Shown here: piece after piece, positions 1-64,000 of the stretch
Numbering within the stretch: position 1 is the stretch's first letter
How the letters are laid out: every line of letters starts with the position of its first letter
Source: Methylococcus sp.
Lineage (GTDB): Bacteria > Pseudomonadota > Gammaproteobacteria > Methylococcales > Methylococcaceae
DNA length: 64,000 bases
Reading direction: 5' to 3'
Assembly: GCA_028688525.1 (NCBI GenBank)
Contig: JAQTYA010000006.1
Coordinates: 1 to 64,000, forward strand
The notes under the pieces: model-generated
The model's database searches: none
Told to the model about the DNA's origin: nothing
The model's input: the letters and a program-made list of their open reading frames with translations, nothing else
Position numbers and translations under genes: made by a program

Positions 1-153
1 GGACGGCGATCTTCCTGCCTGTCGGTGGACCTGATCGAGTCCGCCGGCACGGTAGGCCCCCCCCGCAGTCTCCATGCCACGCCCGTCCTCGGACATCACC
101 GAATGCAGAATAACCCTCAAGCCCCGGGCCCGTGCTGCAGAGGCAATGTCGCG

Positions 154-159
154 TATAAT
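154..159 (+). promoter_or_regulatory. Candidate -10 element (TATAAT) upstream of phosphoribulokinase
   Basis: Exact TATAAT 22 bp before the ATG at 181; GGAGG RBS at 171-175; no convincing -35 box. Confidence 0.4.
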
Positions 160-180
160 TGAAAAGCACCGGAGGCTAAA

Positions 181-1059
181 ATGTCCAAGAAACACCCCGT
201 AATCGCGATTACCGGCTCGTCCGGCGCAGGCACGACCACCGTAAAATGTGCCTTCGAGCATATCTTTTTCAGGCTCGGACTTAATCCCTTAGTCATCGAA
301 GGCGACAGCTTCCATCGCTATGACCGAGTGGAGATGCGTGCGCAAATCGACAAGGCTCGACACGAAGGCCGTCATTTCAGCCATTTCGCTATCGAAGCCA
401 ATATCTTGGACGAACTCGAAAACGTATTTCGCCATTACGGAGAGACCGGGACCGCACACCGCCGCTTTTATGTGCATAACGAAGCCGAAAGCCAAAAGTT
501 AGGCGGCTATAAACCCGGAACGTTCACGCCGTGGGAGGAGGTTCCCGCCGGAACCGATTTAATGTTCTACGAAGGACTGCACGGCGGCGTCGTCACCGAT
601 GACATCGATGTACGGCGGCATGTCGATCTTCTCGTCGGCGTCGTTCCCATCGTCAATCTAGAATGGATACAGAAAATCCATCGCGACACCGCGGAACGCG
701 GCTACAAACCCGAGGACGTTACCGAAACCATACTGCGGCGCATGGATGATTACGTAAAGGTTATCACCCCGCAGTTTTCACAGACCGACATCAACTTCCA
801 ACGCGTGCCGACCGTAGACACTTCCAACCCGTTCATCGCCCGCGATATCCCGACACCGGACGAGAGTTTCGTGATCATCCGCTTCAAGGAACCGGGCAAA
901 TTCAACGTGAATTTCCCCTATCTCTTGTCCATGCTGAAACATTCCTTCATGTCGCGGCACAACTCCATCGTCATCCCCGGAGGGAAAATGGGGCTTGCTA
1001 TGGAAATCATATTCCGGCCGATCCTCGAGCATATGATGGAGCGGCGCGGGAAAGCGTGA
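181..1059 (+). CDS. prkB: Phosphoribulokinase
   Basis: N-terminal ITGSSGAGTTTV P-loop, EGDSFHRYDR, FYEGLHGG; full-length 292 aa. Confidence 0.93.
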   Translation: MSKKHPVIAITGSSGAGTTTVKCAFEHIFFRLGLNPLVIEGDSFHRYDRVEMRAQIDKARHEGRHFSHFAIEANILDELENVFRHYGETGTAHRRFYVHNEAESQKLGGYKPGTFTPWEEVPAGTDLMFYEGLHGGVVTDDIDVRRHVDLLVGVVPIVNLEWIQKIHRDTAERGYKPEDVTETILRRMDDYVKVITPQFSQTDINFQRVPTVDTSNPFIARDIPTPDESFVIIRFKEPGKFNVNFPYLLSMLKHSFMSRHNSIVIPGGKMGLAMEIIFRPILEHMMERRGKA

Positions 1060-1116
1060 TTTCATGCGCTCCGTACCGGAACGATAAAGAACGGCATCAG
1101 TTCGCCAGCCTCCGCT

Positions 1117-1677
1117 CTAAGGTCTTCCTCTGCAATTGGCCAACTCACGGTAAAAATGCGCCCAGTCGAATGCAGGGCCGGGATCGGTTTTGCGCCCAGG
1201 AGCAATCGCACTATGGCTCACGATACGGTCTTCGGTGATCGCCGGATAACGCGACATCGTATCCGCCACGAGACGTGCAAGACTTGCGTACTGCGCGGGG
1301 GCGTATAGCGTTTCATCAGTCCCTTCAAGTTCGATTCCTATCGAAAAATCGTTACAGGCCGTCCGCCCGCGGAACTCGGATACCCCTGCATGCCAGGCGC
1401 GGCGATCATCCGGTACATAACGCTCGATTTCCCCACCGCGCCGAATGACTGCATGCGCCGAAACCCGCAGGTGCGTAATGGAGCCGAAAAAAGGGTGGGC
1501 CGATGGGTCCAAGCAGTTGGTAAACAATTCGCGAATCCCCGAACCTCCGAATTGTCCCGGCGGCAAGCTGATGCCATGAATCACGACCAAAGACACTATC
1601 TCGCCATCGGGCCGCTTATCCTGATTGGGCGATGCGGCATAAAAATCAACCCGCTTTCCCCCCTCTTCGTATTCCAT
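1117..1677 (-). CDS. ampD: 1,6-anhydro-N-acetylmuramyl-L-alanine amidase AmpD
   Basis: VIHGISLPPGQFGG, SAHAVIRRGGEIERYVPDDRRAWHAGVS, SIGIELEGTD, HSAIAPGRKTDPGPAFDW. Confidence 0.93.
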   Translation of the reverse strand: MEYEEGGKRVDFYAASPNQDKRPDGEIVSLVVIHGISLPPGQFGGSGIRELFTNCLDPSAHPFFGSITHLRVSAHAVIRRGGEIERYVPDDRRAWHAGVSEFRGRTACNDFSIGIELEGTDETLYAPAQYASLARLVADTMSRYPAITEDRIVSHSAIAPGRKTDPGPAFDWAHFYRELANCRGRP

Positions 1678-1836
1678 ACCTTGCTCTCCTAACTATTGCC
1701 GGCCCCAGGTCCACAACCAGAATTTTAGCAGCCTCGGCGCGCCGGCATCCCACATCGCACTTATCGCCGCTACAAGGGATGGTGTACTCTACGCTCCATA
1801 CTTGTCAGTTAAGTCTTCCGCCGAGAATCCAGCCCC

Positions 1837-4143
1837 ATGCGATTCGGACCACATCCCTCATCGTCGCCGGAACGCCCTGGCGACGACGTTCCGGAGATTA
1901 GCCAGTTGGCGCAGCAAATGCGTGCCATTTTCGAGTCCGGTATCGCCGGATTGGTGAAAAACCTCTTCGTACGTATCGACGATGAGCTGTTCACCCTTTC
2001 CGACAAGGCTGACAGCAGTACCTCGCAATCCGTGTACTTTGAAGCCATGCGGCAAGTTCGCCGCGAAAAAGATGCCCTCCAGGCCGTTTATCTCGGTCAA
2101 CTCCTGGCCGACTACGACCGATATTGGAGTCCACTGCCCGAATCGGCCCAATGTTCAACCGTCCAGTCGCCGCCCCCGGCAGAAGGCGACCTGAGTCTTG
2201 TCGAATACGACGTGCTGGAGATTGAACTTGCCGTTACCAGTGCAGCGGATAAGGGCAACACGCGGTTCGCACCCCTGCTGCAAGAGCTCGAACTGCGTTT
2301 TTCCACGCTGAGAGATAACCAAGCGCTGCCGAAAGCGCCCAATCCGGCCGCACCGGAAACCGTTTGCCGTACTTTTGCCGGCGCCATCGCCGCCCTGCCT
2401 CTCGACATCCGCATCGCTTTGCTGATCTTGAAATTGTTCGAACGCCACGTCATCTGCAAGATGGAACCGATCTATCAGCAGATGAACGATTTCTTGGCAG
2501 AAAACGGAGTGCTGCCCCGCGCCGTCCGCCAGTGGCCAAAACCTGCGACCGAGCTTTCTGACGAAACCGCGCCACCACCCACGCCTCGCTCGACAGAACA
2601 GGAGGAACCAAGTTTCCGCGAACTGCAGCATCTTCTGGAGGCCTGGAGACAACATTTGGGTACCGAGCCCTGTCCGGGGAGCGGGGGTGCGCACTTCGAT
2701 GCCGGCGATGTCGTCAACGCGCTGAGCCTTTTGCAGCAAAGTCCAGGCGTCTGGACGTTCGAAACCGAAGACGCTACGGGAATTCCTCTCAAACAATCTC
2801 TGGTCGAACAGCTGGCCAAACTGCTGCCCGACGGCGACCGCAGACGCTTGGGCCGTTTGGAAGAAGACACCATAGACATGGTGTCTATGATCTTCGATTT
2901 CATCCTGGAAGATCGAAACCTCCCCGATCCCGTTAAGGCGCTCATTGCACGCTTGCAGATCCCTGTGGTCAAAGTAGCCATCATCGAGCGATCGTTCCTA
3001 GCCAAAAAAACCCACCCTCTGCGCCAGTTATTGAATGCGCTGGCTCAGGCGGGCATTGGCCTCGACCTGTCTGAGAAAAAAGATCAGGCCGTATTGAAGA
3101 AGATCGAGGAAATCGTTTACCGAATCTTGACCGAATTCGACGAAGACACCCGCCTGTTCGCCGTATTGCTCGACGACTTCACCGCATTCGCCGACCATGA
3201 AGGCCGAACCATCCAAGCCGTCGAAGAACGACTCAGGCAGACCAATGCAAGCCAGGAGCGCTTGGCGTTGGCCAAACGGGCAGCTGTCATGGAAATTACG
3301 GCACGCATCAAAGGACAGTCGATGCCTGCGGCAGCGGTTTCATTACTATTGAACGCTTGGAAGGACGTGCTCGTCCTCGCCTATTTGCGCAGGGACAAGG
3401 AACCGGCGGATTGGGACAAAGCACTTTCCCTCATGGACGAACTGGTCGCATGGGCGGTATCTCATGACGAAACCATCCTTCAGCCCGAGGTTCGCGACAG
3501 CGGTATGGAAATTATCCAGGCCATACGCGAACAGCTTGAAAGCATCTCGTTCGATCCAGTGCAAGCGCAGGCGTTCTTGCGGGACATAGAATTCTGGCAT
3601 CAGAGCCGTTGCAGCCTCGTCCTTCCAAACGGTGCGGCCCCGCACGGCCAGACCGAAACATCCGATCCGAATGAAAACGAAGGCCAAACCGAGATCCTAT
3701 ACGCCGGAGACCGCACGCCACCATTGGCCGATATGGATCTTAACGATATCGAAGAGATTCTGATCGAAGGTATCGAGGGTTCCGAACTACGATCTTCAGA
3801 CCCACGATCTGTAGACGACAAGTTTATTGACCAGGCGCGTAACCTCAATGCCGGCGACTGGGTCGAATTCTCGGGCAATCAGGCTTTGCCGTTTCGCGGC
3901 AAGCTTTTGCTGAAAAGCCAGCTCACTTCGCACTACGTTTTCGTCAATCGGCGCGGCATGAAAATCCGCGAAATCAGCGTACAAGAATTGGCGAGAGGGC
4001 TCGCGGACGACAGCATCCGGGTGATTACCGGGGCGACCGAGCCGCTGCTGGATCGTGCGCTCAACGCCGTCGTCGACACCCTGGAGCGATCGGCAGAGCA
4101 GGGTGGTAACGCCTCCTCAGCGCCACAATCGACCGAAGCGTAG
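1837..4143 (+). CDS. DUF1631 family protein
   Basis: 768 aa ORF; overall pattern matches DUF1631 proteins, with C-terminal 'GDWVEFSGNQALPFRGKLLLKSQLTSHYVFVNRRGMKI' PilZ-like segment. Confidence 0.75.
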   Translation: MRFGPHPSSSPERPGDDVPEISQLAQQMRAIFESGIAGLVKNLFVRIDDELFTLSDKADSSTSQSVYFEAMRQVRREKDALQAVYLGQLLADYDRYWSPLPESAQCSTVQSPPPAEGDLSLVEYDVLEIELAVTSAADKGNTRFAPLLQELELRFSTLRDNQALPKAPNPAAPETVCRTFAGAIAALPLDIRIALLILKLFERHVICKMEPIYQQMNDFLAENGVLPRAVRQWPKPATELSDETAPPPTPRSTEQEEPSFRELQHLLEAWRQHLGTEPCPGSGGAHFDAGDVVNALSLLQQSPGVWTFETEDATGIPLKQSLVEQLAKLLPDGDRRRLGRLEEDTIDMVSMIFDFILEDRNLPDPVKALIARLQIPVVKVAIIERSFLAKKTHPLRQLLNALAQAGIGLDLSEKKDQAVLKKIEEIVYRILTEFDEDTRLFAVLLDDFTAFADHEGRTIQAVEERLRQTNASQERLALAKRAAVMEITARIKGQSMPAAAVSLLLNAWKDVLVLAYLRRDKEPADWDKALSLMDELVAWAVSHDETILQPEVRDSGMEIIQAIREQLESISFDPVQAQAFLRDIEFWHQSRCSLVLPNGAAPHGQTETSDPNENEGQTEILYAGDRTPPLADMDLNDIEEILIEGIEGSELRSSDPRSVDDKFIDQARNLNAGDWVEFSGNQALPFRGKLLLKSQLTSHYVFVNRRGMKIREISVQELARGLADDSIRVITGATEPLLDRALNAVVDTLERSAEQGGNASSAPQSTEA

Positions 4144-4176
4144 TTTTCCTCAAACCGTCCATACCCAGGCCTAAAC

Positions 4177-4410
4177 ATGACGATACGTGTCCGCTATTTC
4201 GCTAGTCTACGGGAACGGATGGGGCGTGCCGACGAAGAACTGGTTCCGGAAAATCTAGCCTCTGTCGCCGACGTCTGGAAAGCCGTTTGCGAAGGCCAGC
4301 CTTTGCCTGAAAACATACTGTGCGCCGTGAACATGGAATATGCCCATGCCGACACTGCCGTCAAAGACGGCGACGAAGTAGCTTTTTTCCCTCCCGTCAC
4401 GGGAGGCTAA
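4177..4410 (+). CDS. moaD: Molybdopterin synthase sulfur carrier subunit
   Basis: Ubiquitin-like 77 aa ending in GG (FFPPVTGG); adjacent to moaE. Confidence 0.92.
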   Translation: MTIRVRYFASLRERMGRADEELVPENLASVADVWKAVCEGQPLPENILCAVNMEYAHADTAVKDGDEVAFFPPVTGG

Positions 4411-4411
4411 G

Positions 4412-4864
4412 ATGCGTATCGAGCTTCGCGCCACGGCTTTCGATCCCCTCGCCGAGCTGGCAGGCTATCAGGCGGAAACAGCCGTACTGGCCGGGAGCTT
4501 CGGCGCAACAGCGCTGTTCATCGGTACCATGCGCGACTCCAACGAAGGCCAATCGGTTCGCAAGATGACTCTCGAACACTATCCCGGCATGACCGAACGC
4601 CAATTGCAAAACATCGTCGAAGAATCGAGAAAACACTGGCCGTTCGACGACGTGCTGGTGATCCACCGGGTAGGAGAACTACTTCCTGCCGATCCCATCG
4701 TCCTGATCGCCGTGTGGTCTTCCCACAGGGGTATCGCCTTCGACGCCTGCCGCCACATTCTGGAAGCGCTCAAGCACCGCGCGCCATTCTGGAAAAAAGA
4801 AGCGCTGGAACACGGCGAACGCTGGGTGGAAACCAATACCAGCGGCTATGTATCCGGCTCTTAG
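4412..4864 (+). CDS. moaE: Molybdopterin synthase catalytic subunit
   Basis: GATALFIGTMRD, LEHYPGMTE, HRVGELLPADPIVLIAVWSSHR, PFWKKE. Confidence 0.93.
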   Translation: MRIELRATAFDPLAELAGYQAETAVLAGSFGATALFIGTMRDSNEGQSVRKMTLEHYPGMTERQLQNIVEESRKHWPFDDVLVIHRVGELLPADPIVLIAVWSSHRGIAFDACRHILEALKHRAPFWKKEALEHGERWVETNTSGYVSGS

Positions 4865-4888
4865 CCGAATCTCTTGCCACTCAAATCT

Positions 4889-5212
4889 ATGACCGAAAAC
4901 GATCCATTACTGCACGCCAAACTGAACCTGGAATCAGGCAAACTCCGCTGGCAAGAAATGCAGCGCCATTTCGCCCGTGGTGCAGTGGTGCGGGTGGCGC
5001 CCGAACTCGATCTCATCGAGGTCGCCGCCGCAGTTGCCGGTAACGCCACAGACTCTTTCTCGAACTGGCTTGCCGCAGGACAGGTCGGCCGTGCAACCGA
5101 AATCGAAGCGAAAGACTGGTGCGAGCGCGATCCCCTGTTCTGGGCCGTAGTCGTCGCCCCCTGGGTCTTAGTGCAGGAACTGCCTATGGGCGAGGAGAGG
5201 CCTGCCCACTAA
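4889..5212 (+). CDS. DUF2288 family protein
   Basis: Small ORF with KLNLESGKLRWQEMQRHFARGAVVRVAPELDLIEVAAA; ATG at 4889 preferred over TTG at 4874. Confidence 0.75.
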   Translation: MTENDPLLHAKLNLESGKLRWQEMQRHFARGAVVRVAPELDLIEVAAAVAGNATDSFSNWLAAGQVGRATEIEAKDWCERDPLFWAVVVAPWVLVQELPMGEERPAH

Positions 5213-5227
5213 GCAGCCGAAACGACC

Positions 5228-6061
5228 ATGATCAGCTACAACCCTAAGTCCTGGTGGGGATTGATTTTCAAATTCCACGCCAGCGATACCTTCCGGCGCC
5301 TGCTACCCGCCATGGTGTCGGTTGCGCTGTTCGCCGCAGGCATCGCCTATGCGGACTGGAACCTAATTCCGGGCCAGCTCGAAAGCACCACGGCTCTGCA
5401 CGCGCTCTTAGGCTTCGTCATCTCGATGCTCCTGGTGTTCCGCACCAACACCGCCTACGAACGCTGGTGGGACGGACGGAAGCTTTGGGGCGGACTGACC
5501 AACGCCTCGCGCAATCTGGCACTGAAGCTGAATGCCTATCTGCCCGAACGGCATCCATCGCGCCGCCGGCTGGCCGATCTCATCGGCCAGTACGCCGACG
5601 CGCTGAGACTCCACCTCAGAACGCCAGTGCCGGCCCAACATACCCCCAACCGGGTTGCAGCGCAGATCTTCGCTGAAATTACACGGCTGAAAAACACTGG
5701 CGATCTCTCGGGCGACGAACTGCTGTGCCTCAATCCGGAGCTGAGCGCGCTCGCCGAAATCTGCGGAGGTTGCGAGCGGATACAGAAAACGCCCATCCCC
5801 TACTCCTACAGCCTCTTCCTCAAAAAATTCATCTTCCTCTATATCGTTTCCATGCCGTTTTGCTTCGTGCCCGAATTCCATTACTGGACGGCGTTGATCA
5901 CGACTCTAGTGTTCTACGTCCTGGCCAGCCTCGAACTGATCGCGGAAGAAATCGAAAACCCATTCGGCGAGGATGCCAACGACCTACCGACCGACGAAAT
6001 TGCGGCCAATATCCGGCAGAGGGTGAGCGAATTGCTGGTGTCTAGCCACGTCGACTACTGA
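5228..6061 (+). CDS. Bestrophin-family (UPF0187) membrane channel protein
   Basis: FRTNTAYERWWDGRKLWGGLTNASRNLA, ENPFGEDANDLP. Confidence 0.88.
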   Translation: MISYNPKSWWGLIFKFHASDTFRRLLPAMVSVALFAAGIAYADWNLIPGQLESTTALHALLGFVISMLLVFRTNTAYERWWDGRKLWGGLTNASRNLALKLNAYLPERHPSRRRLADLIGQYADALRLHLRTPVPAQHTPNRVAAQIFAEITRLKNTGDLSGDELLCLNPELSALAEICGGCERIQKTPIPYSYSLFLKKFIFLYIVSMPFCFVPEFHYWTALITTLVFYVLASLELIAEEIENPFGEDANDLPTDEIAANIRQRVSELLVSSHVDY

Positions 6062-6149
6062 CGCCTGCGTTGGCGGCTCCATATCCCGATGTATGGTATA
6101 AGAGTGACGAGAAAATCCGGGGCCTATCCCCACCAACCGGAGAGTCGCC

Positions 6150-6359
6150 ATGCCCGATCACGTTTATAAGATCATCGAAATCGTAGGATCGTCCACGGTC
6201 AGCACAGACGATGCCATACGCACGGCTATTGTCAAAGCTGGAACGACCTTGCGTCACATGAACTGGTTCGAAGTCACCGAAACCCGCGGCCATATCGTAG
6301 ACGGGCAAGTGGCCCACTTTCAGGTCAAGCTGAAAGTCGGTTTTCGAATCGAAGACTGA
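6150..6359 (+). CDS. Dodecin (flavin-binding)
   Basis: 69 aa; VYKIIEIVGSS, TLRHMNWFEVTETRGHI, VAHFQVKLKVGFRIED. Confidence 0.93.
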   Translation: MPDHVYKIIEIVGSSTVSTDDAIRTAIVKAGTTLRHMNWFEVTETRGHIVDGQVAHFQVKLKVGFRIED

Positions 6360-6390
6360 CCGTCGCCGCCCTCATCGTTCCGTAAGTCTC

Positions 6391-6897
6391 ATGACGATAC
6401 CCAGCCCCCGCATCTGCTTTTTCCTCGGTTTCCTGTTCTGCGCCCTCCTATTGGGAATCGCCCTTTACTTCCAGTTTTCCGACGGACTGGAACCCTGCCC
6501 CTTGTGCATTTCGCAGCGCATCATGCTCCTGGCCGTCGCACTGGCATTTCTCACAGCAGGCCTCCACAATCCCAGCAAAACCGGCACCCGGGTCTACGCC
6601 GTTCTAGGTACTCTGGCGGCCTTGGGAGGCGCATCGGTTTCCGCCCGCCACGTCTGGTTGACGCACCTGCCACCGGAAGAAGTGCCCGAGTGCGGTCCCG
6701 GCCTGAGCTATATGTTCCGAAATTTCCCGCTGGGCGACACCCTCAAAGCGATGCTGAGCGGCACCGGCGATTGTGCGAAGGTCGATTGGACTCTGCTGGG
6801 GCTGAGCATGCCGGCCTGGGTGCTGCTTTGCTTTATCGGCCTGGGCGCTTTCAGCCTGCTGCAATGGTGGAACGCCGGCATTCGCGCGAACCGTTGA
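6391..6897 (+). CDS. dsbB: Disulfide bond formation protein B
   Basis: 4-TM protein; EPCPLCISQR and PECGPGLSYM...GDCAKVDW cysteines. Confidence 0.92.
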   Translation: MTIPSPRICFFLGFLFCALLLGIALYFQFSDGLEPCPLCISQRIMLLAVALAFLTAGLHNPSKTGTRVYAVLGTLAALGGASVSARHVWLTHLPPEEVPECGPGLSYMFRNFPLGDTLKAMLSGTGDCAKVDWTLLGLSMPAWVLLCFIGLGAFSLLQWWNAGIRANR

Positions 6898-6989
6898 GCG
6901 AAGCGGGAGGGGATTTCGGCACAGCCTCCTGCCAAGAAAACACGATCTGTTAAAATGTCTGGATCGTCCTTCCGGATTATCCTTCGAAC

Positions 6990-7922
6990 GTGGCCAGTCA
7001 CCTCATACGCATAGCGACCCGCAAGAGCCCTCTGGCTCTGTGGCAAGCGGAATACGTCGCATCCCGGCTCCAAGCCGCATACCCAGGCCTCCAGGTCGAA
7101 TTGGTCGGCATGAGCACCCGAGGCGATAAGCTGCTCGATGCGCCGCTGGCGAAGGTTGGCGGCAAGGGTCTATTCGTCAAAGAGCTCGAACAAGGCATGC
7201 TCGAAGGCCGGGCTGACATCGCGGTTCACTCCATGAAGGACGTGCCGGTCGAATTTCCGGAAGGCCTACATCTAGCCGCCATACTTGAACGCGAAGATCC
7301 TCGCGACGCGCTGGTCTCTAACCGCTTCAGCAGTCTGGCCGAATTGCCGGCCGACGCCCGCATCGGCACCTCCAGCCTGCGCCGCCAGTGCCAGATCAAA
7401 TCGCGCATCCCCGGATGCACGCTGCTCGACCTACGCGGCAACGTCAATACGCGGCTGGCCAAGCTAGACGCGGGGGAATTCGACGCGATCATACTCGCCG
7501 CCGCCGGTCTGAAGCGGCTGGGATTCGACCGGCGCATCGCCGAAACCCTGGCACCGGAAGACAGCCTGCCCGCCATAGGACAAGGGGCTATCGGCGTGGA
7601 ATGCCGAAGCGATGACACTCGCACCAACGCCCTGCTGGAACCCCTGCATCACCAGCCTACCGCCAGGTGCGTTCTGGCCGAGCGCGCCATGAACCGCGCC
7701 CTCAACGGCGGCTGCCAGGTACCGATCGCCGGCTTCGCCCAGTTGGACGGCGAAACGCTGCACCTGCAAGGATTGGTCGGCGATCCGAACGGCTCTGAGA
7801 TCCTTCGGGCCGAAGCGTCCGGGCACGTCTCTGCAGCGGAAAAACTGGGTAGGCAAGTCGCCGAAGAACTGCTCGGGCTGGGTGCGGACGAAGTGCTCCG
7901 GCGCGTTTACACGGCGCCGTGA
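6990..7922 (+). CDS. hemC: Hydroxymethylbilane synthase (GTG start)
   Basis: [53 protein letters not shown]. Confidence 0.96.
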
Positions 7923-9997
7923 CGGCGATGAGCGTATCCCGCCCCTTGACTGGAATGCGCGTTCTCGTCACGCGCCCGAAAGATCAGGCAGAACCGCTGT
8001 GCCGGCTGATCGAAGCGGAAGGCGGCACACCGGTACGCCTGCCCTTAATCGACATTCAGCCTAGCGTGCATGCGGCAGAGGGAGCCTCGCGCCTACAGCA
8101 GGTTTCCGAATGGGAATGGTGGATTTTCGTCAGCGCCAATGCCGTAAATCAAGCCCGCGCTCTCGGTGCCCTGCCGGCGGCGCTAGCGGCTGACAGGGCG
8201 CCGCGTATCGCCGCTGTCGGCAAGGCCACCGCCGACGCCCTGGCAGACGCAGGAATCGCGGTGAATCTGACACCCGAGCCGCAGTCGAATTCCGAAGGAC
8301 TGCTGGCCATGCCAGCCATGCAGCATATCGCCGGCCAGCGCATTTTGATCGTCCGCGGCGAAGGCGGGCGCGAGTTGCTCAAGCAGCAGCTTGCCGAGCG
8401 CGGCGCGCTCGTCCAGTATGCCGAACTTTACCGGCGGGAACCAATAAGCGGGGGCGCGGACACGCTGATCGCCGCCTTGCGGGAGGGCGCTCTCGACATA
8501 CTTTCCGTAACCAGCGGCGAAGCGCTCGACCATCTATACCATCTTGTTCCGCTGGAGCAGCGGGAGCGCCTGGCCGGTACGCCGCTGGTCGTTCTTAGCG
8601 AACGCCTGAAATCTCAAGCCGAGTCGCTGGGCTTCCGCCACGTAAGCGTGGCCGATACCGCATCGGACCCGGCAGTGCTGCAAGCCTTGACGGATGTCGC
8701 CGCTCATCTGACATCCTTGCGACCAACGCCAAACTACGGGGATAAACCATTGGCTGAAGATGCAAAAGAAATGACCGCCCCCCCAGAACAACCGGCGGCG
8801 GCAGACTCGCCGCACCGGAAGGGTAAAGCCGCCTCGGCATCACAGCAGCCTCCCCGCAAATCACGCTTCGTCGCCTGGATCGGCTACCTGATCCTGATCG
8901 CCATCTTGCTGCTGGCGAGCGCGGCATATTTCATACTCCAAGAGCTCCGCTCCAAACAGGAAGGTTTGGGCGGAGAACTCAACAAAGGCGATTTGCATGT
9001 GCTCGAACTGACGCGCCAGGTCAGCAGCCTGCAAACCCAACTCGCAACTCTGCATACCCAGTTCGCGACGCTGCAGGCGCAGCTCGGTACCGAGGACAGC
9101 AAGCTGGAGCGTGTGCTCGGCGAGCAATCTGCGGATTTCGGAGAGAAACTCAAGGACACGCGCGGCGAGTTGGAACAATCGATCCAGGCAATCCAGCGCC
9201 AGCTGAGCCGGACCCACGGCGATATCCTGATTGCCGATGCCGAATACCTGCTCGGCATCGCCAACCAGAAACTGCACTTGGTCGGCGACGTCAAATCCGT
9301 ACTCGAAGCCATGCAGGCCGCCGACCAGCGACTGCATGACAGCGGCGACCCCGGTGTGTTCAAGGTACGGGAGGCGCTAGCGGACGAAATCAACCAATTG
9401 GAAGCCTTCCATGCACCCGATGTGATTGGGCTGTCCGCCAAGCTACTGGCCGTCGAGGCAAAGGCCCGTGAACTGCCGCTGTTCCTGCCGCACCCGGACA
9501 TGTCAAAAGAATCGAGGGAAACGCCCAAAGCCGAACCGCCCGCGGCCGGCTCGGACAATACTGCCGATTCCACGCTCGAACAACTCAAGGGACTAGTCAC
9601 CGTGCGGCGTAGCGACCGTCCTGTGCAAGCGGTGCTGACACCGGAAGAGGCTGCCGGCCTGCGGGAAATTCTGCTGCTCAAGCTCGAGATGGCCCGCGCC
9701 TCCCTGCTGCGTGGAGACGACGCACTGTTCCGCGGCAACCTGGAATCCGCGAGCGCTTGGCTGAACGAAAACTTCGACCGCGAGTCTCCCGCATTCAAAG
9801 ACATCGCCGGCGACCTCAAAGCCATGGCTGACGCCCAGCTCAAAGCATCCTTCCCCGACATCAGCAAATCGCTGAGCTTGCTCCGCAACGTCGAAAAATT
9901 GCGGCTAGGCGCCGAGCCGGGCGGTGAAGCGAAAGCCAATGCCGCCCCTCCCTCAGGCGAACCGCCGAGTAGCGAAACCGCAGGAGGCAAGCCGTGA
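7919..9997 (+). CDS. hemD/hemX: Fused uroporphyrinogen-III synthase (HemD) / HemX-like membrane protein
   Basis: N-terminal HemD ([32 protein letters not shown]... FVSANAV), linker, single TM ([22 protein letters not shown]), then HemX coiled-coil in one continuous frame; overlaps hemC stop by 4 nt. Confidence 0.88.
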
Positions 9998-11271
9998 GAG
10001 GACTGGCCATCGTCGCCGCCGTTCTGGCGCTGATCGCCGGAGCCGCGTATTACCTTTACGACCGGTTCCTAGCCCACGGCGACCCCGGCTACGTCATCGT
10101 CGGGTACGGCCCATGGACGCTCGAGTCGTCCCTGATCGTAGTCGCCGGTGCACTCGTCCTCGCCTTCGTTCTGCTCTATACCGTCATCCGCCTGGTCGTG
10201 CACACCTTGCGGCTGCCGCACCTCCTCAAACAACACGGCGGTAAGAAGCGCAGCCGGCAATCCCAACAAGCGCTCATCTCGGGATTGATCGATTCTGCCG
10301 AAGGCAACTGGGAAAAGGCCGAGAAAGCGCTGATCCGCCACGCGGCCGACAGCGGCGTACCGCTCATTAACTACCTGACTGCAGCGCGGGCGGCACATTC
10401 CCGCGGAGCGCTCGAGCAGCGCGACGAATACCTCAAACTGGCGCATGAAACCGTGCCCGAGGCGGAACTCGCCATCGGCCTGACCCGTGCCGAATTGCAG
10501 CTCTCGAATAAGCAATTCGACGCCGCCTTGGAATCGCTCTCCCAGCTCAACCGGATTGCTCCCACGCATGCCGCCGTGCTGAGATTGCTCCACCAAGCCT
10601 ATGCCCAGATGGAAGACTGGGAGAGCCTGCGCAACATCATCCCCAGCCTTCACACCAATAAGGTCATGCTGGAGGCCGAGATCAAGCTGCTGGAAACCGA
10701 GACTTACGGCGCATTGCTGAAACAGCGGGCGGAGTCCCACGATGCCGTAGGGCTGCGGGAACTATGGGAGAACATACCCGCCCACATCCGGAAGGCTCCG
10801 GGCATCGAAGCGCTGTATTTCGCGGCTATGATCGACGCCGGTAGCGGGGCAGAAATCGAATCCGCCGTACGCTCCAGCCTGGACCGCGAATGGAATGACA
10901 CCGTCCTGGTACTATACGGGTGCATTGCGGGTACCGACGCCGAGCAGCAGCTCGCCCGAGCCGAAAAATGGCTGGGCCGGCACGTAGGCGACGCCGTGCT
11001 GCTACGGGTGCTCGGCAAGCTCGCCGTGCGTGCAGGCCAGATCGACCCCGCACTCCGCTATCTCGAACAAAGTTTGAACTCCGAACCTAGCGTCGAAGCC
11101 TACCAGCTCATGGGCGACCTGCTGCTGCAGCAAAATGACACTACCGGCGCCTGCACCTGCTTCCGCCGCGGCCTGCTGCTCGCCTCGAACGAAGTGGTTG
11201 CCCAGATCGAACACAACCCCAGCGGTCAAACCGACGACGCGCCTGGCCTGGAGCCCGAGGCGCAGGACTAA
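9994..11271 (+). CDS. hemY: HemY-type heme biosynthesis-associated TPR membrane protein
   Basis: Two N-terminal TM segments then TPR-like repeats; directly follows hemX, overlaps by 4 nt. Confidence 0.88.
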
Positions 11272-12779
11272 GGCGCGGCTCCAGCCCGGCTGCCGCCGGC
11301 GAAAATTCCCAGCGAATCCCAGAGGTCGTCGACGCGGCGCCTGACCGCCGCATCCATGACAATGGGCTTGCCCCATTCGCGCAGGGTTTCACCCGGCCAC
11401 TTGTTGGTCGCATCGAACCCGGCCTTGGAACCCAAGCCCGACACGGGAGAGGCGAAGTCCAGGTAATCGATCGGGGTATTTTCGATCAGCGTCAGATCCC
11501 GCGCCGGGTCCATCCGCGTCGTCATCGCCCAGACCACGTCCTTCCAGTCGCGGGCGTTGACGTCGTCGTCGACCACGATGACGAACTTGGTGTACATGAA
11601 CTGCCGCAGGAACGACCAGACGCCGAACATCACCCGCTTGGCGTGGCCGGGATACTGCTTCTTCATGCTCACTACGGCAAGGCGGTAGGAGCAGCCCTCC
11701 GGCGGCAGATAGAAATCGACGATCTCGGGAAACTGCTTCTGCAGGATAGGCACGAATACCTCATTGAGCGCCACGCCCAATACAGCCGGTTCGTCGGGTG
11801 GACGGCCGGTATAGGTACTGTGATAGATAGGTGAATGCCTCTGGGTGATGCATTCGATGGTGAAGACCGGGAACGACTCCACCTCGTTGTAATAGCCAGT
11901 GTGATCGCCGAATGGCCCTTCCTGCGCCGTTTCACCCGGATAGAGAAAACCCTCCAGCACAATTTCGGCGCTAGCCGGTACCTGCAAGTCGCTCAGCAGA
12001 CACGGCGCCACTTCCGTCCTGGCCCCCCGTAATAATCCGGCGAATCCGTACTCGGACAGCGCGTCCGGCACCGGCGTGACGGCCCCCAGCACCGTAGCGG
12101 GATCGGCGCCCAGGGCCACGGCCACGGGAAACGGCTCGCCCGGACGGGCTTGCTGCCAATCGCGGAAATCCAGGGCCCCGCCCCGATGCGCCAGCCAGCG
12201 CATGATGGTCTTGTTGCGGTCTATCACCTGCTGGCGGTAGATCCCCAAATTCTGCCGCGGCTTGTTCGGCCCGCGAGTAATGACCAACGGCCAAGTGATC
12301 AGCGGCCCGGCGTCGCCCGGCCAGCAGGTTTGAATCGGGTAACTCCCCAAGTCCACTTCGCTGCCGCGCAGTACCTCCTGCTGGCAGGGCGCATTACGGA
12401 CCTCTTTCGGCGCCATGTTCAGGACCTGGCGGTACAGCGGCATCTTCTCGAAGGCATCCCGCATGCCTTTGGGCGGTTCCGGCTCCTTCAGCGAGGCCAG
12501 CAGCCGCCCAACCTCGCGCAAAGCCTCGACCGAGGTCTCGCCCATCCCCAACGCCACCCGCCGCGGCGTGCCGAACAGATTGCCCAACAAAGGGACCGAG
12601 GAACCCTTGGGGTGCTCGAACAGCAGGGCAGGCCCTTCCGCCTTCAGCGTGCGATCACAGATTTCCGTAACCTCGAGATGGGGGTCCACCGAGACGCCAA
12701 TGCGCCTCAACTCCCCGATACCCTCGAGCCGAGCGATGAAATCCCTCAAATCCCGGTATTTCATGCCGTCCCGAATCAT
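11268..12779 (-). CDS. ubiD: 4-hydroxy-3-polyprenylbenzoate decarboxylase
   Basis: [52 protein letters not shown], ~500 aa. Confidence 0.95.
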
Positions 12780-12805
12780 ATCCGCTTAGCGAATACGGGA
12801 GACGG

Positions 12806-13051
12806 CTAAGCGAAGAAGCTCTTGACGCTGGTTTCGATCACCGCCCAGGGCAGAACGAAAGGCTTTTTCGTGATCGTGATGGCCAGGAGGTCGCCCTGGA
12901 ATTCGTAAACGCCGTCCACGCCATTGCCGCTGAAACGTCCGGCATTCTCATCGCCGGAAAACTCCATGCCTTTCGCGCGCGCCGCATTGTGCGCCTTTGC
13001 AACGAGAGTTTGGGGTTCGGAGGCAACCTTGATCTCGATTTTTTTGCTCAT
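12806..13051 (-). CDS. Small conserved hypothetical protein (possibly polyhydroxyalkanoic-acid-system-like fold)
   Basis: 81 aa ORF with good start and context; family call tentative. Confidence 0.5.
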   Translation of the reverse strand: MSKKIEIKVASEPQTLVAKAHNAARAKGMEFSGDENAGRFSGNGVDGVYEFQGDLLAITITKKPFVLPWAVIETSVKSFFA

Positions 13052-13240
13052 AATCCAATCAGCAGGGGGTAATCAACACGGGCCCGTATAGTAGCTAAAT
13101 TCGCTATGCGTGGCGATGCCACGCACTCCGGCAAGGAGGCTTCGGCACGGGTATAATTCACGCTGATATCCCATAAGAACTGCCCGGTAAGAGGGCGGCG
13201 TTTTCTCACCCTTGTCGTTGAGTCTTAGAAGAGGAAGCTC

Positions 13241-13921
13241 GTGCAACTGGAACACATCTTGAGGTCCTATGCGCGTTACGCGCCGGTCTACGATCACACG
13301 TTCGGCTGGCTGCTGAATTTCCGCGGCCGATCGCTCGCCGCTCACGTCACCAATCGCCACCCCGGCCGCATCCTGGAAGTAGGGGTCGGTACCGGCATCA
13401 GCCTTCAGTTCTACCGCAAGGAGCACCAGGTACACGGCATCGATGTTTCTCCTCACATGCTGGAGCGGGCCCGCAAGCGCGTACACCGCAAGAGCCTGAA
13501 CCATGTCGCCCACCTCGAAATCATGGACGCACGTGAAATGAACTTTCCGGACGGCCACTTCGACGCCGTCGTTGCCGCCTACGTGATGTCGGTCGTTCCC
13601 GAACCGCAACGCGTGTTGCGCGAAATCGAACGGGTGTGCAAACCCGGTGGCGACGTCATCATCGTCAACCACTTCGCGGCGGAAAAAGGGGCTCGCCGCA
13701 ACGTCGAAACCCTGCTGGCTCCGCTGTCCCACAAGCTAGGCTGGCGCCCCGATATGCCGATGGACGAGATCCTGGCCCATACTTCACTGCACGAAGTCCG
13801 GCGCCAGACCTTACCGCCCATGGGGCTGTTCACTTTGCTGCATCTCCGCAAAGCATCGCACGATTCCTCGGCTCAGCCCGTACCGGAACAAAGCGTGGGC
13901 GGTACGAAAGCGCAATGTTAG
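13241..13921 (+). CDS. Class I SAM-dependent methyltransferase, PmtA-like phosphatidylethanolamine N-methyltransferase type
   Basis: RYAPVYDHTFG, ILEVGVGTGISLQFY, GIDVSPHMLERARKR, VCKPGGDVIIVNHF. Confidence 0.8.
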   Translation: MQLEHILRSYARYAPVYDHTFGWLLNFRGRSLAAHVTNRHPGRILEVGVGTGISLQFYRKEHQVHGIDVSPHMLERARKRVHRKSLNHVAHLEIMDAREMNFPDGHFDAVVAAYVMSVVPEPQRVLREIERVCKPGGDVIIVNHFAAEKGARRNVETLLAPLSHKLGWRPDMPMDEILAHTSLHEVRRQTLPPMGLFTLLHLRKASHDSSAQPVPEQSVGGTKAQC

Positions 13922-13967
13922 AATCTCGCAAGCATCTTCACTGAAAGCACTCCGCCCGCCGCACGCC

Positions 13968-14705
13968 ATGCCCGACTCATCGCAGTCCCACGATACCCCT
14001 TTCGAACTCCGCGCGGGCTCTTTCAATTTGCCCGTACTGAAACTGATCAGCGACAGCCCGGACGCCATAGCCCAAACGCTGGCCGTCCGGGTGCAGCAGG
14101 CTCCTGATTTCTTCCGCCATGCACCGGTGATCCTCGATCTGCACGAACTGGCCGGGCGCGATCATGTGCCCGACTTCGACGCCCTGCTGCAGATCCTGCG
14201 CGCGAGCGGCCTGACCCCAGTCGGCGTCCGGGGCGGCAGCACCGAGCAGAACTCCGCCGCCGACGCCGCCGGTCTGGCCTTGCTGTCGGAGGGCAAGCAC
14301 CACGAAACTCACCACGCGGCACCCGCTCCGGCAGCGGAACCGCCGCGGCCGGCGCCGGAAGCGGTGCGCCTCGCCTATCCGGGCACGAAGATCGTCGACC
14401 AGCCGATCCGGTCGGGCCAGCGGATCTACGCGAATGAGGGCGACCTCGTCGTCATCGCCACGGTGAGCCCCGGCGCGGAACTGATGGCCGACGGCAACAT
14501 TCATGTTTACGGCTCCCTGCGTGGCCGCGCTATGGCCGGCGTCAAGGGGAATACCGACAGCCGGATCTTCTGTATGGATCTTCAGGCCGAGTTGATCGCT
14601 ATCGGCGGCCACTACAAGATCAGCGAAAACCTTGAAGGCTCCGTGCGCGGCAAGCCGGTGCAGATCATGCTCCGGGACAACGCTTTGATCATTCAGGATT
14701 TATGA
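13968..14705 (+). CDS. minC: Septum site-determining protein MinC
   Basis: C-terminal TKIVDQPIRSGQRIYANEGDLVVIATVSPGAELMADGNIHVYGSLRGRAMAG; upstream of minDE. Confidence 0.96.
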   Translation: MPDSSQSHDTPFELRAGSFNLPVLKLISDSPDAIAQTLAVRVQQAPDFFRHAPVILDLHELAGRDHVPDFDALLQILRASGLTPVGVRGGSTEQNSAADAAGLALLSEGKHHETHHAAPAPAAEPPRPAPEAVRLAYPGTKIVDQPIRSGQRIYANEGDLVVIATVSPGAELMADGNIHVYGSLRGRAMAGVKGNTDSRIFCMDLQAELIAIGGHYKISENLEGSVRGKPVQIMLRDNALIIQDL

Positions 14706-14746
14706 CGTTTGACCCGATTTTTTCACGAAATTAGGAGGATCAGGAT

Positions 14747-15556
14747 TTGGCCAGAATCATCGTTGTAACCTCGGGAAAAGGCGGGGTCGGAAAAACCACG
14801 ACCAGCGCTGCCTTTGCCACGGGGCTAGCGCTCAAAGGCTTCCGCACGGCGGTCATCGATTTCGACGTAGGTCTGCGCAATCTCGACCTCATCATGGGCT
14901 GCGAGCGCCGGGTGGTGTACGACTTCGTCAACGTCATCAACCAGGAAGCGACGCTCAACCAGGCCCTGATCCGCGACAAGCGCTGCGACAACCTGTTCAT
15001 ACTTCCCGCCTCACAGACTCGGGACAAAGACAGCCTGACCACGGACGGCGTCGAGCGGGTGCTCAACGAAATGGGCGAAACCTTCGACTACATCGTCTGC
15101 GACTCCCCTGCAGGCATCGAGCGGGGTGCGACTCTGGCCATGTACTTCGCCGACGACGCCATCGTGGTCACCAATCCCGAGGTTTCGTCGGTACGCGACT
15201 CCGACCGCATGCTGGGCATCCTCGCCAGCAAGTCGCGGCGGGCAGAATCCGGCGCAGAACCGATCAAAGAATACCTGCTGCTGACGCGCTACTCGCCCGA
15301 GCGCGCCAAGCTCGGCGAAATGCTCAGCGTCGACGACGTCCAGGAAATCTTGTCGCTGCACCTGCTCGGCGTCATTCCGGACTCCAAGGCCGTACTCAAC
15401 GCTTCCAACTCGGGCGCCCCGGTCATCCTGGACGAAAAAAGCGACGCCGGACAGGCGTATGACGACGCGGTGCGGCGCTATCTGGGCGAGGACGTCCCGC
15501 ACCGGTTCATCAACTTGGAAAAGAAAGGCTTCATGAGCCGGCTTTTCGGGGGCTAA
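14747..15556 (+). CDS. minD: Septum site-determining protein MinD
   Basis: IIVVTSGKGGVGKTTTSA, DFDVGLRNLDLIMGCERRVVYD; C-terminal amphipathic helix. Confidence 0.97.
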   Translation: MARIIVVTSGKGGVGKTTTSAAFATGLALKGFRTAVIDFDVGLRNLDLIMGCERRVVYDFVNVINQEATLNQALIRDKRCDNLFILPASQTRDKDSLTTDGVERVLNEMGETFDYIVCDSPAGIERGATLAMYFADDAIVVTNPEVSSVRDSDRMLGILASKSRRAESGAEPIKEYLLLTRYSPERAKLGEMLSVDDVQEILSLHLLGVIPDSKAVLNASNSGAPVILDEKSDAGQAYDDAVRRYLGEDVPHRFINLEKKGFMSRLFGG

Positions 15557-15560
15557 GACC

Positions 15561-15851
15561 ATGGGACTGCTGGACTATTTTCGCGGTACGAAGACCGATA
15601 GCGCTGCGGTGGCGAAGGAACGGCTGCAGATTCTCGTCGCTCACGAGCGGGCCGAACGCAACAAGCCGGACTATTTGCCGATGCTGCAGAAAGAGTTGCT
15701 CGAAGTCATACGCAAGTATGTCAATGTAGGCCAGGAAGCGATCACGGTGACCATGGAAAAGGACGACAACCGCGAGGTTCTCGAACTCAACGTAGTGCTC
15801 CCCGAGCCTCCCGACAGCCACGAACCAAGGGCGAAGCGAAAGCGAAGCTAA
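15561..15851 (+). CDS. minE: Cell division topological specificity factor MinE
   Basis: KERLQILVAHERAERNKPDYLPMLQKELLEVIRKYV. Confidence 0.97.
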   Translation: MGLLDYFRGTKTDSAAVAKERLQILVAHERAERNKPDYLPMLQKELLEVIRKYVNVGQEAITVTMEKDDNREVLELNVVLPEPPDSHEPRAKRKRS

Positions 15852-15896
15852 GCCGCACCCTACCGAACGCCCGACTTTCACAAGAGAGCTTTAAAG

Positions 15897-16112
15897 ATGC
15901 AAGATGAACTCCACACCACTGTTGGAAGCGCAGCGGGCAAAATCTGGCAATTCCTCGATCAGAACGGGGAAGCCAGCGCGTCCCGCCTCGCCGAAGAAAC
16001 CGGACTGGACAAGAACGAAGTGCAACGCGGTATCGGCTGGCTGGCGCGCGAGGGCAAGCTCGTTTCCGAAAAGCGCGGGCGCAACGAGTTTTTCCGATTG
16101 AACGCCGCCTAA
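15897..16112 (+). CDS. Winged helix-turn-helix small protein (DUF2582-like)
   Basis: AGKIWQFLDQNGEASASRLAEETGLDKNEVQRGIGWLAREGKL wHTH pattern. Confidence 0.75.
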   Translation: MQDELHTTVGSAAGKIWQFLDQNGEASASRLAEETGLDKNEVQRGIGWLAREGKLVSEKRGRNEFFRLNAA

Positions 16113-16173
16113 GAGCCGCCGACGCCGGAGCGGTGGCGGGTACTTAAGCCTAGCCGCCTGGCCGAATACCGCC

Positions 16174-16944
16174 ATGAAGATCGCTACCTGGAACGTAAAC
16201 TCCTTGCGGGTCAGACTGCCGCAAGTGCTCGACTGGCTCGCATCGGTACAGCCGGACGTCCTGGCCATGCAGGAAACCAAACTGACCGACGACGCGTTTC
16301 CGGTTGATGACATCCGCGCCGCCGGCTATTTCTCGGTCTATAGCGGCCAGAAGACTTACAACGGCGTAGCGGTATTCAGCAAGACACCGGCCGAACATGT
16401 GCAGACCGATCCCCCCAATCTGGACGACCCGCAGCGCCGCATCCTTGCGGTGACTGCCGGGCCGCTGCGCGTCATCAATCTGTACGTCCCCAACGGCAGC
16501 GAAGTGGGCTCGGATAAATACGCCTACAAGCTCGGCTGGCTGTCGAAAATCCGAGATTTCATCGCCTGCGAAATGGAGGCGCACCGCCATACCGTAGTGC
16601 TGGGCGACTTCAACATCGCGCCGGATGACCGCGACGTGCACGACCCTGTAGCCTGGCGCGAAAAGATCCTGTGCAGCACGCCCGAACGCGAGGCTTTCCG
16701 CGCCTTGGCAGGCTTAGGGCTGTCCGATCTGTTCCGCCGCTTCGAGCAGCCGGAGGGCAGCTTCTCCTGGTGGGACTACCGTGCCGCCGGCTTCCGCCGC
16801 AACCAGGGCCTCCGGATCGACCACATCCTCGCGTCCCCACAGCTCGCAGAGCACTGCACCGCCTGCACCATCGACAAAGCCCCCCGCAAGCTCGAGCGCC
16901 CTTCGGACCATGCCCCCGTCGTCGCCGAATTCGACGGCTTCTGA
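16174..16944 (+). CDS. xthA: Exodeoxyribonuclease III
   Basis: MKIATWNVNSLRVRLPQVLDWL, QETKLTD, GDFNIAPDDRDVHDP, LRIDHILAS, SDHAPV. Confidence 0.94.
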   Translation: MKIATWNVNSLRVRLPQVLDWLASVQPDVLAMQETKLTDDAFPVDDIRAAGYFSVYSGQKTYNGVAVFSKTPAEHVQTDPPNLDDPQRRILAVTAGPLRVINLYVPNGSEVGSDKYAYKLGWLSKIRDFIACEMEAHRHTVVLGDFNIAPDDRDVHDPVAWREKILCSTPEREAFRALAGLGLSDLFRRFEQPEGSFSWWDYRAAGFRRNQGLRIDHILASPQLAEHCTACTIDKAPRKLERPSDHAPVVAEFDGF

Positions 16945-17026
16945 AGTCTAGGTCTGCCACGGCTTAATTTTTACCGGTGTCTGTCGGATAATCGACCGAT
17001 TACCTCAAGCCTCAAGGAAAACCGCA

Positions 17027-18049
17027 ATGCACAAGATCACCCTCATCCCCGGCGACGGCATCGGCCCCTCCATCGTCGACGCTGCCGTCAAGGTCATCGA
17101 GGCCACCGGCGTCCAAGTCCAATGGGACGTCCAATCCGCCGGCATGGCGGCGGTCGAAAAATTCGGCAACCCGCTGCCGGAAGCCACGCTGGATTCTATC
17201 CGCGCCAACCGCATCTGCTTCAAGGGACCGCTCACCACCCCGGTCGGCGGCGGTTATCGCAGCGTTAATGTCACCTTGCGCCAAGCGTTCAACCTCTACG
17301 CCAATGTGCGGCCGGCTATCTCCTTCGAAGGCACAGACACCGCGTTCAGCGACGTCAATCTCGTCACCGTACGCGAGAACACCGAGGGGCTGTACGCCGG
17401 CATCGAACATTTCATCCAGGTCGACGCGGAAAAGATCGCGGCGGAAAGCATCGCGGTCGTCACCCGCAAGGGCTCCGAGCGCATCATCCGCTACGCCTTC
17501 GACTATGCCCGCCGGGCGCAGCGCAAGAAAATCACCCTGGTGCACAAGGCCAACATCCTCAAGTGCACTTCGGGCCTGTTCCTGGACATCGGGCGGGAAA
17601 TCGCCAAAGACTACCCGGACATCGAGTTCGACGACCGCATCGTCGACGCTTGCTCGATGCAAATGGTCATGCAGCCTCAGCGTTTCGACGTGCTGGTCAC
17701 TACTAATTTGTTCGGCGATATCCTGTCAGATCTGGCGGCGGGTCTGATCGGCGGTCTCGGGCTTACGGCAGGCGCCAACATCGGCACCGACGCCGCGCTG
17801 TTCGAAGCCGTGCACGGCAGCGCGCCAGACATCGCCGACAAGGGCATCGCCAATCCCACCGCCATGATCATGGCCGGCTCCATGATGCTGGAACACATCG
17901 GCGAACCGGACGCGGCGCGCCGGATCGAGCGCGCCGTGCGCGAAGTCATCAAGGACGGCCGCTCGGTCACGCCAGATCTGGCCAAAGCCTCGCCATGCGG
18001 CACGGCACAGATGGCCGAAGCCATCATCGAACGGCTGCACCAGGCGTAG
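17027..18049 (+). CDS. Isocitrate/isopropylmalate dehydrogenase family, NAD-dependent isocitrate dehydrogenase type
   Basis: ITLIPGDGIGPSIVDA, VRENTEGLYAGIEH, LTAGANIGTDAALFEAVHGSAPDIADKGIANPTAMI. Confidence 0.88.
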   Translation: MHKITLIPGDGIGPSIVDAAVKVIEATGVQVQWDVQSAGMAAVEKFGNPLPEATLDSIRANRICFKGPLTTPVGGGYRSVNVTLRQAFNLYANVRPAISFEGTDTAFSDVNLVTVRENTEGLYAGIEHFIQVDAEKIAAESIAVVTRKGSERIIRYAFDYARRAQRKKITLVHKANILKCTSGLFLDIGREIAKDYPDIEFDDRIVDACSMQMVMQPQRFDVLVTTNLFGDILSDLAAGLIGGLGLTAGANIGTDAALFEAVHGSAPDIADKGIANPTAMIMAGSMMLEHIGEPDAARRIERAVREVIKDGRSVTPDLAKASPCGTAQMAEAIIERLHQA

Positions 18050-18071
18050 CCAGAAACCTCATACTGGGGTT

Positions 18072-18887
18072 TCAACGCTGGCAGCGCGGGCAGTAATAGG
18101 TCGCGCGCTGCCCCAGCCGGACACAGCGGATCGGCTCGCCGCAAACCCGGCATGGCTGACCGGCACGGTCATAGACCCGTAATACCTGCTTGAAGTAGCC
18201 CGGCGCACCGGATTCGTTGACGAAATCCCGCAAGGTCGTGCCGCCCTGCTCGATGGATGCCGCCAGCACCTCGGCGATGCGCGCCCCCAGGTTACGGTAG
18301 CGAGCCAGGCTGATTTTTCCGGCCGGGCGCCCGGGGTGGATGCCGGCCAGGAATAAGGCTTCGTTGGCGTAGATATTGCCGACGCCGACCACGACATGGC
18401 TATCCATAATGAAGGACTTGACCGCCGTAACCCGTCCGGCAGCGAGGCGGTGCAGATGCGCTCCATCGAATTCACCCTCCAACGGTTCAGGACCGAGCTC
18501 TGCCAACAGTGGGTGCTGCTCCGGCGGTTCTTCGGTCCACAGCAAACAGCCGAATCGCCGCGGATCGTGGTAACGCAGGCAGATACCGCCTTCAAACACT
18601 AGATCGACGTGATCGTGCTTGCGCGGCGGAAGGCTCTGCTCGCAGATACTCAAACTCCCCGACATACCGAGATGGGCGATCAGGGTGCCTACTTCGAAAT
18701 CGAGCAGGAGGTACTTGCCGCGGCGGCGGACATCCAGCACCGCGCCGCCGACCAGTTTCTCCGCCAGATCAAAGGGGACCGGCCAGCGTAGCCTCGGCTC
18801 CCTCACCCTAACATCGACGATCCGCCGCCCCGTAATGTGGGGAGCGACGCCGCGGCGGGTAGTTTCGACTTCGGGCAGTTCAGGCAT
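18072..18887 (-). CDS. mutM: Formamidopyrimidine-DNA glycosylase
   Basis: [19 protein letters not shown]-terminal zinc finger [26 protein letters not shown]. Confidence 0.97.
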
Positions 18888-18893
18888 GGCGTC

Positions 18894-20087
18894 TCAAGGG
18901 TTTTTGCGGAAGGATTCGATCAGACCGGCGAATTCGCTCACGAAACCGGGGTGGCTTTCCAGGAATGCGGCACGGCCGCGGAAAAACGCCGCCCGCAGCG
19001 CCGGAACCTCCGCCGGTTCGACCCGGCTGCCGAAACCCTCCTCGCCGCGCTCGAACATCCGGTCCAACAGCCGATTGCCGAATTCGTAGTTGAAATGGCC
19101 GACGTCCTGCCACAACCGGGTCTGATAGTCGCGGATGGGCTCGAGCAGATCGGGGTCGTAGCCCTGGAAATCCCAGACCTCCACCCAGCGCCGCTCCGGG
19201 TCGGCGCTCCGCACGGCGCGCGCAACCGACAGCAGAGCCTCCCAGCGCAGATTGGCGAAGCCGCAGGCGATATCGGCCTCCGCCCGCAAGGCATGCACCG
19301 GATAGGCAACCAACCGGGTTTCGACGCCAGCGCGGACGAGACGGCCCACCAAGTCATGGAGGCCGGCAAGATCCTCCGGAACGCTTTTCTCCTCGGCCGG
19401 ATCAAAGTCCGGTGGGACCGCAGCGGCAGCTGGCCTGAGCAGGCAGGGTGCGTCCGGCTTCAGGTTGCCCAGGTAGCGGAAGAAATCGGCACGAAAACGG
19501 CGCTCCACGTCCTCCTCCTCGAAGCGGGTGTAATAAAACATGCCCTCCGCGGTATGAGTCGGCTTTTTGCGCTGGCCCATCACCGTCCGTATGGAAGCCT
19601 TGATGGCCTTGCCGGACAGCAGCAGTACCCCAGCGGGTAAATGCGCCATCTCCGCAAAAATCGTCCGGCAGTCGGCCGCCCGGAGCGGATGGCCGGGCTG
19701 GAAGCCGAGCACGACTCTTTTCGGCGCGGCATGCTCTAAGGCGAACCGCACGGAGCAATACACCCGCTCCCAGTCCGCACCCGCCAGGCCGAAGTTGTAG
19801 CCCCGCTCGTTCCGGTCGGGCCGAGTCAGGGCAGGATGCAGAGGATCGAAGCCGATTTCCGCATAGGAATTGCCGAACACCAGGGCCTCGGGGCGCTCGC
19901 GCCGGACGATCTGCGGCTTGACGTGGCGCTCGTAGCGCTTGAACTCCGGTTTGACCGCGTTGAAACCGGGGAGGCTCACTTCACGGTAGTACCAGAACGG
20001 ATCGACCAGACGGCAAAACCCCGCCACCGCGGCTAACACCGCGAGGACTCCAATCAGCACGGTCTTGAGGTAGGAACCGGCACTCAT
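18894..20087 (-). CDS. SGNH/AlgX-like putative O-acetylation partner protein (membrane-anchored)
   Basis: N-terminal signal/TM, 'ALVFGNSYAEIGFDP' SGNH-like block; directly downstream of MBOAT; start taken at MSAGSY. Confidence 0.6.
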   Translation of the reverse strand: MSAGSYLKTVLIGVLAVLAAVAGFCRLVDPFWYYREVSLPGFNAVKPEFKRYERHVKPQIVRRERPEALVFGNSYAEIGFDPLHPALTRPDRNERGYNFGLAGADWERVYCSVRFALEHAAPKRVVLGFQPGHPLRAADCRTIFAEMAHLPAGVLLLSGKAIKASIRTVMGQRKKPTHTAEGMFYYTRFEEEDVERRFRADFFRYLGNLKPDAPCLLRPAAAAVPPDFDPAEEKSVPEDLAGLHDLVGRLVRAGVETRLVAYPVHALRAEADIACGFANLRWEALLSVARAVRSADPERRWVEVWDFQGYDPDLLEPIRDYQTRLWQDVGHFNYEFGNRLLDRMFERGEEGFGSRVEPAEVPALRAAFFRGRAAFLESHPGFVSEFAGLIESFRKNP

Positions 20088-20089
20088 CT

Positions 20090-21637
20090 TCAAAACTGGA
20101 AATAGATGAACTCGCTCAATTCCGAAATCGAGCACACGGCAACCACGCCTATCCCGATGGCCAGGAGCGCCCAGGTCACGCTTGGCCGCCATTGCCAGAA
20201 TCGCGATTCGGATAGATCGCCCACAGACGCGTTCAGGCTAGGCTGGAAGCGGGCGAAAATTTGGTTGGTGTTGGGCATGGCGATACAGACCAGCGCCAGT
20301 GCAGCAATCCACAGCACCGGCCCTGCGCCATGCAGCAGCGGAGAGGCGCTGAACCTCCAGCCATCTGCCGCCAGGCGTGCGCCGAACGCGCCGTTTTCCA
20401 GCGAGGCCGGCAAGGCCAGCCCGTTCAAGCCCAGCATGCCGTGCACAATCCCGGCGGCGGTCGCCAGGCTGTCGGCACGGAATAGCACCCAGCCGAACAC
20501 TACGGCGGCAAAGGTGAGACTCCGTGCCGCAATGCGGCCTGGGCCGGAAACGGGGTCGGCGCCCCATCCCAACCGGATTCGCAGAGCGCGCCAGCCATGG
20601 TTGAGGACGAGGTAGGCACCGTGCAGCGCACCCCAGGCGACAAAGGTCCAGTTGGCTCCGTGCCAGAGTCCGCCCAGCAACATGGTCAGGAACAAGTTCA
20701 AGCTGTGGCGCCACGCAGTGCAACGGTTGCCGCCTAGAGGGATGTAGAGGTAGTCGCGCAGGAAACGGGACAGCGTCATGTGCCAGCGCCGCCAGAAATC
20801 GGCGATGTCCGCCGCCTTATAGGGCGAATCGAAATTGACGGGTAAGCGGATGCCGAACAGCTGCGACAGCCCGATCGCCATATCGGAATAGCCGGAAAAG
20901 TCGAAATAAAGCTGGAAGGTGTAGGCGAGGGCGCCGATCCAGCTTTCCAGGAACATCGGCGGCTGGCCCTGGGCGGAGGCGAACAAGTCCTGCGCATAGG
21001 GTGCAATGCCGTCGGCCAGTACGGTTTTCTTGAACAAACCGAACAGGAACAAGGTGAAACCCGCGGCAAAGTCTTCCGCGACCCGGCGATCCTCTCGGCA
21101 CCGGGCGAACTGCGGCATCATCTCGCCGTGATGCAGGATGGGGCCGGCGATCAGATGGGGAAAATAGGTCACGAACAGAAGATACGGCGCGAAACGGTAT
21201 TCCCGCGCGCGGCCCCGGTAAGCATCGACCAGATAGGCGATCTGGGTAAAGCTGAAGAAAGAAATGCCCAAGGGCAGCGCGATCTCTTCCAGGCTCCAAT
21301 GCATACCGGCCAGATCGTTCGCGGCGCGGACGAAGAAATTGGCATATTTGTAGTAGCCCAGCAGGGCGAGGTCGGCGGCGACGGCCCCGGCCAGCATCCA
21401 GCGGCGCGCTGCGGAACCTTCCGGCGTCAAGCTAATCCGGTAGCCAGCGGCGAAATTGAAGCCGATCGAAGCCAGCAGCAGCAAGACGTAAGCGAGATTC
21501 CACCAGCCGTAAAAGAATAAAGAAACCAGCCCTAGCCAGGCGATCGCAAAATCCCGGCGATACCGTATCAGGCCGTAGAAGCCCGCAAGTGCGGCAGGCA
21601 GGTATAGAAACAGGAATTCGTAGGAGTTGAAGAGCAT
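20090..21637 (-). CDS. MBOAT family O-acyltransferase (AlgI-like)
   Basis: MLFNSYEFLFLYLPAAL, YFPHLIAGPILHH, YFDFSGYSDMAIGLSQLFGI, FWRRWHMTLSRFLRDYLYIPLGG, GGLWHGANWTFVAWG. Confidence 0.93.
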   Translation of the reverse strand: MLFNSYEFLFLYLPAALAGFYGLIRYRRDFAIAWLGLVSLFFYGWWNLAYVLLLLASIGFNFAAGYRISLTPEGSAARRWMLAGAVAADLALLGYYKYANFFVRAANDLAGMHWSLEEIALPLGISFFSFTQIAYLVDAYRGRAREYRFAPYLLFVTYFPHLIAGPILHHGEMMPQFARCREDRRVAEDFAAGFTLFLFGLFKKTVLADGIAPYAQDLFASAQGQPPMFLESWIGALAYTFQLYFDFSGYSDMAIGLSQLFGIRLPVNFDSPYKAADIADFWRRWHMTLSRFLRDYLYIPLGGNRCTAWRHSLNLFLTMLLGGLWHGANWTFVAWGALHGAYLVLNHGWRALRIRLGWGADPVSGPGRIAARSLTFAAVVFGWVLFRADSLATAAGIVHGMLGLNGLALPASLENGAFGARLAADGWRFSASPLLHGAGPVLWIAALALVCIAMPNTNQIFARFQPSLNASVGDLSESRFWQWRPSVTWALLAIGIGVVAVCSISELSEFIYFQF

Positions 21638-21696
21638 CGGACCGGCGCTAACGGTAGGCGACCGTGGCGGAACCGGTCCAAAAAAGCGTTCGCCCC

Positions 21697-21735
21697 AAAA
21701 AGGCGCAGCGGCCTGCTTCGGCGGAAGGAGGCCGC
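21697..21735 (-). terminator. Rho-independent terminator for the minus-strand DUF4340/Gld-like ABC operon
   Basis: Arms 21708-21719 gcggcctgcttc / 21724-21735 gaaggaggccgc (11 of 12 paired, loop ggcg), followed on the minus strand by T5 (A5 at 21697-21701). Confidence 0.75.
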
Positions 21736-21741
21736 CCCGGG

Positions 21742-22671
21742 TTAATCCGCCTCGATCTCCTCGGCGCCGTCCTCTGTCTGCGGAGCCGCAGGCGCCGGTG
21801 TAGCAGGCTGTGCCGCCGTCTCTGCCTTGGTCTCGGCAGCTTTAGGATTTAGGCTGAGCAGCCGTTTGGCCGGCTCGCCCACGACTTCGTACTGGAGCCC
21901 GCAATCTTGGCGAGCCAGCAGCAACTCCGGTTCGCGCTGGACGATGACGAAGTCCACCGGATCGCCGTTCGCCAGCTTGATATGCAGCTTGGGGCCTCCG
22001 ACCGGCTTGTCGAGGTGCTTGATATCGATCGCGCGGGCCGATTGCCAATTGGCAAGCAGATCGCCGATGTTGCTTTCCCCGCCTTCCTGCTGCGGCTCGA
22101 AGACCCATTTGCCGTCCTGGCCCAACCTCGCCTTCCATTCGGGCAGCGCGATCTCCTGGATGCGCGCATCCTCCGGCAATAGCTTCTTGTCGACGTAATC
22201 CGTCGCCTGGGCTGTCAGATGGCGCGAGAAATCGTCGCGCACCAGATGCAGCGTATCGCCGACGCGGACGTAACGCCGCATGTTGATGGGATCGGCTCCG
22301 CCGAAGATCAGCACCGCATCGCCGACGGTAAGGCTGGCGATCGGCTTGTCAAGCTCGAATTTCGCCAGCTCCTCCGGTTTGAGCGGATAGCTGGCATCGC
22401 TGGTGGCTTTTGCAATTTCCAGCAGTTGGCGGGCGCGGAACTCGTTGGCGGGTGCGGAGAATGGCGCGGACAGCCGCCAATGCCCATCCTTCTTCGCCAG
22501 GACGATCGTCTTGTCGCCTTGCTGCAAAGTAAGGGTATCGACCTTGTCGATATCGACTGGGGTCAGCGGCGTCTCGGCGGGCTCTTTCTTACCGGGCTCG
22601 AAATAAGCGATGGCGCCGAGTACTGCCAATGCAGCCAGCAAGGAAAGGTTGAGCAACATCCGAGATTTCAT
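21742..22671 (-). CDS. DUF4340 domain-containing protein
   Basis: N-terminal TM, VDIDKVDTLTLQQGDKTIVLAKKDGHWRLSAPFSAPANEFRARQLL; operonic with ABC genes. Confidence 0.82.
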   Translation of the reverse strand: MKSRMLLNLSLLAALAVLGAIAYFEPGKKEPAETPLTPVDIDKVDTLTLQQGDKTIVLAKKDGHWRLSAPFSAPANEFRARQLLEIAKATSDASYPLKPEELAKFELDKPIASLTVGDAVLIFGGADPINMRRYVRVGDTLHLVRDDFSRHLTAQATDYVDKKLLPEDARIQEIALPEWKARLGQDGKWVFEPQQEGGESNIGDLLANWQSARAIDIKHLDKPVGGPKLHIKLANGDPVDFVIVQREPELLLARQDCGLQYEVVGEPAKRLLSLNPKAAETKAETAAQPATPAPAAPQTEDGAEEIEAD

Positions 22672-22696
22672 ACTCCCTCCGCGAAGTCACCGGAGC

Positions 22697-22719
22697 CCGG
22701 GGCGGTCGCACCGCCCCGG
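22697..22719. other. Strong intra-operonic hairpin
   Basis: CCGGGGCGGT-cgc-ACCGCCCCGG: 10 bp perfect stem, 3-nt loop, in the 91 bp gap between two co-oriented genes. Confidence 0.6.
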
Positions 22720-22762
22720 ATCGTCCGAATTAGAGCCGTCCCGACCATTCCCGTGCCGAGTC

Positions 22763-24163
22763 TCAACGCTGGCGCCGCCGCCACCAGATCAGCACGCCGC
22801 TGCCGATCAGCGCCACCGGCAGCACGATCAGGAATCCGAACCCGATGATGCCCGATGCCAGCGGCGTGAGCTGCAGGTTACGGTCCGGCGAAGTCTTGGC
22901 GGGAATGTTGATGAATTGGTCGTTCTGGCTCAGCCAATTGATCATGTTGAGGCCGAGATTGAGATTGCCGCCGTTACCGAGAAAGGCGTTGGACAGGAAA
23001 TCGCCGTCGCCCACCACCAGGATGCGCTGCTCCCTGGCCTTAGGCGCTTCGGCACCGTCCTTCTTCTCCCCCTCCAACGGCGGCTCGGCCTTAAGCTCGC
23101 GGGTCAGCGCATACGCGATGTGCAGCGGCCCTTGGCGCTCGCCCTTATCGGCATCGAAACTGATCTTGCCCTCGATGGGGCCGGTTTCGGTCCAGGAGCG
23201 GGCGAGCGTGTTGAGCAGCGCCTCGCGCTCGAAATCATGATTGTCCGGCACACCGTCCAGCGCCAGCGCGGACGGGAACAGGGTCATGGTCTGAAAGCCG
23301 TAGGTGATCGCATGCGGCGGATATTCGGCGACCAAGGCGAAGGTGGGGTCATCGATACCGAACAACTGAGTGGAGGCATCCACCACCGTACCCAGCAGCA
23401 CTTGCACGCCGAGCTGCTGCGCCAAGGGAGCCAAACCCTTGAGATTGTCCGAATCCATCAGCCACAGCAGATTTCCGCCTCGCTTCACCCATTCGCCGAT
23501 CAGACTCACCTCGCCCGGCAGCAGATTCGCGTTCGGGCTAGCGATGACCAGCACGTCGGCATTGTCGGGAATCTTCGGCGTGACGCCGAGGTTCACTGCG
23601 GAAACGGTGAGCCCCTTGCGTCCCAGCTCATCGCCGAACTGGCCCAGGTCGTGGTTGGCACGTTCGCTAGGCGAACGCTCGCCGTGACCTTCCAGGAACA
23701 CGATGCGCTGATCCTTAGCCCGGGCCAGACGCTGCAAGGCGTTGGTGATGGTCGTCTCGTTCGCCTCCTGCACGTTTTCGCTGCGGCCCTGGTACTCGAT
23801 GACCAGCTCGCCGTCCACCGAAATGCCCAGTTCGCGGACCTTGTCCGGCTGGGTATCCGGATTGACGAAGTTCAGCGTCAGGTCCTTCTTGCGGCGGCTG
23901 TAGCGGCCGACCTGATCGCCGATTTGGTCGCGCAGATTCTTGGTTTCGCGGGCGTAGGCCGTCACCCGGACCGGCTCCTTCAACATGTCCAGTACCTTGA
24001 GGCTGGCTTCCGACAAGGTATGGCGATGCGCAGCGGTCCAGTCGAACTGGGCCGAGTAACGGGTGCTCAGCCAAGCGGCCAAGGCCACCACGCCGAGGAA
24101 TAAAAGGGTGAACAGCAGGTTCTGGAGCCGCAGCTCCAAATGAGTTTTACGGTTAATCTTCAT
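22763..24163 (-). CDS. GldG-like ABC-type auxiliary transport protein
   Basis: N-terminal TM, periplasmic GldG-type domain (DVLVIASPNANLLPGEVSLIGEWVKRGGNLLWLMD), C-terminal TM. Confidence 0.85.
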   Translation of the reverse strand: MKINRKTHLELRLQNLLFTLLFLGVVALAAWLSTRYSAQFDWTAAHRHTLSEASLKVLDMLKEPVRVTAYARETKNLRDQIGDQVGRYSRRKKDLTLNFVNPDTQPDKVRELGISVDGELVIEYQGRSENVQEANETTITNALQRLARAKDQRIVFLEGHGERSPSERANHDLGQFGDELGRKGLTVSAVNLGVTPKIPDNADVLVIASPNANLLPGEVSLIGEWVKRGGNLLWLMDSDNLKGLAPLAQQLGVQVLLGTVVDASTQLFGIDDPTFALVAEYPPHAITYGFQTMTLFPSALALDGVPDNHDFEREALLNTLARSWTETGPIEGKISFDADKGERQGPLHIAYALTRELKAEPPLEGEKKDGAEAPKAREQRILVVGDGDFLSNAFLGNGGNLNLGLNMINWLSQNDQFINIPAKTSPDRNLQLTPLASGIIGFGFLIVLPVALIGSGVLIWWRRRQR

Positions 24164-24915
24164 TTTTGCAGCCGGTCGTTATCCAGACGGTGAACGCTCA
24201 AAACCAGGAACGTCAGGATGAACAAGAGGAAATAGAGCAGGTCGGTCGTAGATACCAGCCCCTTCAGCAGCGCTTCGTAATGCCGCAGCAGCGACAGGTA
24301 ATGCAGCACGCCGTCGGCTTCCCCCTCCGCGCCACCGGTCCAGTCGATAATCCACAGCAGCAGCAGGGCGCCGAAAGTCGCCACCGCCGCAACGGTGGGC
24401 TGGCTCGACGAAGCCGAGATATAAAGCCCTACCGCAGCGAAGCCGGCCAATAGCAGCACCAGCGCCAGAATGCAGGAGGCCAGCTTGCCGAGATCTAGCC
24501 CGCCCCCCATCAACAGCGACAGCGGCATGAGCGCCAGCATGGCTACCATGATCAGCAGGAAGAAGAACACGCCCAGGTATTTCCCCAGGATGATGTCGGA
24601 CATCGACACCGGTGCGGTGAACAGCAGACTCAAGGTCTTGTTGCGGCGCTCCTCGCTGATGAGACGCATGGTCAGCAGCGGGGTTACCAGCAGCAGGATG
24701 ACGCCGGCATTGCCGAACAGCGGCGCCACGATCAGATCGGTCACGCCCGGCATCTCTTCCATGCCGGCCATACGCGGCTGCATCATCATGAAGTAATCCA
24801 ACTGGGCCAGGAACATGTAGCCCAGGATGATCTGGATCACACCGAGCACGGACCAGGCCAGCGGCGACAAGAACAGGGTGCGCAACTCGCGCGCTGCGAT
24901 TGTGAAGGCCATCAT
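24160..24915 (-). CDS. ABC transporter permease (GldF-like)
   Basis: MMAFTIAARELRTLFLSPLAWSVLGVIQIILGYMFL..., six TM; ATG at 24915 overlaps the upstream ATPase stop; longer ORF start not credible. Confidence 0.85.
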   Translation of the reverse strand: MMAFTIAARELRTLFLSPLAWSVLGVIQIILGYMFLAQLDYFMMMQPRMAGMEEMPGVTDLIVAPLFGNAGVILLLVTPLLTMRLISEERRNKTLSLLFTAPVSMSDIILGKYLGVFFFLLIMVAMLALMPLSLLMGGGLDLGKLASCILALVLLLAGFAAVGLYISASSSQPTVAAVATFGALLLLWIIDWTGGAEGEADGVLHYLSLLRHYEALLKGLVSTTDLLYFLLFILTFLVLSVHRLDNDRLQK

Positions 24916-25856
24916 GCGGTCTGCTCCTCGCGCTGCGGACTGGTTTGGGTGATATCGATGAATATCTGCTCCATGCTGCGCCGCTCCGGTGCCAGTTCGG
25001 TCAAGCCCCAGCCGGCGCCGACGACAACCTCGGCGACCCGGACCGCCGGGTCTTTGTCCTTGTCGTGGAAGATGCGGTAGCGGTTGTGCCCCATGTCTTC
25101 GATGGATTGCACGCCGTCCAGGCTGTAGAGCTGCCTCAGGTCGGCCGAATCGCGGGTGGCCACCAGCAGGCTGGAGGCGCGCATCCGCTGCTCCAGGCTC
25201 TCGATGGTGCCGTTGAGCACCAACTGGCCCTTGTGGATGATCTGGACATGGGTGCAGGATTCCTGCACTTCCGGCAGAATGTGGGTGGACAGGATCACCC
25301 CGTGCTCCCGGCCCAGCTCCCGGATCAGCTCGCGGATCTCCCGGATCTGGAGGGGGTCCAGTCCCACCGTGGGCTCGTCCAGCACGATCACCGCCGGCAT
25401 GTGCACGATGGCCTGGGCGATGCCCACGCGCTGCTGATATCCCTTGGACAGATTGTTGATGAGGCGCTGCCCGACCTCGGTCAGGCCGCAGCGCTCCTTG
25501 GCGGTGTCGACCGCCCGCCGCATGCGGTCCCGGCTGATTCCGTGGAGTTTGGCGCAATACTCCAGATACTCGTCCACGGTCAAATCGCGGTAGACCGGCG
25601 GAATTTCCGGGAGATAGCCGAGTTCGCGCTTGGCTTCGCGCGGCTGATCGAGAATATCGATCCCGTTGATCAGGATCTGGCCGGAGGTCGGTGCGAGATT
25701 CCCGCAGATCATCTGCATGGTCGACGACTTACCGGCGCCGTTGGGACCGAGAAAGCCGAGAATCTCGCCTTTCTCCAGCGTAAAGCTCACGTTGTTTACG
25801 GCGCAGTAATCGCCGTAATAGCGGTAGAGTTCTTGAACTTGAATTAGGCTCGTCAT
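24912..25856 (-). CDS. ABC transporter ATP-binding protein (GldA-like)
   Basis: GFLGPNGAGKSSTMQMICG, LSKGYQQRVGIAQAIVHMPAVIVLDEPTVGLDPLQ; ATG at 25856 (MTSLIQVQELYRYYG). Confidence 0.93.
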   Translation of the reverse strand: MTSLIQVQELYRYYGDYCAVNNVSFTLEKGEILGFLGPNGAGKSSTMQMICGNLAPTSGQILINGIDILDQPREAKRELGYLPEIPPVYRDLTVDEYLEYCAKLHGISRDRMRRAVDTAKERCGLTEVGQRLINNLSKGYQQRVGIAQAIVHMPAVIVLDEPTVGLDPLQIREIRELIRELGREHGVILSTHILPEVQESCTHVQIIHKGQLVLNGTIESLEQRMRASSLLVATRDSADLRQLYSLDGVQSIEDMGHNRYRIFHDKDKDPAVRVAEVVVGAGWGLTELAPERRSMEQIFIDITQTSPQREEQTA

Positions 25857-25922
25857 GTTGCGCGTAAGATACGAAAGTTTGTACAAAAAGCAAGTCTGGG
25901 CGTCCAGCATCTCGGTAAACCC

Positions 25923-27062
25923 ATGCTGACGCCAGCGCTGAGCATCTACATCCACATTCCCTGGTGTATCCGCAAGTGCCCGTACTGCGACTTCAACTCC
26001 CACCGTATCGAGGGAAATCTGCCGGAAAGCGATTATATCTCGGCGCTGCTGGAAGATTTGGCGAGGGATGCGAGAAGAGTCCCGGGCCGCACCGTGGAAT
26101 CGGTGTTCATCGGCGGAGGCACTCCCAGCCTACTCAGCCCCGAAGCCGTCGGGCTGCTGCTCGAAGGCCTGAAGACTCGCCTGCCGCTAGCTGCCGCTGC
26201 CGAAATCACGCTCGAAGCCAATCCTGGAACGGCTGAAAGCGCCAAATTCAAAGGTTTCCGCGAAGCCGGCATCAACCGCCTCTCGATCGGCGTGCAGAGC
26301 TTCGACGATGCCAAGCTGGCAGCCCTGGGCCGCATCCACGACGGCCAGGCCGCCGTCGCAGCAGCGGCGATGGCACGGGAGGCCGGGTTCGCCAATTTCA
26401 ACCTGGACCTGATGTTCGGCCTACCGGGCCAGTCAGTCGCCGAAGCGGAACGGGACGTGGAAACGGCCATCGCGCAAGGACCGACCCACATTTCTTTCTA
26501 CCAGCTTACCCTCGAACCCAATACCCTGTTCCATCGCTTTCCGCCCGCTTTGCCGGAAGACGACGACACCTGGGACATCCAGCGCGCCGGCCAAGCCCTG
26601 CTCGCGGCGCACGGCTACCGGCAATACGAAATCTCGGCCTACGCCCGCGACGGCTTCCGCTGCCGCCATAACCTGAACTACTGGCGCTTCGGCGACTATT
26701 TAGGCATCGGCGCCGGTGCTCATGGCAAAATCACCGACCCGGCGTCCGGACGGGTCACGCGGCTATGGAAAGCCCGCCACCCCGCGCAATACCTGGAAAC
26801 CCTGGGCATCGGCGGCGAACATGTCGTCGGTCCGGAAAGCCTGCCCTTCGAATTCCTGATGAACCTGCTGAGGCTGCGGGAAAGCTTCGAACTCTCCACC
26901 TTCGCCGATAGCACCGGCATGGACGCTTCCGCCCTCGAACCCGGCTTGTCGCAATGCCTAGAAGAAGGCCTGCTGGAACGCTCGGCCGGCGCCATCCGCT
27001 GCTCCGAAACCGGCTGGAACTTCCTGGACGACATCCTGCAGCGCTTCCTTCCGCCGGCCTAA
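25923..27062 (+). CDS. hemW: Radical SAM family heme chaperone HemW
   Basis: IYIHIPWCIRKCPYCDFNSH, FIGGGTPSLL, INRLSIGVQSFDD, GIGAGAHGKI. Confidence 0.93.
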   Translation: MLTPALSIYIHIPWCIRKCPYCDFNSHRIEGNLPESDYISALLEDLARDARRVPGRTVESVFIGGGTPSLLSPEAVGLLLEGLKTRLPLAAAAEITLEANPGTAESAKFKGFREAGINRLSIGVQSFDDAKLAALGRIHDGQAAVAAAAMAREAGFANFNLDLMFGLPGQSVAEAERDVETAIAQGPTHISFYQLTLEPNTLFHRFPPALPEDDDTWDIQRAGQALLAAHGYRQYEISAYARDGFRCRHNLNYWRFGDYLGIGAGAHGKITDPASGRVTRLWKARHPAQYLETLGIGGEHVVGPESLPFEFLMNLLRLRESFELSTFADSTGMDASALEPGLSQCLEEGLLERSAGAIRCSETGWNFLDDILQRFLPPA

Positions 27063-27079
27063 ACCGGGAAGGTGAGCGC

Positions 27080-27424
27080 TCATACCGGTCCCATGAGGGA
27101 GGCAACCCCCATGTTTAGGAGCGTGAACAGCAGACTCCCGAACAAAGCCGCAGCGAAACCCTGGATGCGGACACCCGGCACCAAGGCGGATACCAGCCAC
27201 AGCATGAAGGCGTTGACCACCAGGAGGAAGAGCCCGAAGCTCAGGATCGTGAACGGCAGGGTAAGCAACACCATGACCGGCCGCACGAAGGCGTTTACCA
27301 AGCCGAGCATGATGGCGCCGAGAATCGCCGGCCCCCAGCCTTCGACCTCGACCCCGCGGACGAGATGCGCCACGAGCAGCAGCAGCGCCGCCGTAAAGAA
27401 AAGGTGTACGAGAAATGCAGCCAT
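27080..27424 (-). CDS. Phage holin family / DUF360-type four-TM membrane protein
   Basis: VEGWGPAILGAIMLGLVNAFVRPVMVLLTLPFTILSFGLFLLVVNAFMLWL. Confidence 0.82.
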   Translation of the reverse strand: MAAFLVHLFFTAALLLLVAHLVRGVEVEGWGPAILGAIMLGLVNAFVRPVMVLLTLPFTILSFGLFLLVVNAFMLWLVSALVPGVRIQGFAAALFGSLLFTLLNMGVASLMGPV

Positions 27425-27449
27425 GGCCGCCTCCGTCAAACTCAACCGT

Positions 27450-29572
27450 TCATGAACATTCGGCCTCGAAAGAGGCCGGAGCCAGCAAACCCTCGAACCC
27501 GTTTTCCGGCAACGGCATGGAAAACAACCGCCCCTGAAAATAGTCGCAGCCGATCCGGGCGAGCAGCGTCTGCTGCTCCCGCGTTTCCACTCCTTCCGCG
27601 ATGACCTTCAGCCCCAGGCGATGCGCCATCGTGACTATGGCCTCCGAAAGCAGAAAGCTCTTGGATTTCGGCGTCATATCGTGAAGGAAGGCCCGGTCGA
27701 TCTTGAGATAATCGATTTTGAAGTCCTTGAGATAGGCCAGCGAGGAATAACCCGTGCCGAAATCGTCGAGCGCAATCTGAATCCCCGCACTCCGGAACGC
27801 CTCAAGCTTTTCGGCGATCGCTGCATCCGTATCCATCAGCAGCGTTTCGGTGATTTCGATGGCCAAGGCGCTGCCGTCCAGTCCCAGCTCCCGCATCCGG
27901 CCGAGCCACCGGCCAAAATCCGTACCGCTGCTTTGAAACTGCAGGGGCGACACATTGATGCTGACTTGGAAGTCGGCCCCGAACCTGCTGCGCCAGTATA
28001 CGGCCTGGCGTGCCACCTGTTCGAATACCCAATCGCCGAGACCGTGGATGCAACCGCTGTCCTCGGCGATCGGAATGAAAGTAGCGGGGCTCACTTCGCC
28101 GAACTCGGGATGATTCCAGCGCAGGAGGGCTTCGGCCTTGCGTATCCGCCCCGAAGCCAGCTCGACGATAGGCTGGTAATGCAGCCGGATCTGTCCGGCC
28201 TGCACCGCCTCACGCAAAGCGTGGCTCAAGCGCACCCGCGTCGACATAGCACGCTGCATGTCCGGATTGAATGCCTGGTAGCCATTGCGGCCAGCCCGCT
28301 TGGCGGCATACATCGCTTGGTCGGCGTTCCGCAGCAAACCGTCGGTGCCGGTCGCATCGTCCGGGTAGACCGTGATGCCGACGCTGGCGGAAACATGAGC
28401 GAAATGCTCCGCCAGCTGAAACGGCTCGCCCAGGCCATCGATGATGGAGCGCGCCAAATGCTCGATCTCGGCCATACCGGCGAACGACGGCACGATCACC
28501 GTGAATTCGTCCCCGCCGAGCCTGGCTACGGTCCCCGATTCGCCGACGCAGCGCCGGATGCGATGCGCCACCTGAACCAGCAAGGCATCACCCTGATGAT
28601 GCCCCAAGGTATCGTTGACCTCCTTGAAATGGTCTAGATCGATATACAGCAGCGCCACCCGGCTGCCGTCGCAACGTGCCTGCTCGCTCGCCTGTTCCAG
28701 CCGCTCGGCGAACAGTTGCCGGTTGGGCAACTGCGTCAAGGTATCGTAGCGTGCCTGAAACTCGATCAGGGCCTCCGACTCCTTCTTTTCGGTGATGTCG
28801 GCGAACAAGGCAACCCGTAGATGGACTTCGCCGGAATCGTCGTAAATCGTGTTGATCGTCAACTGCTCGGCGTATTCCTCGCCATTCTTGCGCTTGTTCC
28901 AGATCTCGCCCTGCCAGGTTCCCGTCGTATGCAGGGCCTGCCACATGGTCTGGTAAAAAACAGCGTCGTGGCGGCCCGAGTGTAGTAGCTTCGGGTCCTT
29001 GCCGACCACGTCTTCCGGACCGTATCCCGTAAGGGCGACGAAAGCGGGGTTGACCGCCACAATCCGGTTCGCGGCATTTACCAGCAGCATGCCTTCGCTG
29101 GATGCGTTGAAGACCAGCCCCGCCACCTGCAGCTGCTCCCGCGCCGCCTTGTGCTCGGCGATCTCCTGCTGCAAACGCCGTTCCTGCATAACCAGCTTGA
29201 TATGGTTGCGCAGCCGCGCCTTGACGATGGCCATCGGAAACGGCTTGGTGATGTAATCCACCGCGCCCAGGCTCAGCCCAAAGGTTTCATCGTGCTCGCT
29301 GTCCTTGGCGGTGAGGAAGATGACCGGGATCCGGCGCGTCCGTTCCTCCGCCTTGATCCGCCGGCAGACCTCGAAGCCGTCCATGTCCGGCATCAACACG
29401 TCGAGCAGGATGAGGTCGGGCTGCGCCGCGTCCTCCAGGAGGAACAGAGCCTCGCTCCCCGAGGTCGCGAACTGGACATCGAACTCCGGTTCGAGGGCGC
29501 TCATCAAAATCCCGACGTTCGCCAAGGCATCGTCGACGATCAAGATGCGGGCACGCCGGTCGTCCGATTCGC

Positions 29573-29576
<4 letters not shown>
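27450..29576 (-). CDS. Response regulator with REC-PAS-GGDEF-EAL (bifunctional c-di-GMP regulator)
   Basis: RILIVDDALANV; PAS; RLGGDEFTVIV; AEALLRWNHPEFG; IALDDFGTGYSSLAYL; ATG overlaps the kinase stop. Confidence 0.93.
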
Positions 29577-33007
<3,431 letters not shown>

Positions 33008-33111
33008 GAGCGCCGACCGAAAATTGGCTCAAAACGGCGCATTATGCCGTAGCCGCTTTCCGCTCAACAAAGCAGCAGCGACGATCCGGCGCCATAGGCA
33101 AGGCCAGCGCC

Positions 33112-33525
33112 TCACCAAGGTCCCCAGCCTCCGCCATACATGCCGCCATACATACCTCCGTACATCGTTCCGTAGTTCATGCTTTGGTCGAGCTGCCACA
33201 TGGATGCCTGGAGCTGCGCGTCCGCGCGGCCTTTTTCGGCCAGCAATTTTTTCAAGCATTCGTGCGCCGCATCGTCACCCTGGTAATAGCAGCCGCAATG
33301 GGCAGGGTCCGCATACAGATAATTGATATGGTCGCCTGCATTGTCCGCCAGCAGATGTCCCGGCGGCAGGGAATAGAGCTGGTCGATATGATCGGCGGTG
33401 CGGGGATACACGGCCCGGAAGCCGGCCGCGGCAAGCAAAGCCTCGTCGCTGTCGAGGCTGTCCATCGCCCCGGCGCAACCTGCGAGCAGAGCCAGAATCA
33501 AGTTGAGGACGATCGTTTTATTCAT
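33112..33525 (-). CDS. Predicted small lipoprotein with C-terminal M/Y/G-rich tail
   Basis: MNKTIVLNLILALLAGCAG lipobox; tail YGTMYGGMYGGMYGGGWGPW. Confidence 0.6.
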   Translation of the reverse strand: MNKTIVLNLILALLAGCAGAMDSLDSDEALLAAAGFRAVYPRTADHIDQLYSLPPGHLLADNAGDHINYLYADPAHCGCYYQGDDAAHECLKKLLAEKGRADAQLQASMWQLDQSMNYGTMYGGMYGGMYGGGWGPW

Positions 33526-33756
33526 GGCGGTGTCTAGCGTGTGATTACGGCAGCAAGTGTATCGGAACCGCCGCTCGGGCATCGGCGGCAGAGACCCGGG
33601 AAAGCGGGGATCTTCAAACACATTGACCCGGCCGCCGCGTAACGCTTTAATCGTCGCTCCCGGTCCGACTGAAACAGCGCTTCCGATTTGCTTTTTGCCC
33701 TGCGTGCCTCATCCCGTTCGCTCCCGATCAGCTCCCCGTTTCGTCATTGAGTTCCG

Positions 33757-34698
33757 ATGAGTAGTGTTCCGCACCCGGCGAGCCGTTCCGCCGACCTGAT
33801 TCGTCCCTCGCTGGCCGGGCTCATCCGCCTGAACCATCCGGCTTCCGGTATTGGCCTGTACCGCATCGCCGTGAAGGCGGTGGCAAGCGGCGGCTATCTG
33901 TCCCGCTTCAAGGCTCGCGGCATGGAGTTCGACGAATCGCGGCTTTACGCCCCCGGGGATGACGTGCGCAACCTGGATTGGCGGGTCACGGCCCGGACCG
34001 GGCGGGTCCACACCAAGTTGTTCCGTGAGGAGCGCGAGCGGCCAGTGATGCTGTCGGTGGACTACCGGGCGGCGATGTGGTTCGCCACCCGCGGGGCGTT
34101 CAAATCGGTACGGGTCGCCCAGCTCGCCGCCCTGCTGGCCTGGAGCGCGAGCCACCACGGCGACCGGGTGGGCGGCCAAATCTTCTCCGAACGGAGCTGC
34201 AGCGAATTCAAGCCCGAACACGGCCAGCGCGGCGTGCTGCGCCTGCTCCGGCAACTGGCGGATACGCCAGCCTCGGAGCCGGCGAGCGGGGCATCTCAAG
34301 ACATCCCGACCGCGGCGATGAAACGCCTCCAGCAACACGTCCGGCCCGGTACGCTGACATTCGTCCTCAGCGATTTCCGAGGCTTCGATGCCGAGGCGCA
34401 AACCGCGCTGAGCGCCTTGGCGCGGCATTCCTCGGTGGTGCTGGTCTTCGTATACGACCCGCTGGAAGCCGGTTTGCCGAAATCCGGCCATTTCCGGGTC
34501 AGCGACACCGTGCGTGAGCTAGCCTTCGACGCTGGACACCGCAGCGCCGAGCGTTGGCGCGAACGCTTCGAATCGCGGCGCTGCGCACTGGAACGCTATG
34601 CCCGCGGACATCGCATGCGCTGGCTGGAATGCTCGACCGCCGACGACCCCTTGGCCTTTCTGCAGCGGGCGCTGCGCACTTCTTCGAAAGCACGTTGA
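33757..34698 (+). CDS. DUF58 domain-containing protein
   Basis: GRGMEFDESRLYAPGDDVRNLDWRVTARTGRVHTKLFREERERPVMLSVDYRAAM type block. Confidence 0.9.
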   Translation: MSSVPHPASRSADLIRPSLAGLIRLNHPASGIGLYRIAVKAVASGGYLSRFKARGMEFDESRLYAPGDDVRNLDWRVTARTGRVHTKLFREERERPVMLSVDYRAAMWFATRGAFKSVRVAQLAALLAWSASHHGDRVGGQIFSERSCSEFKPEHGQRGVLRLLRQLADTPASEPASGASQDIPTAAMKRLQQHVRPGTLTFVLSDFRGFDAEAQTALSALARHSSVVLVFVYDPLEAGLPKSGHFRVSDTVRELAFDAGHRSAERWRERFESRRCALERYARGHRMRWLECSTADDPLAFLQRALRTSSKAR

Positions 34699-34703
34699 CT
34701 AGC

Positions 34704-35180
34704 ATGGAGCCACAACTCGATCTCCGCGACATCCATCTGCCGCCGCCGATAGACTGGTGGCCGCCGGCTCCGGGCTGGTGGCTGGCGCCGCTGCTGGCGC
34801 TGGCTCTGATCCTGACGGTGCGCCTCGCCTGGCGGCGCTTCGTCCGCAATCCGTTCCGGAAAGCAGCGCTGCGCGAACTAGCCGCCATCGAAGCCGACGC
34901 CAGCCTGCCGGTTCCCGAGAAAATCCGCCGGGTCTCGATCCTGCTCCGGCGCGCCTGCTTGACCCTGTATCCTCGGCAAGAGGTGGCGGGCCTGACCGGC
35001 CTGGACTGGCTGGAGCGGCTGGATCTGATACTCGGCGACGGCAGGTTCAGCGAAGGTCCGGGCCGCTGCCTGATCGAAAGCCCCTATAGCCCTCGCAGCG
35101 AAGCGGACCCGGCAGCCCTGTTCGCTCTATGCCGGGAATGGATCCGCAGGTTGCCCCGGCCGCCGCGCCGTCCGTTCTGA
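34704..35180 (+). CDS. DUF4381 domain-containing protein
   Basis: LRDIHLPPPIDWWPPAPGWWLAPLLALAL motif; ATG at 34704. Confidence 0.88.
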   Translation: MEPQLDLRDIHLPPPIDWWPPAPGWWLAPLLALALILTVRLAWRRFVRNPFRKAALRELAAIEADASLPVPEKIRRVSILLRRACLTLYPRQEVAGLTGLDWLERLDLILGDGRFSEGPGRCLIESPYSPRSEADPAALFALCREWIRRLPRPPRRPF

Positions 35181-35188
35181 GCCCGCCG

Positions 35189-36175
35189 ATGTTCGAATTC
35201 GCCTGGCCCCTGCTGTTTCTTACCTTGCCGCTGCCCTTCGCCGTCCGCTGGCTGTGGCGGCCTGCACCGCGCGGCGGCGGCGGTGTGCTGCGGGTGGCCT
35301 TCGCCGTGGAATTCGCCGATTTGGGCGGCTCCGGCCCGACCGCCGCCGGCAGCCGTGCGCCGCTGATCGCCGCCGCGCTGGGCTGGCTGCTGCTGGTTTC
35401 CGCCGCGGCCCGACCGCAGTGGCTGGGCGAACCCATCGAACAAACAGTGAGCGGCCGCGATTTGATGCTGGCGGTGGACTTGTCCGGCAGCATGGACATC
35501 GAGGATTTCGTGGTCAACCGCCAGGTTTCCAACCGCCTCGAAGCGGTCAAGCGGGTGGCGACCGGTTTCATCGAGCGGCGGACCGGCGACCGCGTCGGCC
35601 TGATTTTATTCGGCGAGCAAGCCTATCTTCAGGTACCGCTCACCTTCGACCGCAAGACCGTCGAAAACCTGCTCAACGAAGCCGCTATCGGCCTAGCAGG
35701 CGACAAGACTGCGATCGGCGACGCCATCGGCCTGGCGATCAAGCGCCTGCGCGACAATCCCGCCGACCAGCGGGTGCTGATCCTGCTCAGCGACGGCGCC
35801 AACACCGCCGGCCAGGTGCAGCCGCTGCAAGCCGCCGAACTGGCGGCGCGGGAAGGGCTGAAGATCTATACCATCGGCGTCGGCGCCGACGAGATGATCG
35901 TGCGCGATTTCTTCGGCAGCCGCCGGGTCAATCCGTCCGAGGATTTGGACGAGGCGGCGATGACCGCCATCGCCGAGCAGACCGGCGGCCGCTATTTCCG
36001 GGCACGCAACACCGAGGAGCTGGACCAGATCTACGCCCTGCTGGACCGGCTCGAGCCGGTATCACGCGATGCGCAATACTTCCGTCCCCGGGACGAACTC
36101 TATCCCTGGCCGTTGGGATTGGCGCTGCTGGCCGGGATCGGCGCACTATGGCTGCGCGGGAGGAACTCCGCATGA
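35189..36175 (+). CDS. VWA domain membrane protein (BatA-like)
   Basis: MFEFAWPLLFLTLPLPFAVRW; MLAVDLSGSMDIEDF MIDAS; DRVGLILFGEQAYLQVPLTFD; start inferred. Confidence 0.9.
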   Translation: MFEFAWPLLFLTLPLPFAVRWLWRPAPRGGGGVLRVAFAVEFADLGGSGPTAAGSRAPLIAAALGWLLLVSAAARPQWLGEPIEQTVSGRDLMLAVDLSGSMDIEDFVVNRQVSNRLEAVKRVATGFIERRTGDRVGLILFGEQAYLQVPLTFDRKTVENLLNEAAIGLAGDKTAIGDAIGLAIKRLRDNPADQRVLILLSDGANTAGQVQPLQAAELAAREGLKIYTIGVGADEMIVRDFFGSRRVNPSEDLDEAAMTAIAEQTGGRYFRARNTEELDQIYALLDRLEPVSRDAQYFRPRDELYPWPLGLALLAGIGALWLRGRNSA

Positions 36176-37983
36176 ACGAATTCCATTTTCTCCGCCCGCT
36201 GTGGTTGGCGGCCTGCGTGCCTCTGCTGTTGGCCCTCTGGTACTGGCGCCGCCGCAAGCAAGGCGAAGGCGACTGGGCCCAAGTCTGCGACGACAACCTG
36301 TTGCCGCACCTGTTGATCGGTGCAGCGGGGCGTAGCGGCAACCTGTCCTGGTGGATAGCCGCGATCGCCGGCACCCTGGCGATCTTGGCAGCGGCAGGAC
36401 CTGCTTGGGAACGCCAGCAAGCGCCCGCCTTCCGCAACCAGTCGGCTCTGGTGATCGCCCTGGAACTGTCCCCGGCGATGGACGCCGCCGATCTTCAGCC
36501 TTCAAGGCTGACCCGGCTGCGCTACGCCGTCACCGACCTGCTGAAACACCGCAAGGACGGTCAGACTGCGTTACTCGTCTACGGCGGCGATGCCTTCACG
36601 GTAACTCCCTTGACCGACGACATCGACACCATCGACGCCCAGCTTCCAGCCCTCAGTTCCGACTTGGTGCCGACTGCCGGCCACGATACCGAACGGGCTC
36701 TGACGCTGGCGGCCCAACTCCTGCGCGACGGTGGCTTCGGCCAGGGCGACATTCTCTTAGCCGCTATAGAAACCGACCCGGCCGCCGAATCCGCCGCAGC
36801 CAAGCTTCGCGGCGAAGGCTACCGGGTCTCGGTGCTGGGCGTCGGCACCGAAGCTGGCGCTCCCATCCCCTTGCGCAGCGGCGGTTTCCGCAAAGCCGGC
36901 GGCGGCGAGATCGAGTTGTCGCGCCTGGACGAATCCGCGCTCCGCCTACTGGCCGAGCAGGGCGGCGGACGCTATCTCAAGCTGAGCGCCGGCGCCGCGG
37001 CCACCGATGCCTTGTCTTCCTTCTTCGAACAGAGCGCGCGCCGCAACGAAGGCGTCGAAGCCGCCATGAAGCTGGAGCTGTGGGAAGACCGCGGCCCCTG
37101 GCTGTTGCTGCTGGTCCTGCCGCTGGCGGCGCTGGGCTTCCGCCGCGGCTGGCTTGCGGTCCTGATGCTCGCGCTGCCGCTGCCGCGCCCGGCCCAGGCA
37201 CTGGACTGGCAAGGGCTCTGGCAGACCCCGGACCAGCAGGCGGCAGAGGCGTTCAAGGCCGAGCAATACGGCCAGGCTGCCGGCGAGTTCCGCAATCCGG
37301 CTTGGAAAAGCGCAGCCGAATACCGCGCCGGCCAATACGAAGAAGCGGCCAAATCGCTGGAAGGCTTGGACACGGCGGATGCCGCCTACAACCGCGGCAA
37401 CGCCCTGGCCAAGGCCGGCAAGCTGCAAGAGGCGCTCGAGGCCTACAAGCGCGCCGAGCAAGTCGCCCCCAACGATGAGGACGTCCGCCACAACCGCGAA
37501 GCGGTCGAACAGGCCTTGAAGCAACAGGAACAGCAGAAGCAGCAATCCGATTCCAAGGACCAGAATCAGGAACACAAAGACGGCCAGCAAAAGGACCAAC
37601 AGGAGCCGAACGGCGACGGCAAGGATCAGCAAAACCCGCAGGAACAGAAGCCCGATCAGAACCCGCCTCAGGAACAATCCAAGCCGGACGAACAATCGTC
37701 CGAACAGCCTGGTCACGAAAACGGGGAACAGAAAACCCCGGAGCCAAAGGCACAAGAGCAGGCACCATCCGCCTCGCCGGCCCCTCAGGCCAGCGACGCG
37801 CCGGCGGAAGACAAGGAAGCCCAGGAGCAGCAGATGCAGCAAACCGAATCCCGGTCCGAGCACGAAAAGGACCAGGCCACCGAACAATGGCTCAAGCGCA
37901 TCCCGGACGACCCCGGCGGCCTACTGCGGCGCAAATTCCTCTACCAATACCGGCAACGCCAGCAGGGCGCGGGAGGGCAGTGA
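36172..37983 (+). CDS. VWA + TPR domain membrane protein (BatB/BatC fusion type)
   Basis: MNEFHFLRPLWLAAC; VWA-like domain; AYNRGNALAKAGKLQEALEAYKRAEQVAPNDEDVRHNREAVEQAL TPR; low-complexity Q/K/D/E tail. Confidence 0.88.
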   Translation: MNEFHFLRPLWLAACVPLLLALWYWRRRKQGEGDWAQVCDDNLLPHLLIGAAGRSGNLSWWIAAIAGTLAILAAAGPAWERQQAPAFRNQSALVIALELSPAMDAADLQPSRLTRLRYAVTDLLKHRKDGQTALLVYGGDAFTVTPLTDDIDTIDAQLPALSSDLVPTAGHDTERALTLAAQLLRDGGFGQGDILLAAIETDPAAESAAAKLRGEGYRVSVLGVGTEAGAPIPLRSGGFRKAGGGEIELSRLDESALRLLAEQGGGRYLKLSAGAAATDALSSFFEQSARRNEGVEAAMKLELWEDRGPWLLLLVLPLAALGFRRGWLAVLMLALPLPRPAQALDWQGLWQTPDQQAAEAFKAEQYGQAAGEFRNPAWKSAAEYRAGQYEEAAKSLEGLDTADAAYNRGNALAKAGKLQEALEAYKRAEQVAPNDEDVRHNREAVEQALKQQEQQKQQSDSKDQNQEHKDGQQKDQQEPNGDGKDQQNPQEQKPDQNPPQEQSKPDEQSSEQPGHENGEQKTPEPKAQEQAPSASPAPQASDAPAEDKEAQEQQMQQTESRSEHEKDQATEQWLKRIPDDPGGLLRRKFLYQYRQRQQGAGGQ

Positions 37984-37985
37984 GC

Positions 37986-39725
37986 ATGGCGAAACATTGC
38001 AAGCGGGCGTGGAGCCTGGTCATCCTGGGGCTGCTGCTGTGGCTGAGCCTGAGCGGCGCAGGCTTAGCGGCGGAAATTACCGTCAGCGCCGACCGCGACC
38101 CGGTCCCCCTCAACGAATCTTTCAACCTGACTTTCAGCGCCGACGAGTCGCCCGATGACGAACCCGATTTCGGGCCGCTGAACCAGGATTTCCGCGTGCT
38201 GGGCCAGAGCCAGAACAGCCAGATGTCGATAGTGAACGGCAAGGTCAGCCACACTCTCGAATGGACCGTCTCGGTCATCGCCAAACACGCCGGCAAGTTG
38301 ACGGTGCCGCCCATCGCCTTCGGAGCCGACCGCTCCAAGCCCGCAGCCATAACTGTCACCGACAAGGCGGCGCAGGGGCAGACACGCGGCGGTGGGGACG
38401 ACATGCTGCTGATCGAAGTGGACGCCGCGCCGAAGAACCCCTACGTCCAGGCCCAGGTGATCTACACGCTGCGCGTGCTCTACCGGACCGACTTGGGGCG
38501 CGCCCAATTGAGCCCGTTGGAAGTTCCGGACGCGCTGGTCCAGCAACTGGGGGACAAGCGCAATTTCTCGACCGAACGCAACGGCTACACCTACACCGCC
38601 ACCGAACTCACCTACGCGATCTTTCCGCAAAAAAGCGGAACCCTGCGCATTGCGCCGGTCAGCCTGGATGCCGAAATCCAGGCCGGCGGCCGGGGCAGGA
38701 TGAATCCCTTCTTCGGCCGCCCGACCAAGACCGTCAGCCTGCGCTCCAAAGCCATGGAACTGCAGGTGCGGCCCGTCCCGCCGGCGTTTTCCGGCCAGCA
38801 CTGGCTGCCGGCGGAAAACCTGACGCTGGAAGACGCCTGGTCCCCGGACACGGCCAAGATCGAGGCCGGCCAGCCGCTCACCCGCACAATCACGCTGCAA
38901 GCCCGCGGCGCCACCGTAGGCGTGCTGCCCGAACTCGGCCTGCAAGGGTTGCCGGCGGCAATCCGCCGCTATCCGGACCAGCCGGCCATGGACGAACAGC
39001 GCCAGGGCGGCGGCATCGTCAGCACCCGCCGGGAAAAGACCGCGCTGATTCCGGACAAACCGGGCCTCTACACGCTCCCCGCCATCGAAGTGCCGTGGTG
39101 GAACGTCGCCGCCGACAAAATGGAAGTGGCGCGCCTGCCAGAAAGAACTATCGAAGTCGGCGGCGGCGCGGCTGTTCCGATACAGCCGGCACCTAGCCCC
39201 GAAACCCTGGCCGCGCCCGAAACCGAAAGCGCCGCGCAAACATTTACACCACCGACACCGACCGAACCCAACTTCACCGGCTCGCCGGTCTGGTTCTGGC
39301 TCAGCATCGTTCTGGCGGGAGGCTGGCTGGCCACCGGCGGCCTGTGGTGGCGCTCGGCGCAACGCCCCACCATAGCTCCCGCGGAAAAACGTCCAGAACC
39401 CGAAACCGGCAAGCCGTCCGACAAGCGGTGTATGCGCGAACTGAAGGAGGCCTGTGCCGCCAACGATCCCGAGCGGACCCGCCGCGCGCTGCTGGCCTGG
39501 GCCGCACTGCGCTGGCCGGATGGCGAGGCGTCCTTGGAAGCGATTGTGGCACGTTCGGAAGGCGAGTTGAAAACCGCCGTCCAAGCCTTGGGTAAAACGC
39601 TCTACGGCCATCCCCGCGAAGCTTGGAAAGGAGCGGTGCTGTGGGCGGCGGTCGTCACCACCGACCTGGGCAAATCCAGGCAGGAAAACCGGAATGCGGC
39701 GGAAATCGCGTCACTGCATCCGTGA
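37986..39725 (+). CDS. BatD family (oxygen tolerance) protein
   Basis: Signal peptide, ITVSADRDPVPLNESFNLTFS, NPYVQAQVIYTLRVLYRTD, C-terminal TM. Confidence 0.88.
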   Translation: MAKHCKRAWSLVILGLLLWLSLSGAGLAAEITVSADRDPVPLNESFNLTFSADESPDDEPDFGPLNQDFRVLGQSQNSQMSIVNGKVSHTLEWTVSVIAKHAGKLTVPPIAFGADRSKPAAITVTDKAAQGQTRGGGDDMLLIEVDAAPKNPYVQAQVIYTLRVLYRTDLGRAQLSPLEVPDALVQQLGDKRNFSTERNGYTYTATELTYAIFPQKSGTLRIAPVSLDAEIQAGGRGRMNPFFGRPTKTVSLRSKAMELQVRPVPPAFSGQHWLPAENLTLEDAWSPDTAKIEAGQPLTRTITLQARGATVGVLPELGLQGLPAAIRRYPDQPAMDEQRQGGGIVSTRREKTALIPDKPGLYTLPAIEVPWWNVAADKMEVARLPERTIEVGGGAAVPIQPAPSPETLAAPETESAAQTFTPPTPTEPNFTGSPVWFWLSIVLAGGWLATGGLWWRSAQRPTIAPAEKRPEPETGKPSDKRCMRELKEACAANDPERTRRALLAWAALRWPDGEASLEAIVARSEGELKTAVQALGKTLYGHPREAWKGAVLWAAVVTTDLGKSRQENRNAAEIASLHP

Positions 39726-39736
39726 TGCGCAAGGCC

Positions 39737-39937
39737 TCAAGTCGCTGAGCGATCGCCGAACAAGCTGTCGATGATCCAGTAAACGCCCTGCGTCAGCAGA
39801 AAGCCGAGCAGAAAGCCGCCGATGAAGAACTCGGAGGCATGATGCTGGAAGTATTCTCCCAAAAGCTTGCCCGACACGAAGCCCGCAAGCAGCGCAAGGC
39901 CCACGCGGAGCCGGTGGAAAATATCCTGAGTGGTCAT
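39737..39937 (-). CDS. Small membrane protein, hypothetical
   Basis: 66 aa; overlapping 84-aa frame gives an ambiguous but less membrane-like alternative. Confidence 0.4.
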   Translation of the reverse strand: MTTQDIFHRLRVGLALLAGFVSGKLLGEYFQHHASEFFIGGFLLGFLLTQGVYWIIDSLFGDRSAT

Positions 39938-40039
39938 AAGCGTTTATCTGCGAAGAGGCTGGCATTACGCCGAACGCCGTCCTTTATAGGATAATAAATC
40001 CCCTTTCAGCATTCATCTATTCCCCCGACCTCCCCGCTC

Positions 40040-41800
40040 ATGAAAAAGCGTTTGGAAACTCTGCTCCGCACCGCGCTGGAGCGCTTGCAAGCCGCCGGCG
40101 AAATACCCACCACCGCCGAAGCCCTAGTACAGATCGAACGCACGCGCGACCCGGCCCACGGCGATTTCGCGGCCAACACCGCCATGCTGCTGGCGAAGCC
40201 CGCGCGCTGCAATCCGCGCCAACTGGCCGAGAAGATTTGCTCCGCGTTGCCGGACGACTCGGCGGTTATTCGCACCGAGATCGCAGGACCCGGCTTCATC
40301 AACTTCTTCATCGACCCGGCCGCCCAGTACCGGGTGATCGCCGAGATCCAGGCCCAAGGCCCCGGTTTCGGCCGCAGCAAGGCCGGCGCGGGGCAGCGAG
40401 TGCAGGTCGAATTCGTGTCCGCCAACCCCACCGGACCGCTGCACGTAGGCCACGGCCGCGGCGCAGCCTACGGCGCGGTGGTCGCCGATCTGCTCGAGGC
40501 GGTCGGCTTCGACGTGCACCGGGAATACTACGTCAACGATGCCGGGCGGCAGATGGACATCCTGGCCGCCAGCGTCTGGCTGCGCTACCTGGAGAACTGC
40601 GGCGAAGTCCTGCCGTTTCCGAGCAACGGCTACCGTGGCGAATACGTGCGCGACGTGGCCGCGGACCTCCACCGCGCCCAGGGCGAACGCTACCGGATTG
40701 CAGCAAACGAGGTCCTCGCGGACCTGCCGCCGGACGAGCCCGAAGGCGGCGATAAGGAGGAGTACATCGACGCGATGGTGCGCAAGGCGAAGGACGCGCT
40801 CGGCTCCGAACGCTACCGCAAGGTGTTCGCCGCCGGCCTGGACAGCATCCTCGACGACATCCGCGACGATCTGGGCGAATTCGGCACCCATTACCAGGAA
40901 TGGTTCTCCGAATTGAGCCTGACCGAAGCCGGCGCGGTCGAGCGGGGGCTGGAGAAGCTCAAGGCCTCGGGCTATGTCTACGAGAAGGACGGCGCGCAGT
41001 GGTTCGCCTCCACCCGGCTGGGCGACGAAAAGGACCGAGTGCTGGTGCGCGAGAACGGCCAGACCACCTATTTCGCCTCCGACGTCGCCTACCACCTCAA
41101 CAAGCTGGAGCGAGGCTTCGACCGCATCGTCAACATCTGGGGCGCCGACCACCACGGCTACATCCCGCGCGTCAAAGCCGCCATCCAGGCCTTGGGCGGC
41201 GATGCCGACAAACTGGAAGTGCTGCTGGTGCAGTTCGCCGTACTGTATCGTGGCGAGGAGCGGGTGCAGATGTCCACTCGCTCGGGCGAGTTCGTGACAC
41301 TGCGCCAGCTCCGCAACGAGGTCGGCAAGGATGCGGCTCGGTTCTTCTACGTGATGCGCAAATCCGACCAGCACATGGATTTCGACCTCAAGCTGGCCAC
41401 TTCCCGCACCAACGAAAATCCGGTCTACTACGTGCAATATGCCCATGCCAGAGTATGTAGCGTGTTCCGCCAGCTCGACGAGAAAGGCTGGGCGCGGGAT
41501 CTGGGACGCGGGATGCAGCAGCTGGAACGGCTGAACGAGACGCACGAACTCGCTCTGGTGGGCACCTTGTCGCGTTACCCCGAGATAGTGGAACTCGCGG
41601 CTCTGCAATACGCTCCGCACCATCTGGTTCACTACTTGCGCGATCTCGCCGCCGAATTCCACGGCTACTATAATAGCTGTCAGTTCTTGGTCGATGACGG
41701 GGATCTGAGGGATGCCCGTTTGAACCTGATCGACGCCGTACGGCAGATCATTGCCAACGGCCTCGGCCTGCTAGGCGTATCCGCACCCGAAACCATGTAG
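40040..41800 (+). CDS. argS: Arginyl-tRNA synthetase
   Basis: [24 protein letters not shown]-terminal ALPHA/DALR domain; 586 aa. Confidence 0.97.
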
Positions 41801-41802
41801 CC

Positions 41803-42426
41803 ATGCCTAAGGATTACAAACACAGGATTCCCGGCTACCGCCAGACGCGGCGTCGGCGCAAGCGCGGTTGGCTGCTAGCCGGCTTCGCTGCCGTATGCCT
41901 CGCTGCGGGCGGCGGAACCTATGTAATCCTAGCCAAGCAAAAAGAGACCCCAGCGGCAACACCGCCTCCTGAAACGAAATCCGGCAACGGGGAAACGGGA
42001 CACCCCAACGGCAAAACCGAAGAACCGGCCGCACACGCCAAGAAAGCCTCTCCGCCCCGTTTCGCTTTCTACAAGATCCTGTCGGAAAAGGAAGAGATCA
42101 TCCCGGAAGCGGAGATACGGACGATCAAGCGCGAAGAAGAGCAGGGCACGTCCCCCCCAGGCGGCGGCTATATCGTCCAAGCCGGTTCGTACCGTTCGCG
42201 GGCCGACGCCGAGAAAATGCGCGTCGACTTGGTCAAAATCAAGGTCAAAGCCCGGCTGGAGAGCGTGAAAATAGAAAGCGTCGAATGGTTCCGCGTGAAA
42301 ATCGGCCCCTACGACAATTTGGCCGACGCCGACCGCCTGCGCTCTATCCTCAAGAAAAACGGCATCGACAGTGTGGTACAGAAGACGGCTCCCCGCACCT
42401 CGCCGCCGCCCGCAACTAAACACTAA
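41803..42426 (+). CDS. SPOR domain-containing protein
   Basis: Membrane anchor and C-terminal GGYIVQAGSYRSRADAEKMRVDL...VKIGPYDNLADADRLRSILKKNGID. Confidence 0.9.
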   Translation: MPKDYKHRIPGYRQTRRRRKRGWLLAGFAAVCLAAGGGTYVILAKQKETPAATPPPETKSGNGETGHPNGKTEEPAAHAKKASPPRFAFYKILSEKEEIIPEAEIRTIKREEEQGTSPPGGGYIVQAGSYRSRADAEKMRVDLVKIKVKARLESVKIESVEWFRVKIGPYDNLADADRLRSILKKNGIDSVVQKTAPRTSPPPATKH

Positions 42427-42439
42427 GCGGCACTACGCT

Positions 42440-43804
42440 TCACGCCACCAGCCGGTAACACGGCTCATATTTCGTCCCCGGCAGCTTCATCCGCTTCTGC
42501 GCGACGAAGGTCGCCAGCAATTCGTCCAACGGGTCGAGGATAGAGCGGTCGCCGCGGATTTCGAACAAACCTTCCTGCTCTATCCTCCGGATGCCTTCCG
42601 CCTTGACGTTGCCGGCGACGATGCCGGAGAACGCCCGCCGAAGATTCGCCGCCAGCGAATGAGTGGGCTGATCGCGGTGCAACGCGAGTCCAGCCATGTT
42701 TTCATGGCTAGGCACGAAGGGCATCTGAAATGCCGGTTCGACGTGGAGCAACCAATTGAAGTAATAAGCATCGTCGTGATGACGCCGGAACTGCCTCACC
42801 AGGTCGACGCCCTCCCGCATCTGCCGCGCCGCCTGCGCCGGATCGCCGACTACGATCTGGTAACGCTTCCGGGCCTCCTGCCCCAGGGTTGCCTCGATGA
42901 ATCGGTCGATCTGATCGAAATAGCCAGCGCTCTGGCTCGGCCCGGTAAAGACCAGGGGGAACGGCAGGTATTTGTTTTCCGGATGCATCAGGATACCGAG
43001 CAGATGCAGGATTTCCTCCGCCGTGCCCACGCCGCCGGGAAACACCACGATGCCGTGGCCCACCCTCACGAAAGCCTCCAGGCGCTTCTCGATGTCCGGC
43101 ATGATGACCAGCTCGTTGACGATCGGGTTGGGCGGCTCGGCGGCGATGATGCCGGGTTCGCTGATGCCCACATAGCGTGGCCGACTGATCCGCTGCTTGG
43201 CATGGGCGATGGTCGCGCCTTTCATCGGCCCCTTCATCGCTCCTGGGCCGCAGCCGGTGCACACGTCCAGCCCACGTAGTCCCAGCTGATGGCCGACTTC
43301 CTTGGTGTACTCATACTCGCCGCGTTCGATAGAGTGTCCACCCCAGCATACGACCATGTTGGGCGGCACATCCGGCACCAGGCAGTTGGCGTTGCGAAGG
43401 ATGTGAAACACTGCGTCGGTAATATGCCTCGACTCGGAGAGGTTGAATTTCGGATCGCCAACGATCTCGAATCGGGTATAGACGATGTCCCTCAGCACCG
43501 AAAACAGGTGCTCGCGTATCCCCCGGATCATTTCACCGTCGACGAAAGCGCTGTGTGGCGGGTTGATGAGTTCCAGGCGAACGCCGCGCGCCGTAGGGAG
43601 AACCCGGATATCGAAGTTGCGGTACTGGTCGAACACCGCCTTGCTATCGTCGACCTGGCCGCCGCAGTTCAGCACCGCCAGCGAGCAATTGCGAAACAAC
43701 TCGTGAAGAGCGCTTTCGCTGCTGTCCAGCAGCTTTCCGACTTCAAGCTTCGAAAGGACTTCGAGACTGCCTTCTGGGCTGACCTGTACGTTGATGCTGG
43801 ACAT
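42440..43804 (-). CDS. ppnN: Nucleotide 5'-monophosphate nucleosidase PpnN (LOG family)
   Basis: CTGCGPGAMKGPMKGATIAHAKQR, VVFPGGVGTAEEILHLLGILMHPEN. Confidence 0.92.
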   Translation of the reverse strand: MSSINVQVSPEGSLEVLSKLEVGKLLDSSESALHELFRNCSLAVLNCGGQVDDSKAVFDQYRNFDIRVLPTARGVRLELINPPHSAFVDGEMIRGIREHLFSVLRDIVYTRFEIVGDPKFNLSESRHITDAVFHILRNANCLVPDVPPNMVVCWGGHSIERGEYEYTKEVGHQLGLRGLDVCTGCGPGAMKGPMKGATIAHAKQRISRPRYVGISEPGIIAAEPPNPIVNELVIMPDIEKRLEAFVRVGHGIVVFPGGVGTAEEILHLLGILMHPENKYLPFPLVFTGPSQSAGYFDQIDRFIEATLGQEARKRYQIVVGDPAQAARQMREGVDLVRQFRRHHDDAYYFNWLLHVEPAFQMPFVPSHENMAGLALHRDQPTHSLAANLRRAFSGIVAGNVKAEGIRRIEQEGLFEIRGDRSILDPLDELLATFVAQKRMKLPGTKYEPCYRLVA

Positions 43805-43855
43805 GGGACTCTTCTAACGGTGGGGGAAACTGAGCCAAGCCGAGCGTGCAAGGCC

Positions 43856-43864
43856 TGTGGATAA
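43856..43864 (-). promoter_or_regulatory. Perfect DnaA-box 9-mer (TTATCCACA on minus strand)
   Basis: TGTGGATAA on plus strand within ggcctgtggataactctgtgtgaaaag. Confidence 0.6.
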
Positions 43865-44058
43865 CTCTGTGTGAAAAGCGCGTGAAATGCCTGTCTGGCT
43901 TTGTCAATTGCCGCAAAGTCCACAGCAGAGCTCTGCCAGACCATTACATTTCTACTTTATATACAATAACTTGCATTAATCCAACCGTATTTATACGGTT
44001 CCTTTCAATAATCCTGGCCCTCTGAAGCCATTGTGCACAACTTGAAAAACTCGCGCCG

Positions 44059-44703
44059 TCAACGGGCATTCCGACTACAGACGTCTCGCCACGCCGGGTG
44101 GCTCCCGATTAGCGCGAGCGCTGCTTCTAACAAAGTCTTGCCCGGTTCCCGCCGGTGCCAAGTCGATGCACCGGAAGGGTGCGGCAAGGGGATCACATCC
44201 GCTGCGACGCCACAGAGTTCCACACGGTGTTGTTTACCGACGATCTCGGCCAGCTGGCCGAACGCCAGAAACCTGCTCGCGGCAAGCTTGCCCACCGGGA
44301 CAATGAGACCGGGCCGGAGAATTTCGAGTTCCGCGCGCAGCCAAGCCGAACACTGCTCGATCTCAAGCGGATCGGGCACCCGGTCTCCCCCCTTTGGATT
44401 CTTACCTGGAAAGCAGCGGCACACTGCTGCCATGTGAACGCGGGCGCGGAAACTTTCCTCGTCCACGCCAATACCGGAAAACCAGCGGAACATCGTTTTC
44501 CCCGCCGTCCATGCGAACGGCTTACCGAGCGCGCCCTCCTTCGCACCTGGCGCCTGCCCGACCAGGTACACGGGAGAGGCGACGGGGTTTCCTACAATCA
44601 CCGGCGGTACCATGCCGGGACAGCGGCTACACTGCCGCAGATCCGCCTGATGGCGTCCGATCGCCGCCGAGACATCGGTCACGGTGTTTCGCCGCGGTTC
44701 CAA
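44059..44703 (-). CDS. Uracil-DNA glycosylase superfamily protein
   Basis: LVGQAPGAKEGALGKPFAWTAGKTMFRWF, PLPHPSGAS. Confidence 0.88.
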   Translation of the reverse strand: MEPRRNTVTDVSAAIGRHQADLRQCSRCPGMVPPVIVGNPVASPVYLVGQAPGAKEGALGKPFAWTAGKTMFRWFSGIGVDEESFRARVHMAAVCRCFPGKNPKGGDRVPDPLEIEQCSAWLRAELEILRPGLIVPVGKLAASRFLAFGQLAEIVGKQHRVELCGVAADVIPLPHPSGASTWHRREPGKTLLEAALALIGSHPAWRDVCSRNAR

Positions 44704-46718
44704 GCCAAAGTATGCAAGCGCATCAAGGTATCGGGATCGGAAATCAGGCTACGTTTCTCGGCGCTCGACAAGGTCTCCTGGCCGTCTTCCACCAACTGAT
44801 ACATCAAAGCATGCAATTGATGGCGCTGGCGTTTCCTCGGAATCCGCTGAGGCAGCAATGCCGCATGCAGAGCACAAGCAGCCGGATCCACCACCTTGCC
44901 GTAGCCGCTTTCCTCTGCTCCGGATTCTCGTTCGAGGTTACGGTGCAGGAGTTCGATCACCCGCGGCGTGCGGGATTCTTCCGGCGTCAGAAACAGCCCC
45001 AGCTTCCGGGCGAACAAACCCAGGCCAGCGCTGCTGGACACCATCGAAGTAGGTATGGCGAAGATCAAACCCGCGAGAACTGGCGTGAACCACCAGAAAA
45101 AACTGGGGACGTAATAATAGCTGAGCGCTCCGGCGACGAATCCGATCAGGGTTTGCCCGCCGTGGGCCAGAAAAGCCTCCTTAAAGCTGAGGCCGTGCGC
45201 ATCGCGCTGCTGAGGCGGCCAGCCCACACTCTTGCGCGCCAGAATCGAAATCACGAATTTGCTCTGGTAAAGCATCAGCACCGGAGCAGTGAAGATCGAA
45301 AATAGGCTTTCAAAGAAGACACTGAGCGTCACCCGAAAAAAGCCACCGAAGGCCTGGAGCTTCTTTCGGTTGCGGGTGAAGAGGAGGATGAGGCTCCAGA
45401 GCTTAGGCAGAAACAGCATCGCCAGGGTGACCAACAACACCGTTGTCATCTCGACGGTATAGGACTCCGGCCAGACCGGAAAAACGTTGTCCCCGAAAAA
45501 ATACACCGGCAGGGTCTGGCTGCGGATGTAGGCCTCGAAGCCAGTGATGAGTAGGAACAGCAGCCACAGCGGGGACGACAGGTAAGACATGATGCCCATC
45601 ACCAAATGCAGCCTGCTGATACCGGACAAACCCCGCGCGAAAACCATGCGGACGTGTTGCATGTTGCCCTGGCACCAGCGCCGGTCGCGCTTGGCGTAGT
45701 CGATCAGGGTCGGCGGCAGCTCTTCGTAACTGCCGCTCAGATCGTATGCCAGCCAGACTTCCCAGCCTGCTTCCCGGAGCAGGGCGGCCTCGACGAAATC
45801 GTGGCTGAGGATTTCGCCGCCGAAGGGCTCGCGGCCCGGCAACTTGGGCAGCCCGCAGTGCTTGACGAAGGGCTGGATGCGGATGATGGCGTTGTGGCCC
45901 CAGTAATTGCTGTCGGCGAGCTGCCAGTAGGACGATCCCGCCGTGAAAATGTCCGAATACAAACTGCTGGCGAATTGCAAAACCCGGGCGAACAGCGACT
46001 TCTGGTTGACCGGTAAAGGCGGAGACTGGATCAGGGCGACATTGGGATGCGCCTCCATCAGATCCACCATGCGCACAAGCGTCTCGCCGCTCATCAGGCT
46101 GTCGGCATCGAGCACGATCATATAGCGGTAGCGATTGCCCCAGCGGTGGCAGAAGTCCTCGATGTTGCCGCTTTTGCGGGCGACGTTCTTCTCGCGGTTG
46201 CGGTAAAAGATACGCCCGTGTCCATCGAATTCCTCGCACAATCGGTACCAGTTGGCCTCCTCCTGCATCCAGGTCTCCGGATCTCGGGTATCGCTGAGGA
46301 TGAACAGCTCGAAATCCTCGGAGCGTCCGGTTTCCAGCAGGGTCTGCCAGATCGCCGCTAGGCCTGAAAAAACGCGATGCGGATCTTCGTTGTAGATCGG
46401 CATGACGATGGCGGTGCGCGAGGGCGTCGTATCAGGCTCCCGAGCGGCCAGCGGCGGCAAACAGCTGATCGATTGGCTGTCGCCTCCGAACAGCAGCACC
46501 AGGAAACCGATCGTGGCAGTCCAAAACGAAGTGCTGATCCAAAGAATGAGCAGGGTATAGAGCAGCAACAGCACTAGCTCCTGCGGAGTCAGCCCGTTCT
46601 GCTGGAAGGCGCTGGTGATCATGAACATGGCGGCGAAGGTCGTCAGCGTCACCAGGGTCAGGAACACTGTTCTACGGAAGAGCCTGGGCCGGTTGGGCAT
46701 CGGCGAATGAACGGCCAT
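44679..46718 (-). CDS. opgH: Glucans biosynthesis glucosyltransferase OpgH/MdoH
   Basis: TAIVMPIYNEDPHRVFSGLAAIW, MIVLDADSLMSGETLVRMVDLMEAHPNVALIQ, KRDRRWCQGNMQH. Confidence 0.95.
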   Translation of the reverse strand: MAVHSPMPNRPRLFRRTVFLTLVTLTTFAAMFMITSAFQQNGLTPQELVLLLLYTLLILWISTSFWTATIGFLVLLFGGDSQSISCLPPLAAREPDTTPSRTAIVMPIYNEDPHRVFSGLAAIWQTLLETGRSEDFELFILSDTRDPETWMQEEANWYRLCEEFDGHGRIFYRNREKNVARKSGNIEDFCHRWGNRYRYMIVLDADSLMSGETLVRMVDLMEAHPNVALIQSPPLPVNQKSLFARVLQFASSLYSDIFTAGSSYWQLADSNYWGHNAIIRIQPFVKHCGLPKLPGREPFGGEILSHDFVEAALLREAGWEVWLAYDLSGSYEELPPTLIDYAKRDRRWCQGNMQHVRMVFARGLSGISRLHLVMGIMSYLSSPLWLLFLLITGFEAYIRSQTLPVYFFGDNVFPVWPESYTVEMTTVLLVTLAMLFLPKLWSLILLFTRNRKKLQAFGGFFRVTLSVFFESLFSIFTAPVLMLYQSKFVISILARKSVGWPPQQRDAHGLSFKEAFLAHGGQTLIGFVAGALSYYYVPSFFWWFTPVLAGLIFAIPTSMVSSSAGLGLFARKLGLFLTPEESRTPRVIELLHRNLERESGAEESGYGKVVDPAACALHAALLPQRIPRKRQRHQLHALMYQLVEDGQETLSSAEKRSLISDPDTLMRLHTLAWNRGETP

Positions 46719-46732
46719 GTGGACCTTAAAGA

Positions 46733-47230
46733 TCAGACGGACTTGAAAAGGAAGAAACGAAGCTTCTGCGGCGGCATCGCCACGGGTGCCTCGGGCGGCT
46801 GGGCGAGAGGGCTGCGGGCCTGCAAACGGGCTGCGAGTTCCGGATTGACGGCGGAATTCAGGTAAAACTCGTCGGCACTGACGCCTATATCACCCATCAG
46901 CAAAGCGGCGCGAGCGCCAGCGACTATAGCGGGCTCTCGGCTGGCGTTGACGCCCAGCGCCCGAGCCAGCGCCTGGTCCAGACGCCGCTGGGCTTCCTCG
47001 ACGGCCCGCCGCGGCAGCTCGTCGGAGTCGTGCCTGGCGACACGCCGACTTGCGCGTTCGATGCATTCCGCGGCCAGCCGATCGATGAGGACGCTGTCCC
47101 GGAACCGCAAACGCCGAAGATAGGATTTGACGATCTCGCCGATTTCGGAAGCGCCGTGCCCTGCCGATTCAACGATCGCCGCAACAGCTACCGGCTCCGA
47201 GCTCACTGCGCGCTCCATTGATACAGCCAA
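46733..47230 (-). CDS. Hypothetical protein between opgG and opgH; C-terminus resembles an OpgH N-terminal segment (possible split opgH)
   Basis: 165 aa ending ...LAQPPEAPVAMPPQKLRFFLFKSV; 28 nt overlap with opgG 3' end. Confidence 0.55.
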   Translation of the reverse strand: MAVSMERAVSSEPVAVAAIVESAGHGASEIGEIVKSYLRRLRFRDSVLIDRLAAECIERASRRVARHDSDELPRRAVEEAQRRLDQALARALGVNASREPAIVAGARAALLMGDIGVSADEFYLNSAVNPELAARLQARSPLAQPPEAPVAMPPQKLRFFLFKSV

Positions 47231-48810
47231 GTTTCCGTAAGCACATCCTTGCCTGCGCGCAGCACCGCGCGCAGCTCCACCGGATCCTTGTCCTTCTCCG
47301 GCTCGAGTTCGAAACTCAAGCGCCAGGCGCCGGTCTCGGTATTCTTATGTACCACCGCATCCCGGATCGCACCGGACGAGGTACCGACATCCGCTTCTAT
47401 CTTGGCGTCTTCGCCATAAAGCTTCAGGGTTTCGCTAGCGAAATCGACCACGAACTTGCGCCGCCCGGCGTCCTGAGCGTTGGTGCCGCCGGCGCCGATA
47501 CGGGTGGCCTGGACCTTGCCTGAACGCGGTGCCATCAGCTCGTCGGAAGTCAAATGCAGCCGGTACGAGAAGTTCATTTCCTTGCCCGCGTCCGTCGGCT
47601 GGTCCGGCACCCAGAATGCGACTATGTTGTCGTACTTCTCCGCATCGCTGGGGATCTCGATCAGGTAGACGGCACCGGGCCCCCAATCGCCCACAGCCTC
47701 CACCCAGGAGGTGGGGCGGCGATGGTAATTGGCCTCCAGATCCTGGTAGTGGTCGAAATGCCGATCACGCTGCAGCACGCCGAAACCGGTCAGCCGTTCA
47801 TCGCGGAATACGCTGATACGCAGATGGCGCGGATTGTTCAGCGGACGCCAAATCCATTCGCCGTTGCTGCGCGAGATGAGCAGGCCGTCGGAATCGTGGA
47901 CTTCCGGGCGGAAGTCGTCGGCGAAACGGTCAGTGTTCTCGCCATGGAAGAACATGCTGGTCAGCGGCGCTATCCCTAGGCGTTCCACCTTGCGCCGGAA
48001 ATACAGATGGTGGCTCACGTCCATCGCCGTATCGAGCCCTGGGCGCACCACGAAGCGATAAGCGCCGGTGATGCTCGGGCTGTCCATCAGCGCATAGACT
48101 ACGAGTTCAGACGCGCCCGCCGTAGGCTTTTCGATCCAGAACTCGCGGAAAATCGGAAACTCCTCCGCCTTGGTCAGGCCGGTATCTACGGCGAGACCGC
48201 GTGCCGAGAGCCCATAGGTCTGGCCAAGGCCGACGGCGCGGAAATAACTGGCTCCCAGGAATACGCTGACTTCGTCGAAAACCTCGTTGCGCCGCAAAGG
48301 GTAATGGAAGCGCACGCCGGCAAAGCCGAGGGCCGCATCGAGCGGGCCGGGCGGGGGGTTGTTGCCGAAGTCGAACAGTTCGGACGAATAGGCCAGACGC
48401 GTGGCCTCGCCGTTGTTGACTACGTTGACCATGACCCGGTCCTTAAACATGAATCCGCGGTGGAACAGCTGCACCTGGAACGGCAGCCCTTCGTCCCGCC
48501 ACAGCGCCCTGTCGACCTTGAAGCGGATGTCCCGGTACTGGTCGTAGTCCAGCCTCTCGAGCGACTCGGGCACTCCGCCGTCGTCACGGACATAGGGCTG
48601 CGTAGCCAATTCGCGCGCGCGCTGCTCCACCACCTCGAATCCGAACGGCTTCCGTTCTTCCGCCGGTTGCGGCGTCGGTACCGCAGGCGCGGCCGTCGGC
48701 GGCGGGGGAGGCTGCTTCGCCGGTCCGGCGGAGGCGAAACCGCCGGCGCAAGCCAGGCAAAGGGACAGGAGCATCCCGGCGCGTCTGTTCAATGCAGTCG
48801 TACTTTCCAA
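47203..48810 (-). CDS. opgG: Glucan biosynthesis protein OpgG/MdoG
   Basis: FGFEVVEQRARELATQPY, LDYDQYRDIRF, FFHGENTDRFADDFRPEVHDSDGLLI. Confidence 0.95.
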   Translation of the reverse strand: MESTTALNRRAGMLLSLCLACAGGFASAGPAKQPPPPPTAAPAVPTPQPAEERKPFGFEVVEQRARELATQPYVRDDGGVPESLERLDYDQYRDIRFKVDRALWRDEGLPFQVQLFHRGFMFKDRVMVNVVNNGEATRLAYSSELFDFGNNPPPGPLDAALGFAGVRFHYPLRRNEVFDEVSVFLGASYFRAVGLGQTYGLSARGLAVDTGLTKAEEFPIFREFWIEKPTAGASELVVYALMDSPSITGAYRFVVRPGLDTAMDVSHHLYFRRKVERLGIAPLTSMFFHGENTDRFADDFRPEVHDSDGLLISRSNGEWIWRPLNNPRHLRISVFRDERLTGFGVLQRDRHFDHYQDLEANYHRRPTSWVEAVGDWGPGAVYLIEIPSDAEKYDNIVAFWVPDQPTDAGKEMNFSYRLHLTSDELMAPRSGKVQATRIGAGGTNAQDAGRRKFVVDFASETLKLYGEDAKIEADVGTSSGAIRDAVVHKNTETGAWRLSFELEPEKDKDPVELRAVLRAGKDVLTETWLYQWSAQ

Positions 48811-49017
48811 GAGAATTCTTCAAAAAGCCTAGGTTGAGATTGCCGGCACAGCGGAACGCCGGGCAGATATTTCAGCGGCTACGGAGACATCCGTCTAAGC
48901 CTCCGGCATGGGATAAACCTGCTTGCAAGTTGGCATGTTGTACCTTTCATAGTATACAACGGGGCCGCAATTACCAGAACTTGGGCTCCAACCGTCCGGG
49001 CAAGGGAGGAAAGACCT

Positions 49018-49524
49018 TTGAAGGAACTCTTACTTATTCTTATTCGCCATGCCAAGTCCGCCTGGGGCGATCCCGCACTGAGCGACCGCGACCGGCCCCT
49101 CAATGCACGGGGGAAACGCGATGCGCCTTTCATGGGCAGCCTGCTCCGATTTCGCAGCCTGGAACCGGACCGCATCGTGTCCAGCCCAGCGCGCCGCGCA
49201 ATGAAAACCGCGCGCCTGATCGCAGCACAAGTCGGTTACGACAAGGATGCCATAGCCGTCGAAGAAACGATCTACCTTGGCGGTGTCAAGGCCCTCATCG
49301 GGCTCGTACAGGAATTCGGAGACGCCGCCGAGCGCATCTACCTGGTGGGCCACAATCCCGACATCTCCGAAGCCGCATCCCGGCTGACAGGCGAAAACTT
49401 GGGCGACATGCCGACATGCAGCATCGTGGCGATCGAATTTCAGGTCGAAAGCTGGGCGCATGTGATGGAGGGCACAGGGCAGCTGAAATTCTTCGACTAC
49501 CCGAAAAAGCCCCTTCCGTCCTGA
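49018..49524 (+). CDS. sixA: SixA-like phosphohistidine phosphatase (TTG start)
   Basis: LLILIRHAKSAWGDPALSDRDRPLNARGKRDAPFMG; VGHNPDISEAAS. Confidence 0.88.
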   Translation: MKELLLILIRHAKSAWGDPALSDRDRPLNARGKRDAPFMGSLLRFRSLEPDRIVSSPARRAMKTARLIAAQVGYDKDAIAVEETIYLGGVKALIGLVQEFGDAAERIYLVGHNPDISEAASRLTGENLGDMPTCSIVAIEFQVESWAHVMEGTGQLKFFDYPKKPLPS

Positions 49525-49535
49525 GCGTCCACGGC

Positions 49536-49991
49536 CTAGCGAGGCTCGCTGAAATCGGCTGCGGGCCGTACTAGTAACAAGACTTTGACTCTCGCATCGG
49601 CCCGCGACGCGGGAATATAGCCTACAGCGCCAGGCGTGGCAGCTACGAAGCGGAGTACCGCCTCCTCGGACGAAAGCACTTCCGGCGGGTTGATGCCCTG
49701 AAAATACTGCTCGTTCCAGTACTCCTCCATGTCCTCCGGTAAAGCATCGAACACGGAAAGGGAGAACATCCGGCGCAGCGGATTCGCCGCGGGCAGGTTT
49801 ACCGGTATCCAGCGGCCGCCATAAGTGTCTACCATGCTCTTGCGCTTGAAAACGAGCTTAACCGTATCGAGGGACAGTTTGTCCAGCCGGCTTCCCGCTG
49901 CGGCGACCACGGCAATGGACTCCTCCGCCCAGGGAAGAGCCTGCCACGACACTAGAATGAGGACCAGGAGGAATCGGCGCACGGCGATCAA
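49536..49991 (-). CDS. Small phosphate-binding-like periplasmic protein
   Basis: Signal peptide; IAVVAAAGSRLDKLSLDTVKLVFKRKSM, AVLRFVAATPGAVGYIPAS. Confidence 0.75.
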   Translation of the reverse strand: MIAVRRFLLVLILVSWQALPWAEESIAVVAAAGSRLDKLSLDTVKLVFKRKSMVDTYGGRWIPVNLPAANPLRRMFSLSVFDALPEDMEEYWNEQYFQGINPPEVLSSEEAVLRFVAATPGAVGYIPASRADARVKVLLLVRPAADFSEPR

Positions 49992-51001
49992 AACAACACC
50001 GCAAACGACCCGTATAAACCGTCCGGGGCCGAGGTTTCGTTATGGGTACCGATCCGGTATTCCACCTTCCAAACTAGCGGCGGAACCGGCCGGAACGCCA
50101 GCCCGAACACGCCAAGTTGGCCGGCGGGCTCTTGAATCTGATCGAAATACTCGTAGCGTCCGATGGCATACCAATGGCTGACAAGCGGCGCCACCCCCTG
50201 CACAAAGCCCTGGTACAGGCCTTGGAGTCCGCCGTTCCGGTACACCCACTCAGTATTGAGCTCTAGCCTGCGGTAAAACCAAGCCCCTTCGACGCCGACC
50301 AGATTGAAGCGGTGGCTGGGATCGTCATGCAACTGGTAATTGACATACGACAGCCCCAACTCCAGGTTATCCGCCACGGAATAAAGCCAATGGGAACCCA
50401 AGGCATTGTTGAACGGATTTTCCGAGCGGTACGGATCGAGGTCGTCGGTCAGGTCGGCATAAAAGGCGTAGTCCATTCGCCGATCCGCAACCGGGAATCC
50501 GCCATGCAGCATGAGACCCGTGGCATGCTTGGAGAACAGATCGTAAGTCGCGACCGGCCGCGAAGTGGTCCAGGTCAAGGGACTGGCATGAAGCAAGTTC
50601 CAACGGCCGACGGGGGTCAGGAACTTGCCGAAACGCAGCGAGAACAAATCGTCGAATAGACGGTCGATATACAGACGTTCGAGTTCGAAATGCGCATTGC
50701 GCGTGCTGAGGCCCTGGTTCCCTCCTGCGGTGAACGCATCTCCAACCTCGGTTTCCGAGAAAAAGCGCCAGTGAGAGTGGTCGGTCCAGGTCGTGAAAAG
50801 GCTAAGATCGCTGACGCTGAACTCCCAGGGGCCTGGGCTCGGCGCTCCGGCCTCGACGCTGGCATAGCCACCGAATCGGATACCGGTATCGCCAACGGGA
50901 AAACCGCGCCCCAATTGGTAGCTGGAGCTATCATCGCCCGGTTCGGCCCGCGCGGCGGACATAGCCAGAACCAAGAGGAAGAGGAGGAATCGGGCGAGCA
51001 A
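49988..51001 (-). CDS. Outer-membrane porin-like protein
   Basis: Signal peptide; beta-rich; LRFGKFLTPVGRWNLLHASPLTWTTSRP; terminal F. Confidence 0.7.
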   Translation of the reverse strand: MLARFLLFLLVLAMSAARAEPGDDSSSYQLGRGFPVGDTGIRFGGYASVEAGAPSPGPWEFSVSDLSLFTTWTDHSHWRFFSETEVGDAFTAGGNQGLSTRNAHFELERLYIDRLFDDLFSLRFGKFLTPVGRWNLLHASPLTWTTSRPVATYDLFSKHATGLMLHGGFPVADRRMDYAFYADLTDDLDPYRSENPFNNALGSHWLYSVADNLELGLSYVNYQLHDDPSHRFNLVGVEGAWFYRRLELNTEWVYRNGGLQGLYQGFVQGVAPLVSHWYAIGRYEYFDQIQEPAGQLGVFGLAFRPVPPLVWKVEYRIGTHNETSAPDGLYGSFAVLF

Positions 51002-51030
51002 AAGCTTGGCCGTCGGCGACAGGGTGATAA

Positions 51031-51057
51031 AAAATCCGGCCTGCGAAAGCAGGCCGC
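51031..51057 (-). terminator. Terminator-like hairpin in the 5' leader of the porin gene
   Basis: CGGCCTGC-gaaa-GCAGGCCG (51038-51057) followed on the minus strand by a T-run (A5 at 51031-51035). Confidence 0.65.
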
Positions 51058-51113
51058 CACAGAATCAACGAATGTTACATTAACTTCGCGTACCGAACTC
51101 TCTTGTCTGTCTC

Positions 51114-52889
51114 ATGACCATCTCCCGATTGCTGCTGATCGCCTTTCTGTCACTGACTTTCCTGGCGTCGGCCCTATTGGCGAGCCTTTCGTTCTTCGTC
51201 TCACGCGAAGCGCTGGCCGCGGAGATCGGGCGCAATCTAGGCAAAGACGCTACCCTGCTGATGAAGCAAGTCGATATGCAATTGTTCGAACGCCTGCAGA
51301 ACATCCACTCCTGGAGCGAATTAGACGTCATGCAGGACGCCCGGGTAGGCGATGTGGACAAACGCCTCGCCCGCTTCCTGACGGATATCCGGCACGGCTA
51401 CGGCGAGGTCTACAGCGAACTGTTCTTCGCCGACAAGAGCGGCCGCGTCGTCGCCTCCAGCACCGCCGCCGCCATCGGCCGAATCCATGAGCCCCACGCA
51501 CCCTGGGCCGGCGCGAAGCTGCCCAATGGCGAAGTCTTCCTGCAACCCTTGGACCTGCAAGCGCCCTATAGCCAAGCCTCTCTCCTGATCCACACCCCGG
51601 TTTATAGCCGCTACGATGAGCGCGAAATCGGCGGCCTGTACGGCGCATTCGACTTGTGGCAGGTTTTCCGTCTGTTCGACCAGGCCGAACATTCCGTTTC
51701 GGGCAACCGGTACGTCGCTCTCGTAGACCAGGAGGGGCGTCTGATTGCCGGCTCGGCGTCCTTGCGCAATCGCGGGCTCTTGTTGGCAAAAGCGCTGGCG
51801 GACTGGCGCCCCGAGGGCATAGCAACGTTCACCAGGGACGGCATGCCGGTGCTGGAAGGGGAAGTATTGGTCGGCCATGCCGCTTCCCGCGGCTATCAGG
51901 GCTATCCCGGACTAGGTTGGTCGCTCATGGTCTTCCAGCCGACCGACCAGGCCTTCCGCTCGGTGCGGGCGCTGCTCTGGCTGTTCAGCCTGGTTTTCCT
52001 CGTAACAGGACTACTCGCCGGGGTGGCCGCGCTCGCGGTCGCCGGCAGGATCGCCCGCCCCCTGGTCAGACTGACGGCCTGGACCCAGGATTTCGTGCGC
52101 CACGAGAACCCCATCGGCCCCCATATCTCGGGCACCCGCGAAGTGAAGGAATTAGGGACAGCTTTCGGGCAGATGATCGAAAATCTGCAACAATCCCGCC
52201 AGCAAGTCATCCACGCGGCCAAGCTTGCGATGGTCGGCGAAATGGCGGCGATCATGGCGCACGAAGTGCGGACCCCGCTCGGAATACTTCACACTTCCGC
52301 GCAGATGCTGCAACGCGAACCTGATCTGAGCGCCGAAGGACATGAGCTGACCCGTTTCATGCTGGACGAATCGGCTCGGCTCGAACGGCTGATCTCCACC
52401 CTGCTGGAATGCGCTCGGCCACGCCCGCCGAGGATGCGGCGCTCAGACGTACATACTATTCTTCACCGTGTCGCCGATTTGCTGGCGGCGCAGGCGCGTA
52501 AAAAGAACATCCGCCTCGGCTGCACCCTCGAAGCGGAAAACTCGGTAACGGCATGCGACGAGGAGTTGCTGATGCAGGTGTTTCTTAATCTGGTGTTGAA
52601 CGCCATCCAGATCACCTCTCCGGGCGGGCTCGTAGAAATACGTTCCTGCTCGGACCGGGAAGCGCTGTCCATCGAGGTGAATGACGACGGCCCCGGCATC
52701 CCGGCGGAAAACCGCCCCAAAGTGTTCGATCCTTTCTTCACCACCCGCGACGGCGGTATCGGTTTGGGCCTCACGGTTACCCGCCAGATCGTCGCCGCCC
52801 ACGGCGGTAGCATCGTTGCGGAAGCCTCGGAATGGGGAGGCGCGAGATTCCGGGTCACCCTGCCGCTGAAAGAGGAGGCTGCGGTATGA
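51114..52889 (+). CDS. Sensor histidine kinase with periplasmic sensor and HAMP
   Basis: Two TMs flanking ~260 aa; MAAIMAHEVRTPLGILHTSAQML H-box; VNDDGPGIP; GIGLGLTVTRQIVAAHGG. Confidence 0.93.
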   Translation: MTISRLLLIAFLSLTFLASALLASLSFFVSREALAAEIGRNLGKDATLLMKQVDMQLFERLQNIHSWSELDVMQDARVGDVDKRLARFLTDIRHGYGEVYSELFFADKSGRVVASSTAAAIGRIHEPHAPWAGAKLPNGEVFLQPLDLQAPYSQASLLIHTPVYSRYDEREIGGLYGAFDLWQVFRLFDQAEHSVSGNRYVALVDQEGRLIAGSASLRNRGLLLAKALADWRPEGIATFTRDGMPVLEGEVLVGHAASRGYQGYPGLGWSLMVFQPTDQAFRSVRALLWLFSLVFLVTGLLAGVAALAVAGRIARPLVRLTAWTQDFVRHENPIGPHISGTREVKELGTAFGQMIENLQQSRQQVIHAAKLAMVGEMAAIMAHEVRTPLGILHTSAQMLQREPDLSAEGHELTRFMLDESARLERLISTLLECARPRPPRMRRSDVHTILHRVADLLAAQARKKNIRLGCTLEAENSVTACDEELLMQVFLNLVLNAIQITSPGGLVEIRSCSDREALSIEVNDDGPGIPAENRPKVFDPFFTTRDGGIGLGLTVTRQIVAAHGGSIVAEASEWGGARFRVTLPLKEEAAV

Positions 52890-53254
52890 CCAAACCTTGC
52901 ATCCTTGTGGTAGATGACGAACCCAATGGCCGGCGGATGCTGGAAATCCTGCTGTCCAGGCTGGGCTGCGAGGTGTTATCGGCGGGCGACGGCAAATCGG
53001 CACTGAAGCAGATCGGCGAATACGCCATCGACCTGATCGTCACCGACATCAACATGCCGGAGTTGGACGGATTGAGCCTGCTGTCGACACTCAAGGCGAT
53101 GGGTAACCCGACCCCTGTCATCGTGGTCACCGCCTACGGCACCGACGACAGCGCAGTCGCCGCCCTGAACCAGGGAGCATTCGATTATCTCGTCCGGCCG
53201 CTGTGCCTGAACCAAGTCGAGTCGGTCGTACGCAGAGCGTTGGAGCGGCAATAA
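52886..53254 (+). CDS. Stand-alone NtrC-like response regulator receiver
   Basis: ILVVDDEPNGRRMLEILL, LIVTDINMPELDGLSLL, VIVVTAYGTDDSAVAALNQGAFDYLVRPL; stop right after REC. Confidence 0.9.
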   Translation: MTKPCILVVDDEPNGRRMLEILLSRLGCEVLSAGDGKSALKQIGEYAIDLIVTDINMPELDGLSLLSTLKAMGNPTPVIVVTAYGTDDSAVAALNQGAFDYLVRPLCLNQVESVVRRALERQ

Positions 53255-53262
53255 ACCCGGCT

Positions 53263-54111
53263 TCAACGGAGCAGCGCGATGCGCATCGACAGATCGATGG
53301 CCCTCACATGCTTGGTAAGGCTGCCTACCGAAATGAAATCCACGCCGGTTTCCGCTATTGAACGAATATTTTCGAAGCCGATATTGCCGGAAACCTCGAG
53401 TTCCGCCCGTCCCGCAGCCATGGCAACGGCTTGCCTCACGGCCTCCAGCTCGAAATTGTCCAGCATGATCCTGTCGGCGCCGGCAGCCAAGGCCTGTTCG
53501 AGTTCGCCAAGATTTTCTACCTCCACCTCGAGCATCACCTTCGGATGCAGCCGCCGCGCCGCCTCCACCGCAGCGCCGAGGGAACCAGCGGCGGCGATGT
53601 GGTTTTCCTTGATGAGCACGGCGTCGTATAGACCCGTGCGGTGATTGTGGCAGCCGCCGCAGCGCACGGCGTATTTTTGTGCCAGGCGTAAACCGGGCAG
53701 GGTTTTCCGCGTATCGAGAACGCGGGCGCCTGCGCCCGCGACCGCCTGCGCATAGCGCCGGGCCATGGTCGCGGTCCCGGAGAGTGTCTGCAGCAGATTG
53801 AGCGCGGTGCGTTCGCCGCTGAGCAAGGCTCGCGCGCTTGCCTCGACCTCGCAGATTTTCGTTCCAGCAGCGGCCTCGGAACCCTCCTCGATGGACCAAG
53901 TAATGACGGCAGCCGGATCGAGCCGGCGGAACACTGCGTCGAACCATGCCCTGCCGCAGAGCACCATGGCCTCCCGCGTCACTACCACCGCCTTGGCTCG
54001 GGCGGCCTCCGGTACGATATCGGCGGTGATATCTCCAGAACCTATGTCCTCCGCGAGATAGCGATCGATATCGTGGAGGTCCGGCTCGAACGCCGGGTCA
54101 TTCCCGGCCAT
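53263..54111 (-). CDS. nadC: Nicotinate-nucleotide pyrophosphorylase (carboxylating)
   Basis: LAEDIGSGDITADI, RTALNLLQTLSGTAT, DTRKTLPGLRLAQKYAVRCGGCHNHRTGLYDAVLIKENH. Confidence 0.96.
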   Translation of the reverse strand: MAGNDPAFEPDLHDIDRYLAEDIGSGDITADIVPEAARAKAVVVTREAMVLCGRAWFDAVFRRLDPAAVITWSIEEGSEAAAGTKICEVEASARALLSGERTALNLLQTLSGTATMARRYAQAVAGAGARVLDTRKTLPGLRLAQKYAVRCGGCHNHRTGLYDAVLIKENHIAAAGSLGAAVEAARRLHPKVMLEVEVENLGELEQALAAGADRIMLDNFELEAVRQAVAMAAGRAELEVSGNIGFENIRSIAETGVDFISVGSLTKHVRAIDLSMRIALLR

Positions 54112-54115
54112 CGGC

Positions 54116-55255
54116 TTATCCTTGTGCCTTCTTGGATTCCTTGGCTTTTCCGGATTTGGCCTTGGCAGCCGGCTTGGCGGATTTCTTATCGCTCTTGGCG
54201 GGTACGGGCTCGGCCACCGCGATCACGCCTTTCAGTTTCTCCAGCTCGACCGCCCTCTCTGCCGCCGGCATCGGAATCAAACCGTCCGTAATGAGATACC
54301 CTTCATCGCCCCAGGCTTTGTCGTTGGTGAATTCCTTCAGATAAGCCTCCATACCCGGCGCCAGTCCGAGATGAGCGTGCTTCAAGTACAGATAAAGGGG
54401 ACGGCCTACAGAGTAACGCTGGGATTTGACCGATTCGTAGGTTGGCTCGACCCCTTCGATGGAAGCGGCTTCCAGTTCCGATTTATGCTTGAGGAGAGCG
54501 CCGAAATCGATGATGCCTACGCCTTGACCGCCCTCGATGTGATCGATGACACCGCTTTCCGGCTCATTTTCGTAAGCGCCGTCTTCCCGGATGGTCTGGC
54601 AAAGCTTCTTGAACTTGGTCTCATTGGACAGCATCATCTGCTTCATTGCAGGGAAACCGGCGCAGCCCGCTTCCAGGACGTCTTCCGCGAAAGTGTCGCG
54701 GGTCCCGGAACTCAGAGGCGGGCCCCACACCAGGATAGGCGCATCCGGCAACGCGGGATTGACTTCGCTCCATTTCTTGTACGGATTGGGAATCAGCCTG
54801 TCGCAAGAGGCTCCGCACTTGGGATCCGGGACGGTCTTGGCTAAAGCGAGATACAAGTCGCGGTTACTCAGGCTCAAGGGTTTGTTCTTGCGCGATTGGG
54901 CGACGACGATACTGTCATAGCCTATCTTCAGCTCGGTGATTTCATGCACACCGTTGAGAGCGCATTCCTCTCGCTCCACTTTCTTCAAGATACGGGAAGC
55001 GAGCACGATGTCCGGATAGTTTCTGCCCGTACCCTCGCAGAATAGCTTGATACCGCCGCCGGTCCCGGTCGATTCGACCTTCGGCTTCCGAACCTTTCCC
55101 GATGCCGAGACGTGATCCGCCACGGCGCTGGCGATTGGGAATATCGTCGACGAACCAGCGATCAGCAGATAGGGGCGCCCGAATTCCGCCTGTGCCGTTG
55201 CTGCATGAAATAACAGGACTGAAGCGGCGGCATACGCCAGAGATCTATTTAACAC
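54116..55255 (-). CDS. pstS: Phosphate ABC transporter substrate-binding protein PstS-like
   Basis: LLIAGSSTIFPIASAVADHVSASGKVRKPKVESTGTGGGIKLFCEG; C-terminal K/A-rich tail. Confidence 0.85.
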   Translation of the reverse strand: MLNRSLAYAAASVLLFHAATAQAEFGRPYLLIAGSSTIFPIASAVADHVSASGKVRKPKVESTGTGGGIKLFCEGTGRNYPDIVLASRILKKVEREECALNGVHEITELKIGYDSIVVAQSRKNKPLSLSNRDLYLALAKTVPDPKCGASCDRLIPNPYKKWSEVNPALPDAPILVWGPPLSSGTRDTFAEDVLEAGCAGFPAMKQMMLSNETKFKKLCQTIREDGAYENEPESGVIDHIEGGQGVGIIDFGALLKHKSELEAASIEGVEPTYESVKSQRYSVGRPLYLYLKHAHLGLAPGMEAYLKEFTNDKAWGDEGYLITDGLIPMPAAERAVELEKLKGVIAVAEPVPAKSDKKSAKPAAKAKSGKAKESKKAQG

Positions 55256-55351
55256 CTGACATCCTCATGGTTGGATTGGATCGAAAGCAGCTGAATCTTG
55301 CCAGGAATCGGACCCGTTGGGAACCGATTGTACCGTTTGAATAAATCCCAG

Positions 55352-55382
55352 AAAAAGCAAACCCGCCAGAAGGCGGGTTTGC
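55352..55382 (-). terminator. Rho-independent terminator downstream of the OmpA-like gene
   Basis: gcaaacccgcc-agaa-ggcgggtttgc; minus-strand T5 (A5 at 55352-55356). Confidence 0.85.
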
Positions 55383-55404
55383 AGACTTGCCGAACAGATG
55401 CTGA

Positions 55405-55426
55405 ATAGCCGGCCGAAGCCGGCTAT
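55405..55426. other. Second hairpin between the OmpA-like stop and its terminator
   Basis: ATAGCCGGC-cgaa-GCCGGCTAT, 9 bp perfect stem. Confidence 0.6.
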
Positions 55427-55429
55427 GGA

Positions 55430-56482
55430 TCAGTCACCCATCCAGATCAGCTCTACGCGGCGGTTCTTCTCGCGATCCGCCTCGCCATGCTCGGCAACCA
55501 GCGGGTATTCCTCGCCGTAGCCCTTCGGATAGAGCTGGTTGGTCACGCCCTTGGCCTTCAGGTAATCAGCCACGGAGTGCGCGCGGCGAACCGACAGACG
55601 CATGTTGTACTCGTTGGTACCCTCGGTGCTGGTGTGGCCTGCGACTTCGATATCGCGCTTCTCCGGGAACACGATCAGGCTTTCCGCCGTTTCGTCCAGG
55701 ATGCGCTTGGCGCTGTCGGTCAGCTCGGCCGAGTCATACTTGAAGTTGACGCCGTGAAGTTCGATGCGGATCAAGCAGCCATCGCTATCGACCTTCGCGC
55801 CTTTCATCGTGCCAGGGCACTTGTCAAGGCAATCGTTCACGCCATCGCCATCGGAATCGCGCGACTCGCAGGTGTCCTGAGCCACTGCAGCAACAGGAGC
55901 TGCAGCATGCGGCTTCTCTCCGAACGGTACTTCGAAGCCGACGTTCACGACCATGCCGTTGATATTGCCACATTCGTTACAAGTGCCCATGTTGGCACGG
56001 TAACGCACGTCGCCGCGCAGCAGGAAGTTATCGCTAAGCTCGTAGTTGGCGCCGAAACCTGCTTCGCCGATGAAGCGGGTCGAACGATAGTTCGCCGTTC
56101 CACCCCAGCTCGCACCGCCAGCGGCCAGAACGGCATACGGCTGGAAGGTATCGCGGGAGAAGTAGTACTGGACGTCTACGGTGCCACCGAGCAGGTCCAG
56201 CTGGGCGTTGTCGTGCTGTCCAAAGATAGGACGGTTGGAAATATTCCCCTGGAAGTGGTTCCAGATGAAGCGAGTCTCAACGTTGAAATATTCGTTGATG
56301 ATCTTGCCGACGCCCAGACCAGCGCCCCAGCCCTGAGAAATGACGCCCGGGCTCTTGCCCGTATAGTAATACTCGCCGAACGGCGCAACGTACCAGCGGT
56401 CGTCCAGGAACGTCTCTTCTGCCTGAACGGCAGCGGTCGCTGAGGCAATCATGCCCAGCGCTATCAGTGTGCGTTTAATCAT
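55430..56482 (-). CDS. OmpA family outer-membrane protein (beta-barrel + TSP3-like linker + OmpA C-terminal domain)
   Basis: DSDGDGVNDCLDKCPGT; IEVAGHTSTEGTNEYNMRLSVRRAHSVADYLKAKGV; signal peptide from MIKRTLIALG. Confidence 0.92.
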   Translation of the reverse strand: MIKRTLIALGMIASATAAVQAEETFLDDRWYVAPFGEYYYTGKSPGVISQGWGAGLGVGKIINEYFNVETRFIWNHFQGNISNRPIFGQHDNAQLDLLGGTVDVQYYFSRDTFQPYAVLAAGGASWGGTANYRSTRFIGEAGFGANYELSDNFLLRGDVRYRANMGTCNECGNINGMVVNVGFEVPFGEKPHAAAPVAAVAQDTCESRDSDGDGVNDCLDKCPGTMKGAKVDSDGCLIRIELHGVNFKYDSAELTDSAKRILDETAESLIVFPEKRDIEVAGHTSTEGTNEYNMRLSVRRAHSVADYLKAKGVTNQLYPKGYGEEYPLVAEHGEADREKNRRVELIWMGD

Positions 56483-56666
56483 ACCCCGTCTCCTTAGCAA
56501 AAATGCAACAAATCACGCGCGATAAAACAACAGGCCCAATAGTAAAACAGGCTTTCAGCCCGTGCAACAACAATGCTGTCGGATTCAAACAAATTTTCTT
56601 GACAGCCAAAGCCGCCTCGATTTCTAGGAGTTCGGGGAAAAAACCGGACCGGATCGAATAATCCTA

Positions 56667-57974
56667 CTACTGCGTGCCACTATCCCCGATCACCCGCCCG
56701 GGAGGGAAATGGCAGGAAAACCGGCTGCCACGTCCCAGTTCACTCGCCACGAGCAGCTCGGCATCGTGCCGCGACATGACGTGCTTGACGATCGCAAGCC
56801 CCAAACCCGTTCCCGATTTGCTGCGGCAGCCCTCGATTTCGGCACGGTAGAAGCGTTCGGTCAGACGGGGCAGGTGCTCTTTTGCAATGCCGGGTCCGGT
56901 GTCCTCAACGTCCAGCCCAGCGCCGCCAGATTCCTCACGATACCACCTGACGGTTACGGTATCGGAAGGCCGAGTGTACTTGACGGCATTGGCGATTAGA
57001 TTGGCGAAAGCGCTGTGCAGGTCGGTCTCGTTGCCTAACAGCGAAACCCGCGTATCGAGCACCAATCGGACTGGCGCATGCTCAGGCGTATCCATCAAAT
57101 TGGCCTCCATACACAGCCTCTCCAGCAGCACAGGAACATTGACCGCTGCAGAAGGTTTGACCGGACCGGATTCTAGCCGCGTCAGAGACAGCAAATTGTC
57201 GACCAAATTCTGCATGCGGTTGGTCTGTTCCACCATGCGCTGGAACATCTTTTGATAGGAAGAAGCGGGAAGTTCGGCGCCGCCGTCGTTCAAAGTTTCC
57301 ATATACCCGCGCAGCACAGTCAGTGGGGTACGGAGTTCATGCGATACGTTAGCGACGAAATCGCTGCGCACCCGTTCCATGAATCGGAGCTGGGTTACGT
57401 CCTGGGCGATCAACAGCCGGGAATCTTGGCTGTAAGGGACGATCCGGACTTCGAGTTGCAAGGCTTCGTCCACTGGGGACGGAATATTGACCGTAGCACT
57501 TTGCCGCGAGTTCTTCAGATGCTCGGCGAATTTCGGATAGCGCACCAAATTGCCGATGTGCTGTCCCAGATCGTTCTTGCGCAGGCCCAGCAGGCGACCG
57601 GCGGCTTCGTTGAACCAATCGATTTCATCGCGCGCACCTAGCACCACGGTGGCATCCGGCAACGCCGAAGTGGCGGTGCGGAATTGCTCCAAAATGCGGA
57701 TGAGCTGTTTCTTGCGGCGCTTATTGCGACGGCGCAGCCGGTATATCAAATAAAAAATCTCTTCCCAGATTCCGCTGCCGACGGGAATCCGGCCGCGCAA
57801 CCCTCCCCGCATCCAAGCGTATAAACGGTTAACATGGATCAGATGATGCAGTAGATAAACGGTCGTACCGACCCACATGGCAAGCACGTAGTCTCCGGCG
57901 ACCCGTCCGGCCAGCAGGGAAACCAGCACGACCCAAAAGATCGTGAAAGCCTCGGACGTCCAAGACCCGAACAT
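56667..57974 (-). CDS. phoR: Phosphate regulon sensor kinase PhoR
   Basis: MERVRSDFVANVSHELRTPLTVLRGYMETL, PAS; adjacent to phoB. Confidence 0.93.
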   Translation of the reverse strand: MFGSWTSEAFTIFWVVLVSLLAGRVAGDYVLAMWVGTTVYLLHHLIHVNRLYAWMRGGLRGRIPVGSGIWEEIFYLIYRLRRRNKRRKKQLIRILEQFRTATSALPDATVVLGARDEIDWFNEAAGRLLGLRKNDLGQHIGNLVRYPKFAEHLKNSRQSATVNIPSPVDEALQLEVRIVPYSQDSRLLIAQDVTQLRFMERVRSDFVANVSHELRTPLTVLRGYMETLNDGGAELPASSYQKMFQRMVEQTNRMQNLVDNLLSLTRLESGPVKPSAAVNVPVLLERLCMEANLMDTPEHAPVRLVLDTRVSLLGNETDLHSAFANLIANAVKYTRPSDTVTVRWYREESGGAGLDVEDTGPGIAKEHLPRLTERFYRAEIEGCRSKSGTGLGLAIVKHVMSRHDAELLVASELGRGSRFSCHFPPGRVIGDSGTQ

Positions 57975-57975
57975 A

Positions 57976-58674
57976 TCAATCCGGGCAAGTCGAGAAACGG
58001 TAGCCGAACCCGCGTACGGTCTGAATCATTTCTTCCCGGTTATGCTCCGAGAGAATCTTGCGCAGCCGCCGGATGTGGACATCGACGGTCCGCTCCTCGA
58101 TGTAGGCGCTCCTACCCCAGACTTGGTCCAGCAATTGGGCTCGGCTGTATACCTTGCTCGGATGAGTGAGGAAGAATTCGATTAGCCGATATTCGGTGGG
58201 ACTCAGGCTCACCGACTCCTGGTCGATGCTCACCCGATGTTCGTCGGTGTCCAACAGGATGCCTCCGACCTCAATGCGTCCGTCCAGCTTGGCCAAGCGG
58301 TTGCTCCGGCGCAGAACCGCCCGGATTCGCGCGATCAGTTCGCGCGGCGAGAACGGCTTGGTGACGTAATCGTCCGCACCCACATCGAGCCCCCGGATCT
58401 TGTCTTCCTCCTCGCCGCGCGCCGTGACCAAGATAATGGGAATATCGCCGTAGTTCTCGTCCTTCTTCAGGCGGCGCGCCCATTCGACGCCGCTGATTCC
58501 GGGCAGCATCCAGTCCAGCAAGATCAAATCGGGCTCCTGTTCCTGCATCCAGTTCAAAGCCTGCTGGACATCGCCCGCGGCATGCACTGCAAACTCCGCC
58601 TGCTCCAACACCAGGGTCAACATCTCCCGGATGGCTTCCTCATCTTCCACCACCAGCACATTGATATCGGACAT
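57976..58674 (-). CDS. phoB: Phosphate regulon response regulator PhoB
   Basis: INVLVVEDEEAIREML, LILLDWMLPGISGVEWARRLK, VYSRAQLLDQVWGRSAYIEERTVDVHIRRLRK. Confidence 0.95.
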   Translation of the reverse strand: MSDINVLVVEDEEAIREMLTLVLEQAEFAVHAAGDVQQALNWMQEQEPDLILLDWMLPGISGVEWARRLKKDENYGDIPIILVTARGEEEDKIRGLDVGADDYVTKPFSPRELIARIRAVLRRSNRLAKLDGRIEVGGILLDTDEHRVSIDQESVSLSPTEYRLIEFFLTHPSKVYSRAQLLDQVWGRSAYIEERTVDVHIRRLRKILSEHNREEMIQTVRGFGYRFSTCPD

Positions 58675-58719
58675 CTTCGGATTTCCATTGTGAAAACCAC
58701 GTTAATCTAAATACCGAAG

Positions 58720-58738
58720 ATTACCGTCCCGTTACAAC
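58720..58738 (-). promoter_or_regulatory. Degenerate Pho-box-like sequence upstream of phoB
   Basis: Minus strand GTTGTAACGGGACGGTAAT; 7-4-7 layout (TTGTAAC-GGGA-CGGTAAT) vs CTGTCAT-N4-CTGTCAY. Confidence 0.3.
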
Positions 58739-58770
58739 TCTGAGTCAGCCGGAAGCCGCAACCGCCACGC

Positions 58771-61350
58771 TCAATCCTCCTTGGAAAACTTGAGCCCTTC
58801 CCCCTCGCTCTCCACACGAATGACGTCGCCGGGCAGGAAGCGGCCGCCGAGTATGTCCAGCGCCAGCGGATTTTCCAATTCCTGCTGGATGGCACGCTTC
58901 AGCGGCCTCGCTCCATAGACCGGATCGAAGCCGGCGTTGCCGAGCTGATCCAGCGCAGCGTCGGACACCACCAGCGAGAAATCCCGGGCTTGTAAGCGTT
59001 CTTGCAAATGCTTGATCTGGATCCGGGCGATGGCGCGGATCTGGTCTTGCCCCAGGGGATGGAACACCACCGCCTCGTCGATCCGGTTGATGAACTCAGG
59101 CCGGAAATACTGGCCGACGATCTCCATGACTTCGGCCTTCATCTGCGCATAATGCGCCTCACCGGACAGCTCCTGGATGCGGCCGGAGCCGAGATTGGAC
59201 GTCATCACCACCACCGCATTGCGGAAATCTACGGTGCGGCCTTGGCCGTCGGTAAGACGGCCATCGTCGAGCACCTGGAGCAGTACGTTAAACACGTCCG
59301 GATGTGCCTTCTCCACCTCGTCCAGCAGGATTACGGAATAGGGTTTGCGCCGGACAGCTTCCGTCAGATAGCCGCCTTCTTCGTAGCCGACGTAGCCGGG
59401 CGGAGCGCCGATCAGCCGGGCGACCGAGTGCTTCTCCATGAATTCCGACATGTCGATGCGCACCATGGCTTCGTCGGTGTCGAACAGGAACTCGGCCAAG
59501 GCCTTGCACAGCTCGGTCTTGCCCACACCGGTCGGCCCTAGGAATAGGAAAGAGCCGTTCGGTCGGTTGGGATCGGCCAGACCGGCGCGGGACCGCCGTA
59601 TGGCGTTGGATACTGCGGCGATTGCTTCCTGCTGTCCGACCACCCGGCGGCCGAGGTTTTGCTCCATCTGCAGCAGCTTCTCACGCTCGCCTTCGAGCAT
59701 TTTAGCCACAGGGATTCCGGTCCATTTGGAGACGACTTCGGCTATCTCCTCATCGGTCACCTTGTTGCGCAACAACTGGAACTCATCGTTCTCGCCGGCT
59801 TCGGCGGAGACGAGGCGCTTTTCCAATGCCGGAATCTGTTCGTACTGGATCTGGCCGGCGCGGGTGAGATCGCCGCTGCGCTTGGCATTGTCGAGATCCT
59901 GCCTCGCCTTTTCCAGCTCCTCCTTGACACTGGCGGCACCGGACAGACGCGACTTCTCGCTTTTCCAGATTTCTTCCAGATCAGCGTATTCCTTCTCCAG
60001 CTTGCCGATCTCGCTTTCTAGGGCTTCCAGTCGTTTGCGAGAAGCCTCGTCGGTTTCCTTCTTCAAGGCTTCGCGCTCGATCCTGAGCTGGATCAAACGC
60101 CTGTCGAGCCGGTCCATCTCCTCCGGCTTGGAATCGATCTCCATGCGGATGCGGCTGGCGGCTTCGTCGATCAAATCGATCGCCTTGTCGGGAAGTTGAC
60201 GGTCGGTGATATAGCGGTGCGACAACGTGGCCGCGGCCACGATCGCCGGATCGGTGATGGTGACGCCGTGATGGACCTCGTAGCGCTCCTTCAAACCGCG
60301 CAGAATGGCGATGGTGTCCTCGACCAGCGGCTCATCCACCAGCACCTTCTGGAACCTACGTTCCAGCGCCGCATCCTTTTCGATGTATTTGCGGTATTCG
60401 TCCAGGGTAGTAGCACCGATGCAATGCAATTCGCCGCGCGCCAGCGCGGGTTTGAGCATGTTGCCCGCATCCATAGCCCCTTCCGCCTTGCCCGCCCCGA
60501 CCATAGTATGCAGCTCGTCGACGAATAGGATGACCCGGCCTTCCTGCTTGGCGATGTCGTTGAGCACTGCCTTCAACCGCTCCTCGAACTCCCCGCGGAA
60601 CTTCGCCCCGGCGATCAGCCCAGCCATGTCCAGCGCCAGCAGACGCTTACCCTTGACGCCTTCCGGCACTTCGCCGTTGATGATGCGCTGGGCCAGGCCT
60701 TCGACGATGGCCGTCTTGCCCACGCCGGGTTCGCCGATCAGCACCGGATTGTTCTTGGTACGCCGCTGCAGCACCTGGATGGTCCGCCGGATCTCGTCGT
60801 CGCGGCCGATCACCGGATCGAGCTTGCCGCGTTCCGCGCGTTCGGTCAGGTCGATCGTATATTTGGCGAGCGCTTGGCGTTGTTCCTCCACATTCGGATC
60901 GTCGGCAGACTGGCCGCCGCGCATGGCATCGACGGCCCTCGCCAACATGTCCTTGTTCAAACCGGCCTTGCGCAAGACATCGGAAACCTCGCCCCGCGAA
61001 TCCAGCACGGCCAACACGAACATCTCGCTAGTGATGAACTGGTCGCCCCGCTTCTGGGCTAGCTTGTCGGTCAGGTTGAGCACCCGCGACAGATCCGCCG
61101 AAATCTGCACATCGCCACCCACGCCTTCCACCGAGGGCATGCGCTCCAGCACGGCGTTCAACGCCTCCTGCAGCTGGGAGACGTTCACCCCGGCTTGTGC
61201 CAGCAGCGGACGCACCGTACTGCCTTCTTGATCGAGCAGCGCTACCATGACATGCGCAGCTTCGATGAACTGGTGGTCGCGCCCAAGCGCCAGGCTCTGA
61301 GCGTCGGCCAGAGCCGCCTGAAATTTACTGGTCAGTTTGTCCATTCGCAT
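58771..61350 (-). CDS. clpB: ATP-dependent disaggregase ClpB
   Basis: [41 protein letters not shown], ClpB middle domain; 859 aa. Confidence 0.97.
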
Positions 61351-61388
61351 CGGTTCAACCCCTCAAGGCTGTATTCATTGTCTGCGGT

Positions 61389-61415
61389 TGTGAGGGCGGG
61401 AACATCTATTTCAAG
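61389..61415 (-). promoter_or_regulatory. Candidate sigma-32 (heat-shock) promoter for clpB
   Basis: Exact CTTGAAA -35 (TTTCAAG at 61409-61415 on plus), 12-nt spacer, CCCTCACA as weak -10. Confidence 0.5.
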
Positions 61416-61536
61416 CATAGTCTCTGGAGTACCCAAGGTACGGGCCCTGTGGGAGAATACCGGCGGGGGATCGACCCCGGATGACGGCTCGGCGACCCCT
61501 TCTCGGGGAATTTTCGCTGCGGCGTTGTCTAACAGG

Positions 61537-61559
61537 CGCATGCGTCGATCGTGCATGCG
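61537..61559. promoter_or_regulatory. Operator-like dyad upstream of the MNIO RiPP precursor
   Basis: CGCATGC-gtcgatcgt-GCATGCG (7-9-7), ends 33 bp before the ATG. Confidence 0.45.
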
Positions 61560-61592
61560 TACTTAAACTCACCTTGGAGGATTCGAGCTGCT

Positions 61593-61922
61593 ATGAGCAA
61601 AAAATTCAATAAAACTTCGCTGTCGACCGTCATGGGCACCGCCCTGGCCACCTCCCTGTCGGCCGGTGCCGTCGTGGCCGCCGAGAACCCCTTCGCCGCC
61701 AAGGAATTGACCAGCGGCTACATGCAAGTCGCCGAAGCCGGCAAAGATCAGAAGGAAATGAAGTGCGGCGCCGAAGTGATGAAAGGCAATCCGGAGATGA
61801 AATGCGGCGCTTCCATGATGCAAGGCACCGATGCCAAAGCGACCGAAGGCAAGTGCGCTGGTATGAAGAAGGAAGGCGCCTCCCCGGCACCCACCCCTGC
61901 CGGAACTCCGAAAGCGCAGTAA
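61593..61922 (+). CDS. HvfA/bufferin-type RiPP precursor: signal peptide + Cys/Met-rich core (EMKCG, EMKCG, EGKCA)
   Basis: Signal peptide; conserved-looking ENPFAAKELTSGYMQVA; three KC motifs; GGAGG RBS at 61576-61580; followed by DUF692 and DUF2063 genes. Confidence 0.85.
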   Translation: MSKKFNKTSLSTVMGTALATSLSAGAVVAAENPFAAKELTSGYMQVAEAGKDQKEMKCGAEVMKGNPEMKCGASMMQGTDAKATEGKCAGMKKEGASPAPTPAGTPKAQ

Positions 61923-61950
61923 TCCCAGCCCGTAGCCGGCCCCGCGCAGG

Positions 61951-62802
61951 ATGATCGAGAAAGCCAACGTCATTCGCGGCGCGGGTCTCGGCCTGCGGCG
62001 CGGCTTCATCGAATCGGTGGTTGCCGATCCTCCCGGATCGGTAGACTTTTACGAAGTTGCGCCGGAAAACTGGATGCGAATGGGTGGCCGCAACGGCCGC
62101 CTGTTCCGTTCCTTGACCGAGCGCGTCCCCTTCGTCTGCCATGGGTTGACGCTCTCTCTCGGCGGTCCGACTCCGCTGGACGAGTCTTTTCTCACCGAAC
62201 TCAAGGCGTTCCTAGAACTTCACTCCATACCGATCTACAGCGAGCATCTAAGCTATTGCAGCGACCGAGGACATCTCTACGATCTGCTGCCGATCCCGTT
62301 CACCGCTGAAGCGGTGCACTATGTTGCAGCACGCATCCGCCGAGTCCAGGATATTCTGGAACGGCGCATCGCCATAGAAAACGTGTCCTATTACGCCGCA
62401 CCCGGCCAGGAAATGGATGAAGTCGACTTCCTCAAAGCAGTACTCGCGGAAGCCGATTGCGACCTGCTGGTCGATATCAACAACATCTATGTCAACAGCA
62501 TCAATCACGGCTACGACGCGGAAGCTTTCCTGCTCGCGCTGCCGCACGAGCGCATCGCCTACGCCCACATGGCCGGCCATTATGTACAAGCCCCCGATTT
62601 CCTGATCGATACTCATGGCGCGCCGATCATCGATCCGGTATGGAAACTGCTCGGCACAGCTTACGCTGCCTTCGGCAATTTCCCCACGCTGCTGGAACGC
62701 GATTTCAACATTCCGCCTCTAACCGAACTCCTGAACGAAGTGGCCGGGATACGGATCTTGCAGCTACAAGCGGCCGAACCGGCGAAACGGCGTCATGGCT
62801 GA
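61951..62802 (+). CDS. DUF692 family multinuclear non-heme iron oxidase (MNIO; HvfB/BufB-like)
   Basis: [87 protein letters not shown](T)[10 protein letters not shown]. Confidence 0.93.
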
Positions 62803-63553
62803 ACCTGAACTCGCCTTCCAACGCCTACAGCTGGCGTTCGCGTCCCACATCAGGGAACCCGCCCGGAATCCAGCACCGCCGGATGTTGCATCCGAACGCA
62901 TGGCGATCTATCGGGAACTGCTCTACAACAACATCGAAAGCTTCATCGGCAACGGTTTTCCCGTTATCCGGCAGATACTGGGAGAGTCGCGCTGGAACGC
63001 CTTGGTACAGGATTTTTTCGCTCGCCATGTGTGCACCACGCCGTATTTTTCGGAAATTTGCGAAGAATTTCTGGCTTTTCTGGAGCAAGAGCGAGGCCAG
63101 GTGGAAGACGACCCACCGTTTTTATTCGAGCTTGCCCACTACGAATGGGTAGAACTGGCTTTGGCGATCCATCAGGCCGAGTCGTTTCCTGCCCATCCCG
63201 GCTTGCCCGCCGACTGGATGAAGTGCCGCGTCGAACTCTCCCAGCTGGCCTGGAATCTGGCCTACCGCTATCCGGTCCATCGCATCGAGCCGGATTTCAT
63301 GCCGGACTCTGCGCCGGAAACTCCAAGCTTACTCCTGGTGTACCGTAACCGAGAGGACCAAGTCCGGTTCCTGGAAAGTCCGCCTCTGCTGCACCGCTTG
63401 CTCGAACTGTTCGACCGGAAGCAAGCACTTGCGGTCGAAACGCACATCGAACAACTGGCCAGCGAAATCGGCGGTGATGCCGCGGTATTGAGCCGGCAGG
63501 TCCAACCGGTATTGGAAGACCTCCACGAACGCGGGATACTCCGCCTGACCTGA
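62795..63553 (+). CDS. DUF2063 domain MNIO partner protein (HvfC/BufC-like)
   Basis: [15 protein letters not shown]...[34 protein letters not shown]; 8-nt overlap with the MNIO gene. Confidence 0.9.
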
Positions 63554-63558
63554 TCCGG

Positions 63559-64000
63559 TCAGCTCAAGCTCAGCCGGGCGCCGGCATCACCCCCATCCTC
63601 GCCCGACAGTTCAACATCCAACAAGTAAATCCGATTCGCCGAAATCCCTCTCTGCATGAGATAGCTGCGTATGCCAGCAGCGCGTGATTGAGCCAGCCGG
63701 CGCAGGTCGATCTCGTTGATGGACCAGTCTTTCAACACCGTCTTGCGGGCGCTTTCGAACAAGCCCGTGCTCAGAACCCGCTGACCTTTCGGCAACTCCG
63801 CCCATTCGGTTGCGCCGGGATAACGCAACCGGTAGAACTGGCTGAACAATCGCCGTTCGTCCTCATCCGACAACACTACCGCACCGGCCGCTCCCTGGTC
63901 CCCTGAACCGATGCGCAACTCGATGGCTTTGGCATTCTCTAGTTGCCGCTTTAACTGTTGTTCGGCTAGTGCACTGGAATCGCGCTCGCTCCTAGCGGTT
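63559..64000 (-). CDS. C-terminal part of a large DUF748-like protein (runs off window end)
   Basis: Frame open to base 64000 with no stop or good start; RRLAQSRAAGIRSYLMQRGISANRIYLLDVELS C-terminal pattern. Confidence 0.65.
   Translation of the reverse strand, partial: TARSERDSSALAEQQLKRQLENAKAIELRIGSGDQGAAGAVVLSDEDERRLFSQFYRLRYPGATEWAELPKGQRVLSTGLFESARKTVLKDWSINEIDLRRLAQSRAAGIRSYLMQRGISANRIYLLDVELSGEDGGDAGARLSLS

Follow-up and report, generated by a model that had tools for sequence, protein, structure and literature searches.

The stretch of Methylococcus DNA analyzed here (64 kb; hereafter, the window) has at its end a three-gene unit on the forward strand, in which a gene for a small precursor peptide is followed by genes for an MNIO (DUF692) enzyme and for a partner protein with DUF2063 and RRE domains. 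The genes and the features of the precursor are as follows:

61593..61922, + strand: HvfA-like precursor gene, 109 aa with three Cys; open reading frame with orthologues in five further Methylococcus genomes
61593..61682, + strand: Sec-type signal peptide (aa 1-30) predicted from sequence, likely cleaved after VAA
61683..61751, + strand: leader, ENPFAAKELTSGYMQVAEAGKDQ, proposed as the RRE-binding segment; NPF...GY...VAE is kept in relatives, the binding role being putative
61755..61769, + strand: core motif 1, EMKCG (Cys58), proposed product of VCGEG loss from EMVCGEGKCG
61794..61808, + strand: core motif 2, EMKCG (Cys71), orthologous to PEM[N/K]CG of relatives
61845..61859, + strand: core motif 3, EGKCA (Cys88), orthologous to KAMEGKCAGM of relatives
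61951..62802, + strand: MNIO (DUF692) of the HvfB family; NF003818, 427 bits (cut-off 360); PF05114; PDB 3bww, E=3.5e-73
62795..63553, + strand: PME1 partner (DUF2063 + RRE) of the HvfC family; NF050145, 296 bits (cut-off 142); PF09836 and PF22106; PDB 3dee

The original prediction had placed an HvfA-like precursor beside DUF692 and DUF2063 genes, and the HvfB- and HvfC-family scores of the two neighbors bear this out. The reading frames of the MNIO and PME1 genes overlap, and the precursor-MNIO-PME1 order is also seen in relatives. Signal peptides are the rule for this precursor class (PMC12452194), and the nearest solved structures, 3bww for the MNIO and 3dee for the partner, are the two given for the MNIO-PME1 class in PMC12668002. 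Of the marks of a captophorin, i.e., an MNIO-PME1 gene cluster of the Lys-Cys group, the locus has the HvfB-family MNIO, the adjoining DUF2063 + RRE partner (PME1), a precursor with Lys-Cys 5-mers (EMKCG, EMKCG and EGKCA) and the Arg-Arg and Asp-Phe specificity residues of Lys-Cys MNIOs. The latter (R16, R17, D251 and F252) match R15/R16/D249/F250 of FonB. The precursor itself scored 9.8 bits with the HvfA-domain model NF050137 (KCGExKCG_twice; cut-off 19.5) and falls outside it, in keeping with the prediction that its core departs from tandem EGKCG. Membership of two other families was not supported. With the methanobactin model TIGR04159 (MbnB-family MNIO), the enzyme scored 39.7 bits against a cut-off of 325, and its partner is of the HvfC family rather than MbnC. 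With the bufferin (BufB) model NF050167 it scored 269 bits against a cut-off of 310, and the precursor had no Pfam match, DUF2282 being the one sought.

DoxX does not lie directly 3' of the partner gene, the next gene being on the opposite strand; this is the C-terminal part of an OmpA-like protein (63559-63999, minus strand), which ends the operon. On the other side, ClpB (58771-61350, minus strand) is divergent from the operon, and a CTTGAA-type heat-shock-like element was seen by eye in the intergenic region common to ClpB and the precursor (61339-61430). Immediately upstream of the precursor (61525-61592), GCGTTGTCTAAC and, after it, an inverted repeat built around CGCATG...CATGCG are kept in Methylococcus genomes, with apparently paired changes in strain Texas; they form a possible operator. 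Within the window, the dyad near 61536-61560 was not beyond chance at 3 mismatches, and a sigma-70 promoter scan found none. A regulatory RNA upstream of the precursor was considered and rejected, as there was no Rfam match and folding was no better than that of shuffles.

On contig C63 (5748-8300), the source genome, which is 87% complete, has a further captophorin locus. Its precursor reads MKDGKCGEGKCG...KEGNCG...KEGGCSG, with an EGKCG doublet, and it has its own MNIO and HvfC-family partner. DoxX-like and zinc-finger anti-sigma-like proteins were read from its translated flanks.

Core motifs and their distribution

As originally described, EMKCG starts at 61755 and again 39 nt on, at 61794, and EGKCA starts at 61845; all three motifs are exact and in frame with the ATG at 61593. 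The segments around them are EMKCGAEVMK, GNPEMKCGASMMQGTDAK and ATEGKCAGMK. The 39-bp internal repeat that had been reported holds as a repeat of protein motifs but not as a duplication of DNA, since the two 39-mers share 26/39 bases and an equally good pair arose in 2.9% of 1000 codon shuffles of the open reading frame. The DNA repeat is thus only weakly above chance; the real signal lies in the protein motifs, and there is no clear sign of a recent duplication. Tandem duplication at the DNA level was also rejected as the source of the 39-bp spacing because, in addition to this low identity, comparison with relatives shows that the spacing arose around a gap of five residues and a single additional residue.

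To place these motifs among MNIO-adjacent precursors, the comparison that had itself been proposed as a check, we took the upstream precursors at loci with 102 MNIO matches, leaving 93 after duplicates were dropped. EGKCG was present in 64, EGKCA in 35, EMKCG in 22, EMNCG in 14 and EMVCG in 12. Methionine at the glycine position and alanine after the cysteine had been taken for exceptional features of the core, a view that these counts do not sustain: EMKCG is no oddity, any EMxC motif occurs in 47 of the 93 precursors, and C-terminal EGKCA is widespread in the family of the window precursor. All 47 EMxC precursors came from the methanotroph order; among sample loci without an order code, EMxC was found in two only, both Methylococcaceae. 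The EMxC share is inflated, as the sample was gathered partly by similarity to the window precursor. A class-wide sample, drawn by enzyme and thus free of this bias, yielded 24 upstream candidates, of which three were evidently spurious open reading frames; EMxC was found in 0/24 and EGKCG in nearly all. EMxCG is therefore a trait of the methanotroph order. A literature search on EMKCG, covering main texts, returned no relevant paper; a supplement of PMC12668002 may list the motif.

The expectation of many extra methionines was also borne out, with seven in the precursor downstream of the likely signal peptide. After the NPF leader motif, methionine makes up 9.7% of residues in window-type members of the family vs 3.2% where the precursor comes from outside the order.

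Repeat number in the precursor family changes fast, as illustrated by four order members (L111, L112, L118 and L036) with long repeat arrays, in which Cys can number a dozen or more. Truncated cores were seen in L106 (genome G014), which is without the leader and doublet region, and in L092 (genome G026), which has a single EMKCG; these may represent assembly error or real decay.

Absence of the cysteine doublet in Methylococcus

Most members of the family read EM[V/T]CGEGKCG...PEM[N/K]CGAM...KAMEGKCAGM, whereas the Methylococcus layout is EMKCGAEVMK.NPEMKCGASMM...EGKCAGM. One related genus (g11) shares this layout, with EMKCG, ESKCG, EAKCG or EGKCG as motif 1 and mostly EKKCA as the last. On these alignments, the distinctive trait is the absence of the EGKCG doublet from Methylococcus and this one genus, most family members having kept it. 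The loss of the Cys doublet is the real difference that the original prediction overlooked.

In the alignment, a gap of five residues falls exactly between EM and KCG (EM-----KCG vs EMVCGEGKCG), and an in-frame loss of five residues, from EMVCGEGKCG to EMKCG, is the best account of the singlet core. We infer the direction: loss is the simpler one, given that doublets occur across most of the tree, and the doublet could, formally, have been gained elsewhere instead. On the MNIO tree, the doublet/singlet distribution needs one to two changes, with the starred branches forcing at least one, and a single origin was not rejected when both singlet groups were held together (p-AU 0.43). The difference also affects detection. 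Doublet relatives scored 26-28 bits with the HvfA-domain model (cut-off 19.5) and singlet forms 9.8-16.6, so that automatic annotation may overlook a singlet precursor.

The singlet precursor is well conserved within the genus, its orthologues in the five other Methylococcus genomes being 85-91% identical. Across the six genomes, 10 of the 15 motif codons were identical, five varied synonymously only and none non-synonymously; non-synonymous variation affected 4/39 codons in the whole core (aa 54-92) and 6/17 in the C-terminal tail. Judged by these codons, the motifs are under purifying selection. The locus was intact, with its MNIO, in 6/6 Methylococcus genomes examined. In the two rated near-complete or complete (G003 and G004), its MNIO was the only such gene found; the other four have a second.

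Predicted modification and copper binding

This Methylococcus locus is probably an operon for a captophorin (HvfA/oxazolin-type), the product of which would be modified at three sites and bind Cu(I). In the mechanism that we propose, the HvfC-like protein would bind the NPF...GY leader, and the HvfB-like di-iron enzyme would carry out a four-electron oxidation of each of Cys58, Cys71 and Cys88, giving 5-thiooxazoles, each linked to the Lys that precedes it. The peptide would be exported by Sec and would bind copper(I) in the periplasm, perhaps aided by the thioethers of neighboring Met residues. The three isolated sites, in place of a doublet plus two, would stem from an ancestral EM[V/T]CGEGKCG...PEM[N/K]CG...EGKCA that lost five residues in frame.

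An altered modification pattern, as suggested originally, is not indicated. At positions 1-2, FonBC accepted every non-Pro substitution tried except Arg at position 1; at position 5, Ala was accepted and no other residue tested was (PMC12668002). EMKCG and EGKCA are therefore predicted substrates and, since the window MNIO keeps the residues of the Lys-Cys class, unchanged 5-thiooxazole chemistry is expected. Arg-Arg and Asp-Phe are found in most of the enzymes, whether doublet or singlet. Characterized MNIO-PME1 products bear 5-thiooxazoles and generally bind Cu, and the six Cys of HvfA have been reassigned to 5-thiooxazoles (PMC13419390); three such rings with Cu binding are thus the best prediction for the window precursor. 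Its most likely function is to bind copper(I) in the periplasm by means of these three 5-thiooxazoles.

Counting against this explanation, a minimal FonA substrate with a single EGKCG repeat was left unprocessed by FonBC in vitro (PMC12668002), and the three sites of the window precursor are all isolated. Both observations favor a precursor that is a partial substrate, with only one or two Cys, e.g., that of the canonical-looking EGKCA, being modified and the rest remaining as free thiols or disulfides. We regard this as unlikely, given that 15/15 motif codons are without amino-acid change in the genus, that isolated sites occur in many related precursors and that, with one Cys of a doublet mutated to Ala, MmrBC still modified the other. 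Having lost one Cys along with the canonical EGKCG, the precursor might also be read as under relaxed constraint, being decaying or unmodified, with the operon on its way out. Decay of this kind is highly improbable, however, for a locus that is intact in 6/6 genomes, whose MNIO gene is the only one detected in two that are near-complete, and in which core changes are mostly synonymous.

Compatible with the captophorin reading is a tentative further one, that Met at position 2 and around each Cys would supply thioether ligands that shift copper affinity, redox tuning or metal choice relative to EGKCG peptides. The confinement of EMxC to the methanotroph order in this sample and the figures for methionine given above (9.7% vs 3.2%) are consistent with it, although the Met residues may be neutral or serve the substrate fit of the enzyme. 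Metal binding or preference may be altered through methionine, as in the original prediction.

Significance and relation to known systems

M. capsulatus is a standard methanotroph, in which copper determines which methane monooxygenase is used. A chalkophore had been claimed for this species despite the absence of a methanobactin operon; a genome survey found none in M. capsulatus Bath, its authors remarking that any chalkophore there must differ from known ones (PMC3621798). A later transcriptome paper termed the evidence on the M. capsulatus chalkophore conflicting. Being present in 6/6 Methylococcus genomes, and the sole MNIO locus found in two rated complete, the EMKCG locus is a concrete and testable copper-peptide candidate, and one that escapes the standard HvfA model. 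That the copper-binding compound reported from M. capsulatus comes from this Met-rich singlet captophorin, its Met residues tuning it to methane oxidation, is a doubtful proposition to which we give little weight; most 5-thiooxazole pathways described in the literature are switched on by an excess of metal. EMKCG precursors also provide naturally occurring single-site substrates with which to study the movement of MNIO-PME1 enzymes from site to site.

Taken together, the kind of copper-binding peptide is already known, and its Met-rich, spaced-out repeat is a variant conserved across the genus. Oxazolin of nontypeable Haemophilus influenzae (HvfA-HvfB-HvfC; PMC13419390) shares the signal-peptide precursor, the X-Lys-Cys-Gly sites, the HvfB-family MNIO and the HvfC-family PME1. 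It has three AEGKCGEGKCG units, whereas the window precursor has isolated EMKCG, EMKCG and EGKCA, is Met-rich, fails the HvfA-domain model and lacks the adjoining DoxX that directly follows in many members of the captophorin family. Fontiphorin and related captophorins (FonABC, NgoABC) have the same Lys-Cys enzyme determinants and tolerate variants that include the window motifs (PMC12668002), but fontiphorin consists of tandem EAKCGEGKCG repeats with seven sites. Bulbicupramide (MmrABC, Microbulbifer) is likewise made by an MNIO/DUF2063 pair acting on EGKCG-type sites, with single-Cys modification possible, but from doublet cassettes with 5-8 Cys. Finally, methanobactin (MbnABC) is also an MNIO-modified copper peptide of methanotrophs, from which the window system differs in its MbnB-family score (39.7 vs 325), in having PME1 rather than MbnC as partner and in its expected ring, a 5-thiooxazole rather than an oxazolone-thioamide.
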